Of a DNA stretch of 64,000 nucleotides, positions 1 through 64,000 are shown in pieces (positions within the stretch are counted from its first letter, which is position 1; each line of letters starts with the position of its first letter). The notes under the pieces were generated by a model. The model had not been told where the DNA came from, made no database searches, and saw only the letters and a list, made by a program, of their open reading frames with translations. The translations under genes were made by a program, and so were the position numbers. The DNA comes from Halorubrum ezzemoulense DSM 17463 (GTDB taxonomy: Archaea; Halobacteriota; Halobacteria; Halobacteriales; Haloferacaceae): positions 1-64,000 of the forward strand of contig NZ_NEDJ01000003.1 in NCBI RefSeq assembly GCF_002114285.1, read 5' to 3'.

Positions 1-582
1 CACCGCGTCGGTACGCACGGCAACACCGCGTTCGCGCTCGTCGGCGTGCTCGACTACGCGCGGGTCGTCGGCGACGCCGACCTCGAACGCGAGGCCGCGG
101 CTGCGGCGCGCCGCCTCTACGCGGACGACACCGCCGCGGTCGTCGGCGCGGAGCCGGTCGGTTGGGACTTCGTCTCGCCCGCGCTGACCGAGGCGGACCT
201 CATGCGCCGCGTCCTCGACCCGGACCCGTTCGCGTCGTGGCTCGACGACTACCTCCCGGACCTCGCCGCGCCGCCGCACGACGCGCTGTGTTCGCCGGTC
301 GACGTGGAGCCCGACGAGGGCGACGGCGCCGCGATACACCTGATCGGGCTCAACGTCTCCCGGGCGTGGTGTCTCGCCGGACTGGCCGACGCGCTCGACG
401 GGCGGGACGGCCCGGCCGCGGACCGGCTCCGGGAGCCCCTCGATGCCGCGGCGCGCCGCCACGCGGAGGCCGGGGCCGCGGACGTGCTCACCGACGACTA
501 CGCGGGGTCGCACTGGCTCTCGTCGTTCGCGCTGTACCTGCTAACGCGGAACGAGGGCGGCGTCGCGCCCGGCGCCGCCTAG
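1..582 (+). CDS. DUF2891 family protein (5'-truncated by window edge)
   Basis: The reading frame is open from base 1, so the start lies outside the window and 193 C-terminal residues are visible. The fragment begins HRVGTHGNTAFAL and contains the stretches TEADLMRRVL and GLNVSRAWCL, which I recognise from the DUF2891 family of mostly helical proteins of unknown function. The frame runs to TAG at 580-582 and overlaps the end of the convergent uppS gene by four bases. No signal peptide can be judged because the N-terminus is missing. Function is not assigned; family assignment is from remembered motif similarity. Confidence 0.8.
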   Translation, partial: HRVGTHGNTAFALVGVLDYARVVGDADLEREAAAAARRLYADDTAAVVGAEPVGWDFVSPALTEADLMRRVLDPDPFASWLDDYLPDLAAPPHDALCSPVDVEPDEGDGAAIHLIGLNVSRAWCLAGLADALDGRDGPAADRLREPLDAAARRHAEAGAADVLTDDYAGSHWLSSFALYLLTRNEGGVAPGAA

Positions 583-1574
583 TCGGCTCCCGTCGACTCG
601 GGCCCGTCGCCGTCGATCCGACCGGCGGACTCGCCGTCGGCCGGGCCGGCCGAGTCACCGTCGGCGATGTCGAGCGCGTCGTCGGAGAGGTCGCTGCCGT
701 CGAGCCGGGGGATCCGCTCGCGGAGCCTGGCGGCGGCGGCGCGGGCTTCGGCGAACTCCACCTCGGCGAGCGCGCGCACCAATGCGACCGCGCGCTCGGC
801 CCGTGCGCGCTGCCACGATTCCTCGCGCGACTCGTAGGTGCGGATCGCGCGCAGGAAGTCGACCTCGGAGAACTCAGGCCAGTAGGGGGCACAGAAGTAG
901 ACGGCGGCCTCGTTGCCGTTGGCGTGCCACGGGAGGAAGTTCGAGGTGCGCTCGTCGCCGCCGGTGCGGACGATCAGGTCAACGTCGCGGATCGGGCGGT
1001 CGTACAGGCGCGACTCGACGGTCTCGACGTCGACGTCCCCGGGAGCCATCTCGCCCGCGTCCACGTCGCGGGCGATGGCGCGCGCGGCGTCGAGCAGTTC
1101 GGTCCGGCCGCCGTACGCCAGCGCGACGTTGAGCGTGAACCGGTCGTTGCCGGCGGTGCGCCGCTCCGCGTACTCGACCGCGTCGCGGACGCGCGGCGGG
1201 AGCCGGGCCACGTCGCCGATGGCGCGGACGCGGACGCCCTCATCGTGGACGCGGTCGGCGTCGGCGAACTCGCGCAGCTTGCGTTCGAGCAGGTCGAAGA
1301 GGGGTTCCAGCTCCTCGTCCGGGCGCTCGAAGTTCTCGGTGGAGAAGGCGTAGAGGGTGAGCTCCGAGACGCCGAGGTCGGCGCACCAGTCGAGGACTTG
1401 TTCGGTGGTGTCCGCGCCGGCGCGGTGTCCCTCGGGAGCGTCGTCGCCCTGCTCGCGGGCGTACCGACGGTTCCCGTCCTGGATGACGGCGACGTGGTCG
1501 GGGACGTCGTCGATCTCGCGGCGGAGGTGCCGCCGGTACGCGCGCCCGGCGAGGCCGCGGAGACGCTGCCACAT
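579..1574 (-). CDS. uppS: Cis-prenyltransferase (isoprenyl diphosphate synthase, UppS family)
   Basis: Enzyme that condenses isopentenyl diphosphate in cis onto an allylic diphosphate, making the long polyprenyl (dolichol-type) carrier used in archaeal glycosylation. The family signature HVAVIQDGNRRYAR holds the catalytic Asp (residue 33), EGHRAG follows, and the C-terminal diphosphate-binding region RTGGDERTSNFLPW is intact. After about residue 270 comes an acidic low-complexity tail rich in D, G and S, which is extra to the usual ~250-residue core. I chose ATG 1574 (MWQRL) over the upstream GTG at 1586, because the TATA-like box near 1607-1614 puts the transcription start around 1584. It diverges from the LWR-salt gene. 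Confidence 0.93.
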   Translation of the reverse strand: MWQRLRGLAGRAYRRHLRREIDDVPDHVAVIQDGNRRYAREQGDDAPEGHRAGADTTEQVLDWCADLGVSELTLYAFSTENFERPDEELEPLFDLLERKLREFADADRVHDEGVRVRAIGDVARLPPRVRDAVEYAERRTAGNDRFTLNVALAYGGRTELLDAARAIARDVDAGEMAPGDVDVETVESRLYDRPIRDVDLIVRTGGDERTSNFLPWHANGNEAAVYFCAPYWPEFSEVDFLRAIRTYESREESWQRARAERAVALVRALAEVEFAEARAAAARLRERIPRLDGSDLSDDALDIADGDSAGPADGESAGRIDGDGPESTGAD

Positions 1575-1606
1575 GACGGGGTCCACGACGCCGAACGGTA
1601 TGTAGC

Positions 1607-1614
1607 TTTATGAA
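1607..1614. promoter_or_regulatory. Shared TATA-like core between divergent uppS and LWR-salt genes
   Basis: The octamer TTTATGAA reads TTCATAAA on the other strand, so one AT-rich core can serve as a TATA box in both directions. On the plus strand it lies about 27 bases before ATG 1637. On the minus strand it lies about 35 bases before ATG 1574. It is the only AT-rich stretch in this gap. Position is seen; use in both directions is inferred. Confidence 0.5.
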
Positions 1615-1636
1615 TCGGTCCGGCGACGGTCGACGC

Positions 1637-2020
1637 ATGGAGGCCGCCTACGTCTTCCGCGTCGCCGTCCGACTCGATCCCGCGGACGCCGCCGTCGACC
1701 CGGGCCGGTTCGAGACGACGATGGAACTCCCCGCGAGCGACCCCGGTGCCGACGGGTGGCTGTTCTTCCGCGACCGGCTGTGGCGCGGCGAGGTCGGCGA
1801 CGAGCCGTCGTTCCGGCGGCTGGCCGCGGAGCGCCTCGGACTGGCGGACGCCGCGAGCGTCGAGGTCGCCGCCGCCGACTTCCGCGAACTCCGCACCGAC
1901 GAGGCGTACCGCGACGCGCTGACGGACGCGATCGCCGCGGACCTCGGCCGCTTCAACGCCGACTCGGTCGACGAGGTCCTCCGAAAGTACCTCGGCTCGT
2001 CGGTCCACGTCCGGGGGTGA
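1637..2020 (+). CDS. LWR-salt protein
   Basis: A small acidic cytosolic protein of 127 residues. It contains the block DGWLFFRDRLWRGEV, the LWR motif after which this halophile-specific family is named. Its function is unknown. It sits back to back with uppS. I chose ATG 1637 (MEAAYVFRV) rather than ATG 1610, because 1637 is about 27 bases downstream of the TATA-like core at 1607-1614 and the family usually starts just before the first beta strand. No membrane segment or signal peptide is visible. Confidence 0.8.
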   Translation: MEAAYVFRVAVRLDPADAAVDPGRFETTMELPASDPGADGWLFFRDRLWRGEVGDEPSFRRLAAERLGLADAASVEVAAADFRELRTDEAYRDALTDAIAADLGRFNADSVDEVLRKYLGSSVHVRG

Positions 2021-2123
2021 CGCGAGGGGGGAAGCCGGCCGCCCGGACGGCTCCGGTCGGTGTGAGCAGGGATCCCGCGCACCCGCAACGCACTTGCCCG
2101 CCCCCGGCGTACGGGTGGACCGT

Positions 2124-2777
2124 ATGGCCGTCACCGATTACGACTTCCACCTGTTCGACCTCGACGGGACCCTCGTCGACGCCGAGTGGGAGTACACCCG
2201 AGCGGTGTTCGACCGCGTCGGCGGCCGGCTGGGCCGCGAGTTCTCGGACCGGGAGGCGCGGGTCCTCTGGAGCGGTCTCGGCGGGTCTCGCGCGGAGACG
2301 CTCCGCGGGATGGGGGTCGACCCCGAGGCGTTCTGGCCCGCGTTTCACTCCGTCGAGGATCCGGTCGCCCGCGCGGAGGCGACGTACCTCCACGACGACG
2401 CCGCGCGGCTGCTCGACCGCGTCGAGGAGGTCGGCGGGCCGACGGGGCTCGTCACCCACTGTCAGGAGTTCCTCGCCGAGCCAGTCCTCGACCGCGTCGG
2501 CCTCGACGACCGCTTCGACGCCGTCGTCTGCTGCACCGACGAGACGGGGTGGAAGCCGTCCCCCGACCCGATCGAGACCGCGATGAGAGACCTCGGCGTC
2601 GATCCGACCCGAGGTCGCGGCTACTACGTCGGCGACGGCGAGAGCGACGTGGCGGCCGCCTGGAACGCCGGCCTCGACGCGGTCCACGTCGAGCGCGTCG
2701 GCCACAACGAGCGCGGGCGGTGCGTGCTCGGGGACCGGCGCGTGCGCCGGCTCGACGAGCTTGTCGACGCGTCGTGA
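2124..2777 (+). CDS. HAD-superfamily hydrolase (phosphatase-like)
   Basis: A 217-residue HAD-fold hydrolase. Motif I, FDLDGTLVD, near residue 9 supplies the nucleophile and general-acid aspartates. A helical cap domain follows. The mid-region TGLVTHCQEF fits motif II (Thr), GWKPSPDPI carries the motif III lysine, and YVGDGESDVAAA gives the motif IV acidic pair. The substrate cannot be told; phosphoglycolate- or sugar-phosphatase-type activity is typical of this architecture. ATG 2124 is preferred over 2094 because the HAD motif then lies close to the N-terminus, as usual. A second HAD gene of similar design lies at 36921-37604. Confidence 0.88.
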   Translation: MAVTDYDFHLFDLDGTLVDAEWEYTRAVFDRVGGRLGREFSDREARVLWSGLGGSRAETLRGMGVDPEAFWPAFHSVEDPVARAEATYLHDDAARLLDRVEEVGGPTGLVTHCQEFLAEPVLDRVGLDDRFDAVVCCTDETGWKPSPDPIETAMRDLGVDPTRGRGYYVGDGESDVAAAWNAGLDAVHVERVGHNERGRCVLGDRRVRRLDELVDAS

Positions 2778-2811
2778 GCGATTTATGCCGCCGCGGGCCG
2801 ACTCGCGACAC

Positions 2812-3168
2812 ATGACGAAGTGGTTCCACAGCGGCCGCCGCCGCGACCTCTGCGCGCTCCTGTACGAACACGGGGAGCTGCGCGCGCAGTCGCTGAAGAG
2901 CCGGCTCGAATCGCACTACGACGAGCGGATCGATCCGGGATCGTTCTACGGCACGCTCTCCGCGCTCGTCGAGGCCGGCCACCTCCGCCGGCGCACCGAG
3001 GGGATCGCGGACGTGTACGCGCTCACCGAGGCGGGCGAGGCAGCCCTACTCGACCACTACGCGTGGCTCGGCGAGCGGATCGCAGGCGGCGACAGCGAGG
3101 GGACCGGAGGAGGCGGCGACCGGCCCGAGCGAGAAGCGGAACGCGGCGGCCCGGACCTCAAGGATTAA
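2812..3168 (+). CDS. PadR-family transcriptional regulator
   Basis: A 118-residue winged-helix protein. The N-terminal half (GRRRDLCALL, then GSFYGTLSALVEAGHLRRR) matches the PadR DNA-binding domain, including the wing before ADVYALTEAG. A basic-acidic, disordered-looking tail takes the place of the usual second helical domain. ATG 2812 is chosen because a TATA box, ATTTAT at 2781-2786, lies 28 bases upstream, giving a leaderless transcript; an upstream ATG in frame at 2785 overlaps that box. It ends only 25 bases before nikR, so the two may be co-transcribed. Ligand and targets are unknown. Confidence 0.85.
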   Translation: MTKWFHSGRRRDLCALLYEHGELRAQSLKSRLESHYDERIDPGSFYGTLSALVEAGHLRRRTEGIADVYALTEAGEAALLDHYAWLGERIAGGDSEGTGGGGDRPEREAERGGPDLKD

Positions 3169-3180
3169 CAACTTCCGCGG

Positions 3181-3197
3181 TATGATTTAATATATGA
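3181..3197. promoter_or_regulatory. TATGA direct repeat overlapping the nikR start (possible operator)
   Basis: Two TATGA copies (3181-3185 and 3193-3197) flank the AT-rich sequence TTTAATA. The second copy covers the nikR start codon. The site is far more AT-rich than its surroundings. Auto-regulatory binding by the RHH protein encoded here is a plausible inference, but the repeat is direct rather than the inverted arrangement of the classical Nik operator. Confidence 0.35.
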
Positions 3198-3739
3198 CAG
3201 TCGTCAGCGTGTCCATGCCGGAGGAGCTGCTAGAGCGCATCGACAACTTCTCCGACGAGCACGGGTACACCGGCCGCAGCGAGGTCGTCCGCGAGGCCTC
3301 CCGGAACCTCCTCGGCGAGTTCGAGGACGCGAAGCTCGAAGACCGCGACCTCATGGCCGTCGTGACGGTGCTTTTCAACTACGAGACGACGAACGTCGAG
3401 GAGCGGATGATGCGCCTGCGCCACGAGGATGAGGGGATCGTCGCCTCGAACTTCCACAGCCACGTGGGCTCGCAGTACTGCATGGAGCTGTTCGTGTTGG
3501 AGGGCGAGCTCGCGGAGATATCGACGTTCGTGGGCAAGGTCCGCGCGACGAAAGACACGCTCACGGTCGATTACAGCGTCACCCCGGTCGACGAGTTCGG
3601 TCCCGGCGCGCTCGGAGACGCCGGCGCGCACGGCGGACACGATCACGGCGAGTCCGACGACGGGGGAACGGAGGGCAGAGAGGTGGAAGAGAAGGGGACG
3701 GAGGACGGCGCGGCCGCCGAGTCGAGCGGAGACGACTGA
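3194..3739 (+). CDS. nikR: NikR-like nickel-responsive regulator
   Basis: A 181-residue ribbon-helix-helix regulator. The N-terminal RHH domain ([15 protein letters not shown], then [11 protein letters not shown]) is followed by an ACT-like metal-sensing domain. His77, His88, His90 and Cys96 fall where the four nickel ligands of Escherichia coli NikR lie (His76, His87, His89, Cys95), offset by one. That is the best evidence for metal sensing. After about residue 140 comes a His/Asp/Gly-rich tail ([11 protein letters not shown]), which may bind additional metal and is then acidic and probably disordered. No nickel transporter gene is nearby, so the regulon is unclear. It lies just after a PadR gene. 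Confidence 0.87.
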
Positions 3740-3775
3740 TCGGAGACGGGACCGGCCCGCGGGACCTCGGCGCCC

Positions 3776-6013
3776 TCAGACGCTCTCGGGCCGGACGGAC
3801 TCGAGCGCCGCGTCGAAGTCTTCCCCGGTGATACCCACCTCGTCGGCGTGGTCGTTTGCGGCCTCGCCGTGCTCGTCGGCGACGCGCTCGATGGCGCGCA
3901 TCGCCGCCGCCCGCGACAGCGAGGCGATCTCGGCCCCGGAGAACCCCTCCGTCTCGTCGGCGACGCGCTCCAGGTCGACCTCGTCCGTGAGGGGCTTCCC
4001 GCGGGTGTGGACCTCCAGGATCTTGCGGCGCGCCTCGCGGTCCGGCTCCGGCACCTCGACGTGCGTCTCGAGCCGGCCGGGGCGGAGCAGCGCGGGGTCG
4101 AGCGCGTCCCGCCGGTTGGTGGCCGCGAGGACGACGAGGTTCGGGTTGTCGCTGGCCCGGTCGAGCTCCGTCAGGAGCTGGGAGACGACGCGCTCGCTCA
4201 CGCCCGAGCCGTCGCCGCCCGCCGCGTCCCGGTCGGTCGCGACCGCGTCGATTTCGTCGAAGAAGACGATCGCGGGGGCCGCCTGCCGCGCGCGGTCGAA
4301 CAGCTCGCGGACCGCCTTCTCCGACTCCCCGACGTACCGGTCGAGCAGCTCCGGCCCGGCGACCTGGATGAAGTTGACGCCGCTCTCGCCGGCGATGGCG
4401 CGCGCGAGCAGCGTCTTCCCGGTGCCCGGCGGGCCGTACAGCAGGACGCCGGTCGGGGGGTCGGCGCCGGCGGCGTCAAACAGCGGCCCGTACGACAGCG
4501 GCCACGTCACGGCGCGTTCGAGCTCCCCCTTGGCGTCGTCGAGGCCGCCGACGTCCGCGAAGTCGGTGGTCGGCTGCTCGGCGACGTACTCGCGCATCGC
4601 GCTCGGCTCGACGTTGGCGTGCGCCGCCTCGAAGTCCGCCTTCGTGACGGTCACGTCGTTCAGCGCCCGTGAGTCCGACTCCCGGGCGCGACGGAGCGCG
4701 GTCATCGCCGCCTCCTGCGATAGCCCCTCGATGTCGGCGCCGACGAACCCGTGCGTCCGGCCCGCGATCCGGTCCAAGTCCACGTCGTCCGCGAGCGGCA
4801 TCCGGCGCGTGTGGACGTCGAGGATCTGCCGCCGCCCCGACTCGCCGGGCACGCCGATCTCGATCTCGCGGTCGAAGCGCCCGCCGCGCCGGAGGGCGGG
4901 GTCGATGGTGTCGACGCGGTTCGTCGCGCCGATGACGATCACGTCGCCACGGGCGTCGAGCCCGTCCATCAGCGAGAGCAGCTGGCCGACGACGCGGTTC
5001 TCCACGTCGCCGCCGTCGTCGCGCTTGCCCGCGATCGAGTCGATCTCGTCGAAGAAAACGATCGCAGGGGCGTCGTCGCTCGCGCGCTCGAACACCTCGC
5101 GGAGCCGCTCCTCCGACTCGCCCTTGTACTTCGACATGATCTCCGGGCCGTCGACGGTGATGAACGTCGCGTCGACCTCGTTGGCGACGGCGCGGGCGAT
5201 GAGCGTCTTCCCCGTCCCCGGCGGGCCGTGGAGGAGGACCCCCTTCGGCGGGTCGACGCCGAGCCGGGTGAACACCTCCGGCTCGGAGAGCGGGAGCTCG
5301 ATGGTCTCCCGGACCAGCTCCAGCTCCTCGTCCAATCCGCCGATGTCCTCGTAGGTCGCGCCTGCGGTGTGTTCCTCGGGCGGCGACCCGCCCTTCGGAC
5401 GGCCGTCGTCGCCGGGCGTCTCGGTCCCCGGATTCGCCGGCCCGCTGGCGCGGTCGCTCCCCGGCGCGGCCGACGCGTCGGCGCGGTCTCCGGCGGACCC
5501 GGCGCCGTCCTTGTACTCGACGGAGACGTCCGTCGAGGCCGTGATGCGGACGGTGCCCGCCGGGTCGGTCCGAGCGACCACGAACCGGAGTCCGCCCAGT
5601 CGCTCGACGTGGACGGCCTCGCCCTCGGTGACGGGGCGGTCGCGGAGCTCGCGGGAGAGCGCCCGCTCGACCACCTCGCGGCTCACGTCCACCTCGGCGA
5701 GCCGCCCGGGCGCGGCCAGCGTCACGCGGTCGGCGTCGGCGACGTCGACGGCCGCGATCGTGACAGTATCGCCGACCTTCACGCCGGCGTTCGCACGGGT
5801 GTCGGCGTCGATGAGGACGGAGCCCTCGGCGGCGTCGGGACCGCCCGGCCACACCTTCGCGACGGCGGTGCGCTCGCCGCGCACCTCGACCGTGTCGCCG
5901 CTGAGGAGGGCGAGCCGCTTGCGGGCCGACTCGGGGAGCCTAGCGATGCCCCGGCCCGCGTCCCGCTTCTCGGCGGCACGCACCGTGAGCCGGAGCCCTG
6001 CGGTGTCGTTCAT
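3776..6013 (-). CDS. CDC48-family AAA+ ATPase
   Basis: A 745-residue double AAA+ unfoldase of the Cdc48/p97/VAT family, working as a hexamer in protein extraction and remodelling. Residues 1 to about 175 form the N domain (double-psi barrel plus CDC48_2). An acidic Gly/Pro-rich linker (about 178-215) is longer than in non-halophilic homologues. D1 has Walker A GPPGTGKT near residue 263 and Walker B IVFFDEID. D2 has the same motifs near 526 and 590. Both modules retain their Walker motifs. A TATA-like box (reverse GCGTAAAG, 6038-6045) lies about 28 bases before the start. Haloarchaea carry several CDC48 paralogues, so no more specific symbol is given. Confidence 0.95.
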   Translation of the reverse strand: MNDTAGLRLTVRAAEKRDAGRGIARLPESARKRLALLSGDTVEVRGERTAVAKVWPGGPDAAEGSVLIDADTRANAGVKVGDTVTIAAVDVADADRVTLAAPGRLAEVDVSREVVERALSRELRDRPVTEGEAVHVERLGGLRFVVARTDPAGTVRITASTDVSVEYKDGAGSAGDRADASAAPGSDRASGPANPGTETPGDDGRPKGGSPPEEHTAGATYEDIGGLDEELELVRETIELPLSEPEVFTRLGVDPPKGVLLHGPPGTGKTLIARAVANEVDATFITVDGPEIMSKYKGESEERLREVFERASDDAPAIVFFDEIDSIAGKRDDGGDVENRVVGQLLSLMDGLDARGDVIVIGATNRVDTIDPALRRGGRFDREIEIGVPGESGRRQILDVHTRRMPLADDVDLDRIAGRTHGFVGADIEGLSQEAAMTALRRARESDSRALNDVTVTKADFEAAHANVEPSAMREYVAEQPTTDFADVGGLDDAKGELERAVTWPLSYGPLFDAAGADPPTGVLLYGPPGTGKTLLARAIAGESGVNFIQVAGPELLDRYVGESEKAVRELFDRARQAAPAIVFFDEIDAVATDRDAAGGDGSGVSERVVSQLLTELDRASDNPNLVVLAATNRRDALDPALLRPGRLETHVEVPEPDREARRKILEVHTRGKPLTDEVDLERVADETEGFSGAEIASLSRAAAMRAIERVADEHGEAANDHADEVGITGEDFDAALESVRPESV

Positions 6014-6201
6014 ACCACCAGTTCTCGCCGGCGGCTCTTTACGCTTGTCCGGTCGCGGCGGAGCCGCGCAGTCCGGCGTGTCCGTTGGGAGGGATGGGCC
6101 GGACGAGAGGGCGCGATCGACGGCGGCTCGTCACCGTCGACTTATCGGCCGGACCACGCGCCGACCGCGTGATCCGCTGCGAGCGGGACGGCCGCCCGGG
6201 C

Positions 6202-7083
6202 TCACTCGTCCAGCACGGTCGTACCGCGGCCGATGCGGGTCTGGTAGGCGCGCGCCTCGATCCCGGCGCCGGCGAAGGCGTCGAGCATCTCGGCCGCGAC
6301 GGCCCGGCGGTCGCGCTCGCGGCAGGCCGCGATCACCGCCGGACCGGCGCCGCTGACGGTGACGCCCGTCGCGCCGGCGTCGAAGGCGCGTTCGCGCACG
6401 CCGTCGTAGCCGGTGATCAGGCGCGCGCGCTCGGGCGTGACCACCGGATCGGTCATGCCGAGACCGACGAGGGCCGGGTCGGAGCGACACATCCCGACCG
6501 CGAGCGTCGCCGCGTTGCCGACCGTCTCCACGAGGTCCTCCATCGAGGCGGTCTCGGGGACGACCCGGCGCGCGTCGCGGGTCGAGACCGCCACGTCGGG
6601 GAGACAGACGACCAGGGGGACCGCGGCGTCGACCGAGTGCGTGCCCTGGGCGGTCGTCACGGTGAAGCCGCCGAGGATCGAGGGCGCCACGTTGTCAGCG
6701 TGCGCGACCCCGGAGACCACCGCCTCGCCCTCGGCGGCGATCGGGACCAGCTCCTCCCGGGAGCGGCCCCTGTCGTACAGTCGGTTGAGCGCCACGGCCG
6801 CGCCCGCGGCGCTCGCGGCGGAGGAGCCGAGCCCCGACGCCGGGCGCACCCCCTTGTCGATGTGGATGCGCGCGGGGGCGTCGAGGGCCTCGACGACGGC
6901 GCCGACCGTGTTCTTGTCGGGGTCTTCCGGAATGTACTGCGCGCCGACGCCGGTGACCTCGATCGTCGTCTCGGCCGCCTTCTCGACGGTGACGACGTCG
7001 GCCGGCCGCGAGAGGGCCGCCCCGAACACGTCGAAGCCGCTCCCCAAGTTCGCGCTCGTCGCGGGGGCCCGTACCGTTACCAT
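6202..7083 (-). CDS. thrB: Homoserine kinase
   Basis: A 293-residue GHMP-superfamily kinase that phosphorylates L-homoserine in threonine biosynthesis. The N-terminal RAPATSANLGSGFD motif and the ATP loop RPASGLGSSAASAAG (residues 80-94) are intact. The C-terminal VTVSGAGPAVIA matches GHMP motif 3. Length is normal for the family. The next enzyme, threonine synthase, is also in this window (61605-62843) but 55 kb away, so the pathway is not an operon here. The reverse strand has a T-rich element (CTTTTTG, 7108-7114) about 27 bases before ATG 7083, consistent with a leaderless mRNA. Confidence 0.93.
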   Translation of the reverse strand: MVTVRAPATSANLGSGFDVFGAALSRPADVVTVEKAAETTIEVTGVGAQYIPEDPDKNTVGAVVEALDAPARIHIDKGVRPASGLGSSAASAAGAAVALNRLYDRGRSREELVPIAAEGEAVVSGVAHADNVAPSILGGFTVTTAQGTHSVDAAVPLVVCLPDVAVSTRDARRVVPETASMEDLVETVGNAATLAVGMCRSDPALVGLGMTDPVVTPERARLITGYDGVRERAFDAGATGVTVSGAGPAVIAACRERDRRAVAAEMLDAFAGAGIEARAYQTRIGRGTTVLDE

Positions 7084-7236
7084 GGCGGGGAGTGTCCCCG
7101 GTGGGGCAAAAAGGAGCGGGATCGAACAGAAGTCGAAACCGCGGGGGAGCCGACCGAGTCCGTCTAGGGGGTCGAGAGAGCTGAGAGGAAGAGAGTTCGG
7201 CCGCGCGCGCCGCTCGACGGTCAGTTGACGCGGTTC

Positions 7237-7485
7237 TCAGCGCGCCATCGTCCACAGCAGCGTGCCGACGAGGACGAGCGGGATGCCGAGGAGGATGAAC
7301 GTCGGCGGCATCGTCGTGTACGGGGCCATCAGGAAGATGACTCCGAACACGGCCATGATCGACGCGAGGGCCTTCTGGGACTTCAGCGGCGCGACACCCA
7401 GAAGCGAGACGACGAGCCCGAACAGTAGGACGTGCCCGAGGTGGTAGTCGAGCAGGAACGTGTCGATGACCAGCGGCGAGATCAT
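7237..7485 (-). CDS. Small membrane protein of unknown function
   Basis: An 82-residue hydrophobic protein. I see three likely membrane segments: about residues 16-32 (HVLLFGLVVSLLGVAPL), 38-56 (KALASIMAVFGVIFLM) and 62-80 (FILLGIPLVLVGTLLW). There is no signal peptide and no recognised domain. A TTTAAT element on the reverse strand (7516-7521) lies about 30 bases upstream of the ATG, supporting a real, independently transcribed gene. It sits between thrB and the DUF389 gene, divergent from the latter. I do not recognise the family. Confidence 0.7.
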   Translation of the reverse strand: MISPLVIDTFLLDYHLGHVLLFGLVVSLLGVAPLKSQKALASIMAVFGVIFLMAPYTTMPPTFILLGIPLVLVGTLLWTMAR

Positions 7486-7561
7486 TCTTGTCCGGAGGTG
7501 CGAGCGATTCGCGCATTAAAGTTCCGTTTCTCGTGGCCCGGCCGGGCCGCTGCGTGCCGAT

Positions 7562-7569
7562 CTTATAAG
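7562..7569. promoter_or_regulatory. TATA box of the DUF389 gene
   Basis: The perfect palindrome CTTATAAG lies 24-31 bases before the GTG start at 7593. This supports a leaderless transcript and the choice of GTG. Being palindromic, it could in principle also fire in the opposite direction. Confidence 0.6.
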
Positions 7570-7592
7570 GGCTGTCGGCGCGACCGCCGATC

Positions 7593-8885
7593 GTGCGACT
7601 CGTTCAGGTCATGATTCCGGCGGGCAAGCGGGCCGCTGTCGTCCGCGCGCTCGACGACGAGGGGGTCGACTACGTCGTCACCGACGAGACGAGCGGCCGG
7701 GAGTACACCGCGGTCGCGACGTTCCCGCTGCCGACCGCCGCCGTCGAGCCGGTCCTCGACCGACTCCGGGAGGCGGGGATCGACGAGAGCACGTACACCG
7801 TGATCGTCGCGGCCGAAACGGTCATCTCGCGCCGGTTCGAGGCGCTCGAAGAAGAGTACGAGGCGGACGCCGAGCGGAGCGGCGACCGCATCTCGCGGGA
7901 GGAGCTCCAGGCGAAGGCGGACGACCTCGCCTCGGGGCTCGGCACGTACGTGCTGATGACCGTCATCTCGTCGGTGATCGCCACGGCGGGGCTGCTGCTC
8001 GACTCGCCCGCCACCGTGGTCGGCTCGATGGTGATCGCGCCGCTCATTGGGCCGGCGATGTCGGCGGCGATCGGCACCGTCGTCGACGACGAGGCGCTGT
8101 TCCGGCGGGGAGTGCGGATGCAGGTGATCGGCGTCGCGGTCGCAGTTATCGCGGCGACGGCGTTCGCGTTCGCGCTGCGCTCGCTCGCCTTGGTTCCGCC
8201 CGGGCTGGACCCGCTCGAACTCGCGGAGGTGTCGGAGCGACTCGCGCCGAACGTCCTCGTGTTGGTCGTCGCGGTCGGGGCCGGGATCGCGGGCATCGTC
8301 TCGCTGATGACCGGCGTCTCCGCGACGCTCGTCGGCGTGATGATCGCGGTGGCGCTCATCCCGCCCGCGGCCGCGGTCGGCATCGGAATCGCCTTCCGGA
8401 TCCCGCGGCTCGTGATCGGGGCGGGCGTCATCGTCGCGGTGAACGTCCTCTCGATCAACCTCTCGGCGCTCGTGATGCTATGGTACGAGGGGTACCGCCC
8501 GCAGCGGTGGTTCCGGGAGGACGAGGCACGCGCCGCGTTCCTCAAGCGCGCCGCCGTCCTCGCGGTCGCCATCGCGCTGCTGTCGGTGTTCCTCGGCGGC
8601 GTCACCTACGAGTCGTACGTCGCCTCGACCACCGAGGCCGACATCCGCGCCGCCGCGAGCGACGAGTTGACCGCGCTGGACGCGGAGTTCGAACTCCTCG
8701 ATCTGACCGTCGAGCGGACGGGAACCGTCCCGCCGCTCGAGACCGACCGGGTCGTGATCCGGGTCGGCACGCCCCCCGGCGGCACCGTCGAGGGGCTCGC
8801 GCCCGCGCTCGACGACCGGATCGAGTCGGTCGTCGGCGGCGAGGTGGAGGTCGAGGTCCGCTCGGTGACCGTCGAGCGCGCCTGA
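7593..8885 (+). CDS. DUF389 (TIGR00341) membrane protein
   Basis: A 430-residue protein. It has a cytosolic N-terminal alpha/beta domain (about 1-115, RLVQVMIPAGKR then a ferredoxin-like repeat), then six or so transmembrane helices (about 120-345). The typical DUF389 segment VVGSMVIAPLIGPAM is present, and so is MTGVSATLVGVMIAVALIPPAAA. A soluble C-terminal domain ends the protein. The role of DUF389 is not established; transport or stress-related functions have been suggested. The GTG start is favoured by the TATA palindrome at 7562-7569. A set of tandem repeats follows its stop codon, then the FNT-Usp gene on the same strand. Confidence 0.88.
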   Translation: MRLVQVMIPAGKRAAVVRALDDEGVDYVVTDETSGREYTAVATFPLPTAAVEPVLDRLREAGIDESTYTVIVAAETVISRRFEALEEEYEADAERSGDRISREELQAKADDLASGLGTYVLMTVISSVIATAGLLLDSPATVVGSMVIAPLIGPAMSAAIGTVVDDEALFRRGVRMQVIGVAVAVIAATAFAFALRSLALVPPGLDPLELAEVSERLAPNVLVLVVAVGAGIAGIVSLMTGVSATLVGVMIAVALIPPAAAVGIGIAFRIPRLVIGAGVIVAVNVLSINLSALVMLWYEGYRPQRWFREDEARAAFLKRAAVLAVAIALLSVFLGGVTYESYVASTTEADIRAAASDELTALDAEFELLDLTVERTGTVPPLETDRVVIRVGTPPGGTVEGLAPALDDRIESVVGGEVEVEVRSVTVERA

Positions 8886-8968
8886 GTCCGTCTCGTTCTC
8901 CCGACCGCCCTAAGTCCGTCTCGTTTCGCCCGACCGCCCCTGAACTCGTCTCGTTTCGCCCGTCGCTG
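8883..8968. repeat. Three imperfect tandem repeats of 28-30 bp
   Basis: Three copies lie head to tail: 8883-8910, 8911-8940 and 8941-8968. They share a core like AGTCCGTCTCGTTTCGCCCG. The first copy begins with the TGA stop of the DUF389 gene, the second begins TAA, and the third TGA. They fill most of the gap before the FNT promoter. No inverted repeat strong enough for a terminator is apparent. Function unknown. Confidence 0.7.
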
Positions 8969-9039
8969 CGGTCCGCCGGTTCGCGTCCGCGTGATCGGAA
9001 GAGCAAGGGCTTTTTATCGGGCCTCCGTGGGCTCGGCCA

Positions 9040-11124
9040 GTGACGGATCCCACGCAATCCGACGACGATTCCATGCGAGAGGTCGTCGAGCGGTCCCGGA
9101 GCGGCGCGCCCGCGGTCGGCGAGGCCGTCCGGGACCGGTTCTCCTCCGACGAGGTGTTCCAGCGGATCATCGCGGCCGCGGACGAGGAGGTGACCTCCGG
9201 GAGCCGCGAACTCTTCTTCAGCGGGCTCGCCGCCGGGCTGGCTATCACGATCACGTTCATGCTGTACGCGTCGCTGACCGCGGCGACCGACTCTCACCCG
9301 ATACTGAGCGTCCTCCTCTACCCGCTCGGGTTCATCTACATCATCATCGGCGGGTACCAGCTGTACACCGAGAACACCCTGCCGCCGGTGGCCCTGACCT
9401 TGGAGCGGCTCGCGAGCCTCCCCACGCTCCTCCGGCACTGGACGATCGTCCTCGCGGGCAACTTCGTCGGCGGCGGGATCGGCGCGGCCGTCCTCTCGTA
9501 CGGCGGCGTCTTCACGGGCGACACCGTCGACGCGGCGCGGTACATCTCCGAGGGGGGATTCGGCGTCCCGTTCGTGCCGCTGTTCTTCAAGGCCGCGATG
9601 GCGGGGCTCGTCGTCGCCGGCGTCGTCTGGGTCGGCTTCGCCTCCACCGACTCCGTCAGCCGGATGCTCGTCGTCTACCTCGCGTTCCTCGCGATCCCGC
9701 TCGGCGACCTGTTTCACGTGGTCGTCTCCTTCACCGAGGTGCTGTACCTGTTCTTCCAGCACGGCATCCCGCTGTACGGCGCGGAGATCAGCCTCTTCTC
9801 CGGGCTCGTCGGCTTCGTCCTCCCGGTCCTGCTCGGGAACACCATCGGCGGGGTCGTCCTCGTCACGCTCGTCAACTACTTCCAGACCAGCGAGGAGCGC
9901 CTCGAAGAGGCGCGCTTCGAGGGCGTGAGCCGCCGCCTCACGGTCCCCGAGTGGGTGTTCGGCCGCGCGGCCGGGCGCTCGTACGTCCCGATATTGGACG
10001 CCACCGAGGCGACGCTGTTCGCGGGCGAGGGGTACCGGGTCATGGTACCGATCACGAACCCCCGGACCGACGGCCCGATCGTCGACCTGGCGGCGCGGCT
10101 CGCGAGCGACCACGACGACGGCGTCGTCCACATCGTCCACGTCGTTCAGGCGCCCGAGCGCATGTCGCTGTCCACCGGGGACGCCGGGCGGCGCATCGCG
10201 GACGTCTCCGGCGAGGGGATGGCGAACCTCCGGTCGACCGCGGCCGACTACGACGTGGAGGTGTCGACCTCCACGGTCGTCTCGCACCGCTCGTTCGAGG
10301 AGGTGTTCAACATGGCGCGGCGGACCCGGCCGGACGCGGTGCTGATGGGGTGGGGCGACGACCAGCTCTGGAGCGCCGCCCGCGCCGAGCGGCCGATCGA
10401 CGAGCTCACCAACCAGCTTCCCTGCGACTTCCTCATCCTCAACGAGCGCGATCTCGACACCTCGCGGATCCTCATCCCCACCTCCGGCGGCCCCGACTCC
10501 GACCTCAGCGCGGAGGTGGCGAAGGTGCTCGCCGACGCCACCGGGGCCGAGGTGACGCTGCTTCACGTGGTGGACGGGCCCGGAAACAGGGGACGGGGCG
10601 AGGCGTTCCTCGCGAACTGGGCGGCGGAACACGACCTCGACGACGCGGAGCTCGTCGTCGACGACGGCGGCGACGTGGAGGACGGCATCTGTCGGGCGGC
10701 CGCCGGAAAGACGCTGGTCATCATCGGAGCCACGGAGAAGGGGCTGCTCTCGCGGCTCGTCTCCAACTCGCTCCACCTCGACGTCATCCACGAGGTTGAC
10801 GCCTCGGTGCTCCTCACAGAGCGGCCCAGCAGCCGGTCGCTGCGCGAGCGGCTGTTCGGCTCCGGCCGCCGCGCCGCAACCGTGACCGGCGGCGTCGAGC
10901 GCGAGTCGAACCGCTCCGAAGGGACGGACGTGCAGTCCGCCGCGGACCGCGGTGACGGCGGTATCGAGGGTACCAGCTCGCAGGGCGACGGCGACTCCGA
11001 CGACGCGGACGCGGGCGACTCCGGAGGCGCGAGCGACGACGCGTTCATCGCGGACCACGACGACGCGGACGAGGAGATCACCGAGGACGCGGCCGGCGAG
11101 CGCGACGGCGACGACGGGCGGTAA
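9040..11124 (+). CDS. Formate/nitrite-transporter channel fused to two universal-stress (Usp) domains
   Basis: A 694-residue fusion. Residues about 45-295 form an FNT-type channel with around six membrane helices (LFFSGLAAGLAITITF at the first; ILAGNFVGGGIGA-like and LLGNTIGGVVLVTLVNYF segments are characteristic). Residues about 325-460 and 465-605 resemble two Usp (UspA) domains; MVPITN and ILIPTSGGPDSD begin each one. An acidic, Asp/Gly-rich tail of roughly 85 residues follows. The N-terminus is cytosolic. The GTG start sits 23 bases after TTTTTAT (9011-9017), so the mRNA is probably leaderless. Substrate could be formate, nitrite, hydrosulfide or another small anion; the Usp pair suggests nucleotide-linked gating, which is inference. 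Confidence 0.88.
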   Translation: MTDPTQSDDDSMREVVERSRSGAPAVGEAVRDRFSSDEVFQRIIAAADEEVTSGSRELFFSGLAAGLAITITFMLYASLTAATDSHPILSVLLYPLGFIYIIIGGYQLYTENTLPPVALTLERLASLPTLLRHWTIVLAGNFVGGGIGAAVLSYGGVFTGDTVDAARYISEGGFGVPFVPLFFKAAMAGLVVAGVVWVGFASTDSVSRMLVVYLAFLAIPLGDLFHVVVSFTEVLYLFFQHGIPLYGAEISLFSGLVGFVLPVLLGNTIGGVVLVTLVNYFQTSEERLEEARFEGVSRRLTVPEWVFGRAAGRSYVPILDATEATLFAGEGYRVMVPITNPRTDGPIVDLAARLASDHDDGVVHIVHVVQAPERMSLSTGDAGRRIADVSGEGMANLRSTAADYDVEVSTSTVVSHRSFEEVFNMARRTRPDAVLMGWGDDQLWSAARAERPIDELTNQLPCDFLILNERDLDTSRILIPTSGGPDSDLSAEVAKVLADATGAEVTLLHVVDGPGNRGRGEAFLANWAAEHDLDDAELVVDDGGDVEDGICRAAAGKTLVIIGATEKGLLSRLVSNSLHLDVIHEVDASVLLTERPSSRSLRERLFGSGRRAATVTGGVERESNRSEGTDVQSAADRGDGGIEGTSSQGDGDSDDADAGDSGGASDDAFIADHDDADEEITEDAAGERDGDDGR

Positions 11125-11184
11125 CGAAAACGACTCTTTGCGTTATCTGCGGTTTATACGTGCTTTCGGACCGACTAAGCGCGT

Positions 11185-11928
11185 ATGAACAGGCGACTGA
11201 CAGCGATCGTTGGCATCGCGGCCCTCGTCGCGTTGGCCGGCTGTGCGGGGTTCGCGGGCACCGCGACCCCGACGGACGGCGACGAGGCGCAACTGGAACG
11301 GAACATCGAAGTGACGGCGACGGGCGAGGCGACCTCGGCGCCCGACCGCGCCACCCTCCGCGTCGCGGTCACCGCGACCGGGTCGGACGCCGCGGCCGTG
11401 CGCGACGAACTGGCCGCGGGCGAGGAGGATCTCCGGGCGGCGCTGACCGAGTGGGGCCTCAGCGACGACGCGATCCGGACGGAGCGGTACGACGTACAAG
11501 AGAGCTACGAGACCCGCGACGACCCGAACCGGACGCGGTACCAGGGCGTCCACCAGTACGCGATCGAACTCGACGACGTCGACGCGGTCGGCGAGGTGAT
11601 CGACGTCGCGATCGACGCCGGCGCGGACGAGGTCCAGCGGATCGAGTTCGGGCTGAGCGAGGAGACCGAGCGGGAGGTCCGCGAGGAGGCGATCACGCAG
11701 GCAATGTCGAACGCCGACGCCGACGCCGCCGCGCTCGCCGACGCGAGCGGGCTCGAGGTCTCGGGGGTCTACGAGGTGTCGACCGGGCGGTCGCAGTCGC
11801 GGCCGTACGTCGCCCAGACGTACGAGTCGGCCGCGGGCGGCGACGCCGGGGCCGCGACCGCCGTCGAGAGCGGCGACGTGAGCGTGAGCGTCTCGGTGAA
11901 CGTCGTGTACGAGGCGGCGCCGGCGTAG
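11185..11928 (+). CDS. SIMPL (DUF541) domain lipoprotein
   Basis: A 247-residue exported lipoprotein. The N-terminal signal ends in a lipobox, LAGC, with the lipidated Cys near residue 19. A Thr/Asp-rich spacer follows, then a SIMPL/DUF541 domain (IEVTATGEATSAPDRATL through VSVSVSVNVVYE). These domains are found in periplasmic or surface proteins of poorly known role. TTTATA at 11153-11158 gives a TATA box 27-32 bases before the ATG. A run of six T residues at 11943-11948, just after the stop, probably ends the transcript. The next gene converges from the other strand. Confidence 0.88.
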   Translation: MNRRLTAIVGIAALVALAGCAGFAGTATPTDGDEAQLERNIEVTATGEATSAPDRATLRVAVTATGSDAAAVRDELAAGEEDLRAALTEWGLSDDAIRTERYDVQESYETRDDPNRTRYQGVHQYAIELDDVDAVGEVIDVAIDAGADEVQRIEFGLSEETEREVREEAITQAMSNADADAAALADASGLEVSGVYEVSTGRSQSRPYVAQTYESAAGGDAGAATAVESGDVSVSVSVNVVYEAAPA

Positions 11929-11942
11929 CGCCGCGAGGAGCC

Positions 11943-11948
11943 TTTTTT
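11943..11948 (+). terminator. Oligo-T terminator after the SIMPL gene
   Basis: Six T residues lie 15 bases beyond the stop codon in an otherwise GC-rich gap. Oligo-T tracts suffice for termination in archaea. It is also positioned between two convergent genes. Confidence 0.5.
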
Positions 11949-11980
11949 CGCGGTTCCCGACCGTCGAGCGCGTCGACCGA

Positions 11981-12964
11981 CTACTCCCCGTCGCGGGTGG
12001 GGAGGTCGGGCTCGTAGCCGACCGCGTCGACGGCCATGTCGAGGACATCCTCGACGTTCTCGTCTTCCGTGACGCTCATCGTCGCGTCGACTGATTCCGC
12101 CTTGACGCCCTCGAAGCGGTCGTGTTTGTTCGCCACCGTGAGCAGCGGCACGGCCGCGCCGAACAGCTCGCGGGCCTCCTCGCGGAGTTCGAGCTGGACC
12201 TCGAGCGGGTAGCCGCAGTCGCCGGAGGGGTCGATGACGAAGATCACGGCGTCCGCGAGGTGTTCGAGGGCGCTCACCGCCTGCCGCTCGATGTCGTTGC
12301 GCTCGTCCGCCGGCCGGTCTAAGAGTCCGGGCGTGTCGACGATCTGGTAGCGGATGTGGTCGCGCTCGAAGTGGCCGATCTGGACGCCCTTCGTGGTGAA
12401 CGGGTACTCCGCGATCTGGTTCGACGCGCGGGTGACCCGGTTGACGAACGACGACTTGCCGACGTTCGGGTAGCCGGCGACGACGACGGCCGGCTCGTCC
12501 GGGTCCACGTCCGGCAGGACCTTCAGCTGGTCCCGGGAGTCGCCGATGTAGCGCAGGTCGTCTTCGATCTGGTCCATGATGTCCGCCATGCGGGCGAACG
12601 CCTGCTTCCGGTGTTTCCGCGCGGTGTCCACGTCGGAGTTCCGGACCTTCGTCGTGTACTCGTCGCGGAGGTCCTCGATCTGGCGGCTCGCCCACATCAC
12701 CTGCGAGAGCGCCTGGCGGAGGCGGTCGACGTCGACGAGTGCGTCCGCGAGCTCGTAGTAGAACGGGTCGACGTCGAAGCCGAAGTCGGGCCACGAGGTG
12801 ACGACGTTCTCCAAGTTGTCCGAGAGCACGTTGCCGGCGGTCCGTAGCATCGACTCCTGCGCCTCGTGGCCGCGCTTCGCGCGCCCGGCTCGCGCCGCCC
12901 GCGAGAACGCCTTGTCGACGAGCTCCTCGGAGCGCGGAGTCGTCGGGAGGCCCTCGAATATCAT
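11981..12964 (-). CDS. Nog1/Obg-type GTP-binding protein
   Basis: A 327-residue TRAFAC GTPase resembling eukaryotic Nog1, a factor for large ribosomal subunit assembly. A helical N-terminal domain (about 1-155; SDVDTARKHRKQAF) precedes the G domain. G1 GYPNVGKSS lies near 163-171, G3 is DTPGLL, and G4 is NKHD. The protein ends with an acidic tail and lacks the long C-terminal extensions of eukaryotic Nog1. ATG 12964 is preferred over the in-frame upstream start at 13090, because CTTATA on the reverse strand (12991-12996) lies about 30 bases upstream and the extension is arginine-rich, unlike haloarchaeal proteins. Confidence 0.9.
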   Translation of the reverse strand: MIFEGLPTTPRSEELVDKAFSRAARAGRAKRGHEAQESMLRTAGNVLSDNLENVVTSWPDFGFDVDPFYYELADALVDVDRLRQALSQVMWASRQIEDLRDEYTTKVRNSDVDTARKHRKQAFARMADIMDQIEDDLRYIGDSRDQLKVLPDVDPDEPAVVVAGYPNVGKSSFVNRVTRASNQIAEYPFTTKGVQIGHFERDHIRYQIVDTPGLLDRPADERNDIERQAVSALEHLADAVIFVIDPSGDCGYPLEVQLELREEARELFGAAVPLLTVANKHDRFEGVKAESVDATMSVTEDENVEDVLDMAVDAVGYEPDLPTRDGE

Positions 12965-13157
12965 GTTACCCCGGCTTCGCCGCCGACGCGTATAAGAGCG
13001 TCCGTTCGCGGACCGCCGCGACACGGCGGCACACGGGCGGACGCGGCGGGTGCCGCGGGGCCTGCCGAAGCCGCTCACCGTAAGCGGCAAGATCTATCGC
13101 TATCTATCACACGCATATTTCGAGCCATACTTATGCTTCAAAGGAATACAATCGGAC

Positions 13158-14615
13158 ATGGCACGCTCGTTCACCCCGACGGCGTACGACGACCTGGATC
13201 CAGACCGCCGCCCGAGTCTCGCGGCGGCGCTGGTCCCGGTCCTCGCCGTCGTGGCGTTCCTCGGAATCGGCTCGGCCGTCCTCGGCCTCGACCCGCACCC
13301 GCCGCTGTTGTGGAGCATCGCCTTCGTCGGCGCGTTCGGCCTGTGGCTCGGCTACGACTGGGACGCGCTGTTCGACGGGATCGCGAACGGCCTCGTCATG
13401 GGGCTCCAGGCGCTCCTCATCATCTTCACCATCTACGGGCTGATCGCGACGTGGGTCAGCGCCGGCACGATCCCCAGCATGATGTACTACGGCCTGGAGA
13501 TCTTGTCCCCGACGACGTTCCTCCCCGCGGCAGCGGTCCTCGCCGCGATCGTCGCGTTCGCCATCGGTTCCTCGTGGACCACCGTCGGGACGCTCGGCGT
13601 CGCCTTCGTGGGCATCGGCGCGGGGCTCGGCGTCCCCGCACCGATGACGGTCGGCGCGGTCCTCTCGGGCGCGTACGCCGGCGACAAGCAGTCGCCGCTC
13701 TCCGACACCACGAACCTCGCCGCCGGCGTCACCAACACCGACCTGTACGGGCACATCCGACGGATGCGGACCGGCACCGCGATCGCCTTCGGTCTCGCGG
13801 TCCTCGGCTTCGCCGCGCGCGGCCTCCGCACGAGCGGCGACATTCCCGCCGGCGAGATCGCGGCGATCCAGGGCGGTCTCACCGAGACGTACGCGGTCAC
13901 CGCCGTCGCCTTCGTCCCGCTCGTCGTCACCTTCGGGCTGGCGCTGCGGGGGTACGCCGCGCTGCCGACACTCGTCGCGGGCGTGTTCGCCGGCGCGCTC
14001 ACGACGATCCTCCTCCAAGGGACCGGATTCGTCGCCGCCTGGGAGATATTCATGTACGGGACCTCGCCGGAGTCGGCCTCTACGACCGTGAACGAACTCC
14101 TCGCGACCGGGGGACTCACCGGCTCCGCGTGGACGATCACGGTCGTCGTCGCCGCGCTGTCACTCGGCGGCATCTTGGAGCGCACCGGCGTCCTCGCGGT
14201 GATCGCCCACGCGTTCACCTCGTCCGTGCGGAGTCCGGGCGCGCTCGTCGCCGGAACTGGTGTCTCCGCGATCTTCATCAACGCCCTCACGGCCCAACAG
14301 TACATGAGCATCGTCCTGCCGGGCGTCACGCTCCGGAACACCTACGACGAACTCGGCCTCGACACCGACCAGCTCTCGCGCGCGGTCGAAGCGGCCGGGA
14401 CGCCGACCGGCGCCCTGATGCCGTGGCACGCGGGCGCCGTCTTCATGGCGAGCGCCACGGGCGTCCCGACCATCGAGTACGCGCCGTACTACCTGTTCGC
14501 GTTCCTCTCGCCGTTTGTGCTGTTCGTTATGGCCGGGACCGGCCTCACGATCGACGCGGATCCGACCTCGGCCGACGCCGACCCGGCGGAGACCGCCGCC
14601 CCCGGCGACGACTGA
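13158..14615 (+). CDS. NhaC-type Na+/H+ antiporter family transporter
   Basis: A 485-residue integral membrane protein with about 11-12 helices. Segments such as AIGSSWTTVGTLGVAFVGIG, SGAYAGDKQSPLSDTTNLA and NALTAQQYMSIVLPG are characteristic of the NhaC/ion transporter superfamily. It would exchange Na+ for H+ across the cytoplasmic membrane. Some members instead carry small organic acids or amino acids, so the substrate is not certain. ATG 13158 (MARSFTPTAYDD) is 26-31 bases after ACTTAT near 13128-13133. The open frame upstream has no haloarchaeal amino-acid bias. The C-terminus is acidic. Confidence 0.88.
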   Translation: MARSFTPTAYDDLDPDRRPSLAAALVPVLAVVAFLGIGSAVLGLDPHPPLLWSIAFVGAFGLWLGYDWDALFDGIANGLVMGLQALLIIFTIYGLIATWVSAGTIPSMMYYGLEILSPTTFLPAAAVLAAIVAFAIGSSWTTVGTLGVAFVGIGAGLGVPAPMTVGAVLSGAYAGDKQSPLSDTTNLAAGVTNTDLYGHIRRMRTGTAIAFGLAVLGFAARGLRTSGDIPAGEIAAIQGGLTETYAVTAVAFVPLVVTFGLALRGYAALPTLVAGVFAGALTTILLQGTGFVAAWEIFMYGTSPESASTTVNELLATGGLTGSAWTITVVVAALSLGGILERTGVLAVIAHAFTSSVRSPGALVAGTGVSAIFINALTAQQYMSIVLPGVTLRNTYDELGLDTDQLSRAVEAAGTPTGALMPWHAGAVFMASATGVPTIEYAPYYLFAFLSPFVLFVMAGTGLTIDADPTSADADPAETAAPGDD

Positions 14616-14682
14616 GTCCCGGGATCGTCCGGTCGCCCCCGGGTTCGACACGTTTACGCGCCCGCCGGGCCGTTCGTCTCAC

Positions 14683-15183
14683 ATGAGTCTGGAGGTCGCC
14701 GTCGCCGCCCCGTTCAAGGCTCGGGCACAGGACCGGCTCGGGCAGGGGGAGTTCGTCGTCGCGCTGTCGCTGGAGCGCGAGTGGTTCTCGCCCGACCAGG
14801 CGAAGCGGCTCGTCGACGTCGCGCTCGGCCGCGGCCTGCTGGCGTCCGAGGACGGCGATCTGGTCCCGCAGTTCGACCCGGCCGAGGTGACCGTCCCGGA
14901 GGGGTTCACCCCGGACGAGTCGGTCCTCCGCGAGCAGTCCACCTTCGAGAGCGCGCTCGACGCCGTCGTCGCCGCGGGCGTCGAGAAGCAGCGCGCCGTC
15001 GCCGCGATCAACGAGCGTCAGCGGGCGCTGGCGGTCACCATCGAGGCCGCCGCGGTCCTCTACGCCCGCGAGCAGGGCGTCGCGGTCGACCGCCTCGCGG
15101 TCGACGTGCGCGAGGAGCTCGCCGCCGAGGCGGGCGACGCGGGAGGCGATCCGACCGACGCCGACGACTCGGGGGCGGCGTGA
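14683..15183 (+). CDS. DUF2240 family protein
   Basis: A 166-residue protein recognised as DUF2240 from its N-terminal MSLEVAVAAPFKAR and the motif SLEREWFSPDQAKRLVDVALGRGLL. This looks like a winged-helix-like domain followed by a helical region and an acidic tail. Function is unknown. A TATA-like GTTTACGCG (14652-14660) lies about 25-30 bases before ATG 14683. Its stop is followed after one base by the ATG of the next gene (TGAGATG), so the pair is translationally coupled. Confidence 0.8.
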   Translation: MSLEVAVAAPFKARAQDRLGQGEFVVALSLEREWFSPDQAKRLVDVALGRGLLASEDGDLVPQFDPAEVTVPEGFTPDESVLREQSTFESALDAVVAAGVEKQRAVAAINERQRALAVTIEAAAVLYAREQGVAVDRLAVDVREELAAEAGDAGGDPTDADDSGAA

Positions 15184-15184
15184 G

Positions 15185-15613
15185 ATGGTGACGGACCGAC
15201 TCGCGGACGGCGTCCGGATCGCTCAGCTCCTCGCCTCCGAGGTGACGGGGAACGAGAGCAGGCTCCGCGGGCTGACCGTCGCCGACGCCGACCCCGATGT
15301 CGAGCCGACTGCCGACGGCGCGCTGGCGTACCGGATCGTCCGCGAGCGCGACGGCTCGCCAGACGGGGACGCGTCCGCGGAGACCGACCCCGACCCGACC
15401 CTCGCCAAAGTGTACGTCCAGCCGGACCGCGCGCGGATCGAAGCGGTCGCGGCCCCGGACGCGGTCGCGGACGCGGCGAGGGAGGTCGACCTCCGCGTCC
15501 GGCCGAAGGCGGTCCGCCCGCCCCGGACGCTTGTGTTCGTGGAGGACGGCGCGAGAGTGAAGCGCGCGCTGGCGGTCCTCGAAGCTGTTCGGAGCGAGTC
15601 GAACGATAGATAG
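15185..15613 (+). CDS. Conserved-looking hypothetical protein coupled to DUF2240
   Basis: A 142-residue acidic soluble protein with no membrane segment or signal peptide. The N-terminal helix DGVRIAQLLASEVTG is followed by alternating strands and an internal low-complexity acidic insert (about 57-70). The C-terminus (RPPRTLVFVEDGARVKRALAVLEAV) looks like an alpha/beta ending. I do not recognise a family. It starts one base after the DUF2240 stop, so the two products may act together. Confidence 0.7.
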   Translation: MVTDRLADGVRIAQLLASEVTGNESRLRGLTVADADPDVEPTADGALAYRIVRERDGSPDGDASAETDPDPTLAKVYVQPDRARIEAVAAPDAVADAAREVDLRVRPKAVRPPRTLVFVEDGARVKRALAVLEAVRSESNDR

Positions 15614-15657
15614 CCGGACAGCGCCGAACCGCGGAAAAACGTCTCGTCGCCGCGCGT

Positions 15658-17565
15658 CTACTCGCGCTGGCCGCCGTCGCCGACCGCCGCGCTCGGGCCG
15701 GGGCCCGACGCGGGACCGGTCCCGCCGCCGGAGACGTCGAAGTCCCGGACGAGCGAGCCGAGCCGCTCCGCCTGCTCCGCGAGCGACCCGGCCGCCGTCG
15801 TCGCCTCGCTCATCGCGGTCAGCTGCTCGTCAGCGGCCTCGGCGACCGCGTCGGCCTCGTCGGCCGTCGACCCGCTGATCTCCGCGACCTCCTCGGCCAT
15901 CGAGACGGTCTCCTCAGTGCTGGCCGCCTGATCGTCGGTGGCCCGGCTGATCTCGCGGATCCCCTCGTCGGTCTCCGCGGCGTTCTCCGACACCCGCGCG
16001 AACGCGTCCGCGGCGTCCTCGACGGCGTCGGCCCCGGCGGCGATGTTCTCCTCGGCGCTCCGGACCGCCTCGACGGTCCCCTCGGTCTGCGACTGCGTGG
16101 CGCCGATGAGCTCCTCGATCTCGGTGGCGGCGTCCTGCGTCTCCTCCGCGAGTTGCTTCACCTCGTCGGCGACGACCGCGAACCCGTCGCTCCCGCCGCC
16201 GCTGCCACCCGCGCGGGCGGCCTCGATGTTCGCGTTCAAGGCGAGCAGGTTCGTCTGCTCGGCGATGTCGCCGATGAGGTCGACGATCTCGCCGATGTCC
16301 TCCATCCGGTCGTCGAGCTGCTGGACGGTCCCCGCGGCCGAGTCGAGCGCCTCGCGCGACTCCTCGACGCGGCCGATCGCCGCCTCGGCGGTCTCCTCGC
16401 CCTCGTCGGCGATGTCGGCGGTCTGCTCGGCGACCGAGACGACCGTCTCGGTCGAGGAGGCGACCTCCTCGATCGTCGCCGAGAGGTCGTTCATCTCGTC
16501 GGACACCTGCCGCAGCATCTCGCGCTGCTCGTCGGCGCCCTCGGCGATCTCCGTGACCGACCGGCTGACGGCCTCGCTCCGGTCGGACGCGGTCTCGACG
16601 CCGTCGACCGTGTCCGCGCTCGCGGTCGACACGTCCTGCGCGAACGACCGCACCTCGCCCATCGCCGCGTCGATGTCCTCCATCATCTCGTTGAACGCCG
16701 CGCCGATCTGCGCCATCGCCTCGCTCTCGCTCTCCGCGTCGAGCCGGACCGTGAGGTCGCCGTCTGCCGCCCGGCCCATCGCGGCGCTGTAGTCGTCCGC
16801 CTTCGTCTCGAGGTGGCTGTTCAGCCGCTCGACCTCCTCCCGGCGCTCCTCGACCTCCGCCTTCGCCGCCTCGACGTCCTGGATCTCCGCCTGCTTCCGC
16901 TCCGCCAGTTCCAGCTGCTCGCGCGCCGCCTCGCGCGACTTCTCGATCGAGTACCAGTTGACCATCAGCGCGCTGGCCAGCGCGAGGACGAAGACCGCGT
17001 GAATGCCGCCCCAGACGATCGGGTTCTGTATCGCCGCGGTGTGGTTGTAGACGAGACTCGAATCGATGAGGCTGAACGCGCCGTGGCCGACCGCCACGTA
17101 CACGACGCCGACGGCGCACGGGAGCCAGTCCTCGTACAGCGCGAGCACCCCGATAAACACGAAGAAGCTGAAGTGCGCCTCGATGTAGCCGCCCGACAGC
17201 TTGACCATCGCCATCGAGACGGTCATGAGGCTGAACGCGGAGAGCACCGTCCGCTGACGGCGGCCGAGCCGCGACCAGCTTGCCAGCGCGCCGGTGCCGA
17301 GGATGACGGCGACGAACCCGCCGAGCCTCCACAGCGGCGTCGCCGGAATCTGCGCGCCGGTGAACGACTCCGTCCCGTTGTAGAGGCCGAGCCCGATCAG
17401 CAGCGGCACCTGGACCGCGATCGAAATCAGGATGTTCCGATGCCGCGGGCTCCACATCTCCTCCGGCATCGAGGTGCCGTCCGGGATGTAGCGGATCACG
17501 TCCCGCACGCTCTCCGCCAGCCCGCCCGATCCCCCCGCGTCCACGCCGGTCGCAGTCTCTGCCAT
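15658..17565 (-). CDS. Methyl-accepting chemotaxis transducer with six-helix membrane sensor
   Basis: A 635-residue haloarchaeal transducer (Htr). Residues about 45-215 hold six membrane helices. Among them is IEAHFSFFVFIGVLALYEDW, seen in the multi-helix sensors of several bacterial and archaeal signalling proteins and resembling the aerotaxis-type HtrVIII layout. A coiled coil and HAMP-like region (about 215-320) follow. The long cytoplasmic coiled coil has the CheA/CheW-binding hairpin tip IAEQTNLLALNANIEAARAG. Just after the tip a Gly/Ser-rich stretch (GSGGGSDG) replaces the usual five residues before FAVVADEV. ATG 17565 lies about 25 bases from TATAAAAA (17586-17593, reverse). No che genes are nearby. 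Confidence 0.9.
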   Translation of the reverse strand: MAETATGVDAGGSGGLAESVRDVIRYIPDGTSMPEEMWSPRHRNILISIAVQVPLLIGLGLYNGTESFTGAQIPATPLWRLGGFVAVILGTGALASWSRLGRRQRTVLSAFSLMTVSMAMVKLSGGYIEAHFSFFVFIGVLALYEDWLPCAVGVVYVAVGHGAFSLIDSSLVYNHTAAIQNPIVWGGIHAVFVLALASALMVNWYSIEKSREAAREQLELAERKQAEIQDVEAAKAEVEERREEVERLNSHLETKADDYSAAMGRAADGDLTVRLDAESESEAMAQIGAAFNEMMEDIDAAMGEVRSFAQDVSTASADTVDGVETASDRSEAVSRSVTEIAEGADEQREMLRQVSDEMNDLSATIEEVASSTETVVSVAEQTADIADEGEETAEAAIGRVEESREALDSAAGTVQQLDDRMEDIGEIVDLIGDIAEQTNLLALNANIEAARAGGSGGGSDGFAVVADEVKQLAEETQDAATEIEELIGATQSQTEGTVEAVRSAEENIAAGADAVEDAADAFARVSENAAETDEGIREISRATDDQAASTEETVSMAEEVAEISGSTADEADAVAEAADEQLTAMSEATTAAGSLAEQAERLGSLVRDFDVSGGGTGPASGPGPSAAVGDGGQRE

Positions 17566-17585
17566 GGGCGACGATTGTCGCACGG

Positions 17586-17593
17586 TATAAAAA
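17586..17593 (-). promoter_or_regulatory. TATA box of the chemotaxis transducer gene
   Basis: TATAAAAA on the plus strand reads TTTTTATA on the transcribed direction and ends 21 bases before ATG 17565. This supports the downstream of the two in-frame ATGs and a leaderless transcript. Confidence 0.6.
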
Positions 17594-17793
17594 CACGTCG
17601 CCTCCAGATATTATCGCTGATACCGTCTCTCAGGTCCTGAGACGCTGGTAATTAAGCCGCTGAGTGATATCGCGCTGACACAATTTACCCCACGACGTTG
17701 CCGATTGTTCGGCGATGATCGAACACGTTCGTCCCGGCGGGCGGAATGACCTCATTGAGTGACACGAACTTCACCGGACGGAACCGGTTTCAC

Positions 17794-17838
17794 TGAGCGA
17801 ACTCCCGCCGAGTGAACCCCCGCTGAGCGAACTCGCGC
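17794..17838. repeat. Three 15-bp tandem repeats upstream of nurA
   Basis: The copies are 17794-17808 (CTGAGCGAACTCCCG), 17809-17823 (CCGAGTGAACCCCCG) and 17824-17838 (CTGAGCGAACTCGCG). Copies one and three differ at a single base. A looser related stretch lies about 40 bases earlier. The array ends 35 bases before the nurA TATA box, where an upstream regulator could bind. Confidence 0.7.
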
Positions 17839-17872
17839 CGGGCGCCCAGGTCGTCGACCGCGCGGCCGACGA

Positions 17873-17880
17873 CTTTTATA
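17873..17880 (+). promoter_or_regulatory. TATA box of nurA
   Basis: CTTTTATA lies 24-31 bases before the GTG start at 17904, indicating a leaderless mRNA and supporting GTG. Confidence 0.6.
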
Positions 17881-17903
17881 TTGGTCCGGCCCGCCGTACG
17901 GTC

Positions 17904-19199
17904 GTGACGCTCGATCCGATCCACGTCGAGAACATCGCCCGGCTCGCGTACGGCATCGGCGGCGACGTGGACGCGACGGACCACGACGACCTCGCCGAGC
18001 GCGTCTGGCGGGAGTGGCTCCCCGAACTACGCCGCGACGGCCGGGTCGTGCTCGCGGCGCTCGGCGACCACGAGCGCCATCGGGCCGCCATCGACGACGT
18101 GGCGCTCGCCGAGCGCCCGTTCGAGGCGGTCCACGGGCTCGACTCGGGGACGATCAACCCGACGACGTTCAAGAACGGCCTCGTCGTCGACGTCGCCCAC
18201 GCGGCGATGGCGAGCTCGCCGACCGACCTCGACCTCCACCGCGACCGCACCATCGTGGCCACCGTCCACGCCGGCGACTCGACCGCCGGCTTCGACAGCG
18301 AGTGGACGCGCCGCGACGAGGGCCACACCAAGCAGCGCGTCCTCCACGTCCCGCGGGTGAACCGCTACGCGGAGCGGGTCGTCCACGCGCTCGCCTTATA
18401 CCTCGCGGAGGGGACCCACGCGCTCGACCACGCCGACCGGGTGGAGGACCTGCTCGTCCTCGACGGCCCCATCTACCCGAAGGAGCTGTTCACGTGGGGC
18501 GACCGCGACCCGGCGCTCGGCGCGCTCGCCCGCGAGGCGAAGCCGCGAGCGGTGATCGAGACGTACGTCCGCCTCGTCGAGCGGTTCGTCGAGCGCGACG
18601 TGCCGCTGGCCGGCTTCGTGAAGAACCCCGCGAGCGGCACCGCCGTCCGCGCGCCCTCGCGCGCCGGCGTCGAGTCGCCGTGGCCCGACGACACCGCGCT
18701 GTTCACCCGGCTGTTGGAGCGCCGCGAGCCGTACGGGGCCGCCGGCGACGGAGAGTTCACCGACGACGACCGGGGCGCAGTGCGCGGCGCGCGGCTCGAC
18801 GACGACCTCACGTTCACCACGTGGTTCCGCAGCCGCGGCGGCGCGGACGCGCCGATGGCCGCCGACGGCGACGCGCTCGGGGTCGACCGCGAGCTCGACC
18901 CCGAGCTGTACGAGCCCACGTTCATGGTCGTCTACGACCCGCGGACCGACCTGACCTACAAGCTGGAGGCGCCGTACGCGTTCACCCGCGACGCGGGGAC
19001 CCGCGAACGGCTCACCCGGCAGGTGGTCGCCGAGGTGGCGGCGACCCGCGGCCCGCCGGAGCCGGTCGCGAAGGCGGACGCGCTGGCGCGCATCTCAGCC
19101 GGCGAGAAGGCGGCGCTCCGCCGGAAGTTCGAGGAGCGGCTCGGCAGCGACCAGCAGGCGACCTACGACGACCTGCGGTGGGGGAAAGAGACGTACTGA
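17904..19199 (+). CDS. nurA: NurA-type DNA end-resection nuclease
   Basis: A 431-residue homologue of NurA, the 5'-3' nuclease that works with HerA and Mre11-Rad50 in double-strand-break end resection. The motif HGLDSGTINPTTFKNGLVVD near residue 76 carries the first catalytic Asp in its GLDSGT context. FLDGP-like VLDGPIYPKEL (about 188) and the downstream FVKNPASGT follow the haloarchaeal family. Length matches haloarchaeal members. It is transcribed alone from its own TATA box; herA, mre11 and rad50 are not in the window. RadB, another recombination gene, lies at 34.6 kb. Confidence 0.85.
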   Translation: MTLDPIHVENIARLAYGIGGDVDATDHDDLAERVWREWLPELRRDGRVVLAALGDHERHRAAIDDVALAERPFEAVHGLDSGTINPTTFKNGLVVDVAHAAMASSPTDLDLHRDRTIVATVHAGDSTAGFDSEWTRRDEGHTKQRVLHVPRVNRYAERVVHALALYLAEGTHALDHADRVEDLLVLDGPIYPKELFTWGDRDPALGALAREAKPRAVIETYVRLVERFVERDVPLAGFVKNPASGTAVRAPSRAGVESPWPDDTALFTRLLERREPYGAAGDGEFTDDDRGAVRGARLDDDLTFTTWFRSRGGADAPMAADGDALGVDRELDPELYEPTFMVVYDPRTDLTYKLEAPYAFTRDAGTRERLTRQVVAEVAATRGPPEPVAKADALARISAGEKAALRRKFEERLGSDQQATYDDLRWGKETY

Positions 19200-19210
19200 A
19201 CCGGTGCCCC

Positions 19211-19945
19211 TCAGAGGGCCTGCGCGAGCAGCACCGCGTAGGTGACCGCGTTGTAGATGCCGTGGACCAGCCCCGGCACCACCACGTTGTCCGTCCACTC
19301 GTAGAACGCGCCGAGGACGGACCCCAACACGACCACGATACCGACGTACGCCCACTGCTCGACCGGCGTCCCCGAGACCGAGGGGAGGTGGATCAGCCCG
19401 AACGCGAGGCTCGCGATGAGCACCGCGGGGACCGCGTCGAACGCGCGGCGGACGGTGCCTTGGACGACGCCGCGGAACAGCAGCTCCTCGACCGGGCCGA
19501 CCACCGCGAGCGACACCGCGATCATCGCGAGGTAGTACGGGACGGGGTCGCCGGCGGGGACGACCGCCTGATTCTGCCCGGTCGAGAGGCCGACCTGATC
19601 GAGCGCGAACAGCGCGCCGTACTGGAACGCGAAGAGGGCGATACCCCCGCCGACGATGATCGCCGCTTCGCGGGCGTCAGGGCGGGAGATCCGGGCGAGC
19701 GTCCACTGGTCGGTGATCGCGAGGTAGCCGGCGACCGCGATCGCGAACCCGACGAACGGGAGCAGCGTCTGAAGGAGCTGGTAGCCGGTCGTGCCCTCCG
19801 ACACCAGCCCGAGGGAGGCGGCCAGCTCCGCGCCCGGCGCGGTGATCGCGCTCGCGACGAGGAGCGCGAACACGATCGCGAACAGGGCGCTCGCGACGCG
19901 GAACACGCGCTGGCCGACCGCCGAGGCCGAGAGGTCGTCGCTCAT
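19211..19945 (-). CDS. CPBP family intramembrane metalloprotease (CAAX protease-like)
   Basis: A 244-residue integral membrane protein with about seven helices. It carries the Abi/CPBP motifs: EELLFRG near residue 165 (two Glu plus Arg), FGLIH near 195 and HGIYN near the C-terminus. These supply the metal and catalytic residues. Relatives cleave prenylated proteins in eukaryotes or act in bacteriocin immunity, but archaeal substrates are unknown. ATG 19945 is chosen because a CTAAAG element (reverse, 19970-19976) lies about 27 bases upstream. The open frame beyond it is arginine-rich and shadows the pgi region. Confidence 0.88.
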   Translation of the reverse strand: MSDDLSASAVGQRVFRVASALFAIVFALLVASAITAPGAELAASLGLVSEGTTGYQLLQTLLPFVGFAIAVAGYLAITDQWTLARISRPDAREAAIIVGGGIALFAFQYGALFALDQVGLSTGQNQAVVPAGDPVPYYLAMIAVSLAVVGPVEELLFRGVVQGTVRRAFDAVPAVLIASLAFGLIHLPSVSGTPVEQWAYVGIVVVLGSVLGAFYEWTDNVVVPGLVHGIYNAVTYAVLLAQAL

Positions 19946-20025
19946 TACAGTGAACACGACTCGCAAGGGCTTTAGACGCACCGGAAGGGGATCGGCGCCG
20001 ACGACGTCCCCACTCGCAGAGCAGA

Positions 20026-21312
20026 TCAGTCTATTCGCAGCTCGCGCTTCTCCGCGACCGCCTCGGCCTCCTCGAAGTCGCCGCCGCCGAGCAGCCCGCG
20101 GGCCGCCTTCTTGCCCCATTCGACGGCGGGCTGGGTGAACGTCGAGACGCTCGCGAGCTCGCCGTACAGCACGCAAGCGGCCTCCATCCCGAACAGGAGT
20201 TCGCCGAGCGCGCGTTCGTCGACGCGGTCGATCTCGACCCGCACGTTGGGGACGCCGGCGGCCGCGAGGCTCGCCTCAGTCGCCTCGAACTCGGCATCGA
20301 GCAGGCCGCCGAGCGACGAGCCGCCGAGGTACGCGAGCCCGTCGAGGTCCGTCTCGGGGATCGGCGCGTCGGCGCGCTCTGTCGGCCGGACGAGCGTCAC
20401 CAGCTTGTCGGGTGGCCCGGCGCGGTACAGCTGGAGCTGGGAGTGTTGATCGGTCGCCCCGAGCGCGCGCGCCGGGGTCTGCCCCAGCCCGTCCTTCCCG
20501 AGGCTCTCGGCCCACAGTTGGGCGAACCACTCCGCGAACGTCTCCAGCGACTCAGCGTACGGCATCACGGCGTTGGTGAGCGCGCCCCGCTCCGCGAGCG
20601 CGTACGTCGCCGCCCCGTAGGCGTACGCGGGCGAGTCGTACAGCGACCCGGCGAGCGCGTCCATCCCGTCGCGGCCCCCCGCGAGGACGGCCTCGACGTC
20701 GTGGCCCTGGAGCGCGGCGACGGCGAGCCCGACCGTCGACAGCGCCGAGAAGCGCCCGGGGACGCCGTCGGGCACCGGGAGCGACGGAAGGTCGTGGCGG
20801 TCGGCCAGCCGGCGGAGGTTCCCCGACTCGCCCGTCGTGACGAGGGTGCGCTCGGTCCAGTCGACACCCGCGTCGGCCATCGCCTCGCGGACGACGAGGA
20901 AGTTCGCGAGCGTCTCCGCGGTCGTCCCCGACTTCGACACCACGTTGACGACGGTGTCGTCGAGCGGGAGGTCGACGAGGCGGCGCCGCGTCTCGTCGGG
21001 GTCGACGTTGTCGAGGACGTACGCGTCCACGTCGCTGTCGAGGGCGTTCGACAGCGTCGCCGCGCCGAGCGCGCTGCCACCGATCCCGACCGTCAGCACC
21101 GCCTCGGGGCGGTCGAACCCCTCGACCGCGGCGTAGATCGCGTCCGGGTCCGCGGTCTCGGGGAGCGTCAGGGCGGCGTACCCGAACTCGTCGTCGGCCA
21201 TCCCGGCCGCGATCCGCTCGTGCGCGGCCGCGACGCGGTCGTCGAGTCGGTCCAGCGTTGCCGTCGTGAGCCCGGGCGTCGTCGCCAGGGCGTTGCCGAG
21301 GTCCACTCGCAT
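20026..21312 (-). CDS. pgi: Glucose-6-phosphate isomerase
   Basis: A 428-residue cytosolic enzyme that interconverts glucose-6-phosphate and fructose-6-phosphate. Two SIS-type subdomains are visible. The PGI landmarks are GIGGSALGA near residue 76, VSKSGTTAETLANF near 125 and the C-terminal segment TFTQPAVEWGKKAARGLL, which holds the active-site Lys region. Length is typical for haloarchaeal and short bacterial PGIs. A TTTTTAAG box (reverse, 21339-21346) sits about 27 bases before ATG 21312. With 6-phosphogluconate dehydrogenase (60010-60936) it suggests sugar-phosphate interconversion in gluconeogenesis and the pentose route. Confidence 0.95.
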   Translation of the reverse strand: MRVDLGNALATTPGLTTATLDRLDDRVAAAHERIAAGMADDEFGYAALTLPETADPDAIYAAVEGFDRPEAVLTVGIGGSALGAATLSNALDSDVDAYVLDNVDPDETRRRLVDLPLDDTVVNVVSKSGTTAETLANFLVVREAMADAGVDWTERTLVTTGESGNLRRLADRHDLPSLPVPDGVPGRFSALSTVGLAVAALQGHDVEAVLAGGRDGMDALAGSLYDSPAYAYGAATYALAERGALTNAVMPYAESLETFAEWFAQLWAESLGKDGLGQTPARALGATDQHSQLQLYRAGPPDKLVTLVRPTERADAPIPETDLDGLAYLGGSSLGGLLDAEFEATEASLAAAGVPNVRVEIDRVDERALGELLFGMEAACVLYGELASVSTFTQPAVEWGKKAARGLLGGGDFEEAEAVAEKRELRID

Positions 21313-21416
21313 ACCTCCCTCACCGCGCGAGAGTAACTTAAAAACCGCCGGCGGGGGGTCGCGGTCGCGGCGCCCGCCCGCGGTCGTGGCCCGTCACGGA
21401 CGAGCACCCGTCGCGG

Positions 21417-22517
21417 TCAGTCCGCCGCGACCGCCGAGTCGTCGCCGTCGAGCGCCGGCCGACCGAACCAGTAGTCGAACGCGAGCGGGCCGGAGCCGAG
21501 CGTGAACACCGCCGACGCCATCCCGAACAGCGCCACGTGCGCGAGGACGGGGTCGTCCGGGAGCCCGAACAGGGTCGTCGTGAACAGGACGAACGAGAGC
21601 GCGGCCGCGCCGCGGGTGAAGAAACCCGCGATCAGCGCGAGCCCCACGGCGACCTCGGTCACCCCCGCGCCGACGACCCACAGCCCCGGGTCGACCGGGA
21701 CCACCGCCGTGAGGTCGTACTTCTCGACAACCTGGAGCGCGCTCGCGGGGTCGGCGAGCTTCTGAATGAGGCCGAGGTAGACGAAGGAGACGCCCATCCC
21801 GACCCGGAGCACCGCCGGAACGTAGCGCCGCAGCGGGGCCGTCGACTCGTCGAGGAACGACTTGAGGTACTGGACGGGGTCGACCCGGCCGTAGTATGAG
21901 CCCGGCGTGCTCGCGACCGCCAGCAGCATGTCGTCGGCGCTCGGGCGGCCGCCGCCGAGGATCAGCAGCGCGAGGAACACCGGGACGTACTCCACGGCGA
22001 GGAAGACGAGGGGGTCGACCGCGAGGAACACCCACGCGTACGTCAGCAGGCCGACCGTCGCGGTGATCCGCGTCGCCAGCCCGAAGAGGGTGAAGAACCC
22101 GAGCCCGATGAACAGCACCCGGAGGAGCGGGCTCGCCCCGGTGTCGAACGCGAGCGTCGGCGCGAAGAGATACCCCTCGAAGCCGGCGCCGACGAGCGGG
22201 AGCCCGACGGCGAGGCGGAGCATCCACGGGACGAGGTCGGCGTACCCGGCGAGCTTTTCGCGGAGGACGACGATGTCGACGATCGTCGGTCGCACCCAGA
22301 GGTACGCCGCGATGCCGACGAGCCCGAGCGCTCCGGACCCCGCGAACAGCGCCGCGTTGAACGGGTCCGAGAGCACCTCGACGACGAACGCCACAGCGTC
22401 GAGCGGGTCGCCGGAGTCCTCGGTAACGTAGTCGACGTGGGCCGCGGCCGGTCGCGCGGCGAGCGTCGCGAACATGGCGAGCGCGGCGACGGCTACCGAT
22501 CGGTGACGGACGGACAT
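21417..22517 (-). CDS. DoxX-family membrane protein with signal peptide
   Basis: A 366-residue membrane protein. A cleavable-looking signal (MSVRHRSVAVAALAMF, ending RPAAAH) is followed by about nine membrane helices. The C-terminal half (from LRVGMGVSFVYLGLIQKL onward, including GLALIAGFFTRGAA) matches the DoxX/DoxD-like fold. The N-terminal half looks like a second, more distant copy. DoxX relatives include quinone-linked oxidoreductase subunits and redox membrane complexes, but the role here is unknown. ATG 22517 is preferred to the upstream in-frame ATG at 22541, because the signal peptide then starts properly. Confidence 0.82.
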   Translation of the reverse strand: MSVRHRSVAVAALAMFATLAARPAAAHVDYVTEDSGDPLDAVAFVVEVLSDPFNAALFAGSGALGLVGIAAYLWVRPTIVDIVVLREKLAGYADLVPWMLRLAVGLPLVGAGFEGYLFAPTLAFDTGASPLLRVLFIGLGFFTLFGLATRITATVGLLTYAWVFLAVDPLVFLAVEYVPVFLALLILGGGRPSADDMLLAVASTPGSYYGRVDPVQYLKSFLDESTAPLRRYVPAVLRVGMGVSFVYLGLIQKLADPASALQVVEKYDLTAVVPVDPGLWVVGAGVTEVAVGLALIAGFFTRGAAALSFVLFTTTLFGLPDDPVLAHVALFGMASAVFTLGSGPLAFDYWFGRPALDGDDSAVAAD

Positions 22518-22614
22518 ACCCCTCGTACGGGCTGGATACACCTAACGGTATTTCTTCACGAACGTTCGAATGCGACGGTGTGGCGGCGGTTTCGGACAGA
22601 TACGGGACGGTCGT

Positions 22615-23172
22615 TTAGGGTGCCCGCGTGACGACGCCGAACGTTTCGGTCCGCGTCTCGGCGCGCTCGATCTCGAACCCGGCGTCGACGAGCGTTTCGC
22701 GCGCGTCGCGCGCAGCGAAGCGCTCGTCGACCGGCGGCCCGTGGTCGCCGTCGCCGTCGGCCGACCAGTCGAACACGACGAGCCGCCCGTCGGAGCGGAG
22801 GACGCGGGCGAGCTCGCCGATCGCGTCCGGACTCGCGAACTCGTGGTACGTCATCGTCGAGCACGCCCCGTCGAGTTCGCCGTCGGCGAGGGGGAGGTCC
22901 GAGACGTCGCTCGCGACGAGGTCGACGTTCTCCGGGAGCCCCTTGTCGCGGTAGTACTCGTGCATCTCCGACTGGACGTCGACGCCGTAGACGGTCTCGG
23001 CGTGTTCGGCGACGGCGTCGGTGTAGAAGCCGGTACCGCTGCCGAGGTCGGCGACGACCACGGCGCCGACCTCGACCAGCGGGCCGATAAGCTCCTCCGC
23101 GGAGACCCATCGGTAGCGGCTCGGGCGCTCGAGCTGCGACGCCTGCTCGGCGTCGAACGTGTGGAATCCCAT
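22615..23172 (-). CDS. Class I SAM-dependent methyltransferase
   Basis: A 185-residue Rossmann-fold methyltransferase. Motif I VVADLGSGTGFYTD (near residue 39) binds S-adenosylmethionine, VYGVDVQSEM carries the acidic ribose-binding residue, and the DGACSTMTYHEF region fits motif IV. Substrate cannot be predicted; arsenite-, menaquinone- or small-molecule methylation are all possible for this size. A TTTTAGTA box (reverse, 23195-23202) stands about 25-30 bases upstream, supporting the start. The next gene, an aminotransferase, lies on the same strand but ends 105 bases upstream. Confidence 0.88.
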   Translation of the reverse strand: MGFHTFDAEQASQLERPSRYRWVSAEELIGPLVEVGAVVVADLGSGTGFYTDAVAEHAETVYGVDVQSEMHEYYRDKGLPENVDLVASDVSDLPLADGELDGACSTMTYHEFASPDAIGELARVLRSDGRLVVFDWSADGDGDHGPPVDERFAARDARETLVDAGFEIERAETRTETFGVVTRAP

Positions 23173-23277
23173 GGGCGGTATTGCGCGTCGAGTACTAAAA
23201 CGCGTCCGGTCGAGGCGCGTGCGACTGAGCCGACGCGACCCCGCGACGTGGAACGGGACGGCGACCCGTCCCGCCGG

Positions 23278-24420
23278 TCACCACTCGGGTTCCAGCGCGT
23301 CGAGGAGCCGGTCGACCTCCGCCTCCGTCGAGACGGCGTGGACCGACACCCGGATCCCGTCCGGGTGCGGGAGCGACCGGACGACGATGTCCCGCTCGCC
23401 GAGTCGCTCGACGGTCGCCTCCGGGTCGTCGACGTCGATCGTCACGAGCCCGGACTCGAACGCCCGCGGGCTGAGGAGTCGGTCCTCGGGGACGCCGTCC
23501 TTGAGCCGGTCGGTGAGCGCCTCGATCCGCGCCTCGATCGCGTCGAGGCCGACCGCCTCGATGGCGTCGAGCGCCTCGACGAGGCCGACGTGCGCCGCCG
23601 CCGTCGTCGTCCCGACCTCGAAGCGCCCTGCGGCCGGCTTGAACTCGATCTCGTCGCCGGTCGGGTCCTCGACGCCGCGGTAGCCGACCGCGTGGGGCGC
23701 GAGATCGGCCGCGGCGTCGCGGTCCACGTAGAGGAAGCCGGCGCCCCACGGGCCGAGCGTCCACTTGTGGCCGGCCGCGGCGACCGCGTCGGCGCCCCAC
23801 TCGCTCACGTCCATCGCGCCCTGCCCGGGCGACTGAACCGCGTCGACGAGGGTGAACGCGCCCGCGTCGTTCGCGACCGCAACGAGGTCGGCGACGGGGA
23901 GGCGGGTGCCGTGGGTCCACGTGATCGCGCTGAAACAGACGAGCCGGGCGTCCGCGACCGCCGCTGCGTACTCGTCGCGGTCGACGCGGCCCGCCTCCGT
24001 TTCGAGGACGCGGACTTCGACGCCCTCGCGTTCGAGGCGCTTCCACGGGAGGACGCCTGCCGGGTGTTCGAGATCGGTCCGGACGACCACGTCGCCCGGT
24101 TCCCAGTCGATCGCGCCGGCGACGCGGGTGATCCCGTCGGTCGTGCTCTCCGTCAGCGCGACCTCCTCTGGGTCGGCGCCGACGAACGCCGCGATCCGCT
24201 CGCGAACGCGGTCGTACGTCTCGAACGCGTGGCCGTACGGGTCGGTGGTCGCGGAGCCGTACTCGTGCTCCTCGATGAAGGACCCGGCCGCCTCGACGAC
24301 GTACTCCGGGCTCGGCCCGTGCGCGCCGAAGTTGAAGTACGCCGCGTCGCCGAGGGCCGGGACGTCCGCGCGGAGCTCTCTCGGGGTCATACCGTCGTCG
24401 TCGAGTTGGATCGTTCTCAT
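23278..24420 (-). CDS. Class V aminotransferase (PLP-dependent, cysteine desulfurase-like fold)
   Basis: A 380-residue fold-type I PLP enzyme. The phosphate-binding TTDGITRVAG region, the Asp in FTLVDAVQSPGQ and the Schiff-base lysine in AAGHKWTLGPWG (about residue 220) are all seen. It belongs with the isopenicillin-epimerase/SufS-like branch, but there is no conserved desulfurase Cys loop near the C-terminus, so sulfur transfer is unlikely. Either the ATG at 24420 or the one ten codons later (24390, MTPRELRADVPAL) could be used; the latter resembles relatives better, but neither has a clear TATA box. Substrate unknown. Confidence 0.87.
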   Translation of the reverse strand: MRTIQLDDDGMTPRELRADVPALGDAAYFNFGAHGPSPEYVVEAAGSFIEEHEYGSATTDPYGHAFETYDRVRERIAAFVGADPEEVALTESTTDGITRVAGAIDWEPGDVVVRTDLEHPAGVLPWKRLEREGVEVRVLETEAGRVDRDEYAAAVADARLVCFSAITWTHGTRLPVADLVAVANDAGAFTLVDAVQSPGQGAMDVSEWGADAVAAAGHKWTLGPWGAGFLYVDRDAAADLAPHAVGYRGVEDPTGDEIEFKPAAGRFEVGTTTAAAHVGLVEALDAIEAVGLDAIEARIEALTDRLKDGVPEDRLLSPRAFESGLVTIDVDDPEATVERLGERDIVVRSLPHPDGIRVSVHAVSTEAEVDRLLDALEPEW

Positions 24421-24505
24421 GGTGTCGGTTTCGGCGACTCGGGCCGCGATGGCCGGCGCGGTCCCGCGTCTCGGGTGTTCAGTGTGTGACGCCTGTCGGA
24501 CCGAT

Positions 24506-24847
24506 TCAGGCGGTGTGTTCGCCGACCGCGTCGGTCAGCGCCTGCTCGCTCTGCGCGCCGACCATACGCTCGACCGGCTCACCGTCGGCGAACACGAGCA
24601 GCGTCGGGATCCCCTGGACGCCGTACTCGCCGGCCAGGGCCTGGTGGACGTCGACGTCGACCTTCAGCACCGCCGCGTCGGTGTCGCTCGCGACCGCCTC
24701 GACGGCGGGCTCCATCATCCGGCACGGACCGCACCAGTCGGCGTAGAAGTCGACGAGAACGACATCGTTCTCGGCGACTCGGTCGTCGAACGCGTCGGCG
24801 TCGTCCAGCTGGATCGGTTCTGCGGGAGCGGCTTCTGTCGAACTCAT
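24506..24847 (-). CDS. trxA: Thioredoxin
   Basis: A 113-residue cytosolic thioredoxin. The redox motif WCGPC lies at residues 38-42 within VLVDFYADWCGPCRMM, and the cis-proline loop GIPTLLVF follows. A short N-terminal extension rich in Ala/Glu precedes the fold. ATG 24847 is chosen; the in-frame GTG-like start further upstream adds an untypical extension. It could reduce ribonucleotide reductase, peroxiredoxins or methionine sulfoxide reductase. No reductase gene is adjacent. The 295-base gap beyond it towards eIF1A shows no gene. Confidence 0.93.
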   Translation of the reverse strand: MSSTEAAPAEPIQLDDADAFDDRVAENDVVLVDFYADWCGPCRMMEPAVEAVASDTDAAVLKVDVDVHQALAGEYGVQGIPTLLVFADGEPVERMVGAQSEQALTDAVGEHTA

Positions 24848-25142
24848 ACCACCGGGTACACGCCCGGGACTGATAACGGTTTTGGATATAGACCACAATA
24901 CTACACACTACGGAGGATGAGCCGGAGCGACTCGGCCGCCCCGGCCGCTCTCGATCGGTCCCGATTCCGGCGGAATCGGTGGCCGTCGCCGTACTGACCG
25001 TATCTTTCCGCCGGCCGGTTCGGGGACCGAGACGACCCGCTGCCGGGTCGCGGCGTAATCGAGAAGAGCGGCGAGAGCATCGATCGGTGACAACACAACT
25101 GCGCGTCCGGGGCGGTCCGCTCGCCCGACGAGTCGGGCGTCG

Positions 25143-25427
25143 CTACTGGATGTGGCCTTCGCGGCGGAGCTGGTCGGCGTCCTCGTCATCGTACCGCCAC
25201 TCGACGTTCGCCTTCTCGTCCTGCCAGTCCCACGGCTCGGCGAGGACCACGTCGCCCTCGTTGATCCACGTGCGGTACTTCATGCGGCCGGGGATCCGGC
25301 CGAGTCGTTCCTCGCCGTCGGCGCAGCGCAGTTGGACGTGGTTGCCGCCGAGGTGTTCTGTCACTACGGCGAACACTTCGTCGTCGTTTGGCATGCGGAG
25401 GTTCTTCCGCCCGGATTCTTCGCTCAT
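25143..25427 (-). CDS. eif1A: Translation initiation factor eIF1A
   Basis: A 94-residue OB-fold protein, the archaeal counterpart of IF1/eIF1A, which binds the decoding site of the small ribosomal subunit during initiation. Core signatures are [32 protein letters not shown] and [18 protein letters not shown]. The C-terminus is acidic. TATAAG on the plus strand (25451-25456; CTTATA in the transcribed direction) lies about 24-30 bases before ATG 25427, giving a probable leaderless transcript. Size and sequence are typical, so confidence is high. Confidence 0.96.
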
Positions 25428-25532
25428 ACCTTCCGTTGTGCGCTCGCCCGTATAAGTGATTGGAGACGCGTGTGTGCGCCCGTCACGCGATCCGTTCGCA
25501 CGACGACGGCGCCCCGGGGCGCCGGACCGAAC

Positions 25533-26279
25533 TCACTCCGCGTCGGTGAGCGTGGTCGACCGATCGTCTCCGTCAACGGTCGAACCTTCGACGGCCGTAC
25601 CTTCACCGGTCGCGTCGCCGTCGGTCGCGTCGTACCCGGCCGCGTCACCGTCGGTCGCCCGCTCGCCGAACGCCGCGTCGACCTGCGCGAACGTCTCAGC
25701 CTCGGTCCCGGAGTTGTCGACGACGACGTGCTCCGACGCCACCTCGTCGAACAGCTCCTTGAAGTGGAGGTGGATCTCGAAGTCGGCGTCGCTGATCCCG
25801 TCTCGGCGCTCGATCCGGCGCTCGACGACCGCCTCGTCGCAGGCGACCTCGACGAGGGCGAACTCGGCCGCGGCCTCGGCGGCCGTCTCCTGGGCGTCCG
25901 CCCGGAACCGGGCATCCGCGAACGTCGCGTCGAGGACGACGGCGCCCCCGTCGTCGACATCGTCCCGAGCGCGCGCGAGCAGTTCGGCGTAGACCGCCTC
26001 GGTCTCCGCGTCGGTGTACTCCGGGTCGTCGAACAGCTGCTTGCGTATCACGTCGGTCCGCCGGATCCGCCCGTCGACGTGGTCGGCGATCCGCTCGGCG
26101 ACGGTCGTCTTGCCGACACCGGGCAGCCCGCAGACGACGACCAGTCGCCCGGTCGACGCGCCGTCGTCGGCGACCGGGGCGGACGAGGTCGGCGACGCCG
26201 GATCGAAGGAACCCGCCGTTTCACCGCTCGAAGCGGGGGATTCGGTTCGGTCCGACGGTCGACCGCCTCGGTCACTCAT
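25533..26279 (-). CDS. P-loop ATPase/kinase of AAA_33-like type
   Basis: A 248-residue protein. A disordered acidic N-terminus (about 1-44) precedes a P-loop domain with Walker A GLPGVGKTTV at residues 51-60. RTDVIRKQLF and VVLDATFADARFR fit the small-molecule kinase group (adenylate/shikimate/zeta-toxin-like, AAA_33), where Asp in the second strand contacts substrate. After about residue 205 comes a long acidic Thr/Gly/Asp-rich tail with a near-repeated ATDGDA unit. Substrate is unknown. TTTTAC on the reverse strand (26308-26313) fits a TATA position for ATG 26279. Confidence 0.8.
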   Translation of the reverse strand: MSDRGGRPSDRTESPASSGETAGSFDPASPTSSAPVADDGASTGRLVVVCGLPGVGKTTVAERIADHVDGRIRRTDVIRKQLFDDPEYTDAETEAVYAELLARARDDVDDGGAVVLDATFADARFRADAQETAAEAAAEFALVEVACDEAVVERRIERRDGISDADFEIHLHFKELFDEVASEHVVVDNSGTEAETFAQVDAAFGERATDGDAAGYDATDGDATGEGTAVEGSTVDGDDRSTTLTDAE

Positions 26280-26812
26280 CTACCGCTATTCTCCGGGGTG
26301 AGGTAAAAGAAACTTCTCATTAGCCACCCCCGACCGACGCGGTGAGGTCCCCCGGCTCGCGGCGGATCAGGACCCCTCGACGTACCGCCGGATCAAGCGT
26401 CCGTCCCGGGCCGTCCACCGATAGCCGATGGAATTAATCGAGTATCGTTGCGAGAGCAGCGACGAGCAAGGCGACGATGGTTCCGACGAGGAGGCCGGAA
26501 GCCGCGGCCATAGTCACAGAGAGGTACAGTGACAATCCGGTTACCGCCACGACCGCGACGATTACAACCGGGAGTTGTAGCGCAAATCGGGAGCCGAATT
26601 CGGAGGTGGCCTCGGATCGGAAACTTATGCTCGGAGGGAAGAATCTCTGCTCAGAAAATCTCCCCGAACGACGGGTTTGCGATCACAGTCTGATGACTCG
26701 TTCAGTGTTCAGTTAGACAGAATAACGCACTGCCTCCGCTGAACTCGTCGCTATATCGTCCGGTGATTACATCCGGGACTCCCGCCGTCGAGTGGTATCG
26801 GCCGCAAGAAAG
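26280..26812. other. AT-richer intergenic region beside tRNA-Val
   Basis: This stretch of more than 500 bases between the P-loop kinase and tRNA-Val has no normal gene. It is visibly less GC-rich than its neighbours from about 26430 to 26760. It contains the non-ATG membrane-protein frame at 26434-26628 and a GTTCAGT direct repeat (26700-26713). tRNA-adjacent, compositionally different DNA can mark an old integration, but no integrase or att duplication is visible. Confidence 0.5.
26434..26628 (-). pseudogene. Small two-helix membrane protein ORF lacking a normal start codon
   Basis: On the minus strand a frame of 64 codons ends in TAA at 26434-26436. It encodes two strongly hydrophobic helices, FALQLPVVIVAVVAVTGL and GLLVGTIVALLVAALATILD, with a charged N-terminus (SFRSEATSEFGSR). 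This is exactly the composition expected of a real haloarchaeal membrane peptide. No ATG or GTG precedes the first helix. An ATA codon at 26626-26628 stands where a start would be expected, as if ATG had mutated; the first GTG lies inside helix one. It may be a decayed gene, or one with an unusual start. Confidence 0.5.
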
Positions 26813-26887
26813 TGGGTTGGGGCGGATTTGAACCGCCGGCCTCCTCCATGTCAAGGAGGTGTCATAACCGGACTAGACTACCAACCC
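26813..26887 (-). tRNA. tRNA-Val (GAC)
   Basis: A complete cloverleaf reads on the minus strand. The acceptor stem is GGGTTGG with CCAACCC plus discriminator A. The D stem is GTC/GAC, and the anticodon stem CCTCC/GGAGG encloses loop TTGACAT, giving anticodon GAC. The T stem is GGCGG/CCGCC with loop TTCAAAT. CCA is not encoded and no intron is present. It is the only tRNA in the window. Confidence 0.96.
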
Positions 26888-27120
26888 GAAGGGGCTTACT
26901 GACGCATCTCGTCGTTTCCGTGGGACGTAATTGAACCTTTCGTTTCGAACCGCCCGCGGGGCCGGCCCGGCGGCTCGATCGGGGGACGGCGCGGCGACGA
27001 TCGCGGCCCAGGCGGGTCGTCGGTCGGTGTCGACCGGACGGCGGGTACGGAGCGGTCGCACGGCGTCCGCGCGCAGACGGCTTCCGACCGGTTTTACCCG
27101 TTCGGCGACAGTCCGTCCGT

Positions 27121-28263
27121 ATGGTCGACCTTGCCGCCCGCACGGACAGGCTGGACGCCTACCTCGCCGAGCGCGGACTCGAAGCGGTCTGGTTCGCGCG
27201 GCCGAACGGGTTCGCGTGGCTCACCGGCGGCGACAACGTCGTGGACGCCGACGCGGCGACGGGCGTCGCGGCCGCTGGCTATGACGGCGAACTCCGCGTG
27301 ATCGCCGACGACATCGAGGCGGACCGGCTCGCCGACGAGGAGCTTCCGGGCGCGTTCGCGGTCGAATCGTTCCCGTGGTACGCCGACTCACTCGCCGCGG
27401 CGGTCGCCGAGCGGTCGCCCGCGCCCGCCGCCGCGGACTTCGACGTGTCCGGCTTCGAGGCGGTCGACGGGAGCCGGCTCCGACAACCCCTCACCGACGA
27501 CGACGTCGAGCGGTACCGCGAGCTGGGTCGGGAGGTCGCGGCCGCCGTCGAGACCGTCTGCCGGAACCTCGAACCCGACGACCCGGAGTATGAGGTCGCG
27601 GCCGGCATTGACATCTCGCTCGCCTCCCGCGACGTGGACACGCCGGTCGTCCTCGTCGGCGGCGCGGAGCGAGCGCAGGCGTTCCGCCACTACACCCCGA
27701 GCGACGCCGCGCTCGGCGACTACGCGCTCGTCTCGGTCACCGCGGAGCGGGCGGGGCTCTACGCCTCGATGACGCGGACGGTGGCCTTCGACGCGCCAGA
27801 CTGGTTCGAGGAGCGACACCGCGCCGCGGCGCGCGTCGAGGCCACCGCGATCCGAGCCACCGAGGCCGCGGCGGCCGGGACGCTCGTCGGAGGAGACGGT
27901 GACGCCGGGTCCGCGGACGCCCCCGACGCCGCCGGTGACGTGTTCGAGGCGATCCGAGAGGCGTACGACGCGGTCGGCTTCGCCGACGAATGGGAGAAGC
28001 ACCACCAGGGCGGCGCGGCCGGGTTCGCGGGCCGAGAGTGGATAGCGACGCCCGACGGCGACGAGCCCGTCCGGTGGCCGATGGGCTACGCGTGGAATCC
28101 GACGGTCCGAGGAACGAAAAGCGAGGACACGCACCTCGTCGCGCCGGACCTGACGGAGCGGCTCACGAAGACCGGTCGGTGGCCGACCCACGAGACCGAA
28201 CCGGTTGACGTGGCGGGGATCGACGCGGAGCCGGTGGAGCTGGCGGCGCCCGTGATCCGGTAG
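27121..28263 (+). CDS. M24 (pita-bread fold) protein without the canonical metal ligands
   Basis: A 380-residue protein related to Xaa-Pro peptidases. The N-terminal creatinase-like domain (about 1-120; GLEAVWFARPNGFAWLTGG) precedes the M24 domain. The family motif HHQGGAAGFAGREW (near 296) and the C-terminal NPTVRGTKSEDT are present. The two Asp ligands expected in the strand pair before TRT are replaced: VSVTAERAGLYASMTRTVAF has no Asp. The protein may therefore not be a metallopeptidase. Relatives of this subtype are widespread, so this looks like functional divergence rather than decay. The gene stands alone after tRNA-Val. Confidence 0.82.
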   Translation: MVDLAARTDRLDAYLAERGLEAVWFARPNGFAWLTGGDNVVDADAATGVAAAGYDGELRVIADDIEADRLADEELPGAFAVESFPWYADSLAAAVAERSPAPAAADFDVSGFEAVDGSRLRQPLTDDDVERYRELGREVAAAVETVCRNLEPDDPEYEVAAGIDISLASRDVDTPVVLVGGAERAQAFRHYTPSDAALGDYALVSVTAERAGLYASMTRTVAFDAPDWFEERHRAAARVEATAIRATEAAAAGTLVGGDGDAGSADAPDAAGDVFEAIREAYDAVGFADEWEKHHQGGAAGFAGREWIATPDGDEPVRWPMGYAWNPTVRGTKSEDTHLVAPDLTERLTKTGRWPTHETEPVDVAGIDAEPVELAAPVIR

Positions 28264-28322
28264 CGGGACCGGTCTCGTCGGGGGGCAGCGCCGCCGGCGA
28301 CGCGGTCGACGGCGTCCGCGGG

Positions 28323-29711
28323 TCAGTACACGTACTCGCTCTCGTCGATGCCGACGTACCCCTTCTTCACCCGGCGCTTGTTCCACTTGTAACCGACCAG
28401 CAGCTTGAGCGACTCCCACCCGGAGCGGTACGGCTGCGAGAGGAGGTCGTCGCCGGTCTCGGCGGCGAGCATCGCGTCGGCCGCGCCGATGACGCGGTCC
28501 CAGTCGGCGGGATCGTACTCCGCGACCATGTCGGCCATCGTCACGTTGCGGACGACCTCGTCGCCGATCGCTTCCTTCCAGCGGCGGTTATACGAGGCCA
28601 AGTCGCCCTCGGCGGCGAGTTCGCCCGCGATCGCGCCGGTGCGGACCGCGACGTGATCGCCGCCCTCGTGGAACGCCGACGTGGTCCCCATCGCGCCGCC
28701 CGCGACCGCGATGCCGGCCTCCACGGGCGAGTCGATCGGCCGGGTAGACGAGATCGGGTACGTCTCCGTCCCGCCCCGCTTGCCCGCGTCCTCGACGAGC
28801 GGGAACTCCTCCTCGATGTCGTACTCCTCGCCGTACTGCCACTCCAAGAGTCGGCGGATGTACTCGCCGCCCTGCGGGATCGACTCGTCGTCCTCGCGGA
28901 GGAGGGCGTACTCCGAGGCGTCGATCTCGTCCATGTCGAGGCCGATCGGCATCGTCAGCCCGACCCGGCAGACGCGGTCCGCGTTCGGGAAGATCCACGG
29001 GTACGCGGTCTCGCCCGGCATCACGCCCCACCAGAAGACGAGCGCGTCCTCGACCTCCTCGAACACGTCTTCGGGAACGCGCCGATACTCCTGATACGCG
29101 ATGTGGTTGGCGGTCCGGGAGGCCAAGCGCTCGGAGGCCTGCGCGTCCGCGGGCAGGTACTCGTCGAGGACGCGGTTCGTCACCGTCCGCTGCGGGCCGT
29201 CGGTGAGAACGACGAAGTCGGCGCCGACGGTGCCGCCGTCCGCGATTTCGAGCGTGTGGCGCGGGTCGCCGTCGGCGGGGCCCACCGAGAGGTCAGTGTC
29301 GACGCCGCGAACGGAGGTCCCGACGCGGTACTCGGCCCCGGCCTCCTCGGCTCGGTCGCGGAGCCAGTCGTCGAACCGCGCCCGCTGGAAGGTGTAGCCG
29401 AACTTGTCGTACGAGGAGTCGATGCCGGTGGAAGTGAGCGTCGCCGACTCGTCGGGCCCCCGGAACTCGGCGCGGTTCAGCTCGCGTTGAATTACTCCGT
29501 CGTCGAACTCGTCGGGGTGGATCCCCATGATGTCCACCCAGTAGTCCAAGATCCCGGCCGCGTCGGTCGAGTCGGGACCGAGGCCGTCGCGGTCGGCCCG
29601 GGGGACCCCTTTCTCGACGACCAGGGCGTCCGCCCCGCCGGTCGCGGCCGCGTGCGCCGCGGACGACCCGGCCGGCCCGCCGCCCACGATCGCGACATCT
29701 ACGCGTTCCAT
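28323..29711 (-). CDS. FAD-dependent geranylgeranyl-reductase-like oxidoreductase
   Basis: A 462-residue flavoprotein of the geranylgeranyl reductase/FixC group. These enzymes saturate isoprenoid chains (archaeal lipids, menaquinone) or oxidise related substrates. The Rossmann motif VAIVGGGPAGSSAAH lies at residues 6-20, and a second FAD contact GIAVAGGAMGTTSAFHEGG is near 355. The mid-region ALVFWWGVMPGETAYPWIFP is characteristic of the family. Its exact substrate is unclear; lipid or quinone reduction is the likely role. ATG 29711 is preferred to the upstream start at 29843, since TATTAAA (29735-29741) lies 25-30 bases upstream. Confidence 0.87.
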   Translation of the reverse strand: MERVDVAIVGGGPAGSSAAHAAATGGADALVVEKGVPRADRDGLGPDSTDAAGILDYWVDIMGIHPDEFDDGVIQRELNRAEFRGPDESATLTSTGIDSSYDKFGYTFQRARFDDWLRDRAEEAGAEYRVGTSVRGVDTDLSVGPADGDPRHTLEIADGGTVGADFVVLTDGPQRTVTNRVLDEYLPADAQASERLASRTANHIAYQEYRRVPEDVFEEVEDALVFWWGVMPGETAYPWIFPNADRVCRVGLTMPIGLDMDEIDASEYALLREDDESIPQGGEYIRRLLEWQYGEEYDIEEEFPLVEDAGKRGGTETYPISSTRPIDSPVEAGIAVAGGAMGTTSAFHEGGDHVAVRTGAIAGELAAEGDLASYNRRWKEAIGDEVVRNVTMADMVAEYDPADWDRVIGAADAMLAAETGDDLLSQPYRSGWESLKLLVGYKWNKRRVKKGYVGIDESEYVY

Positions 29712-29734
29712 ACCTCGTGAGGTCCCTGTCCGGC

Positions 29735-29741
29735 TATTAAA
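29735..29741 (-). promoter_or_regulatory. TATA box of the geranylgeranyl-reductase-like gene
   Basis: TATTAAA on the plus strand (TTTAATA in the transcribed direction) lies 24-30 bases before ATG 29711 and decides between two in-frame starts. Confidence 0.6.
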
Positions 29742-29906
29742 TTCACGGTCCCCGATGCGGGTCCGACCGGCCGACGTGTCGACGGACGCACGGCGGCGAA
29801 CGTTCGTTTCCGGGCCGGTGACCGATTGATCATGTTCGATCATCAGCAGTAAGCGGCCCAGAGAGACACGTTTTTATCGGGGAGAGGGATTTCATCCAGC
29901 ACACCA

Positions 29907-31262
29907 ATGGCACGCGAGACGTGGGCGACGCGGGCGGGGTTCATCCTCGCCGCGGTCGGGAGCGCGGTCGGGCTGGGGAACATCTGGCGGTTCCCGTTCA
30001 TCACCGGCCAGTACGGCGGATCGTCGTTTCTGATCACCTACCTCGCGTTCGTCGCGCTGATCGGGTTCCCGGCGATCCTCGTGGAGTTCGTCATCGGGCG
30101 CCGCACCGACCGGAACCCAGTCGGGGCGCTTCGGGAACTGGGCAGCGGCGTCTGGTCGTCCGCCGGCTGGCTGTTCGTCGTCACCGGCTTCATCATCCTC
30201 TCGTACTACAGCGTCGTCGCGGGGTGGTTCCTGCGCTACACGCTCATCGGGATCACAGAGGGGTTCACCGTCGCCGACCCGGCGGCCGCGGACGCGCTGT
30301 ACGAGTCGGTCTCGACCGGGCTCGACACCCTCCTCTTCCACGCCATGTTCATGCTGCTCGTCGTCGGGATCATCGCGGCCGGCGTCAGGCGGGGGATCGA
30401 ACTGAGCGTGAAGGTGATGGTGCCGGCCATACTCGTCCTGCTCGTCGGACTGGCCGCGTACGGGTTCACCCTCGACGGCGCGAGCGCGGCGTACGCCTAC
30501 TACCTCTCGCCCGACTTCGCCACAATCGCCGCGAACTGGACTGAGATCCTCCCCGCCGCCGCCGGACAGGCGTTCTTCACGCTGTCGCTCGGGATGGGCG
30601 TGATGATAACGTACGCCTCCTACCTCGGCGAGGACCGGAACCTCGCGGCCGACGCCGGGATCATTGCGGCGCTGGACACGCTCGTCGCCGTCCTCGTCGG
30701 CTTCGTCGTCTTCCCCGTCCTCTTTTCGATCGGGATCGAACCGGGCGCCGGCGGCCCGCGGACGATCTTTGTGAGCCTCACCGCCGCGTTCGCGGGCATT
30801 CCCGGCGGCCGGATCCTCGGCGTCGTCTTCTTCGGCATGGTCGGGATCGCCGCGCTCTCCTCCGCGATCAGTATCCTCGAGGTGCTCGTCTCCTACCTCA
30901 TCGACGAGGTCGGCGTCGCCCGGGTGCCCGCGTCGGCCGCGCTCGGAGCCGCCGTCTTCCTGCTCGGCGTCCCGGTCACGATCGACTCGATCTTCCTCGG
31001 CCTGTACGACGGGCTCGCGGACGGGATCCTGCTCGTCCTCGGCTCGCTGCTGCTCGCGCTGTTCGTCGGCTGGGTGATCCCGGACGTCGGCCGCGAGGAG
31101 CTCAGAAAGGGGATCGCTGACGGCGCCGGCCTCGACGCAGTCTGGATCTGGGCGGTCCGGGTCCCGATCCTGATCGTCGTGGTCGTCGTGCTGTACCTCG
31201 GCGTCGTCGACTACGTCGGCTTCCTCACCGGCGACTTCGCCGGCTGGCTGGCGGCGCGATAG
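29907..31262 (+). CDS. Neurotransmitter:sodium symporter (SNF) family transporter
   Basis: A 451-residue LeuT-fold transporter with about 11-12 helices. The helix 1 signature GSAVGLGNIWRFPFI carries the Na+ and substrate-binding unwound region, and helix 6 has SLGMGVMITYASYL. Such proteins import amino acids or related osmolytes with Na+. The C-terminus is short, which is typical for prokaryotic members. TTTTTAT at 29871-29877 lies 30-36 bases before ATG 29907. No neighbouring gene points to the substrate. Confidence 0.92.
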   Translation: MARETWATRAGFILAAVGSAVGLGNIWRFPFITGQYGGSSFLITYLAFVALIGFPAILVEFVIGRRTDRNPVGALRELGSGVWSSAGWLFVVTGFIILSYYSVVAGWFLRYTLIGITEGFTVADPAAADALYESVSTGLDTLLFHAMFMLLVVGIIAAGVRRGIELSVKVMVPAILVLLVGLAAYGFTLDGASAAYAYYLSPDFATIAANWTEILPAAAGQAFFTLSLGMGVMITYASYLGEDRNLAADAGIIAALDTLVAVLVGFVVFPVLFSIGIEPGAGGPRTIFVSLTAAFAGIPGGRILGVVFFGMVGIAALSSAISILEVLVSYLIDEVGVARVPASAALGAAVFLLGVPVTIDSIFLGLYDGLADGILLVLGSLLLALFVGWVIPDVGREELRKGIADGAGLDAVWIWAVRVPILIVVVVVLYLGVVDYVGFLTGDFAGWLAAR

Positions 31263-31296
31263 CCCCGGGCTACCGGGCTGACTTCCCGTCGCCGCC

Positions 31297-31950
31297 TCAG
31301 ACGTGTTCCTCGCGCGGCTGGACCACGACGAACCCCTCGCCGCCGAAGCGCATCTGGTAGCGCTCGCCCGACTCCTGGCCGATCATGTCCGAGAGGCTGC
31401 GGTGGACCTCCACGTCCGGCGACGTGCCGCTCCACGCGACGGTCGCGCTCGGGTCGGTCGACACCGGCGGTTCGAGGACGATCGGGTCGCCGTGGGTGGT
31501 GATCGCGACGTAGCCCGGCCCCTCGAGGTAGACGTTGCTGAAGCCCCCGGCGAGCGCGCCGGCGAGGCTGTCGATCGTGTTGATCTCGTAGGAGAGCGAC
31601 TCCTCGAAGGCGAGCACGTCCTCGCCGTTGACCGTGATCGACTCGCCGGCGTCGAGCTCGACGACTTGGACCTTCTTGCCGTCGTCGGCGAAGTAAACGT
31701 GGCCCTGCCCCTCGACGGCCATGATCGGCGTTCCTTCGCTCGTAGCGGCCTCCTTGAGGAACCCGGTGATACCGCCCTCCGCGGAGGCCTTCCCGGTGAA
31801 GGACACGTCGCCCGTGAACGCCACCATCGAGCCGGCCTTCGCCATGACGGTGCCGTCGACGTCGACGGCTAGGGTGTAGCTGTTCTCGCGCTGGAACGGT
31901 TCCGCGCTGTCGGTCGGTGCGTTCGCGGCGGTGAACTCGTCTAGGTTCAT
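31297..31950 (-). CDS. AIM24 family protein
   Basis: A 217-residue beta-rich protein of the AIM24 family (a TRAP-like fold of stacked beta strands). Recognisable stretches are YTLAVDVDGTVMAKAGSMVA, FTGKASAEGGITGFLKEAAT and YLEGPGYVAITTHGDPI. Relatives occur in mitochondria (crista organisation) and widely in prokaryotes, without a proven biochemical role. There is no signal peptide or membrane helix. Upstream, an 18-bp perfect palindrome at 31961-31978 lies between the start and the putative promoter, suggesting specific regulation. Confidence 0.88.
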   Translation of the reverse strand: MNLDEFTAANAPTDSAEPFQRENSYTLAVDVDGTVMAKAGSMVAFTGDVSFTGKASAEGGITGFLKEAATSEGTPIMAVEGQGHVYFADDGKKVQVVELDAGESITVNGEDVLAFEESLSYEINTIDSLAGALAGGFSNVYLEGPGYVAITTHGDPIVLEPPVSTDPSATVAWSGTSPDVEVHRSLSDMIGQESGERYQMRFGGEGFVVVQPREEHV

Positions 31951-31960
31951 GATACGGGGA

Positions 31961-31978
31961 CCGAACCGATCGGTTCGG
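31961..31978. promoter_or_regulatory. 18-bp perfect palindrome upstream of AIM24 (possible operator)
   Basis: CCGAACCGATCGGTTCGG is its own reverse complement and lies 11 bases before the AIM24 start. A TTAATCG element (reverse, about 32000-32008) could be the TATA box, placing the palindrome over the transcription start or in the short leader. It would suit a dimeric repressor or form an RNA hairpin. No similar site was noticed elsewhere in the window. Confidence 0.6.
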
Positions 31979-32073
31979 CTGTACGGAAGTTCCGCTGTAT
32001 CGATTAAGAATCTACGGGACCCGTTTCGGGGAGCGAGACGCGGCCCGTCCGTGTTCGGGAGACGAGTCCGGCC

Positions 32074-32739
32074 TCAGTACACGACCAGCGAGAGGTACAG
32101 CTGGCCGATCCCCGCGACGATCATCACGGCGCCCGCGATCCGCTTCAGCAGTCCCGCGTGGTTCATCACCCGGTTGGCGTTGCTGACGAGACCGACGCCC
32201 GTCGCGACGGTCGTCGCGGCCATCAGGACGGCGACGGTGCCGGCGTAGACGCCGAGGAGGAGTACCGCCGTCTCGGACGGGAGCGCGATCGCCCGGGCGA
32301 CGACGCTGAGAAACACCGGGGCCACACAGCCGGCGCCGGCCAGTGCGTACCCCGCGCCGAAGACGCCGAACCCGAACACGCTCGACCGCCGCTCCGGCAG
32401 CGGCACGGATATCGACGGCGCGCGCCCGGAAACCACGAGCAGTCCGAAGGCGATCAGCAGCCCGCCGACGAGCGTCTCGAACACCGTGATGTTCGACAGC
32501 GTCGAGTAGCCGATCCGGACGGTCGCGCCCGCGAGCAGCGCGAACGTCGCTAACACGCCGACCGCGGCCGCGATCCCTCGAGCCCCCGCCCCGACGACGG
32601 ACGCGGAGTCGGCGTCGACGGAGTTCACGTAGAAGCCCACGTATCCCGGCAGGAGCGGGTACGCGCACGGCGAGAAGAACGTTGTCACACCCGCGGTCAC
32701 GGCCAGCGGGACGTTTGTCGCAAGCGAGACGTCGGTCAT
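32074..32739 (-). CDS. ccdA: CcdA-type transmembrane thiol:disulfide carrier
   Basis: A 221-residue membrane protein with six predicted helices. It moves reducing equivalents from cytosolic thioredoxin across the membrane. The two redox cysteines lie in FFSPCAYPLLPGY (helix 1) and AGAGCVAPVFLS (helix 4), the CcdA pattern. It is the last gene of a SCO-TlpA-CcdA unit, with 16 bases between it and tlpA. ATG 32739 (MTDVSLATN) is chosen over the far upstream in-frame start, which would read through tlpA. It probably supplies electrons to the TlpA-like partner outside the cell. Confidence 0.9.
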   Translation of the reverse strand: MTDVSLATNVPLAVTAGVTTFFSPCAYPLLPGYVGFYVNSVDADSASVVGAGARGIAAAVGVLATFALLAGATVRIGYSTLSNITVFETLVGGLLIAFGLLVVSGRAPSISVPLPERRSSVFGFGVFGAGYALAGAGCVAPVFLSVVARAIALPSETAVLLLGVYAGTVAVLMAATTVATGVGLVSNANRVMNHAGLLKRIAGAVMIVAGIGQLYLSLVVY

Positions 32740-32755
32740 GAGTCGGGTCGCCCCG

Positions 32756-33301
32756 TCATCCGTCGAGCGCCTGCCGTATACCCTCGATGAACTCCTCGGT
32801 GGTGTGGGTCCCGGACGTGGCCCAGCGGACGCGCCCGGAGGCGTCGACGGCGCGCGCGCTCGGGTAGCTTCCGACGTTGAGTCGCGCCGCGAGTTCGGCG
32901 GAGACGTCGGCGGCGACGAGCCAGTCGCCGTCGTTCTCCCGCCACCAGTCGGCCACCGTCTCCTCGCTGACCGCCTCACCGACGGGCTCCGTCGTCACCG
33001 ACACGAACAGCACCTCGTCGCCGATCCGATCGTGCGCCTCCGCGAGGGCCGGCATCTGCTCGGCGCAGGGCGGGCACCACGTCCCGAAGAAGTCGACGAA
33101 CGTCGGTCGGTCCGGGGCGGGCAGCGTCACCTCGCCATCGCGGCTCCCCGGCGCGTCGACCGTGTCGAGCGTTATCGGCTCGACGAGTTCGGGCGCGTCG
33201 CTGCCACCGAGCGCGTCCGGTACCCCGCCGGTCGCGACGGCCCCCGCGCCGCCGAGGACGCCGACGCTCGCGAGCCCCGCCAGGAGGTGCCGTCGCCTCA
33301 C
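32756..33301 (-). CDS. TlpA-like extracytoplasmic thiol:disulfide oxidoreductase
   Basis: A 181-residue thioredoxin-fold protein. The N-terminus starts MRRRHLLAGLASVGV, a twin-arginine-type or lipid-less signal, so export via Tat is likely. The active site WCPPC is at residues 75-79 (FVDFFGTWCPPCAEQM), and SYPSARAVD gives the cis-Pro loop. It is likely to reduce apocytochrome or copper-chaperone thiols, in concert with CcdA (downstream) and SCO (upstream). Its start overlaps the SCO stop by four bases (33298-33301), indicating translational coupling. Confidence 0.9.
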   Translation of the reverse strand: MRRRHLLAGLASVGVLGGAGAVATGGVPDALGGSDAPELVEPITLDTVDAPGSRDGEVTLPAPDRPTFVDFFGTWCPPCAEQMPALAEAHDRIGDEVLFVSVTTEPVGEAVSEETVADWWRENDGDWLVAADVSAELAARLNVGSYPSARAVDASGRVRWATSGTHTTEEFIEGIRQALDG

Positions 33302-33993
33302 GCCGTGACCACCCGTCGGAAGTCGTCGACGATCCGTTCGACGTCGGTGGCCGGCCCGCGCGGGTACGCCCGCTCGACGATACCCCGCTTGTTGACCAGC
33401 AGGATGAGCCCGTAGTGCGGGAACGCGTACTCCAGGTTCTCGTACTGCTCGCCGTCCGTCTTCTCGATCTTGAGTCCGAAGTTCTCGTCCATCAGCTCCA
33501 CGCCCGCCTCGTAGCTCTCCGGGCGGAGGAAGTGCCAGTTCCCGGCGTCGAGGTCGACGCCGCGCTGCCCGGCGTACTCGCGGAGCACGTCCGCCGTGTC
33601 GCGCTCCGGGTCGAAGGTGAGCGGGAGGAACGCGGCCTCGTCGCCGAACCCCTCTTCGGCGGCGACCTCCTGAACGCGCCGCAGCCGGAGGATGAGCGCC
33701 GGACAGACGCCGTCCGGACAGTTCGTGTAGAAGGACGTCCAGAGGAACGCGCGTTCCCCTTCGAACTGCGTCGTCGATATCTCCTCGCCCGCGATCGGGT
33801 CGGGAACGGTGAACTCGGGCATCTCGTCGCCGTGGATCGGGTGGACCGGCTCGCCGCGATTCTGTTCCGGCGGGCCGAGGATCGTCCCGTCGTCGCCGGA
33901 GTCGCCGAGGACGCCGGCGCAGCCGGCCGTGGCGGTCGCGCCGGCGGCGGTTCCGGTGGCGGCGAGCGATCGGAGGAAGTGGCGGCGCTCCAT
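33298..33993 (-). CDS. SCO1/SenC-type copper chaperone lipoprotein
   Basis: A 231-residue exported protein. It starts MERRHFLRSLAATG (Tat-type) and has a lipobox TAGC with Cys24, so it is probably membrane-anchored. The copper/thiol site reads NCPDGVCPAL: two cysteines separated by four residues rather than the usual three. A partner His lies in AFPHYGLILL. SCO proteins load copper into the CuA site of haem-copper oxidases. It heads an operon with tlpA and ccdA. TTTACG on the reverse strand (34021-34026) provides a TATA site, and the small palindrome ACTACGTAGT (34006-34015) lies between it and the ATG. Confidence 0.88.
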   Translation of the reverse strand: MERRHFLRSLAATGTAAGATATAGCAGVLGDSGDDGTILGPPEQNRGEPVHPIHGDEMPEFTVPDPIAGEEISTTQFEGERAFLWTSFYTNCPDGVCPALILRLRRVQEVAAEEGFGDEAAFLPLTFDPERDTADVLREYAGQRGVDLDAGNWHFLRPESYEAGVELMDENFGLKIEKTDGEQYENLEYAFPHYGLILLVNKRGIVERAYPRGPATDVERIVDDFRRVVTA

Positions 33994-34200
33994 GTCGTTG
34001 CCCGAACTACGTAGTCGCTCGTAAATGAACCCCGCGGCTGGTTGCGCGCGGTGAACACGACCGCGACCGCCGCAGACCGGCGAGACACCCCTGGGAGACG
34101 GCCGTACACGGAACATCCCCGATAGACGAACGTCCGGAACCTCCGTGGTACCGTGGCCCTCGCAAGGGTTATCCCCAAACGGGCTGTACGTTTATTCGCA

Positions 34201-34407
34201 ATGGCAAACGGTAAGGTTGATTTCTTCAACGACACTGGCGGCTACGGTTTCATCTCGACTGACGACGGCGACCTCGACGACGACGAAGACGTGTTCTTCC
34301 ACATGGAAGACGTCGGCGGCCCGGACCTCGAGGAGGGTCAGGAAGTGGAATTCGACATCGAATCGTCCCCCAAGGGACCCCGCGCGACGAACCTCGTCCG
34401 CAACTAA
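34201..34407 (+). CDS. cspA: Cold-shock domain protein
   Basis: A 68-residue CSD (OB-fold) nucleic-acid-binding protein, an RNA chaperone. RNP1-like GGYGFIS and RNP2-like DVFFHM are both present, separated by an acidic loop (DGDLDDDEDV) typical of halophilic variants. ATG 34201 gives the standard-length protein. A GTTATC element near 34166-34171 lies 30-35 bases upstream, and a second AT-rich stretch just before the ATG may belong to the leader. It stands alone, in divergent orientation to the SCO operon. Confidence 0.94.
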   Translation: MANGKVDFFNDTGGYGFISTDDGDLDDDEDVFFHMEDVGGPDLEEGQEVEFDIESSPKGPRATNLVRN

Positions 34408-34590
34408 CCCCCACGTAGCGGACAGCGCGTCCGCACGCACTACCGGATTTCGGCCGTCGTTCGACGCGAATGGCGCCTATCTCCGTTTCTCTCACACTTA
34501 TCACACCTCGACGAGCGCCGGCTCTCTCCGACGGGGAGCGACTCATTTCTACGTGGGACGGCGCTCTCCCGACGGCGACGCGATCGACCG

Positions 34591-34598
34591 TTTAAATA
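34591..34598 (+). promoter_or_regulatory. TATA box of radB
   Basis: TTTAAATA lies 25-32 bases before the GTG start at 34623, a near-ideal archaeal TATA element that supports GTG and a leaderless mRNA. Confidence 0.65.
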
Positions 34599-34622
34599 CG
34601 AGCGCGGGCGGATCACTTCACA

Positions 34623-35330
34623 GTGAGCGATCCGATCCCGACCGGCTGTCGCCCGGTCGACGAGCTGTTGGGCGGCGGCTTCGAGCGCGGCGTCGTCACG
34701 CAGGTGTACGGGCCGCCGGCCGCCGGGAAGACGAACCTCGCGCTCGCGGCCGCGGTGGGGGTCGCGGCCGGCGGCGACCGCGCCCTCTACGTCGACACCG
34801 AGGGGCTCTCGATCGATCGGTTCGAGCAGCTGGCCGCGGGCCGCGCCGACGACCCGGACACCGACGAGACGGTCGATTCGATCGCCTCGCGGCTCGTGAT
34901 CTCCGAGGCGTACGACTTCGACGACCAGCGCGAGGCGGTGCGCGACGCCGAGGAGCTCGCCGAGGAGGTCGAGCTGATCGTGTTGGACTCCGCGACGGGC
35001 TTCTACCGGCTGGAGCGCGCCGGTGACACCGAGGGCGGCGAGTCGCTCCGGAAGGTCGCGAAGCAGGTGACGCACCTCCTCTCGTTAGCCCGCCGTCACG
35101 ACATCGCTGTGATCATCACGAACCAGGTGTTCACCGACCCGGACGGCGACCGCGACCGCGCGCTCGGCGGGAACACCCTCAACCACTGGACCGGGGCCAT
35201 CCTGCGCGTCGACCGGTACCGCGGTGGGAACCGCCGTGCCACCCTCGAGAAGCACCGGTCGAAGCCGGCCGGCGACACCGCGACCTTCCGGATCGTCGGC
35301 GACGGACTCGCCGAGGGCTCGGACGCGTGA
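34623..35330 (+). CDS. radB: DNA repair and recombination protein RadB
   Basis: A 235-residue RecA-fold paralogue of RadA found in euryarchaea; it lacks the N-terminal helix-hairpin-helix domain of RadA. Walker A GPPAAGKTN is at residues 30-38, and the Walker B strand ELIVLDSATGFYR follows near 118. IIITNQVF and GGNTLNHWTGAILRV match the rest of the core. RadB modulates RadA filament formation during homologous recombination. The GTG start is confirmed by a strong TATA box. With nurA it is one of two recombination genes in the window, not linked. Confidence 0.95.
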   Translation: MSDPIPTGCRPVDELLGGGFERGVVTQVYGPPAAGKTNLALAAAVGVAAGGDRALYVDTEGLSIDRFEQLAAGRADDPDTDETVDSIASRLVISEAYDFDDQREAVRDAEELAEEVELIVLDSATGFYRLERAGDTEGGESLRKVAKQVTHLLSLARRHDIAVIITNQVFTDPDGDRDRALGGNTLNHWTGAILRVDRYRGGNRRATLEKHRSKPAGDTATFRIVGDGLAEGSDA

Positions 35331-35456
35331 TCGGCGGGGAAGAATGAGACGCAGCGACGGAAACGCACGCCGGAGACGGTCCCGTCCCGGCGGTGCGGTC
35401 GGGGTCTGTCGACGGCGACGCGAAGCGCGCGTCCGCCGTCGCGGGTCGCTACCGAC

Positions 35457-36596
35457 TTAGAGGTCGCCGAGCTTCCGGAGGAGCTGGCCGCGGTATTCTT
35501 CGTCAGCGTTGACGCCCTTGATCTCCAAGACGTTCCGCTCCAGCTTGTCGAGCGCGACGTGGAAGGCGTGTTCGGCGCCGTACCCCTCGCCGGAGCCGCC
35601 GACCTGACCCTCGTTGGTGCGGAGGCGGATCTGACACTGGATCAGGGGCGTGCCGCGGAGCTTCTCCTTGTGCGCGTGGAGTCGGACGTGCGCGTGGATG
35701 ACGTGCATGTCCGCGTACTTGTCGGCGACCTGCTCGATGGACTCAACGATGTGTTCGCGGGAGGTCCCCTCCAACAGGTCGACGTTGGTGATCTGGACGT
35801 CCATCGAATCCTGTTCGGTGAACGTGAGCGCGCGCAGCACGTCGGTCTTCGTCACCATCCCGGCGACGGTGTCGACGCCCTCGGGCGTGACGACGAGCCC
35901 GGAGACGTCGTTGTCGAACATGCGCTCGACGACCGCCTGGGCGGTCTCGGCGTTCCGCGCGGTGACGACGGGGCTCGACATGATGTCGTAGACGGGGATG
36001 TCGAGCATCCGGTCGATGTCGCCCGCGCGGTCGCCGCTGCCCTGTCGCTCTTGGTCGCGGACGACGAACTCCACGATGTCGTTCGTGGTGACGACGCCGA
36101 CGAGGTCGCCGTCGTCGCCGAGGACCGGCAGTCGGGAGACGCCGTTCTCGCGGAGGCGGTTGATGGCGCGCCCGACGCTCTCGGTCTCACCGATGCCGAT
36201 CACGTCCTCGGTGGCGATCTGGCCGACGGTGATCGCGTCGAGGCTGTCGAGGACGGCCTCGAGGATCTGGTCGACCGTGACGATACCGAAGAGCTTCTCG
36301 CCCTCGTAGACGGGCGCGATCTTCACGTCGCCCTCGACGAGGAGCCGGGCGGTCTCGCGGACGTCCTCGTGACGGTCGACGGAGGGCGCCGGCTTCATCA
36401 CCGCCGACACCTTCGTGTCGTCCTCCATGCGCGAGCGCATGAGCTGTTTCTCCCCGACGACCCCGGCGTACTCGCCGTCCTCGACGACGACGATCCCCTT
36501 CGGGTTCTCTCGCTCGAAGATAGAACGGACCTTGGCGAGACGCTCGTCGACGTCGACCTCGACGTATTCCGGCACTGCGATATCAGAGATGTTCAT
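35457..36596 (-). CDS. Four-CBS-domain protein with C-terminal ribosome-hibernation-like (HPF/RaiA-like) domain
   Basis: A 379-residue protein. Residues 1 to about 260 hold four CBS repeats (for example VSAVMKPAPSVDRHEDV, VGRAINRLRENGVSRLPVL and YDIMSSPVVTARNAETA), which commonly bind adenine nucleotides. From about residue 275 the sequence changes to a beta-alpha-beta domain: MDVQITNVDLLEG, HAHVRLHAHKEKLRG, QCQIRLRTNEGQV and AFHVALDKLERNVLEI. The last element closely resembles the DKLERQ helix of HPF/RaiA. I infer a nucleotide-sensing factor that may dock on ribosomes. TTTCAATA (reverse, 36626-36633) suits the start at 36596. Confidence 0.8.
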   Translation of the reverse strand: MNISDIAVPEYVEVDVDERLAKVRSIFERENPKGIVVVEDGEYAGVVGEKQLMRSRMEDDTKVSAVMKPAPSVDRHEDVRETARLLVEGDVKIAPVYEGEKLFGIVTVDQILEAVLDSLDAITVGQIATEDVIGIGETESVGRAINRLRENGVSRLPVLGDDGDLVGVVTTNDIVEFVVRDQERQGSGDRAGDIDRMLDIPVYDIMSSPVVTARNAETAQAVVERMFDNDVSGLVVTPEGVDTVAGMVTKTDVLRALTFTEQDSMDVQITNVDLLEGTSREHIVESIEQVADKYADMHVIHAHVRLHAHKEKLRGTPLIQCQIRLRTNEGQVGGSGEGYGAEHAFHVALDKLERNVLEIKGVNADEEYRGQLLRKLGDL

Positions 36597-36722
36597 GGTC
36601 CGTTCTGAGAGTTCGACGGGACGGGTATTGAAAGTGCGGGAGTTATCGCGCTCGCCGGGGGCGGTCGTCAGCCGCGCGCAATCCGCCTGAAGGTATTTGA
36701 GCGTCGACGGCGAAGCGATCCC

Positions 36723-36863
36723 GTGAGGCTCTCGACCGCGCTGATCGCCGTCGGCGTCGCGCTGATCGTGATCCCGCTCCCGGTACCGATCCCCTTCGTC
36801 GGCGTGATCGTCGGTGCGCTGGCGCTGCTCGCCGGGCTCTTCCTCCGGCTCTTCGGCGTCTGA
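36723..36863 (+). CDS. 46-residue membrane peptide
   Basis: A short GTG-started frame encoding 46 residues with two membrane segments: STALIAVGVALIVIPLPV, then FVGVIVGALALLAGLFLRLF, separated by a PIP turn. Only one Arg at the start and two near the end are charged. Codon use matches the neighbourhood, and a GTATTTGA element (36691-36698) lies about 25-32 bases upstream. It sits between the CBS protein (divergent) and the HAD gene, 57 bases before the latter. Function and family are unknown. Confidence 0.65.
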   Translation: MRLSTALIAVGVALIVIPLPVPIPFVGVIVGALALLAGLFLRLFGV

Positions 36864-36920
36864 GGCACCGACCGGCCGACGTGTGAAACCTTTTTGCCCG
36901 TTACCCACCCACGGCGATGC

Positions 36921-37604
36921 GTGTACGACGCCGTCGTCTTCGACAACGACGGGGTGTTGGTCGGGCGGACGCCGTTCGACACGCTCCGCGAGGCCGCCTG
37001 GGACGCCTTTGTGAGCCTCGGCGTCGAGGACCCGGACCTCGCCCACGTCGACGACGTCGCCGTCGGGGTCGACCCCGCCACCCTGGCCGACATCTGCGAG
37101 CGCTACGGCGTCGACCCGGCGGAGTTCTGGCGGGTCAGAGACGAGGTCGCGTCGGCGGCGCAGATCGACGCCGCCCGGGAGGGACAGAAGACGCCGTACG
37201 ACGACGTGGACGTCGTCCGCGCGCTGGACGCCTCCCTCGGCGTCGTCTCCTCGAACCAGCAGGCGACCGTCGACGCGCTCTTGGACCACTTCGGGCTCGC
37301 GGACCACTTCGAGGTCGCGTACGGCCGCGACCCCTCGGTGGCCAGCCTCTCGCGGAAGAAGCCCTCGCCGTACTACATCGAGCGCGCCCTCGAAGACCTC
37401 GGCGCCGAGACGGCGCTGTTCGTCGGCGACAACGAGTCGGACGTGCGCGCGGCCGACAACGCGGGAATCGACTCCGCGTTCCTCCGCCGCCCTCACCGCC
37501 GGTCGACCGAACTGGACTGCCACCCGACCTACGAGATCGACGACCTCCACGACCTCGTGAGCATCTGCGGGCGAGCGCCGCCCGACGCCGACGGCGGGAT
37601 CTGA
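36921..37604 (+). CDS. HAD-superfamily hydrolase
   Basis: A 227-residue HAD phosphatase-like protein. Motif I VVFDNDGVLVG is in the first 15 residues; note N in place of the usual L between the two aspartates. The strand-2 region LGVVSSNQQ fits motif II, KKPSPYYIERAL gives the motif III Lys and FVGDNESDVRAA the acidic motif IV. GTG 36921 is chosen because motif I then begins at residue 4, and a T-rich CCTTTTTG (36889-36896) lies about 25-32 bases upstream. The upstream in-frame ATG at 36894 would overlap that box. Substrate unknown. Confidence 0.87.
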   Translation: MYDAVVFDNDGVLVGRTPFDTLREAAWDAFVSLGVEDPDLAHVDDVAVGVDPATLADICERYGVDPAEFWRVRDEVASAAQIDAAREGQKTPYDDVDVVRALDASLGVVSSNQQATVDALLDHFGLADHFEVAYGRDPSVASLSRKKPSPYYIERALEDLGAETALFVGDNESDVRAADNAGIDSAFLRRPHRRSTELDCHPTYEIDDLHDLVSICGRAPPDADGGI

Positions 37605-37672
37605 TTCGGCGTGTGACTCGCGACGGCCGCGCGATCAAAACGGACATGTGATCGGTCCCCGAAGCGCGGGCG

Positions 37673-38428
37673 ATGCCCTCGCCCTCCGCGAGTCAGCCCC
37701 TCGACACAGACGCATCGGACGTGCGGTCCGTCGTCGCTCGCTACCGCCGGGCGGAGCGCGCCGTCGGCTGGACCCTCGCGCTGCTCGTCGTCGTCGCGTT
37801 TCTCGCGGCGGTCGTCGCCATCTCGTTCTGGCCCGGCGTGGCGGTCGGCGCCGTCATCGTCGTCGCGCTCCGCGTGCCCGTGTTTCGACGGCGCGGCTCG
37901 ACTCGCCTCCGGACGGACGCGTCGCCCGGAGCGGTCGTCCGGCGGTTCGGGTCGGCGAGACCGCCGAACCTCGCGTTCCAGTGGGGCGTCGCCGACGAGG
38001 TCCGGAGCGCCGCCGACACGGCAGCGTCGACCGACGCCGCTACCGACAGAAGCGCGCCCGGAACGGACGCAACCTACGAGTTCTCGTATCTCCTCGGCCT
38101 CAAGTCGGTCGAGCTCGACCTCTCCGTCGACGTGAGCGGGAGGGACGCGGTCGACGACGCCGCGGTCGGCGAGAGCGATTCCGACCACCCGCCGGTCGCG
38201 ACGGTCGAGATAGAGGGGACGGCGGACGGTCGGCCGTGGGCCTCGTACGCGGCGACGGTCCGCGAGACGACCGACGGCGGGACCGTCGTCGACCTCGAAC
38301 TGCGACCGACGCGCCGGTTCGGCCTCCGACGGCTCCCGCAGGGGCGGGTCGCCGAGCGGTACTACGCCGAGGCGCTCGCCGCGCAGGGGTACGAGGTCGT
38401 CGAGCGGTCGGTGTCGATGACGCGGTGA
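37673..38428 (+). CDS. Hypothetical two-helix membrane protein
   Basis: A 251-residue protein with two close membrane helices (about residues 31-50 TLALLVVVAFLAAVVAISFW and 52-67 GVAVGAVIVVALRVPV). A soluble, probably beta-rich domain follows, containing an acidic low-complexity stretch (about 115-130). The C-terminal half (FSYLLGLKSVELDLSV onward) has alternating strands. No known domain is recognised. It has no obvious partner, although the next gene (minus strand, convergent) is also a two-helix protein. Confidence 0.65.
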   Translation: MPSPSASQPLDTDASDVRSVVARYRRAERAVGWTLALLVVVAFLAAVVAISFWPGVAVGAVIVVALRVPVFRRRGSTRLRTDASPGAVVRRFGSARPPNLAFQWGVADEVRSAADTAASTDAATDRSAPGTDATYEFSYLLGLKSVELDLSVDVSGRDAVDDAAVGESDSDHPPVATVEIEGTADGRPWASYAATVRETTDGGTVVDLELRPTRRFGLRRLPQGRVAERYYAEALAAQGYEVVERSVSMTR

Positions 38429-38462
38429 ACCCCGGTAGGACAACGGGACGAGCCGTCACGGT

Positions 38463-39005
38463 TCACGCGACGAGTTCCGTCTCGGGCGCGTCGACGACGG
38501 TCCGGGAGACGCCGTCGGCGTCGTCGGCACCGCGCAGGTCGACGCCGCGAAGGCGGAGCGCGAGCGCCGCGTCGTTCCGGGCCGCGGGCGACCGCGGTCG
38601 GAAGGCCGTCTCGACCGCGTCGCCGTCTTCGTCCTCGTGAACGACGACCACGTCGCCGTCCCTGAACTCGGCGCGCCGGACGTCTCGCAGCGGTATCTCC
38701 GTCCGCGCGTTCCGGACGACCGAGACGCAAACCCCGGCGAACCCGGTCACGAGCCCGAACGCGGCGATCCCGCCACCAGTCCCGCCGCTGCCGACCCACT
38801 CCAGTAGCGTCCCGAGCGCGGCGATAGCGGCGGCGACCGCCGACCCCGAAACGTCGCGACCGACGGAAGGCGCTCGGCCGTTCGCGAGGGCCCGGAGCCC
38901 CTCGACGCACATGCGGTCGGGTCGGTTCCGGACGCGTATCTCGCCCGGGGCGACCGCGACGCGTCCCGCGGCCGTCGGGAGCGACCACGCGCCGGTCCGG
39001 CTCAT
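38463..39005 (-). CDS. Hypothetical two-helix membrane protein
   Basis: A 180-residue protein. A short beta-rich N-terminus (AGRVAVAPGEIRVRNRP) is followed by two membrane helices (about 55-70 and 79-98), then a basic-acidic soluble segment (RTEIPLRDVRRAEFRDGDVVVV). That layout, with strands on both sides of a hairpin, is reminiscent of small PH-like membrane proteins, but the match is too weak to assign. It converges with the preceding gene. Function unknown. Confidence 0.6.
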   Translation of the reverse strand: MSRTGAWSLPTAAGRVAVAPGEIRVRNRPDRMCVEGLRALANGRAPSVGRDVSGSAVAAAIAALGTLLEWVGSGGTGGGIAAFGLVTGFAGVCVSVVRNARTEIPLRDVRRAEFRDGDVVVVHEDEDGDAVETAFRPRSPAARNDAALALRLRGVDLRGADDADGVSRTVVDAPETELVA

Positions 39006-39205
39006 GCGGCGTCGGCGCCGACCACCGACGCGACGCGCGAGCGCTGGAGGGCGGGTCGACGACTATGTAAGGGGGAGGGAAACATGAGCGTCCGTACGAG
39101 GGCCGCGCTCGTAACTGCTGGCGTCAACTCACGGCCGCGAGCGCGTCCCCGCCGTCCAGCTCACACGGCGAGAGCCTTTAGTTCCCGTCCCGCGCACGTC
39201 GCGAC

Positions 39206-39982
39206 ATGGACCTCCCGCCGGTCGGTCTCGGAACGATGGGGATCGACGATCCGGGTGCGGTCGCGACGGCGGTCTCCGTCGGCTACCGCCACCTCGACAC
39301 CGCTCGGATCTACGACAACGAGGCGGTCGTGGGCGACGGGCTCGCCGCCGGGCTGGCCGACGGCGACCTCGACCGCGGCGACGTGACCGTCGCGACGAAG
39401 CTCTGGACAGACGACCTCGCGGCCGGCGCGGTCGCGCCCGCGGCCCGCGAGAGCGCGGACCGGCTCGGCGTCGACGCGATAGACCTGCTGTACGTTCACC
39501 GCCCTCGCGGCGACTACGACCCCGAGACGACACTGCCCGCCATCGACCGCGTGGGCGACGACGGACTCGTGCGGAACGTCGGCGTCTCGAACTTCGAGGT
39601 CGCGGACCTCGACCGCGCGATCGAGGTTCTCGGACGGCCGCCCGCGGCCCACCAGACCGAACTCCACCCGCTGTTCCTCCGACCCGAGCTACTCGGTCAC
39701 GCCCGCGAACACGGGTATCCGGTCGTCGCCTACTCGCCGCTCGCTGGCGGTCGGGTGCGCGAGATCGACGCCGTCGCCGCGGTCGCCGAGGCGCACGACG
39801 CGACGCCCGAGGCGGTCGCGATCGCGTGGGCGGCCGCGAAGGAGCCGGTGGTGACGATCCCGAAGGCGTCGAGCGAGGCCCACCTCCGCGCCAACCTCGC
39901 GGCGGCCGACCTCGAACTGACCGACGCGGAGGTCGCCGCGATCGACGCCGTCGAGCGCGAGGAAGAGCTGTTCCCGGAGTAG
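39206..39982 (+). CDS. Aldo/keto reductase
   Basis: A 258-residue TIM-barrel NADPH-dependent oxidoreductase. The catalytic tetrad is visible: Asp31 and Tyr36 (HLDTARIYDNEAV), Lys in VATKLW (about 65) and His in LYVHRP (about 98). The cofactor loop IPKASSEAHLRANL is near the C-terminus. It would reduce aldehydes or ketones; the substrate is open. CTTTAG at 39175-39180 gives a TATA-like box about 26-31 bases before ATG 39206. It stands alone. Confidence 0.92.
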   Translation: MDLPPVGLGTMGIDDPGAVATAVSVGYRHLDTARIYDNEAVVGDGLAAGLADGDLDRGDVTVATKLWTDDLAAGAVAPAARESADRLGVDAIDLLYVHRPRGDYDPETTLPAIDRVGDDGLVRNVGVSNFEVADLDRAIEVLGRPPAAHQTELHPLFLRPELLGHAREHGYPVVAYSPLAGGRVREIDAVAAVAEAHDATPEAVAIAWAAAKEPVVTIPKASSEAHLRANLAAADLELTDAEVAAIDAVEREEELFPE

Positions 39983-40075
39983 CCGATCCACATATACGTA
40001 TAACCTAGGAGTTGTGAGAGACTCGATACGCATGATCCCGGTTCACTTTTACCGCGGGGACGACGAGAATCGCTC

Positions 40076-40969
40076 ATGACGGAGATCATCGACGGGGAGG
40101 CGGTCGCGGCGGACGTGCGAGACGCGGTCGCCGACGAGGTGTCGCGGCTGTCCGACTCCGGGGTCGAGCCGGGCCTCGCCACGGTGCTGATGAGCGACGA
40201 CCCCGCCAGCGAGACGTACGTCTCGATGAAACAGCGCGACTGCGAGGAGGTGGGCATCGAGAGCTTCCATGTCGAGATCGACGCGGACGCGCCCGCCGAG
40301 CGGCTGTACGAGACGATCGACGACCTCAACGACCGCGACGACGTTCACGGGATATTGGTCCAGCTCCCGCTCCCGGACCACGTGGACAAGCGGACCGTCC
40401 TCCGGCGGATCGCCCCCGAGAAGGACGTTGACGGCTTCCACCCGGAGAACGTCGGCCGCCTCGTCGCGGGCGACGCCCGGTTCAAGCCCTGTACCCCCCA
40501 CGGCGTCCAGAAGCTGCTCGCCGCCTACGACGTGGAGACGGAGGGCGCGGACGCGGTCGTCGTCGGCCGCTCCGACATCGTCGGCAAGCCGATGGCGAAC
40601 CTGCTGATACAGAAGTCCCCGACCGGCAACGCGACGACGACCGTCTGCCACTCCCGAACCGAAGACCTAGAGGGGGAACTGGCCGACGCGGACATCGTCG
40701 TCGCGGCCGCCGGCATCCCCGAGTTCGTCGACGGCTCAACCCTCAAAGAGGGCGTGACCGTGATCGACGTGGGGATCAACCGCGTCGACGCCGACACCGA
40801 GAAGGGGTACGAGCTGGTGGGCGACGTGGACTACGAGTCGGCGGAAGAAGTCGCGGGCGCTATCACGCCGGTCCCCGGCGGCGTCGGGCCGATGACGCGC
40901 GCGATGTTGCTGTACAACACGGTGAAGGCGGCCGGACTCCAGCGCGACGTCGAGGTCGACCTCGAGTAG
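40076..40969 (+). CDS. folD: Bifunctional methylenetetrahydrofolate dehydrogenase/cyclohydrolase
   Basis: A 297-residue FolD enzyme interconverting methylene-, methenyl- and formyl-tetrahydrofolate. The substrate region ASETYVSMKQRDCEEVG includes the catalytic Lys, and QLPLPDHVD is the second signature. The NADP site GRSDIVGKPMANLL and the C-terminal PVPGGVGPMTRAMLL are intact. Haloarchaea use folate rather than methanopterin C1 carriers, so FolD is expected. TTTTAC (40047-40052) lies about 25-29 bases before ATG 40076. Confidence 0.96.
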   Translation: MTEIIDGEAVAADVRDAVADEVSRLSDSGVEPGLATVLMSDDPASETYVSMKQRDCEEVGIESFHVEIDADAPAERLYETIDDLNDRDDVHGILVQLPLPDHVDKRTVLRRIAPEKDVDGFHPENVGRLVAGDARFKPCTPHGVQKLLAAYDVETEGADAVVVGRSDIVGKPMANLLIQKSPTGNATTTVCHSRTEDLEGELADADIVVAAAGIPEFVDGSTLKEGVTVIDVGINRVDADTEKGYELVGDVDYESAEEVAGAITPVPGGVGPMTRAMLLYNTVKAAGLQRDVEVDLE

Positions 40970-41036
40970 CCGGGGCGGCGACGGACGCGCGCGGTCCCGC
41001 CGAAACCTCGCGGTCGTCGCTCGGTGGGGCATCCGC

Positions 41037-41594
41037 CTACGTCTCGGGTCGCCACCGCCCCCCGATCTCGTCGCGAGGGTAGTCCTGGTACGTACCGTTC
41101 AGGAACGTCGTAACGCGTCCGTCCTCCTCGCTGAGCGTGATTCCCCAGAGGACGTCGTCGCGGAGCGACGTCTCCAAGGCGCTCATGTGTTTGGTCCCCA
41201 TCCAGCCGGGGAACTCGAGGCCGTCGACGTCTTCGATCTCGCCGCGAGAGGGGTTCCGGACCCGCACCATCTGTCGCTGAACGGTACCGTCGCCGGTCAC
41301 GATGACGGCCCCGTCTCGACTGAACGCCACGTCCCGGGCGACCTTCGTGAACGTATCACGCGACTCCGTGACAACGCGGCACCGGTCGACCGGCCACTCG
41401 TTGTCGCCGAGGGGGTCGGTGTAGTCGGCGAAGTTCACCTCGGCGACGATGAGGACGTAGAGACTGGGACCGCTCACGTACTGTTCGCCCCAGCCGTCGA
41501 ATTCCATGCTCAGCGATTCGGCGGTGTACCTGATGTGATCCATCAGCTTCTGGCTCGTCGCGTACTTCCCGAGCACCTCGTCAAGCGCGTCCAT
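41037..41594 (-). CDS. dacZ: Diadenylate cyclase, DacZ-like (DisA_N domain)
   Basis: A 185-residue protein resembling the haloarchaeal c-di-AMP synthase DacZ. The nucleotide-binding Asp-Gly-Ala is at residues 94-96 (FSRDGAVIVTGDG). The expected RHR-type motif reads GTKHMSALETS at 133-143, with Lys in place of Arg and Met in place of the second Arg. Downstream, GITLSEEDGRVTTF fits the domain. c-di-AMP governs osmotic balance and in Haloferax its level is essential. The 5'-nucleotidase-like relic ends 143 bases upstream of this gene's start. GTTTAACA on the reverse strand (about 41626-41633) may be the TATA box. Confidence 0.78.
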   Translation of the reverse strand: MDALDEVLGKYATSQKLMDHIRYTAESLSMEFDGWGEQYVSGPSLYVLIVAEVNFADYTDPLGDNEWPVDRCRVVTESRDTFTKVARDVAFSRDGAVIVTGDGTVQRQMVRVRNPSRGEIEDVDGLEFPGWMGTKHMSALETSLRDDVLWGITLSEEDGRVTTFLNGTYQDYPRDEIGGRWRPET

Positions 41595-41737
41595 GTGCTA
41601 TATGTACACACGAAACAAACAGTGTTAAACTCTCTCTCGGTGACCCGACCGAACCTACCGGGGCCGTGACGCCGGACTCGCCGCTTCGAGACGCGATCCG
41701 ACACTCGCATCCCGACCGCCCGCCCGTCGCCGCTCGT

Positions 41738-43158
41738 TCAGTCGTCGTCCGCCGCGGGGGCCCGGTTCCGGATCTCGATCCGTCCCTCAATTTCGGGGGC
41801 GATCCCGTGTTCGCGGGCGTAAGCGGCCAACACCTCGTACTGGATGTCCGCCTCGTCGACCCGATGACGCTGGCCGAGCGTCGGGTACTCGTGTTCGGAG
41901 TGGAGCAGGTACTCCGAGACGGCGACCGTGTAGCGCGCGTCCGGGTCGATGGGCTCGCCCCCGACGGTGGCTTCTAAGACCAGTTCGGCGTCGTCGTCCC
42001 AGACGACCCGGGCGTTCGAGACGTGGCCGTGCCACCAGTCGTCCTCGCCGAAGTCCACGTCGGGGGCGGCCATCTCGCGGAACACGTCGCTGAGCTCCGC
42101 GCCGGTGACCGACGCGAGCGCCACCGGCTCCTCGAACGGGATCAGGCTGATCAGGTCGGCCTTCGTCACGTCGCCCGTCCACGGGTCGCCCTGGCGGAGC
42201 CCGCCCGCGTTCGACAGCCCCACGTCGGCGTCGTGGACCCACCGGAACGCGTCCGCGACGAAGTTGCCGACGCGGCACTCCCCGCCGTGGACCACGTCGC
42301 CGGACCGCTTGATCGGTCGGTCGACGGTGTCGACGGTCTCGTCGAGGTCGGCCGCGGCCATCCGCTCGGCGAGCGCGTCGGCGAGCCCCGGCGCGGGGTC
42401 GGCCCCGTCGGGCTCGTGGAGCGTCGCGGTCGGCGGCTCGGAATCGAGGTCGATCTCGGCCACCGCCTCGCCGTTGACGCCGGGTCGGACGAGCAGGGTA
42501 TCGTCGACGACCTCGTTCCGACGGCTGTGGACGTGGCCGCCGGCGATCGCGTCGACGTCGAGCTCGCGGGCGAGGTCGTCGTCGCCCGCGCCGAGGTGCG
42601 GAGGACGACGACGTGATTGAGGCCCTCGTCGCCGCCTCCGCCTCTCTCGCGCTCGGCGACCGCGGCGCGCATCTCGGCCAGCGCGTCGCGCGCGGCCGAG
42701 ACGGGGTCGTCGAACGAGAGGTCGGCGGCCATGGGGTTAAGCGAGTCCGTCGCGGGGTCGGTGACGCCGACGAACCCGACCGTCTCGCCGTCGACCTCGC
42801 GGGTTGCCCACGGGACGACGCCCTCGTCGCGGCCGAACGGCTCGCCGGCCTCGCCGCGGACGTTCGCGGAGACGAACGTCGCGGGCGAGTCGGCGACGAG
42901 GCCGCGGAGCGGGTCGGGACCGTAGTCGAACTCGTGGTTGCCGAACGTGTCGAGGGCGGTGTCAGTCACCTCGTAGAAGTCGAGGACCTGCCTGCCCGTC
43001 GCGACCAGCGAGAGGACGCCCGGCGCGGTCGTGTCGCCGGTGCCGACGACCGCGGCGTCGGGGCCCGAGAGCGCTCGGATCCGGCCGGCGAGGCGCGCCG
43101 CTCGCTCGGGGGCGTCGAAGACGTTCTCGATGTCGGAGTAGTGAACGAGGCGGACCAT
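41738..43158 (-). pseudogene. Metallophosphatase/5'-nucleotidase family gene broken by a one-base deletion
   Basis: Two frames together encode a complete calcineurin-like/5'-nucleotidase protein of about 473 residues. The N-terminal part starts MVRLVHYSDIEN and includes GNHEFDYG. It continues to LNHVVVL and then falls out of frame near 42600. In the next frame the protein resumes at HLGAGDDDLARELDVDA with the metal motif GGHVHS. The C-terminal nucleotidase domain follows (SNAGGLRQG, ending near 41738). Inserting one base between 42600 and 42601 would restore LSHLGAG. All metal-binding motifs are otherwise preserved, so the lesion is either very recent or a sequencing error. Neighbours are dacZ and the L7Ae operon. 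Confidence 0.85.
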
Positions 43159-43313
43159 TCGTCGAGTCGACTGAGGGGCGAGCGACGCATAAAAAGCGCG
43201 GAGTGTCGCCGGGTCCGCCGCGGGCGGTGCGACGGCGACCGCGGTACGGCCGGTCCTGCCCGCGATCTCGCCCCGTGACTCCCGCTCGCACACGCGCGAG
43301 ACATTGAAAGCGC

Positions 43314-43319
43314 TTTTAT
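43314..43319 (+). promoter_or_regulatory. TATA box of the L7Ae operon
   Basis: TTTTAT is the best TATA element before rpl7ae and would start transcription near 43342. That leaves a leader of about 90 bases, unlike the leaderless genes around it. Confidence 0.55.
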
Positions 43320-43358
43320 GGATGTCCTGACTACCACGGGGCACAGCCTCTGTGGGGT

Positions 43359-43402
43359 TGATGATGTGCCGTTCCGTTAGGGACCGACCACGGGACGGGC
43401 AC
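43359..43402 (+). promoter_or_regulatory. Structured 5' leader of the L7Ae operon (possible L7Ae feedback element)
   Basis: GTGCCGTTCCG (43366-43376) pairs with CGGGACGGGCAC (43391-43402) to form an 11-bp stem with one bulged G and a 14-base loop. A TGATGA box, like box C of a kink-turn, precedes the stem at 43359-43364, and GA lies just 3' of it at 43405-43406. L7Ae is itself a kink-turn-binding protein, so feedback control is a reasonable hypothesis. A GGAGGA Shine-Dalgarno site (43415-43420) follows. Confidence 0.5.
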
Positions 43403-43434
43403 GCGAGCCCGCACGGAGGATAGGTGAACAACAT

Positions 43435-43797
43435 ATGCCCGTTTACGTAGACTACGACACCCCGGCGGACCTCGCGGAGCGATCCCTCGAAGCGCTCGAG
43501 GTCGCCCGAGACACCGGTACCGTGAAGAAAGGAACCAACGAGACCACCAAGGCCGTCGAGCGCGGCAACGCGGACCTCGTCATCGTCGCCGAGGACGTCT
43601 CCCCCGAGGAGATCGTGATGCACCTCCCCGAGCTCGCCGAGGAGAAGGGGATCCCCGTCGCCTTCGTCGACACGCAGGACGAGGTCGGCCAAGCCGCCGG
43701 CCTCGAGGTCGGCTCGGCCGCCGCCGCCGTCGTCGACGCCGGCGACGCCGACGACGATGTCGAGGACATCGGCGAGAAGGTCGCGGAGCTCCGATAA
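43435..43797 (+). CDS. rpl7ae: 50S ribosomal protein L7Ae
   Basis: A 120-residue RNA-binding protein of the L7Ae/L30e family. It binds kink-turns in 23S rRNA, box C/D and H/ACA guide RNAs and RNase P. The motif [30 protein letters not shown] is the classical contact region (shown in part: [12 protein letters not shown]). The C-terminus is acidic. It begins an operon with rps28e (six bases later), rpl24e and ndk. Its leader carries a strong stem and a TGATGA box, and a GGAGGA Shine-Dalgarno site lies 14 bases before the ATG. Confidence 0.97.
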
Positions 43798-43803
43798 CCT
43801 CCC

Positions 43804-44028
43804 ATGAGCGCAGAAGAGGGCACCGGCGACTCGACGACCGCGGAGGTCATCGAGGTCGTCGGCAAGACCGGGATGCACGGCGAGGCCATGCAGGTCAAGT
43901 GCCGCATCCAGGAGGGATCGAACCAGGGCCGGATCATCACCCGGAACGTCCTGGGTCCCGTCCGTCTGGGCGACGTGCTCCAGCTGCGGGAGACCCAGCG
44001 CGACGCCGACTCCATCGGAGGCCGATAA
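43804..44028 (+). CDS. rps28e: 30S ribosomal protein S28e
   Basis: A 74-residue OB-fold small-subunit protein. The conserved [19 protein letters not shown] stretch and the C-terminal [24 protein letters not shown] are diagnostic. The N-terminus has a short acidic extension. It lies between rpl7ae and rpl24e with gaps of six and three bases, so it is certainly co-transcribed. Its size and position are those of the standard archaeal L7Ae operon. Confidence 0.97.
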
Positions 44029-44031
44029 CCA

Positions 44032-44226
44032 ATGGTCGAGACACGCACCTGCGATTACAGCGGTGAGGAGATCGAGCCCGGCACGGGCACGATGTACGTG
44101 AAGAAGGACGGACAGATCCTCCACTTCGTCGACTCGAAGGCGGAGAAGAACTACTTCCTCGGCCGCGAGGCGCGCGACGTCGAGTGGACCGAGGAGGGTC
44201 ACCGGGCCGGAGGCGACGAGCAGTGA
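44032..44226 (+). CDS. rpl24e: 50S ribosomal protein L24e with degenerate zinc motif
   Basis: A 64-residue large-subunit protein. The family core [14 protein letters not shown] and the following [18 protein letters not shown] identify it. L24e normally binds zinc through four cysteines (CxxC and CxxxC). Here only the first remains, in TCDYSGEEI; the second is Ser, and the later pair reads FVDSKAEKN with no cysteine. The rest of the fold is kept, so it is probably still a working ribosomal protein that no longer needs zinc. The stop overlaps the ndk GTG start (GTGA, 44223-44226). Confidence 0.95.
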
Positions 44227-44702
44227 GCCACCACGACGAGCGCACCTTCGTGATGGTGAAGCCCGACGGCGTCCAGCGCGGTCTCATCGGCGAGATCGTC
44301 TCCCGCTTCGAGGAGCGCGGGCTCAAGCTCGTCGCCGGGAAGTTCGTCCAGCTCGACGAGGATCTCGCGAAGAACCATTACGGTGAACACGAGGACAAGC
44401 CGTTCTTCGACGGCCTCGTCGAGTTCATTACCTCCGGCCCCGTCTTCGCGATGGTGTGGGAGGGCGCGGACGCGACCCGGCAGGTCCGCGCGATGGTCGG
44501 CGAGACCGACCCCGCCGAGTCCGCCCCGGGCACGATCCGCGGCGACTTCGGCTTAGACCTCGGCCACAACGTGATCCACGCGTCGGACCACGAGGACGAG
44601 GGCGCGAACGAGCGCGAGATCGACCTGTTCTTCGACGACGAGGAGCTCGTCGACTACGACCTCGACACCGCCGCGTGGGTGTACGAGGACGAATCTCACT
44701 GA
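44223..44702 (+). CDS. ndk: Nucleoside-diphosphate kinase
   Basis: A 159-residue NDK that transfers phosphate between nucleoside tri- and diphosphates through a phospho-His. The catalytic His lies in [15 protein letters not shown] (near residue 118), and [18 protein letters not shown] opens the fold. It carries the acidic C-terminus of halophilic NDKs. GTG 44223 is chosen because it overlaps the rpl24e stop by four bases and gives MSHHDERTF, the usual haloarchaeal start. It ends the L7Ae-S28e-L24e-Ndk operon. Confidence 0.96.
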
Positions 44703-44872
44703 CGCGACTGCTCGCGGAGCGTCTACCGTTTCTCCGCTGTCCGATCCCGCACAGAGCTACCGCTCACGCGACACACCGCGTTTCCGGTGAATATTCGCGC
44801 TGAGTGCGGCGCAGTCGGTTGGTTTTGCTCTGCCTTGCCGGCATAAACTGCCGCCGAGCGCCGCTCCCGGAA

Positions 44873-46126
44873 TCACGTGTCGACCGCGATCGCGGTCCCG
44901 TCGTCCGCGACGACGATCACCTCGTCACCGCCGTCGCCGGTGACGTCGGCGAACAGGGGACCGCCGTACGCGACGACCTCGGCGGGACCGCCCCGGGCGG
45001 TCACCTCGCCCTGTTGGGTCATCGCAAGGGCCTCGCCGTCGCGGTTGACCACCACGGGCGCGAGTTCGCCGTCGCCGTCGACGTCGCCCATGCGCGGCTG
45101 GTTGATCCGGGTCGAGGCACCGTACTGCTGTTTCCAGACGACCTCGCCGTCGAGGAGGTCGACGGCCCAGACGCTCCCGGAGCCGCCGACGTACACCCGG
45201 CCGGGGTCCGCATCGCCGATCGCGACCGGGAGATCCTGAAGGCCGACCTCGTACCGGTCCGAGCCGTCGCTCGTCTCCAGCGTCTCGATGTTCCCGTTGG
45301 CGCCGCCGAGCGCGAGCACTGGCCCGTCCCGGCTGTCCGCCGCGTTCCAGCTCAGCGGATTCACGGTCGGCTCGGTCGTCCATCGCGTCCCGCCGCTCGC
45401 GTCGAGCATGTGGACCGTCGCGGGGGCGCCCGCGGTCGTCAGCACCGCGAGTCCGCCCCGCTCGTCGGCCTCAGCGTCCGGTTCGACGATGAGCGGTCGG
45501 CGACTGATCTCGCCCGCCAGCGAGGCCTCGGCGACCGAGTCGCCCGCGGCGTCGACGACGCGAACGCCCCCGTCCGTCGTGACCGCGGCCACCTCCCGAC
45601 TTCCGTCGCCGGTGAGGTCGCCGATCGCGGGGCGGACCCCGCTCGGACCGCCGAGGTCGACCGCGAACCGCTCCGTCCCGTCGGCGGCGTCGAGGACGAC
45701 GAGCTCCCCCGGCGCCGTCGTGAGCGCGACGACCGGGTCGCCGGCGAGGGTGCCCGCGGTGAGCCCGCTGACGCCGACCGGGCCGTTGCCGTCGGAGCCG
45801 TTCGTGTCGCCGGCGTCCCCGCCGCCGCGCTCCGCGTCCGGGCCGGAGACCGGGACCGACCAAGGCGTCTCGTCGGTCCCGACGGCCGTCGCGCGGACGA
45901 CCCGCGACCCGTCCTTGGCCGCGGGGCGGAAGAGGAGCGGCTCGCCGTCGACGGTCGCGACCGCCGCGCCGCTGCCGTCGTCGCCGGGCGCCGGCCCGGA
46001 CTCCCAGACGATTGTCGTCTCGGTGGTGGCGTCGTCGACGCCGACGAACGCGAACAGCGCCACGCCCACCCCGGTCGCGCCGCCGGCCAGCAGGATCAGC
46101 GTCGCGAACAGGACGCGTCGGTCCAT
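44873..46126 (-). CDS. Exported PQQ/FG-GAP-like repeat protein
   Basis: A 417-residue surface protein. An N-terminal hydrophobic segment (RRVLFATLILLAGGATGVGV) can act as signal anchor or membrane helix, followed by repeated beta-rich units. Recurrent patterns such as GDLTGDGSREVAAVTTDGG, GDVDGDGELAPVVV and DVTGDGGDEVIVVADDG look like FG-GAP or PQQ-type propeller blades with Asp-rich Ca2+ loops. An internal Gly/Asp insert (about 100-118) is disordered. The function may be adhesion or scaffolding; no enzyme motif is seen. ATG 46126 (MDRRVLFAT) is the sensible start, since the larger frame runs through the carbonic anhydrase gene. Confidence 0.8.
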   Translation of the reverse strand: MDRRVLFATLILLAGGATGVGVALFAFVGVDDATTETTIVWESGPAPGDDGSGAAVATVDGEPLLFRPAAKDGSRVVRATAVGTDETPWSVPVSGPDAERGGGDAGDTNGSDGNGPVGVSGLTAGTLAGDPVVALTTAPGELVVLDAADGTERFAVDLGGPSGVRPAIGDLTGDGSREVAAVTTDGGVRVVDAAGDSVAEASLAGEISRRPLIVEPDAEADERGGLAVLTTAGAPATVHMLDASGGTRWTTEPTVNPLSWNAADSRDGPVLALGGANGNIETLETSDGSDRYEVGLQDLPVAIGDADPGRVYVGGSGSVWAVDLLDGEVVWKQQYGASTRINQPRMGDVDGDGELAPVVVNRDGEALAMTQQGEVTARGGPAEVVAYGGPLFADVTGDGGDEVIVVADDGTAIAVDT

Positions 46127-46229
46127 TTGAACCCCCTTCGGGCGTCGCCGTGAAACGGTTGTCGGATGCGATCCCCTCGCCCTTGGCGTCCCGGTGCCTC
46201 CCGATCTCGGCGGCTTGGAGCCCCTCGCG

Positions 46230-46967
46230 CTACAGGAGCGTCGCCACGTGGTCGTCGTGCGACGCGCCGACGAGGTCGCGCAGCGCCGCCGGGTCGCGCT
46301 CGCCGTCGGCGTTGACGAGGTAGGCGACGCCGTCACGGTCGCCGTAGACGCCGTGGAGATCGTACACGAAGCCGTACACGGTCGCGTCGGCCGTCTCGTC
46401 GCTGCCGCGGGCGAACGCGACCTGCTCGTGAACGTTGTACTCGACGAGCCGGTCGCGGACCGAGACACCGGCGTCGCTCTCGGCGTCCTCGTCGGTCGTG
46501 CCGTCGACCGCCTCGCCGTCACCCTCGCCGACGACGGCCGGGTCGTCGAGCCCGGCCTCGACGATCGGCAGCAGCGCCTCGACGGCGGCGCGGACGCCCG
46601 GTTCGGCCGGGAACTCGCCGGTGCGCGCCGCCGCGAGCGCGGCGCCGACCGCGCCGCACCCGGTGTGGCCGACCACGGCGAGGACCTCGGTGTGGGTGTG
46701 CCGGAGCGGGTACGCCACGCTCCCGTCGAGGACGCGCTCGCCGTCAACGAGCGCGCTCACTTTGTTGCCGATGGCGCCGGATGTGAAGAGGAACCCCGGC
46801 TCGTCGACGGCGAACATCCCCTCCTGTGACACGCGCGAGTCGGAACAGCAGACGGAGACCACGCCGGGGCGCTGGCCGTCGCGGTGGCTGTCGAAAACGT
46901 CGGGAGGGAGAGCGGCGACGTGGTCGTCGTTGCGGCCGAGGAGGTCGGCGAGTATCCGGCGGTCCAT
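46230..46967 (-). CDS. Beta-class carbonic anhydrase
   Basis: A 245-residue zinc enzyme that interconverts CO2 and bicarbonate. The beta-class ligand set is complete: Cys41-x-Asp43-x-Arg45 (VCCSDSRV) and His101/Cys104 (VGHTGCGA). Two acidic inserts, around 125-165, are extra to the usual length and typical of halophilic forms. ATG 46967 (MDRRILADLL) is preferred to the ATG eight codons upstream, as T-rich TTTTTTGTG on the reverse strand lies about 26-34 bases away. Its neighbourhood, with PhoU and DabAB a short distance on, fits inorganic-carbon handling. Confidence 0.92.
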   Translation of the reverse strand: MDRRILADLLGRNDDHVAALPPDVFDSHRDGQRPGVVSVCCSDSRVSQEGMFAVDEPGFLFTSGAIGNKVSALVDGERVLDGSVAYPLRHTHTEVLAVVGHTGCGAVGAALAAARTGEFPAEPGVRAAVEALLPIVEAGLDDPAVVGEGDGEAVDGTTDEDAESDAGVSVRDRLVEYNVHEQVAFARGSDETADATVYGFVYDLHGVYGDRDGVAYLVNADGERDPAALRDLVGASHDDHVATLL

Positions 46968-47053
46968 ACCGTCCCGCCCGGCCGCGGGCACAAAAAACGC
47001 CGTGGCGCGGGGGGCTTCTGACGGAGTCCTCCTGCCCGAACGGCCGGGACGGG

Positions 47054-47188
47054 TCAGGCGACGAGCCCGACCGCGGAGACCAGGATTCCGACGACGAACA
47101 CCGCGAGGAGCGCGATCGTTGCGAGCACCACCGCGGGCGCGAGCGCCTCCTCGTTCTCGTCGACGACGAAATCTTCCAGGCTCTGCAT
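47054..47188 (-). CDS. 44-residue membrane peptide
   Basis: A short ATG-started frame encoding an acidic, soluble N-terminus (MQSLEDFVVDENEEALAP) and one membrane helix (VLATIALLAVFVVGILVSAVGLV). The charge pattern would leave the N-terminus cytosolic or hold the helix against a partner. Codon use is that of the neighbourhood. It stands between the carbonic anhydrase and phoU and reads against phoU. No family is recognised; a small subunit or regulator of a membrane complex is possible. Confidence 0.6.
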   Translation of the reverse strand: MQSLEDFVVDENEEALAPAVVLATIALLAVFVVGILVSAVGLVA

Positions 47189-47441
47189 ATCCGAGCTGTC
47201 GTCGCCGCGGGGTTTGAACGCTTCGACCGAGGCTCCGCTACCGGTCGAACCAGTCCGTCACCGGCCGAACCCGTCCGGTACCGTCCGAGTCACGCGGGGG
47301 CGTGACCGCTGCCGACGCGTCGGTGTCGTCGCGGCCGCTCCCTCGTCGCTCCGCTCGGTCATTCGTCGACCGCCCGGCTGCCGCGTTCGGGAACCGGCCG
47401 CCGACGTGTTTTTGTGCGTCGGGCGTGGCGGATCTGCCAAG

Positions 47442-48116
47442 ATGCCACGCGAACAGTACCAGACGAAGCTCGAAGACCTCCGCGACGACGTCCTCTACAT
47501 GAGCGAGGTCGTCGCCGAGCGCCTGCGGATGGGGCTCGACGCGCTCGAACAGCAGGACGAGGAGTTGGGCGAAGAGGTGATCGCCGGCGACGCCGAGATC
47601 AACGACCTCTACCTCGAACTGGAGGGACAGTGTACGGACCTCATCGCGCTCCAGCAGCCGGTGGCCGGGGACCTGCGGTTCATCGCGGCCTCGTTCAAGA
47701 TCATCACCGACCTCGAACGGATCGCAGACCTGGCGACGAACCTCGGCGAGTACGCCAAGCGGGCCGACCGCGAGGTGTTCCCCGACGTCGACGTCCAGCG
47801 CATCGGCGACGACACGCTGGCGATGCTGGACGAGGCGATGGACGCGTACGCGGAGTCTGACGCAGAGCGCTGCTACGCCGTCGCCGAGTCGGACGACGAA
47901 GTCGACGCCGCCTGCGAGGCCGCGAGCGACCTCGTCGTCCGCGACCTCATCGAGCGCGACGAGCTCCGCGAAGACGAGGACGTGGAGGGTACCATGCAGA
48001 ACGTCTCGCGGCTGCTCCTCACGATCCGCGACCTCGAACGGGTCGGCGACCACGCGGTCAACATCGCCGCCCGGTCGTTGTACATGATCGAGAACGACGA
48101 CGAACTGCTGTACTGA
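47442..48116 (+). CDS. phoU: PhoU-type phosphate regulator
   Basis: A 224-residue all-helical protein with two PhoU repeats (about 8-100 and 112-205). The metal-binding signatures are recognisable in ASFKIITDLERIADLATN and TIRDLERVGDHAVNIAARS. PhoU modulates the Pst phosphate transporter and phosphate signalling. No pst genes are in the window. ATG 47442 is preferred to the much longer upstream frame; a TGTTTTTG element at 47407-47414 lies about 28-35 bases away. It is preceded by the 44-residue membrane peptide on the other strand. Confidence 0.92.
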   Translation: MPREQYQTKLEDLRDDVLYMSEVVAERLRMGLDALEQQDEELGEEVIAGDAEINDLYLELEGQCTDLIALQQPVAGDLRFIAASFKIITDLERIADLATNLGEYAKRADREVFPDVDVQRIGDDTLAMLDEAMDAYAESDAERCYAVAESDDEVDAACEAASDLVVRDLIERDELREDEDVEGTMQNVSRLLLTIRDLERVGDHAVNIAARSLYMIENDDELLY

Positions 48117-48302
48117 CCGAGATCACTCGGTCCGGGGACGCCCACCACGTACCGTCACCCGCCCGCTGAGAACGCGTCGCCGAGCGGGACGCTCTCCCTG
48201 TGCTGTGTCCTTCCGGATCGAGACGAAACAGGCGTGGCTCTCGGCGCCGTCGCGTGGGCGGCCGCGCTTGCTCCGCTCGCCGGGTTCCGTGGCGAACCGA
48301 TC

Positions 48303-50795
48303 TCAGTCGTCGGCGACGGCCGGCGTCGTCGCCGTTCCGGGGCGCGCTTCGGCCGCCGCGGGCGCCGGCGTCCATTCTAAGTCCTCTTCGTAGCGGAACG
48401 CGCGGTGGTCCCGCGTCGGGTCGACGACCGTCAGCGAGAGCCAGTCGTTGTCCAGCAGTCCGGCCACCGCCTCGTTGTCGGCGAGGATATCGGTGACGCG
48501 GTCGACGGGCGCGTGGAGGACCGTCGAGAGCCGCAGCGGCTGGTGGTACGCCGTGTCGGCGTCGGCCATGAGCGACTGGAGCGGGAGGCCGGTCATCAGG
48601 TCCCCGCCGTTGCCCTGGTAGACGCCGACGTTGCCGACCGGGTTGTGGGTCACCTTCGACCCGCTGCCGTACGCGGCGTTGTCGACCGTCGAGAAGTAGT
48701 ACTGCGCGTTGATCCACTGGGTGACGACCATCGGGCCCGTCAGTATCGCCTCCAACGCCGTTCCGTCGGGGTCGGTCGCCCAGTCGTACGAGTGGAGGAA
48801 GGCGCGCCCGTCGAGGTCGAGGTGGCTCGTCAGCGGCCGGGGCCCGACGACGAAGCCGGCGTTTCCGGCCAACCCCCACTCGGGGCGCGTCTCGGCCCAG
48901 TCTGCGGCCCGCCGTTCCGCCTCGCGCACGCCCGCCGCGCCCCCGGGTCCGGCCGAGTCGGCCTCGCCCGCCGGTCCGACCCGCTCGGCGGCTGCCGCCT
49001 CGCGGGCGGCGTCGAGGTCCGCGCGCAGCCGTTCGAGGTCCGCCGCGTGCGAGTCCGGCACGTCCCCGTCGTACAGCTCGATCTCGTCGGTCGTCGTGTT
49101 GTGTTCGGCGGCGAGGAAGACGGTGTCGTCGGGCACGTCGTGGCCGCGCTCGCGCAGTCCCGTCTTCACTTCGGGGTCGTTACAGATCGCCGCGAGGACG
49201 CGGGCGCTCGGGCCGCCGGGGTTGCCGGCGCAGGCACCGCAGTCCAGGCTGGAGTCGTGGGGGTTGTTCGCCGTCTCGGCCGCGTGGCCCGTGAAGACGA
49301 CGAGGCGACCGAACTCCTCCCACCCCATCAGCTCGAACGCGGTCGCGGCGTACTCGACCTTCTCGTCGCGAGTCAGACCGGTCGGAAGCGCTCCGGGAGC
49401 GCCGTCCTGCCGGTGGACGCCCGGTTCGCAGAACTCGTGGTCGCCCGGAACCGCGTCGTCGGTCGTCGAGAGCAGGTCGTACACCCGGGCGGGAAGGAGC
49501 GTGCGCGCCGCGAGCGCGAGCCCGTAGCCGCTGCCGGCGCCCTCAACGAAGCTGAAGGCGGTCGCGGGGTTCGAGCGGAGCGTCTCGATCGCCTCGCCCG
49601 CGGCCTCGCGAGCGCGCGCCCAGCGGTCGCGGCTCGCCCGCGCGCCGTCGTCCGTCGGGATCTCGGCGACGCGGTGCTGCGGGTCGAGGATCGGGGGACA
49701 GGCGTCGATCGACACGTCGTCGTCGTACCCCTGGTACTCCATCGGGACGCCGAAGAAGCCGGCGTAGCCGTGCGTCTCGTAGTCACCTGTCGCCTCGACG
49801 TGCCGACGGATCACCTCCGAGCGCGTGTCGATACAGAAGACCAGCTGGGCGTCCGGGCGTCCGGACGCGCCGCCGTCCGCGCGGGCCCCGCGCTCGCCGT
49901 GGCGGGCCTCGCTCTCGGCCGCGACCCGCTCGACGAGCGCGTCGCGGTACGTCGCCTCCCACGCGCTCAGGAACGCTGCCGCGATCTCGTCCTCCGCGTC
50001 GACGACCGGGCCGTCGGACTCGGCCGGCGGGGCGAGGTCGACACCGAAGGCGTCCGCCAGCGCGAGCCGGGCCGCGAGGTACCCGGTCAGCGTGATCGGG
50101 TACGCGGACTGCCACGCGCCGCCGTCGTCGGCGCGGCGCTTGAGCAGTCCGGTCCACCCGGGGAGCGCGGCGAACTGCGCCTCGAAGATCGATTGCCACC
50201 GGTCGTCGGGATACGGCTCCAGCGCGGACTCGACGGCCGCCGTCGGCGACGCCGGGAGGTCGGCTGCGAGCCCCCGATCGGGGATCTCGTCGTCGTGCTG
50301 GGCGACCGACCGGAACGCGTCGTAGAACCCCGCCTCGCGGTTCGGCATCGACCACTCGGCCCGCCCCTCGTCGAGGAAGGCCGACAGCCACTTCGTCAGC
50401 ACGCGGTCGACGCGCTCGGCGTCGGAATCCGGGCGCGTCGCGGCGCCGGCGTCGCTCGGTTCGTCCGTCCCCTCGGCGGATTCCAGCCGGTCCAGCAGGG
50501 CTTCGGGACCGGCCTCGTAGCCGCGGTCGGTCAGGGTCTCGTCGAGCAGGTCGGCGTCGATCCGCCCCTCGTCGAGGGCCGTCCGGAACGTCGCCGCCCG
50601 CGGGTAGCCGCGGCCGCCGAGAAGGTCCGCCGCCCGGCTCACGGCCTCGTCGAACGGCCGGTCCTCGAAGCCGGCGAGGGGGTTCGCGGTCACGAACGAG
50701 TGGACCGGCCAGACCGACCCGACGGCGGTCGCGGCCGTCTCGATAGCGTCTCCGATGGCGTCTGCGTCGTCTTCGGTGGTGGATTCAGCGTTCAT
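48303..50795 (-). CDS. dabA: DabA: inorganic-carbon uptake protein (DUF2309)
   Basis: An 830-residue member of DUF2309, the DabA subunit of the DAB inorganic-carbon pump. DabA has a beta-carbonic-anhydrase-like zinc site: FCIDTRSEVIRRHVE supplies Cys and Asp, and FTGHAAETANN with DCGACAGNPGG supplies the His and second Cys. The start overlaps the end of dabB by 11 bases, giving one transcriptional unit dabB-dabA. An acidic internal linker (about 100-125) is a halophile trait. The gene lies near a separate beta-carbonic anhydrase and phoU. Function is inferred from the family; haloarchaeal members are not characterised to my knowledge. Confidence 0.9.
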   Translation of the reverse strand: MNAESTTEDDADAIGDAIETAATAVGSVWPVHSFVTANPLAGFEDRPFDEAVSRAADLLGGRGYPRAATFRTALDEGRIDADLLDETLTDRGYEAGPEALLDRLESAEGTDEPSDAGAATRPDSDAERVDRVLTKWLSAFLDEGRAEWSMPNREAGFYDAFRSVAQHDDEIPDRGLAADLPASPTAAVESALEPYPDDRWQSIFEAQFAALPGWTGLLKRRADDGGAWQSAYPITLTGYLAARLALADAFGVDLAPPAESDGPVVDAEDEIAAAFLSAWEATYRDALVERVAAESEARHGERGARADGGASGRPDAQLVFCIDTRSEVIRRHVEATGDYETHGYAGFFGVPMEYQGYDDDVSIDACPPILDPQHRVAEIPTDDGARASRDRWARAREAAGEAIETLRSNPATAFSFVEGAGSGYGLALAARTLLPARVYDLLSTTDDAVPGDHEFCEPGVHRQDGAPGALPTGLTRDEKVEYAATAFELMGWEEFGRLVVFTGHAAETANNPHDSSLDCGACAGNPGGPSARVLAAICNDPEVKTGLRERGHDVPDDTVFLAAEHNTTTDEIELYDGDVPDSHAADLERLRADLDAAREAAAAERVGPAGEADSAGPGGAAGVREAERRAADWAETRPEWGLAGNAGFVVGPRPLTSHLDLDGRAFLHSYDWATDPDGTALEAILTGPMVVTQWINAQYYFSTVDNAAYGSGSKVTHNPVGNVGVYQGNGGDLMTGLPLQSLMADADTAYHQPLRLSTVLHAPVDRVTDILADNEAVAGLLDNDWLSLTVVDPTRDHRAFRYEEDLEWTPAPAAAEARPGTATTPAVADD

Positions 50796-52272
50796 CGTAT
50801 TCCTCCGTGGCGGTCAGGACGGTTTCCGGGGCGGGCTGCCCCGCGTTCAGCAGGGCGACGTAGAGGCGCTCGCTCCGTTCGTAGACGCCGGTCTCGATCG
50901 CGACGTACGCCGCGAGGAAGGCGACGCCGACGAGCGCGTGGAGCGCTGTCAGTTCGGTCGGCGCCGAGACGACGGGGAGCCCGGCGAGCAGCCCCGAGAC
51001 GGCCTCGTACGCGAGCGCGTACACGGCGATGGCCGGGAGCGCCACCAGCGGGACGGCGCCGTAGCGGGCCGCCGTCGACAGACCGGTCTGCCGGACGGCG
51101 CTCCGGGCCGCGTGGAGCGTCGTGAGCGTGACGAACCCGGCGAGCAGCAGCCCGCTGTCGAGGCTCGTTCCCTTCCCCGTCAGGACCGCGAACGTCGCGC
51201 CGCCGGCGAGCCCGGTCAGCAACACGACGGCCGCACCCGCGACGCCCGTTCCCCCGAGTTCCGATTCGGTCTCCGTCGGGGCCGTGCGCTCGACCTTGTC
51301 GCCCGCGCTCAGGAAGTGGTACGCCTTGTAGAACCCGTGTAACACGAGGTGCGTCACGGCGGCGGCGAAGAAGCCGAGCCCGGTCTGGACGATCATAAAG
51401 CCCATCTGCCCGACGGTCGAGCAGCCTAGTTCGCCCTTGACGTCCGACCGGACGGTCTTGAGCAGCTTCCCGCCGAGGGCGCTCGCGGCGCCCGCGACCA
51501 CGAGGGCGAGCATGAGCCCGGTTTCGGCCGTCACGACGGGCGCGAAGCGGGTCAGGAGGATGCCGCCGGCGTTGACGAAGCCGGCGTGCATCAGCGCCGA
51601 CGCGGGCGTGGGAGCGGTCATCGAGGAGAGCAGCCACCCGTGGAACGGGACGAGAGCGGACTGGATCATCGCCGCGAGGACGAGCGCGCCCCCGGCGACG
51701 AGCAGCGTGGGGCCGCCGAGCCCGTCCGCGCTCGCGGCGATACCCGAGATCGTCGTCGCCTCGGTCGCCCGCCACAGCGTCAATAGGGCGACGCCGAGGA
51801 GCGCGCTGCTCGCGAGGAAGTGCCGCCGGGCGACGCTCGCGGCCGCGCGGGCCTGCGGCCAGCCGTCGACGGTCCCGATGAGCCGGGCCATCAAGAGTCC
51901 CATCGCCAGCCAGCACAGCCAGAACAGCGTGAGGTGGTCGGCCGCGACGAGCGCCATCACGGCGAGCGTGAACGAGAAGATCCCGAGGAAGAAGTCGGTC
52001 TCGTGGGCGCTCCCGCCCATGTAGCGCCGGGAGTAGCTGTGGACGATCCCGCTGAAGAACGTGACGACGGTCCACAGCAGGACGGTCAGTCCGTCGACGG
52101 CGACCGCGCCGGGCACCTCCCACGAGGCGCCGAGTCGGAGTCGGGCGACGAGGACGGCGACGCTCGCGGCGAACAGCGACCACGCGAGCCACGTCAGTAC
52201 AGCGGAGACGAACGACGAGTCCGTCGTCTTCCGGAGCGCTCCGACCGTCGTCTTCGAGGTGGGTCCTGACAT
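50785..52272 (-). CDS. dabB: DabB: proton-conducting membrane subunit (NuoL/MrpA-like)
   Basis: A 495-residue membrane protein with about 13 helices of the NADH dehydrogenase subunit 5/Mrp antiporter family. Signatures include VPFHGWLLSSMTAPTPASALMH with its conserved His and Lys neighbourhood, SDVKGELGCSTVGQMGFM and LHGFYKAYHFLSAGD. In DAB pairs this subunit provides the ion gradient that drives DabA. ATG 52272 (MSGPTSKT) is chosen over the in-frame ATG at 52383. A TATTAAA element (52362-52368) lies 90 bases upstream, so the mRNA may carry a leader of 60 or more bases. Confidence 0.88.
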   Translation of the reverse strand: MSGPTSKTTVGALRKTTDSSFVSAVLTWLAWSLFAASVAVLVARLRLGASWEVPGAVAVDGLTVLLWTVVTFFSGIVHSYSRRYMGGSAHETDFFLGIFSFTLAVMALVAADHLTLFWLCWLAMGLLMARLIGTVDGWPQARAAASVARRHFLASSALLGVALLTLWRATEATTISGIAASADGLGGPTLLVAGGALVLAAMIQSALVPFHGWLLSSMTAPTPASALMHAGFVNAGGILLTRFAPVVTAETGLMLALVVAGAASALGGKLLKTVRSDVKGELGCSTVGQMGFMIVQTGLGFFAAAVTHLVLHGFYKAYHFLSAGDKVERTAPTETESELGGTGVAGAAVVLLTGLAGGATFAVLTGKGTSLDSGLLLAGFVTLTTLHAARSAVRQTGLSTAARYGAVPLVALPAIAVYALAYEAVSGLLAGLPVVSAPTELTALHALVGVAFLAAYVAIETGVYERSERLYVALLNAGQPAPETVLTATEEYDER

Positions 52273-52524
52273 CGTTCGAGCGACCACGCGACCGGTCTCG
52301 ACCCGCCGTCGGGTCGAGTCGCAACCCGGTCGTTGTCTACCCACTTTGAGAACATAACGTCTATTAAAGCTGTTTGTATTCACAATTCGTTCGCAAGAAC
52401 AGCATTATAGAACATTATGATTATCCTCTCATGGGGGAGGGCCTGGCGAGTCCGCAGTCGCAAGTGAGCCCGTTCGGCGTCGCGACTCAGGAAACCATAT
52501 CGGCTCGGAGTCCGGAGGACCGGT

Positions 52525-53541
52525 ATGCGAGAACTCGCAGGGACCGTCCTGGTCGGGGAGTCGTTCGAGCCCGTCCGCGGACGCGTCGTCGTCGAAGACG
52601 GGCGGATCGACGCCGTGGAGGAGACGGACACCGACTCGACGGACCTCGTGCGGCCGGCGTTCGTCAACGCGCACACCCACCGCGGGGACTCCGTCGCGAA
52701 GGAGGCCGCGGTCGGCCTGTCGCTCGGCGAGGCGGTCGCGCCGCCGGACAGCCTGAAGCACCGGCGGCTGGCGGCCGCCGACCGCGACGAACTGGTGTCG
52801 GCGATGGGGCGGACGCTCCGGTTCATGCGTCGGACCGGCACGGTCTCCACGCTCGACTTCCGCGAGTCGGGGCCCGCCGGCGCGCGGGCGCTCCGCGAGG
52901 CGGCGGCGGAGACGGGCGTCGACCCGTTCATCTTCGGGAGCGGCGACCCGTCGGTCCTCGACGTCGCCGACGGCTACGGGGCCTCCGGCGCGAACGACGA
53001 CGAGTTCGCCGCGGAGCGCGCCGCCTGCGAGGATCGCGGTCGCCCGTTCGCGATCCACGCGGGCGAGCCGGACGCGACCGACATCCACCCGGCGCTCGAC
53101 TACGACCCGGACCTGCTCGTTCACATGGTCCACGCCGAGCCGGACCACTTGGAGCGCGTCGCGGACCAGTCGGTCCCGATCGCCGTCTGTCCGCGCGCGA
53201 ACGCGGTCCTCGATGTCGGGACGCCGCCGATACGGGAGCTGCTCGACCACACCACCGTCGCGCTCGGCACCGACAACGCCATGCTGAACCAGCCGTCAAT
53301 GTTCCGCGAGATGGCGACAGCGGCGAAGCGGTTCGACGTGACCGACCGGGAGGTGTTGCGAATGGCGACCGCCGCGGGCGCCGAAATCGCCGACCTCGAC
53401 TGCGGGGCGATCGAGCCCGGGCGGCGGGCGGCCCTCCTCGTCCTCGACGGCGACTCCGACAACCTGTCCGGCTCGGAGGACCCGGTCCGTGCGGTCGTCC
53501 GGCGGGCGACCGGGCTCGACGTCGAGCGCGTCGTCGGTTAG
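52525..53541 (+). CDS. Amidohydrolase-family hydrolase
   Basis: A 338-residue metal-dependent hydrolase of the chlorohydrolase/cytosine-deaminase-like branch. It has NAHTH (metal His-x-His) near residue 49, AIHAGE near 175, HMVHAE near 196 and LGTDNA near 251, the usual set of metal ligands and catalytic Asp. At this length it is shorter than most members (over 400 residues), mainly at the C-terminus. Its substrate could be an S-adenosylhomocysteine-like or other cyclic amidine, but this is not decidable. A GGAGG Shine-Dalgarno site (52513-52517) and CATATC (52495-52500) precede the ATG. Confidence 0.85.
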   Translation: MRELAGTVLVGESFEPVRGRVVVEDGRIDAVEETDTDSTDLVRPAFVNAHTHRGDSVAKEAAVGLSLGEAVAPPDSLKHRRLAAADRDELVSAMGRTLRFMRRTGTVSTLDFRESGPAGARALREAAAETGVDPFIFGSGDPSVLDVADGYGASGANDDEFAAERAACEDRGRPFAIHAGEPDATDIHPALDYDPDLLVHMVHAEPDHLERVADQSVPIAVCPRANAVLDVGTPPIRELLDHTTVALGTDNAMLNQPSMFREMATAAKRFDVTDREVLRMATAAGAEIADLDCGAIEPGRRAALLVLDGDSDNLSGSEDPVRAVVRRATGLDVERVVG

Positions 53542-54020
53542 TCCTCCGCCCCGTCCCGCCCGGCGTCGAACCGTCCGAACGGGGTCGTCTCGTGGGTCCG
53601 CACGAGGACCTCGTCGGCGACGGTGACGCCCATGTCGAGGAGCGCCTGCGCCACGGGCGTGATGTCGCTGTCCGACTCGCCGACGACGGTGACGAGGAGG
53701 TTCTGCTCGCCGGTGACGAGCTCTTGGACCGACACGACTCCGTCGATCGCGAGGATGTCGGGGATGAGTTCGCCGCGCTCCGGTATCGACGCGGTACAGT
53801 AGAGCAGCATCCGGAGCGGATACCCCGACCGCTGGTAGTCGACGCTGGCGCTGTACCCCTTGATCACGCCCTCGGACTCCAACCGCTGGATGCGCTTGCG
53901 GACGGTGCTGTCCGAGGTGCCGGCCCGCTCCGCGATGTCCCCGGACGACGTGTTCCGCGCGTCCGCCTGGAGCGCGTACAGGATCGCCCTGTCGACGTCG
54001 TCTATCGCGCCGTTGTCCAT
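53538..54020 (-). CDS. Lrp/AsnC-family transcriptional regulator
   Basis: A 160-residue regulator. The N-terminal HTH (DDVDRAILYALQADARNTSSGDIAERAG, seen in parts: DIAERAGTSDSTVRKRI) is followed by the AsnC ligand-binding RAM domain (IKGYSASVDYQRSGYPLRML onward). It may sense an amino acid. It converges with the amidohydrolase gene, overlapping it by four bases (53538-53541), and a strong TATA box (54045-54051) drives it. Many haloarchaeal genomes carry numerous Lrp paralogues, so the target cannot be named. Confidence 0.92.
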   Translation of the reverse strand: MDNGAIDDVDRAILYALQADARNTSSGDIAERAGTSDSTVRKRIQRLESEGVIKGYSASVDYQRSGYPLRMLLYCTASIPERGELIPDILAIDGVVSVQELVTGEQNLLVTVVGESDSDITPVAQALLDMGVTVADEVLVRTHETTPFGRFDAGRDGAED

Positions 54021-54044
54021 GTCTCGCCGGTACGCGCGTGTCGG

Positions 54045-54051
54045 TTTTATA
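54045..54051 (-). promoter_or_regulatory. TATA box of the Lrp gene
   Basis: TTTTATA on the plus strand reads TATAAAA in the direction of transcription and lies 25-31 bases before ATG 54020. Confidence 0.6.
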
Positions 54052-54129
54052 CGTTGGTGGGGCGCCCGGCGCCGCCGCGGTCGACGCCGATCCCGACGCC
54101 TACATACGATCCCCGCCAGTGGGTCGGAT

Positions 54130-54528
54130 ATGGCGACCTACACCGCGGACATCGACGTTCGGTTCCGCGACATCGACGCGATGGGCCACGTCAACAACGC
54201 CGTCTACGCGACGTACATCGAGCAGGCGCGGACGCGCTTCTTCCGCGATGTCCTCGACCTCGACATCTCGGGGGCGTCGACCGTGCTGGCGTCGCTGTCG
54301 ATCGACTTCCGCCGACCGGTCGAACTCGACGACGACGCGGTCGTGGTGAGCGTCGAGATAGCGGATCTCGGCCGGTCGAGCGCGACGATGACGCACGAGA
54401 TCCGGATCGGCGACGCCGTCGCGGCGGAAGCCGAGGCGACGCTCGTCGCCGTGGACCCGGAGACGGGCGAGCCGACGCCGATCCCGGAGGCACACCGGGA
54501 GGCGATGGCGTCGTACCGAGATCGCTGA
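54130..54528 (+). CDS. Acyl-CoA thioesterase (4HBT hot-dog fold)
   Basis: A 132-residue hot-dog-fold thioesterase. The FRDIDAMGHVNNAVYATYIEQAR-type signature is shown by RFRDIDAMGHVNNAVY near residue 10, with the catalytic Asp. It probably hydrolyses acyl-CoA or related thioesters. The ATG at 54130 is preferred to the upstream in-frame start at 53860, which would read through the Lrp gene. It heads a run of plus-strand genes (grx, pduO, cupin, rhodanese), though there is a gap of 95 bases before the next gene. Confidence 0.9.
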   Translation: MATYTADIDVRFRDIDAMGHVNNAVYATYIEQARTRFFRDVLDLDISGASTVLASLSIDFRRPVELDDDAVVVSVEIADLGRSSATMTHEIRIGDAVAAEAEATLVAVDPETGEPTPIPEAHREAMASYRDR

Positions 54529-54623
54529 GGGGGCGGCCCGCGGCCCGGGGCTGCGATATGAGGCCTTCCCCACCGTCGCGGTCGGACGCACACCTTCTTG
54601 ACCGCGCGGACCGATCGATCGGT

Positions 54624-54863
54624 ATGAGCGTTCGACTGTACGCCCTCGACGGGTGTCCGTGGTGCGAGAAGGCGGCCGACGCCCTGGACGACGCGGGCGT
54701 CGAGTACGAGACGGAGTGGGTGGAAGCGCTCCACTCCGACCGGAACGAGGTGAAGCGAGTGAGCGGCCAGCGCGGCGTCCCCGTCCTCGTCGACGAGGGA
54801 CGCGGCGTGACGATGGCCGAGAGCGCGAACATCGTCGACTACGTCGAGAGGACCCTCGCATGA
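54624..54863 (+). CDS. Glutaredoxin-like redox protein
   Basis: A 79-residue thioredoxin-fold protein with the redox motif CPWC at residues 11-14 (LYALDGCPWCEKA) and the cis-Pro loop GVPVLVDEG. It lacks an N-terminal extension and is close to the minimal glutaredoxin size. Halophiles make gamma-glutamylcysteine in place of glutathione, so the natural reductant is uncertain. The stop overlaps the next gene's ATG by four bases (ATGA), so it is coupled with the cobalamin adenosyltransferase. Confidence 0.9.
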   Translation: MSVRLYALDGCPWCEKAADALDDAGVEYETEWVEALHSDRNEVKRVSGQRGVPVLVDEGRGVTMAESANIVDYVERTLA

Positions 54864-55393
54864 GCATCTACACCGGTCGCGGCGACGAGGGGGAGACCGA
54901 CCTCCGGGACATGAGCCGGGTGTCGAAGTCCAGCCACCGCATCGAGGCGTACGGCTCGGTCGACGAGGCGAACGCGCTGCTCGGAACGGTCCGCCCGACG
55001 GGCCACGAGGACATCGACGAGCTGCTGGAGACGATACAGAACCATCTTCACGTCGTTCAGGCCGACCTCGCGAACCCCGACCCCGACCCGGACGACCCGC
55101 AGGTGGAGCCCGACCATGCCGACCTGCTGGAGGAGCGCATCGACGCGTTCGACGAGGAGCTGGAGCCCCTGCGGTCGTTCATTCTCCCGGGCGGCGGCGA
55201 GGCGGGGGCGGCGCTCCACCACGCGCGCGCCGTCGTCCGGCGCGCGGAGCGGCGCGTCGTCGACCTGGCGCGCTCGGAGCCGATCAACGAGTCGGTCGTC
55301 ACCTACCTCAACCGCCTCTCTGACCTCCTCTTCACCCTCGGCCGCGTCGCGAACGCGCGTGACGGCGAGCCCGAGGAGTCGCCGACGTACTGA
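54860..55393 (+). CDS. PduO-type cob(I)alamin adenosyltransferase
   Basis: A 177-residue enzyme that adds the adenosyl group to cobalamin to give coenzyme B12. The N-terminal TGRGDEGETDLRDM is the ATP-binding loop, RIEAYGSVDEANALLG the following signature, and AVVRRAERRVVDLAR plus YLNRLSDLLFTLGRVA the ending. It is PduO-like, not CobA-like. The link by a four-base overlap with glutaredoxin is striking, because this enzyme needs Co(I), produced by a reductase. No B12 synthesis or B12-dependent gene is nearby. Confidence 0.93.
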   Translation: MSIYTGRGDEGETDLRDMSRVSKSSHRIEAYGSVDEANALLGTVRPTGHEDIDELLETIQNHLHVVQADLANPDPDPDDPQVEPDHADLLEERIDAFDEELEPLRSFILPGGGEAGAALHHARAVVRRAERRVVDLARSEPINESVVTYLNRLSDLLFTLGRVANARDGEPEESPTY

Positions 55394-55440
55394 GCCGCCC
55401 CGAGCGCGCGATTTTTCCCCGTCCCGCGCGAGGTGCGGGT

Positions 55441-55767
55441 ATGACGCTCGACAGCTACGCGGCGGCGGTCGCCGATCTCGACCCGGCTCCCGGCGAGGTC
55501 GAGACGGCGGAGGTCGTCGTCACCGACGACGCGCTCGTGAAGGCGTTCGTCCTCGGCCCGGACGCGACCGTCGACCCCCACGAGCACGCGGACGCCACGA
55601 ACGTGTTCCACGTGCTGGAGGGGGAACCGACGGTGATCCGCGACGGCGAGGAAGAGGCGCTCGCGGCCCCGGCAGTGGTGGAGAACGCCCGGGGCGCGGT
55701 CCACGGCGCCCGCAACGACACCGACGACCGAGCCGTGCTCACGGCCACCCTCGCCCCGCTCCACTGA
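55441..55767 (+). CDS. Small cupin protein
   Basis: A 108-residue single-domain cupin. The metal-binding first motif DPHEHADATNVFHVLEG shows His pair and Glu, and ENARGAVHGARNDTDDR fits the second motif with its His. Such small cupins often bind a metal, and some act as isomerases or epimerases or as ligand sensors; I cannot choose. It overlaps the rhodanese start (TGATG, 55765-55769), so it is coupled with it. There is no clear own TATA box. Confidence 0.82.
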   Translation: MTLDSYAAAVADLDPAPGEVETAEVVVTDDALVKAFVLGPDATVDPHEHADATNVFHVLEGEPTVIRDGEEEALAAPAVVENARGAVHGARNDTDDRAVLTATLAPLH

Positions 55768-56159
55768 TGGACGGCGAAATCGACCCCGAAGAGCTGTCAG
55801 CCCTGCTCGACGAGCGCGGCGACAGCTCTCCCGACGAGTCGCTCCGCATCGTCGACATCCGCGACCGGCGCGCGTTCGACCGAGGGCACCTCCCCGACAG
55901 CGAGTGTATCCCGTTCCCGGAGCTGACGAACCGGATCGCGGAGCTCGAGGGCAGCGACCGCATCGTCACCGTCTGCCCCCACGGCGTCGCCAGCCAGCAG
56001 GCGGCCCAGCTCATCGGCAGCTACGAGGGGACGCAGGACGCGCGCGTCGACAGCCTCCGCGGCGGCATCGAGGCGTGGGAGCGGGAAATCGGCGACCTGC
56101 CCGCGTCGGACGAGCCGGCCGCCAGCGATCCCGACGAGGGGCCTGAGAGCCCGTTCTGA
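55767..56159 (+). CDS. Rhodanese-like sulfurtransferase
   Basis: A 130-residue rhodanese domain. The active-site loop VTVCPHGVASQQA has the catalytic Cys at residue 70, and IVDIRDRRAFDRGHLPDSE gives the CDC25-like first half. It transfers sulfur from thiosulfate or persulfides to acceptors. It ends with an acidic tail. It is the last gene in the run thioesterase-grx-pduO-cupin-rhodanese and overlaps the cupin stop by one base. Confidence 0.9.
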   Translation: MDGEIDPEELSALLDERGDSSPDESLRIVDIRDRRAFDRGHLPDSECIPFPELTNRIAELEGSDRIVTVCPHGVASQQAAQLIGSYEGTQDARVDSLRGGIEAWEREIGDLPASDEPAASDPDEGPESPF

Positions 56160-56180
56160 CGCCGGACGGGCGTCCCCGGT

Positions 56181-57089
56181 TCAGATCGCACGAATCCGCA
56201 CCCGCCAGAAGTCGCGGAACGCGTCGTCGAGCGCTCCCTTCGGCTTGCCGGTTGCGTCCGACACGTCGGTGACGTCGGCGCGGTCCCGAACCCGGCCCAG
56301 CACGCTGCGCTCGCCGACGACGATCACGCGGTCGAGGTCCTCTCCCGCGGCGACCGCGGCGAGCGCCTCGTCGGCCCGGTCGAGGTGGTCGTCGATCTGC
56401 CCCTCCCGGCGGCGCTCGAATCGCCCCTGCGAGAAGCCGCCCTTCGAGTGTGCCTCCTTCACGTCGGTGGTGAACCCCTCGAAAGCGACCCGCTCGTCGC
56501 CCTCGTAGGTGCCGACCGCGAAGGTGTCCGAGCGGACCACGGCGAACGCGAACCGGCCGGTCGGGCGGAACCACGCGTCGTCGAGCCGGAACCGGTCGCT
56601 CCACCGGTCGAACGGTTCGGGTTCGACCGGCGGCGTCAGCGCGGCGCTCACCGCGCCCGTGTCGTCGGCGAGGACGACCGCGGGCGCGGCCCGCCGGACG
56701 AGCGCCGTCCGGTCGCCGAGCCAGTCCGACACGGTCGCGGGGACCGCGTCTGCGTCCGGCACATACGCCGTGAGCAACCCCTCCGGGTCGTCGCTCTCGA
56801 CGGCCCGGAACCGCTCGAGCGCGTCCGTCAGCCGCGAGCCGCTGCGGTCGCTCACGCGGCGGAACTCGACCGTCTCCTCCGTCCCCTCGGCGCGCTCCAG
56901 CCGCTCCTCTAACGACTCGATCCGGTGTTCGAGCTCGTTCACGCGCTCCTCGGCGCGCTGCCGGTCGGCGACCGCGTCGGACCGCCGCTCCTCCTCGGCC
57001 TCGGCGCGGCGTTCGAGGTGACGCTTCTCCTCCTCCAACTCCTCGATGCGCTCCTTCAGCTCGGCGCGCCCGAGCAGCCTGTCGATCAT
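56181..57089 (-). CDS. Vms1/VLRF1-type peptidyl-tRNA hydrolase (release-factor-like)
   Basis: A 302-residue protein. A long charged coiled coil (about 5-75; ELKERIEELEEEKRHLERR) leads to an eRF1-like fold. The segment HSKGGFSQGRFERRR (about 214-228) has the Gln-containing loop that corresponds to the GGQ/GxxQ catalytic motif of Vms1/ANKZF1. Vms1 frees nascent chains from stalled large subunits, so this protein should act in ribosome rescue. The C-terminal part (VIVVGERSVLGRVR) carries the rest of the RF-like domain. TTTTAC (reverse, 57112-57117) provides the TATA box for ATG 57089. Confidence 0.85.
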   Translation of the reverse strand: MIDRLLGRAELKERIEELEEEKRHLERRAEAEEERRSDAVADRQRAEERVNELEHRIESLEERLERAEGTEETVEFRRVSDRSGSRLTDALERFRAVESDDPEGLLTAYVPDADAVPATVSDWLGDRTALVRRAAPAVVLADDTGAVSAALTPPVEPEPFDRWSDRFRLDDAWFRPTGRFAFAVVRSDTFAVGTYEGDERVAFEGFTTDVKEAHSKGGFSQGRFERRREGQIDDHLDRADEALAAVAAGEDLDRVIVVGERSVLGRVRDRADVTDVSDATGKPKGALDDAFRDFWRVRIRAI

Positions 57090-57294
57090 ACCGAATTCGC
57101 GACCCGCCGCGACGTAAAAGGTGCGTCTGCGGCGGAGACGGACGCCGCTCTCCGGGCCGTCCGCGCGTCGCGCCACCGTCCGCCGCCGTCTCCCGCGCGA
57201 CCGTTCGTCGCCGCGTTCACGTCGTCCGCTTCGCGCGTGACCCGATCGGTGCGCCTCCGCCACCGTTTTAGCGTCTCCCGACGCTTCGGGGGAT

Positions 57295-57948
57295 ATGTTG
57301 TCTCCGTCCCTCCAGGAGGAACCGAAGACCGGCAACGGCGTCACCGCCGACCTCGACCTCGACTGGCTGTCGCTCGACGACGACGAGGAGATCCGCTGGG
57401 CGAGCACGCCGCACAGGTACAGCGTCGTCCCGGCGCTTCTCGTCGGCGTTCCCCTGTCGCTCGTCCTCGTCGGGATCCCGATCGTCGCCGCGAGCTACCT
57501 CCAGTACAAGAACACGAACTACGTCGTCACGAACAAGGGGCTCTACAGCAAGCGGGGCATCCTCTCCCGGGACGTGAAACAGATCGGGTTCGAGAAGGTA
57601 CAGAACATCTCCTACTCGCAGTCGGCCATCGGTTCGTCGCTCGGGTACGGGTCGGTCGAGGTCAGCACCGCCGGCGGCTCCGGCGTCGAGCTACGGTTCC
57701 GGAGCATTCCGGACCCGGCGTCGGTCCAGGAGCTGATCGCCAGGGAGATCGACGCCGGAAAGCGGGACAGCGCCGACGGCGACGGCGACGCCGACGACGT
57801 GCTCGCCGAGATCCTCGTCGAACTTCGCGCGATCCGCTCCGCGGTCACCGACGACGGTGCCGGCGGCGACGCCGAGACGCCGACCGCGACCGGCGAGGAC
57901 GTCGGCGCCGAGCGGACCGCGTCGGAGACGGCGTGCGAGGACCGATGA
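57295..57948 (+). CDS. Membrane-anchored PH-domain protein (bPH2-type) 1
   Basis: A 217-residue protein with one or two membrane helices (about 43-65) and a bacterial-type PH domain (from YVVTNKGLYSKRGILSRD). The segment IGFEKVQNISYSQSAIG is characteristic of the bPH2/YdbS-like family. It is followed by an Asp-rich tail. The stop overlaps the next ATG (ATGA, 57945-57948), and the second protein has the same core, so the pair probably forms a hetero-oligomer at the membrane. CGTTTTAG (57264-57271) gives a TATA box for ATG 57295. Role unknown. Confidence 0.82.
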   Translation: MLSPSLQEEPKTGNGVTADLDLDWLSLDDDEEIRWASTPHRYSVVPALLVGVPLSLVLVGIPIVAASYLQYKNTNYVVTNKGLYSKRGILSRDVKQIGFEKVQNISYSQSAIGSSLGYGSVEVSTAGGSGVELRFRSIPDPASVQELIAREIDAGKRDSADGDGDADDVLAEILVELRAIRSAVTDDGAGGDAETPTATGEDVGAERTASETACEDR

Positions 57949-58475
57949 CCGGCGACTGGTGGTTTCGGCACGACGACGAGACCGTCGTGTGGACGGGTCG
58001 CCCGCGGCTGTCGGCGGCGCTCGGCGGGGGCGTCGTCGGCGTCGCGACCGTCGCCGTCGCGCTCCTCGCGGCGGCCGCGGTCGACCCGCGCATCGCCGCG
58101 GCGAGCCCGCTGGGCGTCGGCATCGCCGGCTGGGAACTGCTCCGCGTCACACGGACCGACTACGTGGTCACGACTCGAGCGATCTGGTCGAAACGCGGCG
58201 TGCTCGGCCGAAAGGTCCGCCGCGTCGGGCTGGCACAGGTACAGAACACGGCGTACAGTCAATCGGTGACCGGTTCCGCGTTCGGGTACGGCACGGTCAC
58301 GATCGAAGTCGCCGGCGGGCCGGACCTCGAGCTCCGCCGGATCAACGACCCGCAGGCGGTCCGACGGTCGATCACCGACCGGACCGGGACCGTCGACCGC
58401 GAGCCGCCCGGGACGGTCGAGCAGTGGCGGGCGGTGCTGTCTGTCGTCCGCGACATCGAGGCCGCAGTCGACTGA
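57945..58475 (+). CDS. Membrane-anchored PH-domain protein (bPH2-type) 2
   Basis: A 176-residue paralogue of the preceding protein. Two membrane segments (about 27-47 and 50-68) precede the PH-like core TDYVVTTRAIWSKRGVLGRK, and VGLAQVQNTAYSQSVTG mirrors the partner's VQNISYSQS. It lacks the partner's acidic tail and ends RDIEAAVD. Start overlap with the first gene indicates coupled translation. Tandem bPH2 genes are common; the function is undefined. Confidence 0.82.
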   Translation: MTGDWWFRHDDETVVWTGRPRLSAALGGGVVGVATVAVALLAAAAVDPRIAAASPLGVGIAGWELLRVTRTDYVVTTRAIWSKRGVLGRKVRRVGLAQVQNTAYSQSVTGSAFGYGTVTIEVAGGPDLELRRINDPQAVRRSITDRTGTVDREPPGTVEQWRAVLSVVRDIEAAVD

Positions 58476-58511
58476 CCGGCGGCGACTCCGGCGGAGCGAC
58501 GGCGACACCGG

Positions 58512-59297
58512 TCAGGCGACGCCCGCGCCGCCGAGTATCAGCCGGAGCCCGATGACCGTGAGGAGGCCGAGGACGAGGCCGCGCCGGAGCCGCTCGCTCA
58601 CGCGGTCTCGGAGGCGAGTCCCGACGGCGACGCCGGCGACCGCAGGGACCGCGGCGGCGGCCGACGCGAGCGCGAACGCGGCGTCCGGGTAGAGTCCGAG
58701 CGCGCCCGCGGCCCCGACGCGAAGGCCGTTGATCCCGACGAACACCAGCGCCACGACGCCGACGAACACCCCGTGCGAGAGGTCGAAGCTCCGGACGAAC
58801 GCGACCAGCTGGACGCCGACGTTCGTCGCGCCGAACAGGACGCCGGAGACGACGCCCACGACCCCCATGACGAGCGGGCCTTCGGCGCGCTCGCGGTCGG
58901 CCGAAGTCGGCAGCGACGGGAGCGCGACCGCGCGCTGCGCGGTCGCCACGAACCCGAGCGAGACGACGCCGAGCAGGACGCGCAGGGGAGCCGCCGGGAG
59001 GCGATCGAGCAGCGCCATCCCCGCGAGGGTGCCGACGAGCGCGGCCACGAGCAGCGGTGCGAACCGGGCTCCGCAGGTCCGCAGTTCCTCGCGCGTGAGC
59101 TCTCCGACGAGGGCGACGTTCACCGCGAACATCGGGACGATCATGAACGCGACGGCGGCCGCCGGGTCGAGCGTCGACGCGAGCACCGTCGTCCCCACGA
59201 CCGCGAAGCCGAACCCCGCGACCCCGTTGACGGCGCCCGCGACCGCGACGACGACCGCGACGGTCGCAACCAGCTCGGCCGAGAGCGCGAGCGCCAT
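58512..59297 (-). CDS. TauE/SafE (TSUP) family anion transporter
   Basis: A 261-residue membrane protein with about eight helices in two homologous halves. Signatures are AGAVNGVAGFGFAVVGTTVL in the first half and GVVSGVLFGATNVGVQLVAF in the second. Relatives export sulfite or sulfoacetate, or carry other organosulfur anions. ATG 59297 (MALALSAE) is preferred to the in-frame start 26 codons upstream, as TTATTATG (reverse, 59321-59328) lies about 27 bases upstream. It converges with the PH-domain pair. No sulfonate genes are linked. Confidence 0.88.
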   Translation of the reverse strand: MALALSAELVATVAVVVAVAGAVNGVAGFGFAVVGTTVLASTLDPAAAVAFMIVPMFAVNVALVGELTREELRTCGARFAPLLVAALVGTLAGMALLDRLPAAPLRVLLGVVSLGFVATAQRAVALPSLPTSADRERAEGPLVMGVVGVVSGVLFGATNVGVQLVAFVRSFDLSHGVFVGVVALVFVGINGLRVGAAGALGLYPDAAFALASAAAAVPAVAGVAVGTRLRDRVSERLRRGLVLGLLTVIGLRLILGGAGVA

Positions 59298-59520
59298 ACG
59301 TTCGACACGAGCCGGACCGGCATAATAACACGAGTGCCCGATCGGGCGGCTCCGGCGGCGTCCGCGGCCCGACATCGAACCATTTCCCGCCTACGCGGTC
59401 GCTATGCCGGTCGGTCCCACGCGCAGTTCGACTCGACGCGCGGGCCCGCCCCTATCGGTCTCCGGGCGCTACCGCCGCGGCCTTCGCCGTTCGCGACTCC
59501 CTCAGACACGCGGCGGCGTC

Positions 59521-59865
59521 CTACGCGTTCACGAACGGCTCCCACCCCTCCCAGCGGAGGAGCGTCTCGGCGCGGTCCGCGTCCGCCAACAGCACGTTCC
59601 GCCGGTCCGGGAGCGTCTCGTCGGCGAGTCCCTGCGGAATCGCGAGCGTGCCGCTCGGTACGTCGTCGTCGCCGCCGACCGGGATGTGGCCGCCGTCGAC
59701 TTTCATGACGAGCGGGGCGTCGAGTCGCTCGACGCCGTCCCCGTCCGCGTACAGCTGCTCGTTGACGTGTTCGTGGTCCGCCCGCCGGATGACGGCGCGC
59801 TCGCCGTCATGGGGTTCCACGTACAGTTCCCCCAGGTAGTAGCCGCTCGAGAATCGCTCGAACAT
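59521..59865 (-). CDS. DUF5802 family protein
   Basis: A 114-residue soluble protein that starts MFERFSSGYYLGELYVEPHDG, which I recognise as the haloarchaeal DUF5802 family. It has a central LDAPLVMKVDGGHIPV and an acidic C-terminus. The fold and function are not known. ATG 59865 is favoured over the one ten codons upstream because ACTTATGTA (reverse, 59894-59902) lies about 30-35 bases ahead. It stands alone between two minus-strand genes. Confidence 0.8.
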   Translation of the reverse strand: MFERFSSGYYLGELYVEPHDGERAVIRRADHEHVNEQLYADGDGVERLDAPLVMKVDGGHIPVGGDDDVPSGTLAIPQGLADETLPDRRNVLLADADRAETLLRWEGWEPFVNA

Positions 59866-60009
59866 TCTATGCGTGTCAACACCTACCACGACCATACATA
59901 AGTGTTTCTCGGCCGTGACCGGCCCTGATAATCGGGGACGGAACGCGCCCGGTTCTCAGTCAGCGTCCTCAAGCGCGCCGTGACCGAGCGGTCCGCGGGG
60001 TGCTCGCCC

Positions 60010-60936
60010 TCACTCCTCGTCCGACCGCCGCGCGACCTCGTGGCGACCGAACCCGTACCGGAGTCGGTTCGCGAGCCGTCGCGAGAAGCGGCCCTCGTTG
60101 CGCGAGTCGAACCGCTCCGCGAGCGCCTGGTAGATGATCGGCACCGGGACCTCCTGTTCGAGCGCCTCCTCGACGGTCCACGTCCCCGTCGAGCCGCCCG
60201 CGACGTGGTCCGCCACGTCGCCGAGCTCCGATCCCTCCTCGCGGAACGCCTCCTCGCAGAGCTCCAAGAGCCACGACCGGATCACCGCGCCGTTGTTCCA
60301 CGTGCGCGCCACCGACTCCATGTCGAGGTCGTAGCGCCCGTCGGCGAGGAGCTCGAACCCCTCGCCGTACGCCTGCATCAGGGCGTACTCGACGCCGTTG
60401 TGGACCATCTTCACGTAGTGGCCCGACCCGGACTCGCCCATGCGGTCGTGGCCGTCCGGTCCGGTCGCCACCGCGTCGAACACAGGTACCATCGCCTCGT
60501 AGGCCCACGCCGGACCGCCGACCATCAGCGAGAAGCCCGCCTCCGCGCTCGCGGGGCCGCCGGAGGTGCCGCAGTCGAGGTATGCGGCGTCGGTATCCGC
60601 GGCGCGCCGCGTGGACGCCTCGAAGTGGGAGTTGCCGCCGTCGACGACCACGTCGTCACCGTCGAGGTACGGTTCTAGGTCCGCGAGCGTGGCGTCGACA
60701 GCGTCGCCCGCGGGCACCATCAGCCAGATCCGCTTGCCGGCGTCCTCGTCGCCGCCGGACCGGTCCAGCCGGTCGCAGAGGTCCGCGAGCGAATCTGCGG
60801 GCTCCGCGCCGTTCTCGGCCGCCTCCGCGGTCGCCTCCGCCGAGAGGTCGAACGCGACCACGTCGTGGCCCGCCGACAGCGACCGGTTCGCGACGATCTG
60901 CCCCATCCGCCCGAGTCCGATGACCCCGAGTTCCAT
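60010..60936 (-). CDS. gnd: 6-phosphogluconate dehydrogenase (decarboxylating, short form)
   Basis: A 308-residue enzyme that oxidises and decarboxylates 6-phosphogluconate to ribulose-5-phosphate. The nucleotide loop GVIGLGRMGQIVAN opens the Rossmann fold, VVDGGNSHFE is the substrate signature, and the catalytic Lys lies in SGHYVKMVHNGVEYALMQAY. It is of the short (about 300 residues) type found in many bacteria and in haloarchaea, not the 470-residue form. With pgi it points to an oxidative pentose pathway. No TATA box is obvious before ATG 60936. Confidence 0.93.
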   Translation of the reverse strand: MELGVIGLGRMGQIVANRSLSAGHDVVAFDLSAEATAEAAENGAEPADSLADLCDRLDRSGGDEDAGKRIWLMVPAGDAVDATLADLEPYLDGDDVVVDGGNSHFEASTRRAADTDAAYLDCGTSGGPASAEAGFSLMVGGPAWAYEAMVPVFDAVATGPDGHDRMGESGSGHYVKMVHNGVEYALMQAYGEGFELLADGRYDLDMESVARTWNNGAVIRSWLLELCEEAFREEGSELGDVADHVAGGSTGTWTVEEALEQEVPVPIIYQALAERFDSRNEGRFSRRLANRLRYGFGRHEVARRSDEE

Positions 60937-61091
60937 GCGCGAGGCGTGGCGGGGCCCGGCCGTAGTGGTTCCGGTTCGCCGGGCGACCCCGGGCCCGGGT
61001 CAGTAGCCGATCTCGGCCTCGGGCTGCCGTCGTCGACGAGCGGGAATGCGGTCTCCCGAACCGTTTTTAGCTCCCGCGGAGTGCCGGGGTC

Positions 61092-61568
61092 ATGGGACGC
61101 GTCAACGAAGGCGACCTCGACTGGAGCGAGACGGACCGCGGCGGGACCCGATTCCGCCGGAAGCAACTGGCCGAAGCGGCCGACGGCGAGGCGATCGGCT
61201 GTAGCCTCTACGAGCTCCCCGCCGGGGCGCAGTCGTGGCCGTACCACTACCGCACCGCCAACGAGGAGGCGCTCTACGTCCTCGCGGGCGAGGCCACGCG
61301 CCGCCACGGGGGAGAGACGGAAGAGATCGCGGCCGGCGACTACGTCGCCTTCGCCGCCGACGAGTCGGGCGCGCACCGCGTCGTCAACGAGGGCGACGAC
61401 CCCGTGCGCTACCTCGCGCTGTCGACGATGACCGAGCCGGACGTGACGGTGTACCCCGATTCGGAGACGTTCGGCGTCTTCGTCGGGTCGCCGCCCGGCG
61501 GCCGCGACGAGCGCTCCTTGTCCGGCTACCACGAGATCGACGACGCGGTCGACTACTGGGAGATGTAG
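61092..61568 (+). CDS. Cupin domain protein
   Basis: A 158-residue cupin. PYHYRTANEEALYVLAGEAT (near residue 50) carries the first metal motif with His and Glu, and GAHRVVNEGDDPVRYLALST the second. It looks like sugar-epimerase- or oxalate-decarboxylase-related single-domain cupins; no activity is assigned. CGTTTTTAG (61061-61069) lies about 23-31 bases before ATG 61092. It stands alone, divergent from gnd and convergent with threonine synthase. Confidence 0.85.
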   Translation: MGRVNEGDLDWSETDRGGTRFRRKQLAEAADGEAIGCSLYELPAGAQSWPYHYRTANEEALYVLAGEATRRHGGETEEIAAGDYVAFAADESGAHRVVNEGDDPVRYLALSTMTEPDVTVYPDSETFGVFVGSPPGGRDERSLSGYHEIDDAVDYWEM

Positions 61569-61604
61569 CCGCTCCGGCGACTGGGAACTCAGGTGCCCGA
61601 GAGT

Positions 61605-62843
61605 TCAGACTCCGTCGCGCTCGGCGGCCGCCGCCTCTCGCTCTCCGAGGTGCGCGCGCAGCGCGTCCACGTCCTTGTTGCCCGCGCCGGTGTTCAGCAG
61701 GACGACGGTGTCGTCGGGACCGAACTCGCCAGATTCCGCGAGCGCGAACGCCCCCGAGACGGCGGCCGCGCAGGTCGCGCCCACCTCGAGCCCCTCCGTG
61801 CGAGCCACGTCGACCGCGGCGTCGAGGATCTCCCGGTCGGTCGTTGCCACCGCACCGCCGTCGGACTCGCGGACCGCCTCCAAGATGAGGTGACTCGCGC
61901 CCGGATCCGGGATCGCGATCCCGTTGCACGCAGTGTCGACCTCGTCGTCCGCGAGCGGCTCGTGGCGGTCCGCCCCGGACTCGTAGGCGCGGACGACCGG
62001 GGCGCAGCCCGCGGCCTGCGCGGCGTACATCGGGACCAGTTCGTCGGTCCACCCCAGCTCTCTCGCCTCCCGGGCGGCCTTGTGCATCCCGACCAGCCCG
62101 ACGCCGCCGCCGGTCGGGTAGACGACCGCTTCGGGGGCTTCCCAGTCGAGCTGTGCCAGCAGCTCCAGTGCCATCGTCTTCTTTCCCTCGTGGCGGTACG
62201 GCGTGACGAACGTCTTCGTCGAGTACCACTCCGGGTTGTCAGCCATCGCGTCGGCGTACGCTGCTCCGGCGTCGCCGATCTGGGAGCTGCCGTCCACCGG
62301 GTCGGTAACGGTCAGGTCCGCGCCGTGAACCTCGGTCATCGCCTTCTGGGTGAACCCCGCCCGCGAGGGGAGGAACACGTGCGCGTCGAGGTCTGCGCGG
62401 GCCGCGTACGCCGCTGCCGCCTGCCCCGCGTTGCCCGCGCTGTTCAGGGCGACCTCGCTTGCGCCGTGCTCGCGCGCCGCCGTCATCGCGGCCGCCTGCC
62501 CCCGGTCTTTGAACGTCCCCGTCGGGTTCGCGCCCTCGTCTTTCAACAAGACCCGCCCCACGCCCATCGCGTCCGCCAGCCCGGGACACTCCACGAGCGG
62601 GGTGGCCCCCTCGCCGAGCGACACCGCGGTCTCAGCGGGGAACGGGAGGAGCTCGTCGTACCGCCACATCGACCCGTCGGGGCGGGCGTCGAGCGTCTCC
62701 GGCGTGAGCCCGACGCGGTCGTAGTCGTACGTCGGGTCGAGGATGCCGTCGCAGTCGGGACACCGGTGGGTCGCCGCCTCCGCGTCGAACGTCTCCCCGC
62801 AGTCGACGCAGGTCAGGCCGACGAACGCGTCCGTGGTCTCCAT
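61605..62843 (-). CDS. thrC: Threonine synthase
   Basis: A 412-residue PLP enzyme making threonine from O-phosphohomoserine. The PLP Lys lies in NPTGTFKDRGQAAAM (near 110), with the phosphate loop SAGNAGQAAAAYA and PTGGGVGLVGMHKAA. An N-terminal zinc ribbon (Cys12, Cys15, Cys28, Cys31) precedes the catalytic domain, a form often seen in archaeal threonine synthases. The partner homoserine kinase is at 6202-7083. The gene is not in an operon with it. No clear TATA box precedes ATG 62843. Confidence 0.93.
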   Translation of the reverse strand: METTDAFVGLTCVDCGETFDAEAATHRCPDCDGILDPTYDYDRVGLTPETLDARPDGSMWRYDELLPFPAETAVSLGEGATPLVECPGLADAMGVGRVLLKDEGANPTGTFKDRGQAAAMTAAREHGASEVALNSAGNAGQAAAAYAARADLDAHVFLPSRAGFTQKAMTEVHGADLTVTDPVDGSSQIGDAGAAYADAMADNPEWYSTKTFVTPYRHEGKKTMALELLAQLDWEAPEAVVYPTGGGVGLVGMHKAAREARELGWTDELVPMYAAQAAGCAPVVRAYESGADRHEPLADDEVDTACNGIAIPDPGASHLILEAVRESDGGAVATTDREILDAAVDVARTEGLEVGATCAAAVSGAFALAESGEFGPDDTVVLLNTGAGNKDVDALRAHLGEREAAAAERDGV

Positions 62844-63110
62844 GCCAGCGCGCTCGGGCGCCGGGGCCTTCGGTGCTGCGGTCGCGGCGGTGTCGGCCCG
62901 ACCACCGGAGCGGCCTCGCTTCGGCGACCGAGACGGTCACGTTTCGGCGAGCGAGGCGGCCCGCGGTCCGCCCGCCTCTGCCCGGGGTACTTAGGTCCGC
63001 AACGTATGAAGCGGTAGGCGGAGGGGAGTCGGGACGGTACTCCCTCGGGAGATGCGTGTACCAGCGACCGCCCGGACGGCGGGTCCGTGGGGTGGAGCGA
63101 GGTGGAAGCG

Positions 63111-63857
63111 ATGAGTCGGACGGTGCTCCGGTTGGGCCTCCCGGCCGGGTCGTGGCTCGCCGACGCGTCGCGGGGCGTCCCCGCGGCGACGCTCCGGATC
63201 GCGGAGACGATCGCCGTCGACGGCGACGCTCCGGAGACCGCGGCGACCGTTCGCGTCGCCGGCACCGACAGGGACCGCGTGGAGAACATGGTCCGGGGCC
63301 ACGAGCGCGTCGCGCGCGTGACGGCGGTCGAGCGCCGCGGCGACGTTCGCACGCTCCGCGTGGTCGGCCGCGCCCCCGTCTACCTCCCCGCGGCGCGGGC
63401 GGTCGGCCTCCCCATCGAGTCGACGGTCGAGGTCGCCGACGGCCGCGCCACGGTGACGGTCGTCGGCGATCGGGACCGGATCGAAGCGTTCGGGCGTCGG
63501 CTCGCAGACGACGGGATGACGGTCGGCGTCGCCGCGACCGGGGGCGACGAGCCGGATCGGACGCTCACCGAGGCGCAGCGCGACCTCGTCTTCGCGGCGG
63601 TCGAGAGGGGCTACTACGACACCCCGCGGCGGTGTACGCTCACGGAGCTGGCCGAGGCGAACGGGATCGCGAAGTCGACGTGCAGCGAGACGCTCCACCG
63701 CGCCGAGGGACGGGTGATGCGCCGGTTCGTCGACGGCGAGGGGCCGTTCGACTCGCCGTCGGACGCCGAGGGCTGGCCAACGGCGAAGCGCGCGCCCCCC
63801 GGGGCGGCCTCGCTTGAGGCCGACGAGCCCGACGCCGACAAGCTCGACGCCGACTAG
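63111..63857 (+). CDS. HTH-10 (bacterio-opsin activator-type) transcriptional regulator
   Basis: A 248-residue haloarchaeal regulator. The C-terminal HTH-10 domain begins LTEAQRDLVFAAVERGYYDTPRRC and contains TLTELAEANGIAKSTCSETLHRAE, given here in parts. The N-terminal region is a beta-rich ligand or dimer domain of no clear type. ATG 63111 (MSRTVLRLGL) is chosen over GTG 63087; no strong TATA box is seen for either. After the HTH comes an acidic tail (DEPDADKLDAD). Regulon unknown. Confidence 0.87.
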   Translation: MSRTVLRLGLPAGSWLADASRGVPAATLRIAETIAVDGDAPETAATVRVAGTDRDRVENMVRGHERVARVTAVERRGDVRTLRVVGRAPVYLPAARAVGLPIESTVEVADGRATVTVVGDRDRIEAFGRRLADDGMTVGVAATGGDEPDRTLTEAQRDLVFAAVERGYYDTPRRCTLTELAEANGIAKSTCSETLHRAEGRVMRRFVDGEGPFDSPSDAEGWPTAKRAPPGAASLEADEPDADKLDAD

Positions 63858-63926
63858 TTCTGCGTCGACGGGCCCGGAGCGACCGGGCCGCGGGTCGGCC
63901 GGTCGGTTCGCGTGTGTGCGAGCGTG

Positions 63927-64000
63927 CTATTCCCCGTCGAGCGCCTGCCACGAGAGCCGCGGGTCCCGCGCGGCGCCGACCTGGTCGATCCGCGCGGCGG
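63927..64000 (-). CDS. C-terminal end of a gene running off the window
   Basis: The reverse strand has TAG at 63927-63929 preceded by an open frame to the window edge. It ends in a peptide like RIDQVGAARDPRLSWQAL, with haloarchaeal composition and an acidic terminus. Only 23 residues are visible, which is too few to identify the protein. It converges on the HTH-10 gene. Confidence 0.55.
   Translation of the reverse strand, partial: AARIDQVGAARDPRLSWQALDGE

Follow-up and report, generated by a model that had tools for sequence, protein, structure and literature searches.

The DNA analysed here is a window of 64,000 nucleotides from Halorubrum ezzemoulense DSM 17463, in which rpl7ae, rps28e, rpl24e and ndk form an operon (Table 1). 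The leader of this operon comprises 93 nt (43342-43434), in agreement with the leader of some 90 bases that had been proposed for rpl7ae in the original prediction. In the leaders of 165 relatives the TATA box is separated from a conserved (T/C)ACA by 22 to 24 nt; 13 further matches fell outside this range and were mostly leaders with long insertions or cases in which the pattern had been mis-set. Given this fixed spacing, transcription of the Halorubrum operon is predicted to start at about 43342, at the foot of the basal helix P1. The start is thus expected at the first bases of the leader; a start downstream of the stem, which would have spoken against the prediction, is not indicated. A divergent gene on the minus strand has its ATG near 43160, about 270 bp from rpl7ae (region 43158-43200); it is preceded by a TATA-like TTTTTAT of its own and apparently has almost no leader.

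Table 1. Features of the rpl7ae operon and of its leader in the window
Feature	Position	Strand	Evidence or remark
TATA box TTTTAT, rpl7ae operon promoter	43314..43319	+	sequence and fixed spacing to the leader
Conserved YACA, predicted first transcribed bases	43342..43345	+	distance to TATA box; kept in leader alignments
P1 (basal helix, C-helix), 5' strand	43347..43358	+	9 of 12 P1 pairs vary on both sides
TGATGA	43359..43364	+	bulge UGAU 43359-43362, Kt-b GA 43363-43364
P2 (NC-helix and extension), 5' strand	43366..43375	+	3 bp + 7 bp; covariation
Apical segment GTTAGGGA	43376..43383	+	consensus NNNAGGGA / CACAGGA; variable insertion after it in relatives
P2, 3' strand	43392..43402	+	one-base bulge at 43399
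Kt-n GA	43405..43406	+	A43406 invariant; 43405 is G in 79/89, A in 10/89
P1, 3' strand	43407..43419	+	bulged purine at 43411; terminal GGAGG is SD-like
Shine-Dalgarno (SD) AGGTGA	43422..43427	+	shortly 3' of P1
rpl7ae (eL8)	43435..43797	+	PF01248, E = 8.8e-26; presumed effector
rps28e	43804..44028	+	PF01200; operon gene 2
rpl24e	44032..44226	+	PF01246; operon gene 3
ndk	44223..44702	+	PF00334; operon gene 4; start approximate

The leader can be described as two helices separated by a kink-turn motif. The upper helix is the 11-bp stem that had been recognised before (43366-43376 with 43391-43402); it is present with one bulged G (43399), its last pair being the one that 43376 can additionally form with 43391 to extend P2. 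The TGATGA on its 5' side and the GA on its 3' side were likewise found as described, as was a Shine-Dalgarno site, the region of which consists of GGAGG (43415-43419) followed by AGGTGA, the most frequent SD form (66 of 126 leaders). The basal helix P1 (12 bp), which encloses the kink-turn motif, had been overlooked. The predicted fold has an energy of -45.9 kcal/mol (z = -4.5; none of 200 shuffles was as good), and the median predicted for long leaders is -48.6 kcal/mol, as compared to about -17 kcal/mol for the short leaders described below, which are shorter sequences. In a single sequence a loose kink-turn pattern by itself does not exceed chance, with 20 occurrences on the plus strand of the window versus 12 to 18 in Markov-shuffled copies; the case for a kink-turn leader rests on conservation and covariation. 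Two other pairings were noted. The minimum free energy fold of the window pairs the 5' YAC with the SD; this is not supported, since YAC also persists in leaders that have no GUG in the SD. The SD part GUGAAC (43424-43429) can pair with codons 3-4 (GUUUAC, 43441-43446), which would place the AUG in a loop; in other lineages these codons read GUAUAC or GUCUAC and are mismatched to GUGAAC, so the pairing is possibly due to chance.

Leaders were gathered from 80 named genomes and from whole genomes, and a covariance model was built from 37 of them. This model scores the window leader at 88.1 bits, the next match in the same genome reaching 15.5 bits, and leaders whose apical insertions run to tens of bases are recovered as well. 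Applied to 393 genomes sampled across the phylum, the model matches 90 of the 91 Halobacteria, with one strong match per genome, and a comparison of the best matches with the L7Ae coordinates places them in the L7Ae 5' UTR, adjoining the start codon. Matches outside the Halobacteria in this sample were few and weak and were not near L7Ae (G323, G547, G497, G527 and G333). Both the stem and the TGATGA are thus kept among relatives. A search of Rfam with the leader gave no match. The record titled Halobellus captivus ZY8 has a Halorubrum-type L7Ae (93%) and leader (L025), unlike strain ZY21 (L059), and is probably mislabelled.

A covariation search of the haloarchaeal leaders, which had been proposed as a check, shows that the stems covary. 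In an alignment of 90 distinct rows 17 of the 22 proposed pairs vary on both sides; among them are 8 of the 9 that form the main P2 helix, besides those of P1. Of all cells 93.1% are paired, against 80.3% after shuffling and 36 to 47% in slid controls, and two-sided cells number 204 against 54.5 after shuffling. Such pair counts are biased by the fitting of the alignment to a related structure, but a MAFFT alignment already displayed the substitutions, for instance GC, CG, AU and UA at one P1 pair. We also applied a phylogeny-aware null, in which substitutions were redistributed along the leader's own tree and all of the approximately 4000 column pairs were ranked. The P1 pairs rank at the top: 9-76 exceeds every null value, and 11-74 and 12-73 have E = 0.05 and E = 0.1 over all pairs. 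Pairs 26-61, 14-70, 25-62, 30-56, 27-60 and 32-54 also rank high, and rescaling by simple arithmetic to the 22 proposed pairs alone brings E for the nine high-ranked pairs below about 0.03. Although the ranking is good, it is not clean, as the non-structural pairs 11-31 and 31-74 are interspersed. A pseudoknot received no covariation support in the phylogeny-aware analysis of the leader alignment.

A kink-turn requires GA on each of its strands, whereas a full CUGA box D is unnecessary. In the numbering of the alignment the bulge occupies positions 18-21 (UGAU), followed by G22 and A23, with G65 and A66 on the opposite strand. U21, G22, A23 and A66 (U43362, G43363, A43364 and A43406) are invariant in all 89 distinct leaders, and position 65 is an A in about 11% of these. 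The tandem G.A pairs are thus provided for by GA on both strands, and both flanking helices, C and NC, are supported by covariation. The earlier view that the kink-turn is imperfect for want of a CTGA is not borne out, CGA being an allowed form; leaders of the Halorussus/Haladaptatus type do carry a true CUGA opposite the TGATGA. The commonest bulge, UGAU or CGAU, counts 4 nt rather than 3 if a U.G pair closes the C-helix. Bulges of 3 nt (CAU, CGU) also occur (L050, L054, L141-L145, L045, L053, L169, L176 and L183), and in L050 the U.G of the C-helix is replaced by C-G. An extra base beside the GA is usual on the second strand. Leaders of the Halobacterium type (L126-L132, L054 and L039) have AA for GA on that strand, and hence A.A as the second pair.

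The likeness to box C/D RNAs deserves separate attention, since the UGAUGA has the sequence of a box C and a CUGA stands opposite to it in some relatives. It could be argued that a box C/D-type small RNA, acting in trans as a methylation guide, lies upstream of the leader or is processed from it, the more so as PMC5852579 places a predicted small RNA of Haloferax mediterranei between rpl7AE and the gene next to it. We consider this very improbable: a C'/D' pair is lacking, what lies between the boxes is a covarying stem and not a single-stranded guide, a search of Rfam returned no C/D RNA, and the position of the leader is locked to the TATA box and the AUG. A box C/D register using the full CUGA was tried, and did not yield a proper C-helix. 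The predicted intergenic small RNAs beside H. mediterranei rpl7AE, HM9_V and HM10_V (PMC5852579), may be pieces of the leader.

The spacing of the elements is nearly constant. Among 127 distinct leaders, 125 have 15-16 nt between the start of P1 and the Kt-b GA, and 121 have 15-16 nt between this GA and the loop GGA, whereas the apical part, counted together with the 3' strand of P2, spans from 18 to 102 nt in the same set; Kt-n lies 24-30 nt from the AUG. The loop GGA (columns 40-42) is found in 84 to 87 of 89 leaders. The conservation of the NNNAGGGA/CACAGGA segment nearly equals that of the kink-turn, and lineage-specific insertions of tens of bases come after it. A hairpin formed by the P2 5' strand (UCCU) with the AGGGA loop was discarded: its pairing is barely above that of shuffled sequences, it shows a single covarying pair and it fails in Halorubrum.

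The apical AGGGA/CAGGA segment could match the anti-SD and serve as a standby site. Instead of being an L7Ae switch, the leader might accordingly serve as an element of structure or stability, or as a standby site for the ribosome, such that the exposed SD-like loop or the stable hairpin aids loading or shields the 5' end of the mRNA. The conservation of the loop agrees with this explanation, as does the predicted stability of the hairpin without protein; we nevertheless regard it as clearly unlikely, since it leaves unexplained why U-G-A and A are invariant at the exact kink-turn positions in the mRNA of L7Ae, and why deep lineages and methanogens have a different, shorter kink-turn hairpin at this place.

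We propose, with a probability of about 0.8, that the leader is a cis-acting ribosomal-protein leader through the kink-turn of which L7Ae represses its own synthesis, because the comparative evidence agrees with published work in other archaea. The feedback on its own mRNA that had been suggested thus gains support, binding being presumed. The rpl7ae mRNA would open with a hairpin consisting of P1 (12 bp), the kink-turn (bulge UGAU and tandem G.A pairs, GA with GA), P2 (3 + 7 bp) and the AGGGA loop. L7Ae in excess of its sites on rRNA and guide RNAs would bind the kink-turn and lock the hairpin. P1 is expected to end within or just before the SD, roughly 12-18 nt from the AUG, where the small ribosomal subunit is expected to have its footprint; the subunit could then not load, so that synthesis of L7Ae, and probably also that of the co-transcribed S28e, L24e and NDK, would fall. 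Since the leader is predicted to be prefolded and P1 ends inside that footprint, we suggest that L7Ae acts as a clamp, stabilising P1 against opening by the ribosome. As to the protein itself, N33 and E34 are the two kink-turn contacts of Archaeoglobus fulgidus L7Ae (PMC6298567), and their counterparts are expected to lie in the GTNE of Halorubrum L7Ae.

Several points argue against such feedback. Prediction gives a hairpin that is very stable on its own, while the switch of A. fulgidus depends on an RNA that is unfolded as long as L7Ae is absent; the core SD AGGTGA lies outside P1 and not inside it; and the core shows the 4-nt bulge as its commonest form, the extra base beside the GA and the occasional A for the second-strand G. 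A rather unlikely variant is a geometry switch peculiar to the core Haloarchaea, in which both arms (P1 of 12 bp, P2 of about 11 bp) would always be formed and L7Ae, by folding the kink-turn, would lay P2 along P1, bringing the AGGGA loop to the ribosome-binding site or to the foot of P1. Such a switch would account for arms of constant length and a loop at constant distance despite varying sequence and apical insertion. The leader might also be read by S28e, L24e or a partner such as Nop5, L7Ae merely being a co-binder. The operon does encode three ribosomal proteins, and much of the RNA (the AGGGA loop and P2) is superfluous for a kink-turn; but the invariant bases are those of the kink-turn, and the archaeal precedent is L7Ae acting on its own mRNA (PMC5539422), which makes another reader quite improbable.

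Autoregulation of L7Ae through leader kink-turns is already known in other archaea (Daume 2017, Huang 2019). L7Ae represses via leader kink-turns in Sulfolobus acidocaldarius, and a response to it was likewise seen with the leader regions of A. fulgidus, M. acetivorans and others (PMC5539422). The haloarchaeal leader shares with these systems the gene, the kink-turn logic and the presence of the SD in the leader. For Haloferax volcanii, Daume 2017 (PMC5539422) identifies both strands, Kt-b and Kt-n, and points to a Kt-b strand lying further upstream in the alignment; high leader conservation is stated for the Sulfolobales only, and the main text contains no haloarchaeal structure. The Haloferax reporter used there comprised no more than about 50 bp. 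The Haloferax leaders collected here are about 124 nt long and have Kt-b about 100 nt from the AUG, and by this measure the reporter cannot contain the true Kt-b strand. What goes beyond that account is the 12-bp P1, P2, the conserved AGGGA loop, the covariation and the predicted start at the 5' edge.

The A. fulgidus leader, of which a crystal structure and probing are available (Huang 2019, PMC6298567), consists of a short stem with weak pairing, which stays unfolded unless L7Ae is present, and its SD is placed inside the C-helix. In the haloarchaeal leader, by contrast, both arms are long and predicted to be stable, and the SD core is located 3' of the C-helix. The archaeal S15, eL15 and L4 leaders (Eckert and Weinberg 2020, PMC7247131) are likewise conserved and covarying, and one S15 form occurs in Halobacteria, but none of them lies upstream of L7Ae/eL8; some mimic rRNA. 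Box C/D guide RNAs share with our leader the UGAUGA and, in some relatives, the CUGA, but not the fixed position or the covarying stem between the boxes. Mimicry of the L7Ae site of 23S rRNA, which we take to be Kt-15, was considered and dropped, as the organism's own 23S has no clear sequence resemblance to the leader beyond the kink-turn fold.

With Kt-n 24-30 nt from the AUG and the SD core outside P1, the haloarchaeal leader is a variant of, and not a standard, L7Ae autoregulatory leader. Provisionally, its architecture appears to be new, no description having been found in the main texts of the open-access literature. The new part appears to be the 12-bp basal helix, which puts the kink-turn well upstream of the AUG, together with an AGGGA loop at constant distance.

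Finally, the long leader is absent from three haloarchaeal genomes (G019, G038 and G292, with leaders L164, L195 and L196) that represent two families branching deeply within the same order, and also from the methanogens examined. The two deep families and several methanogens have a short kink-turn beside the SD instead, as in GCGU-AAU-GA-CGCGC...GCGCG-GA-ACG-AGGUG, where the second strand enters the SD. From this distribution the long leader looks like an elaboration within the core Haloarchaea. A well-supported structured leader is thus found over a ribosomal-protein operon in almost all haloarchaea sampled, among them the genetically tractable Haloferax, and it appears that an ancient regulatory RNA was probably rebuilt there, from a short kink-turn beside the SD to a long two-armed RNA.
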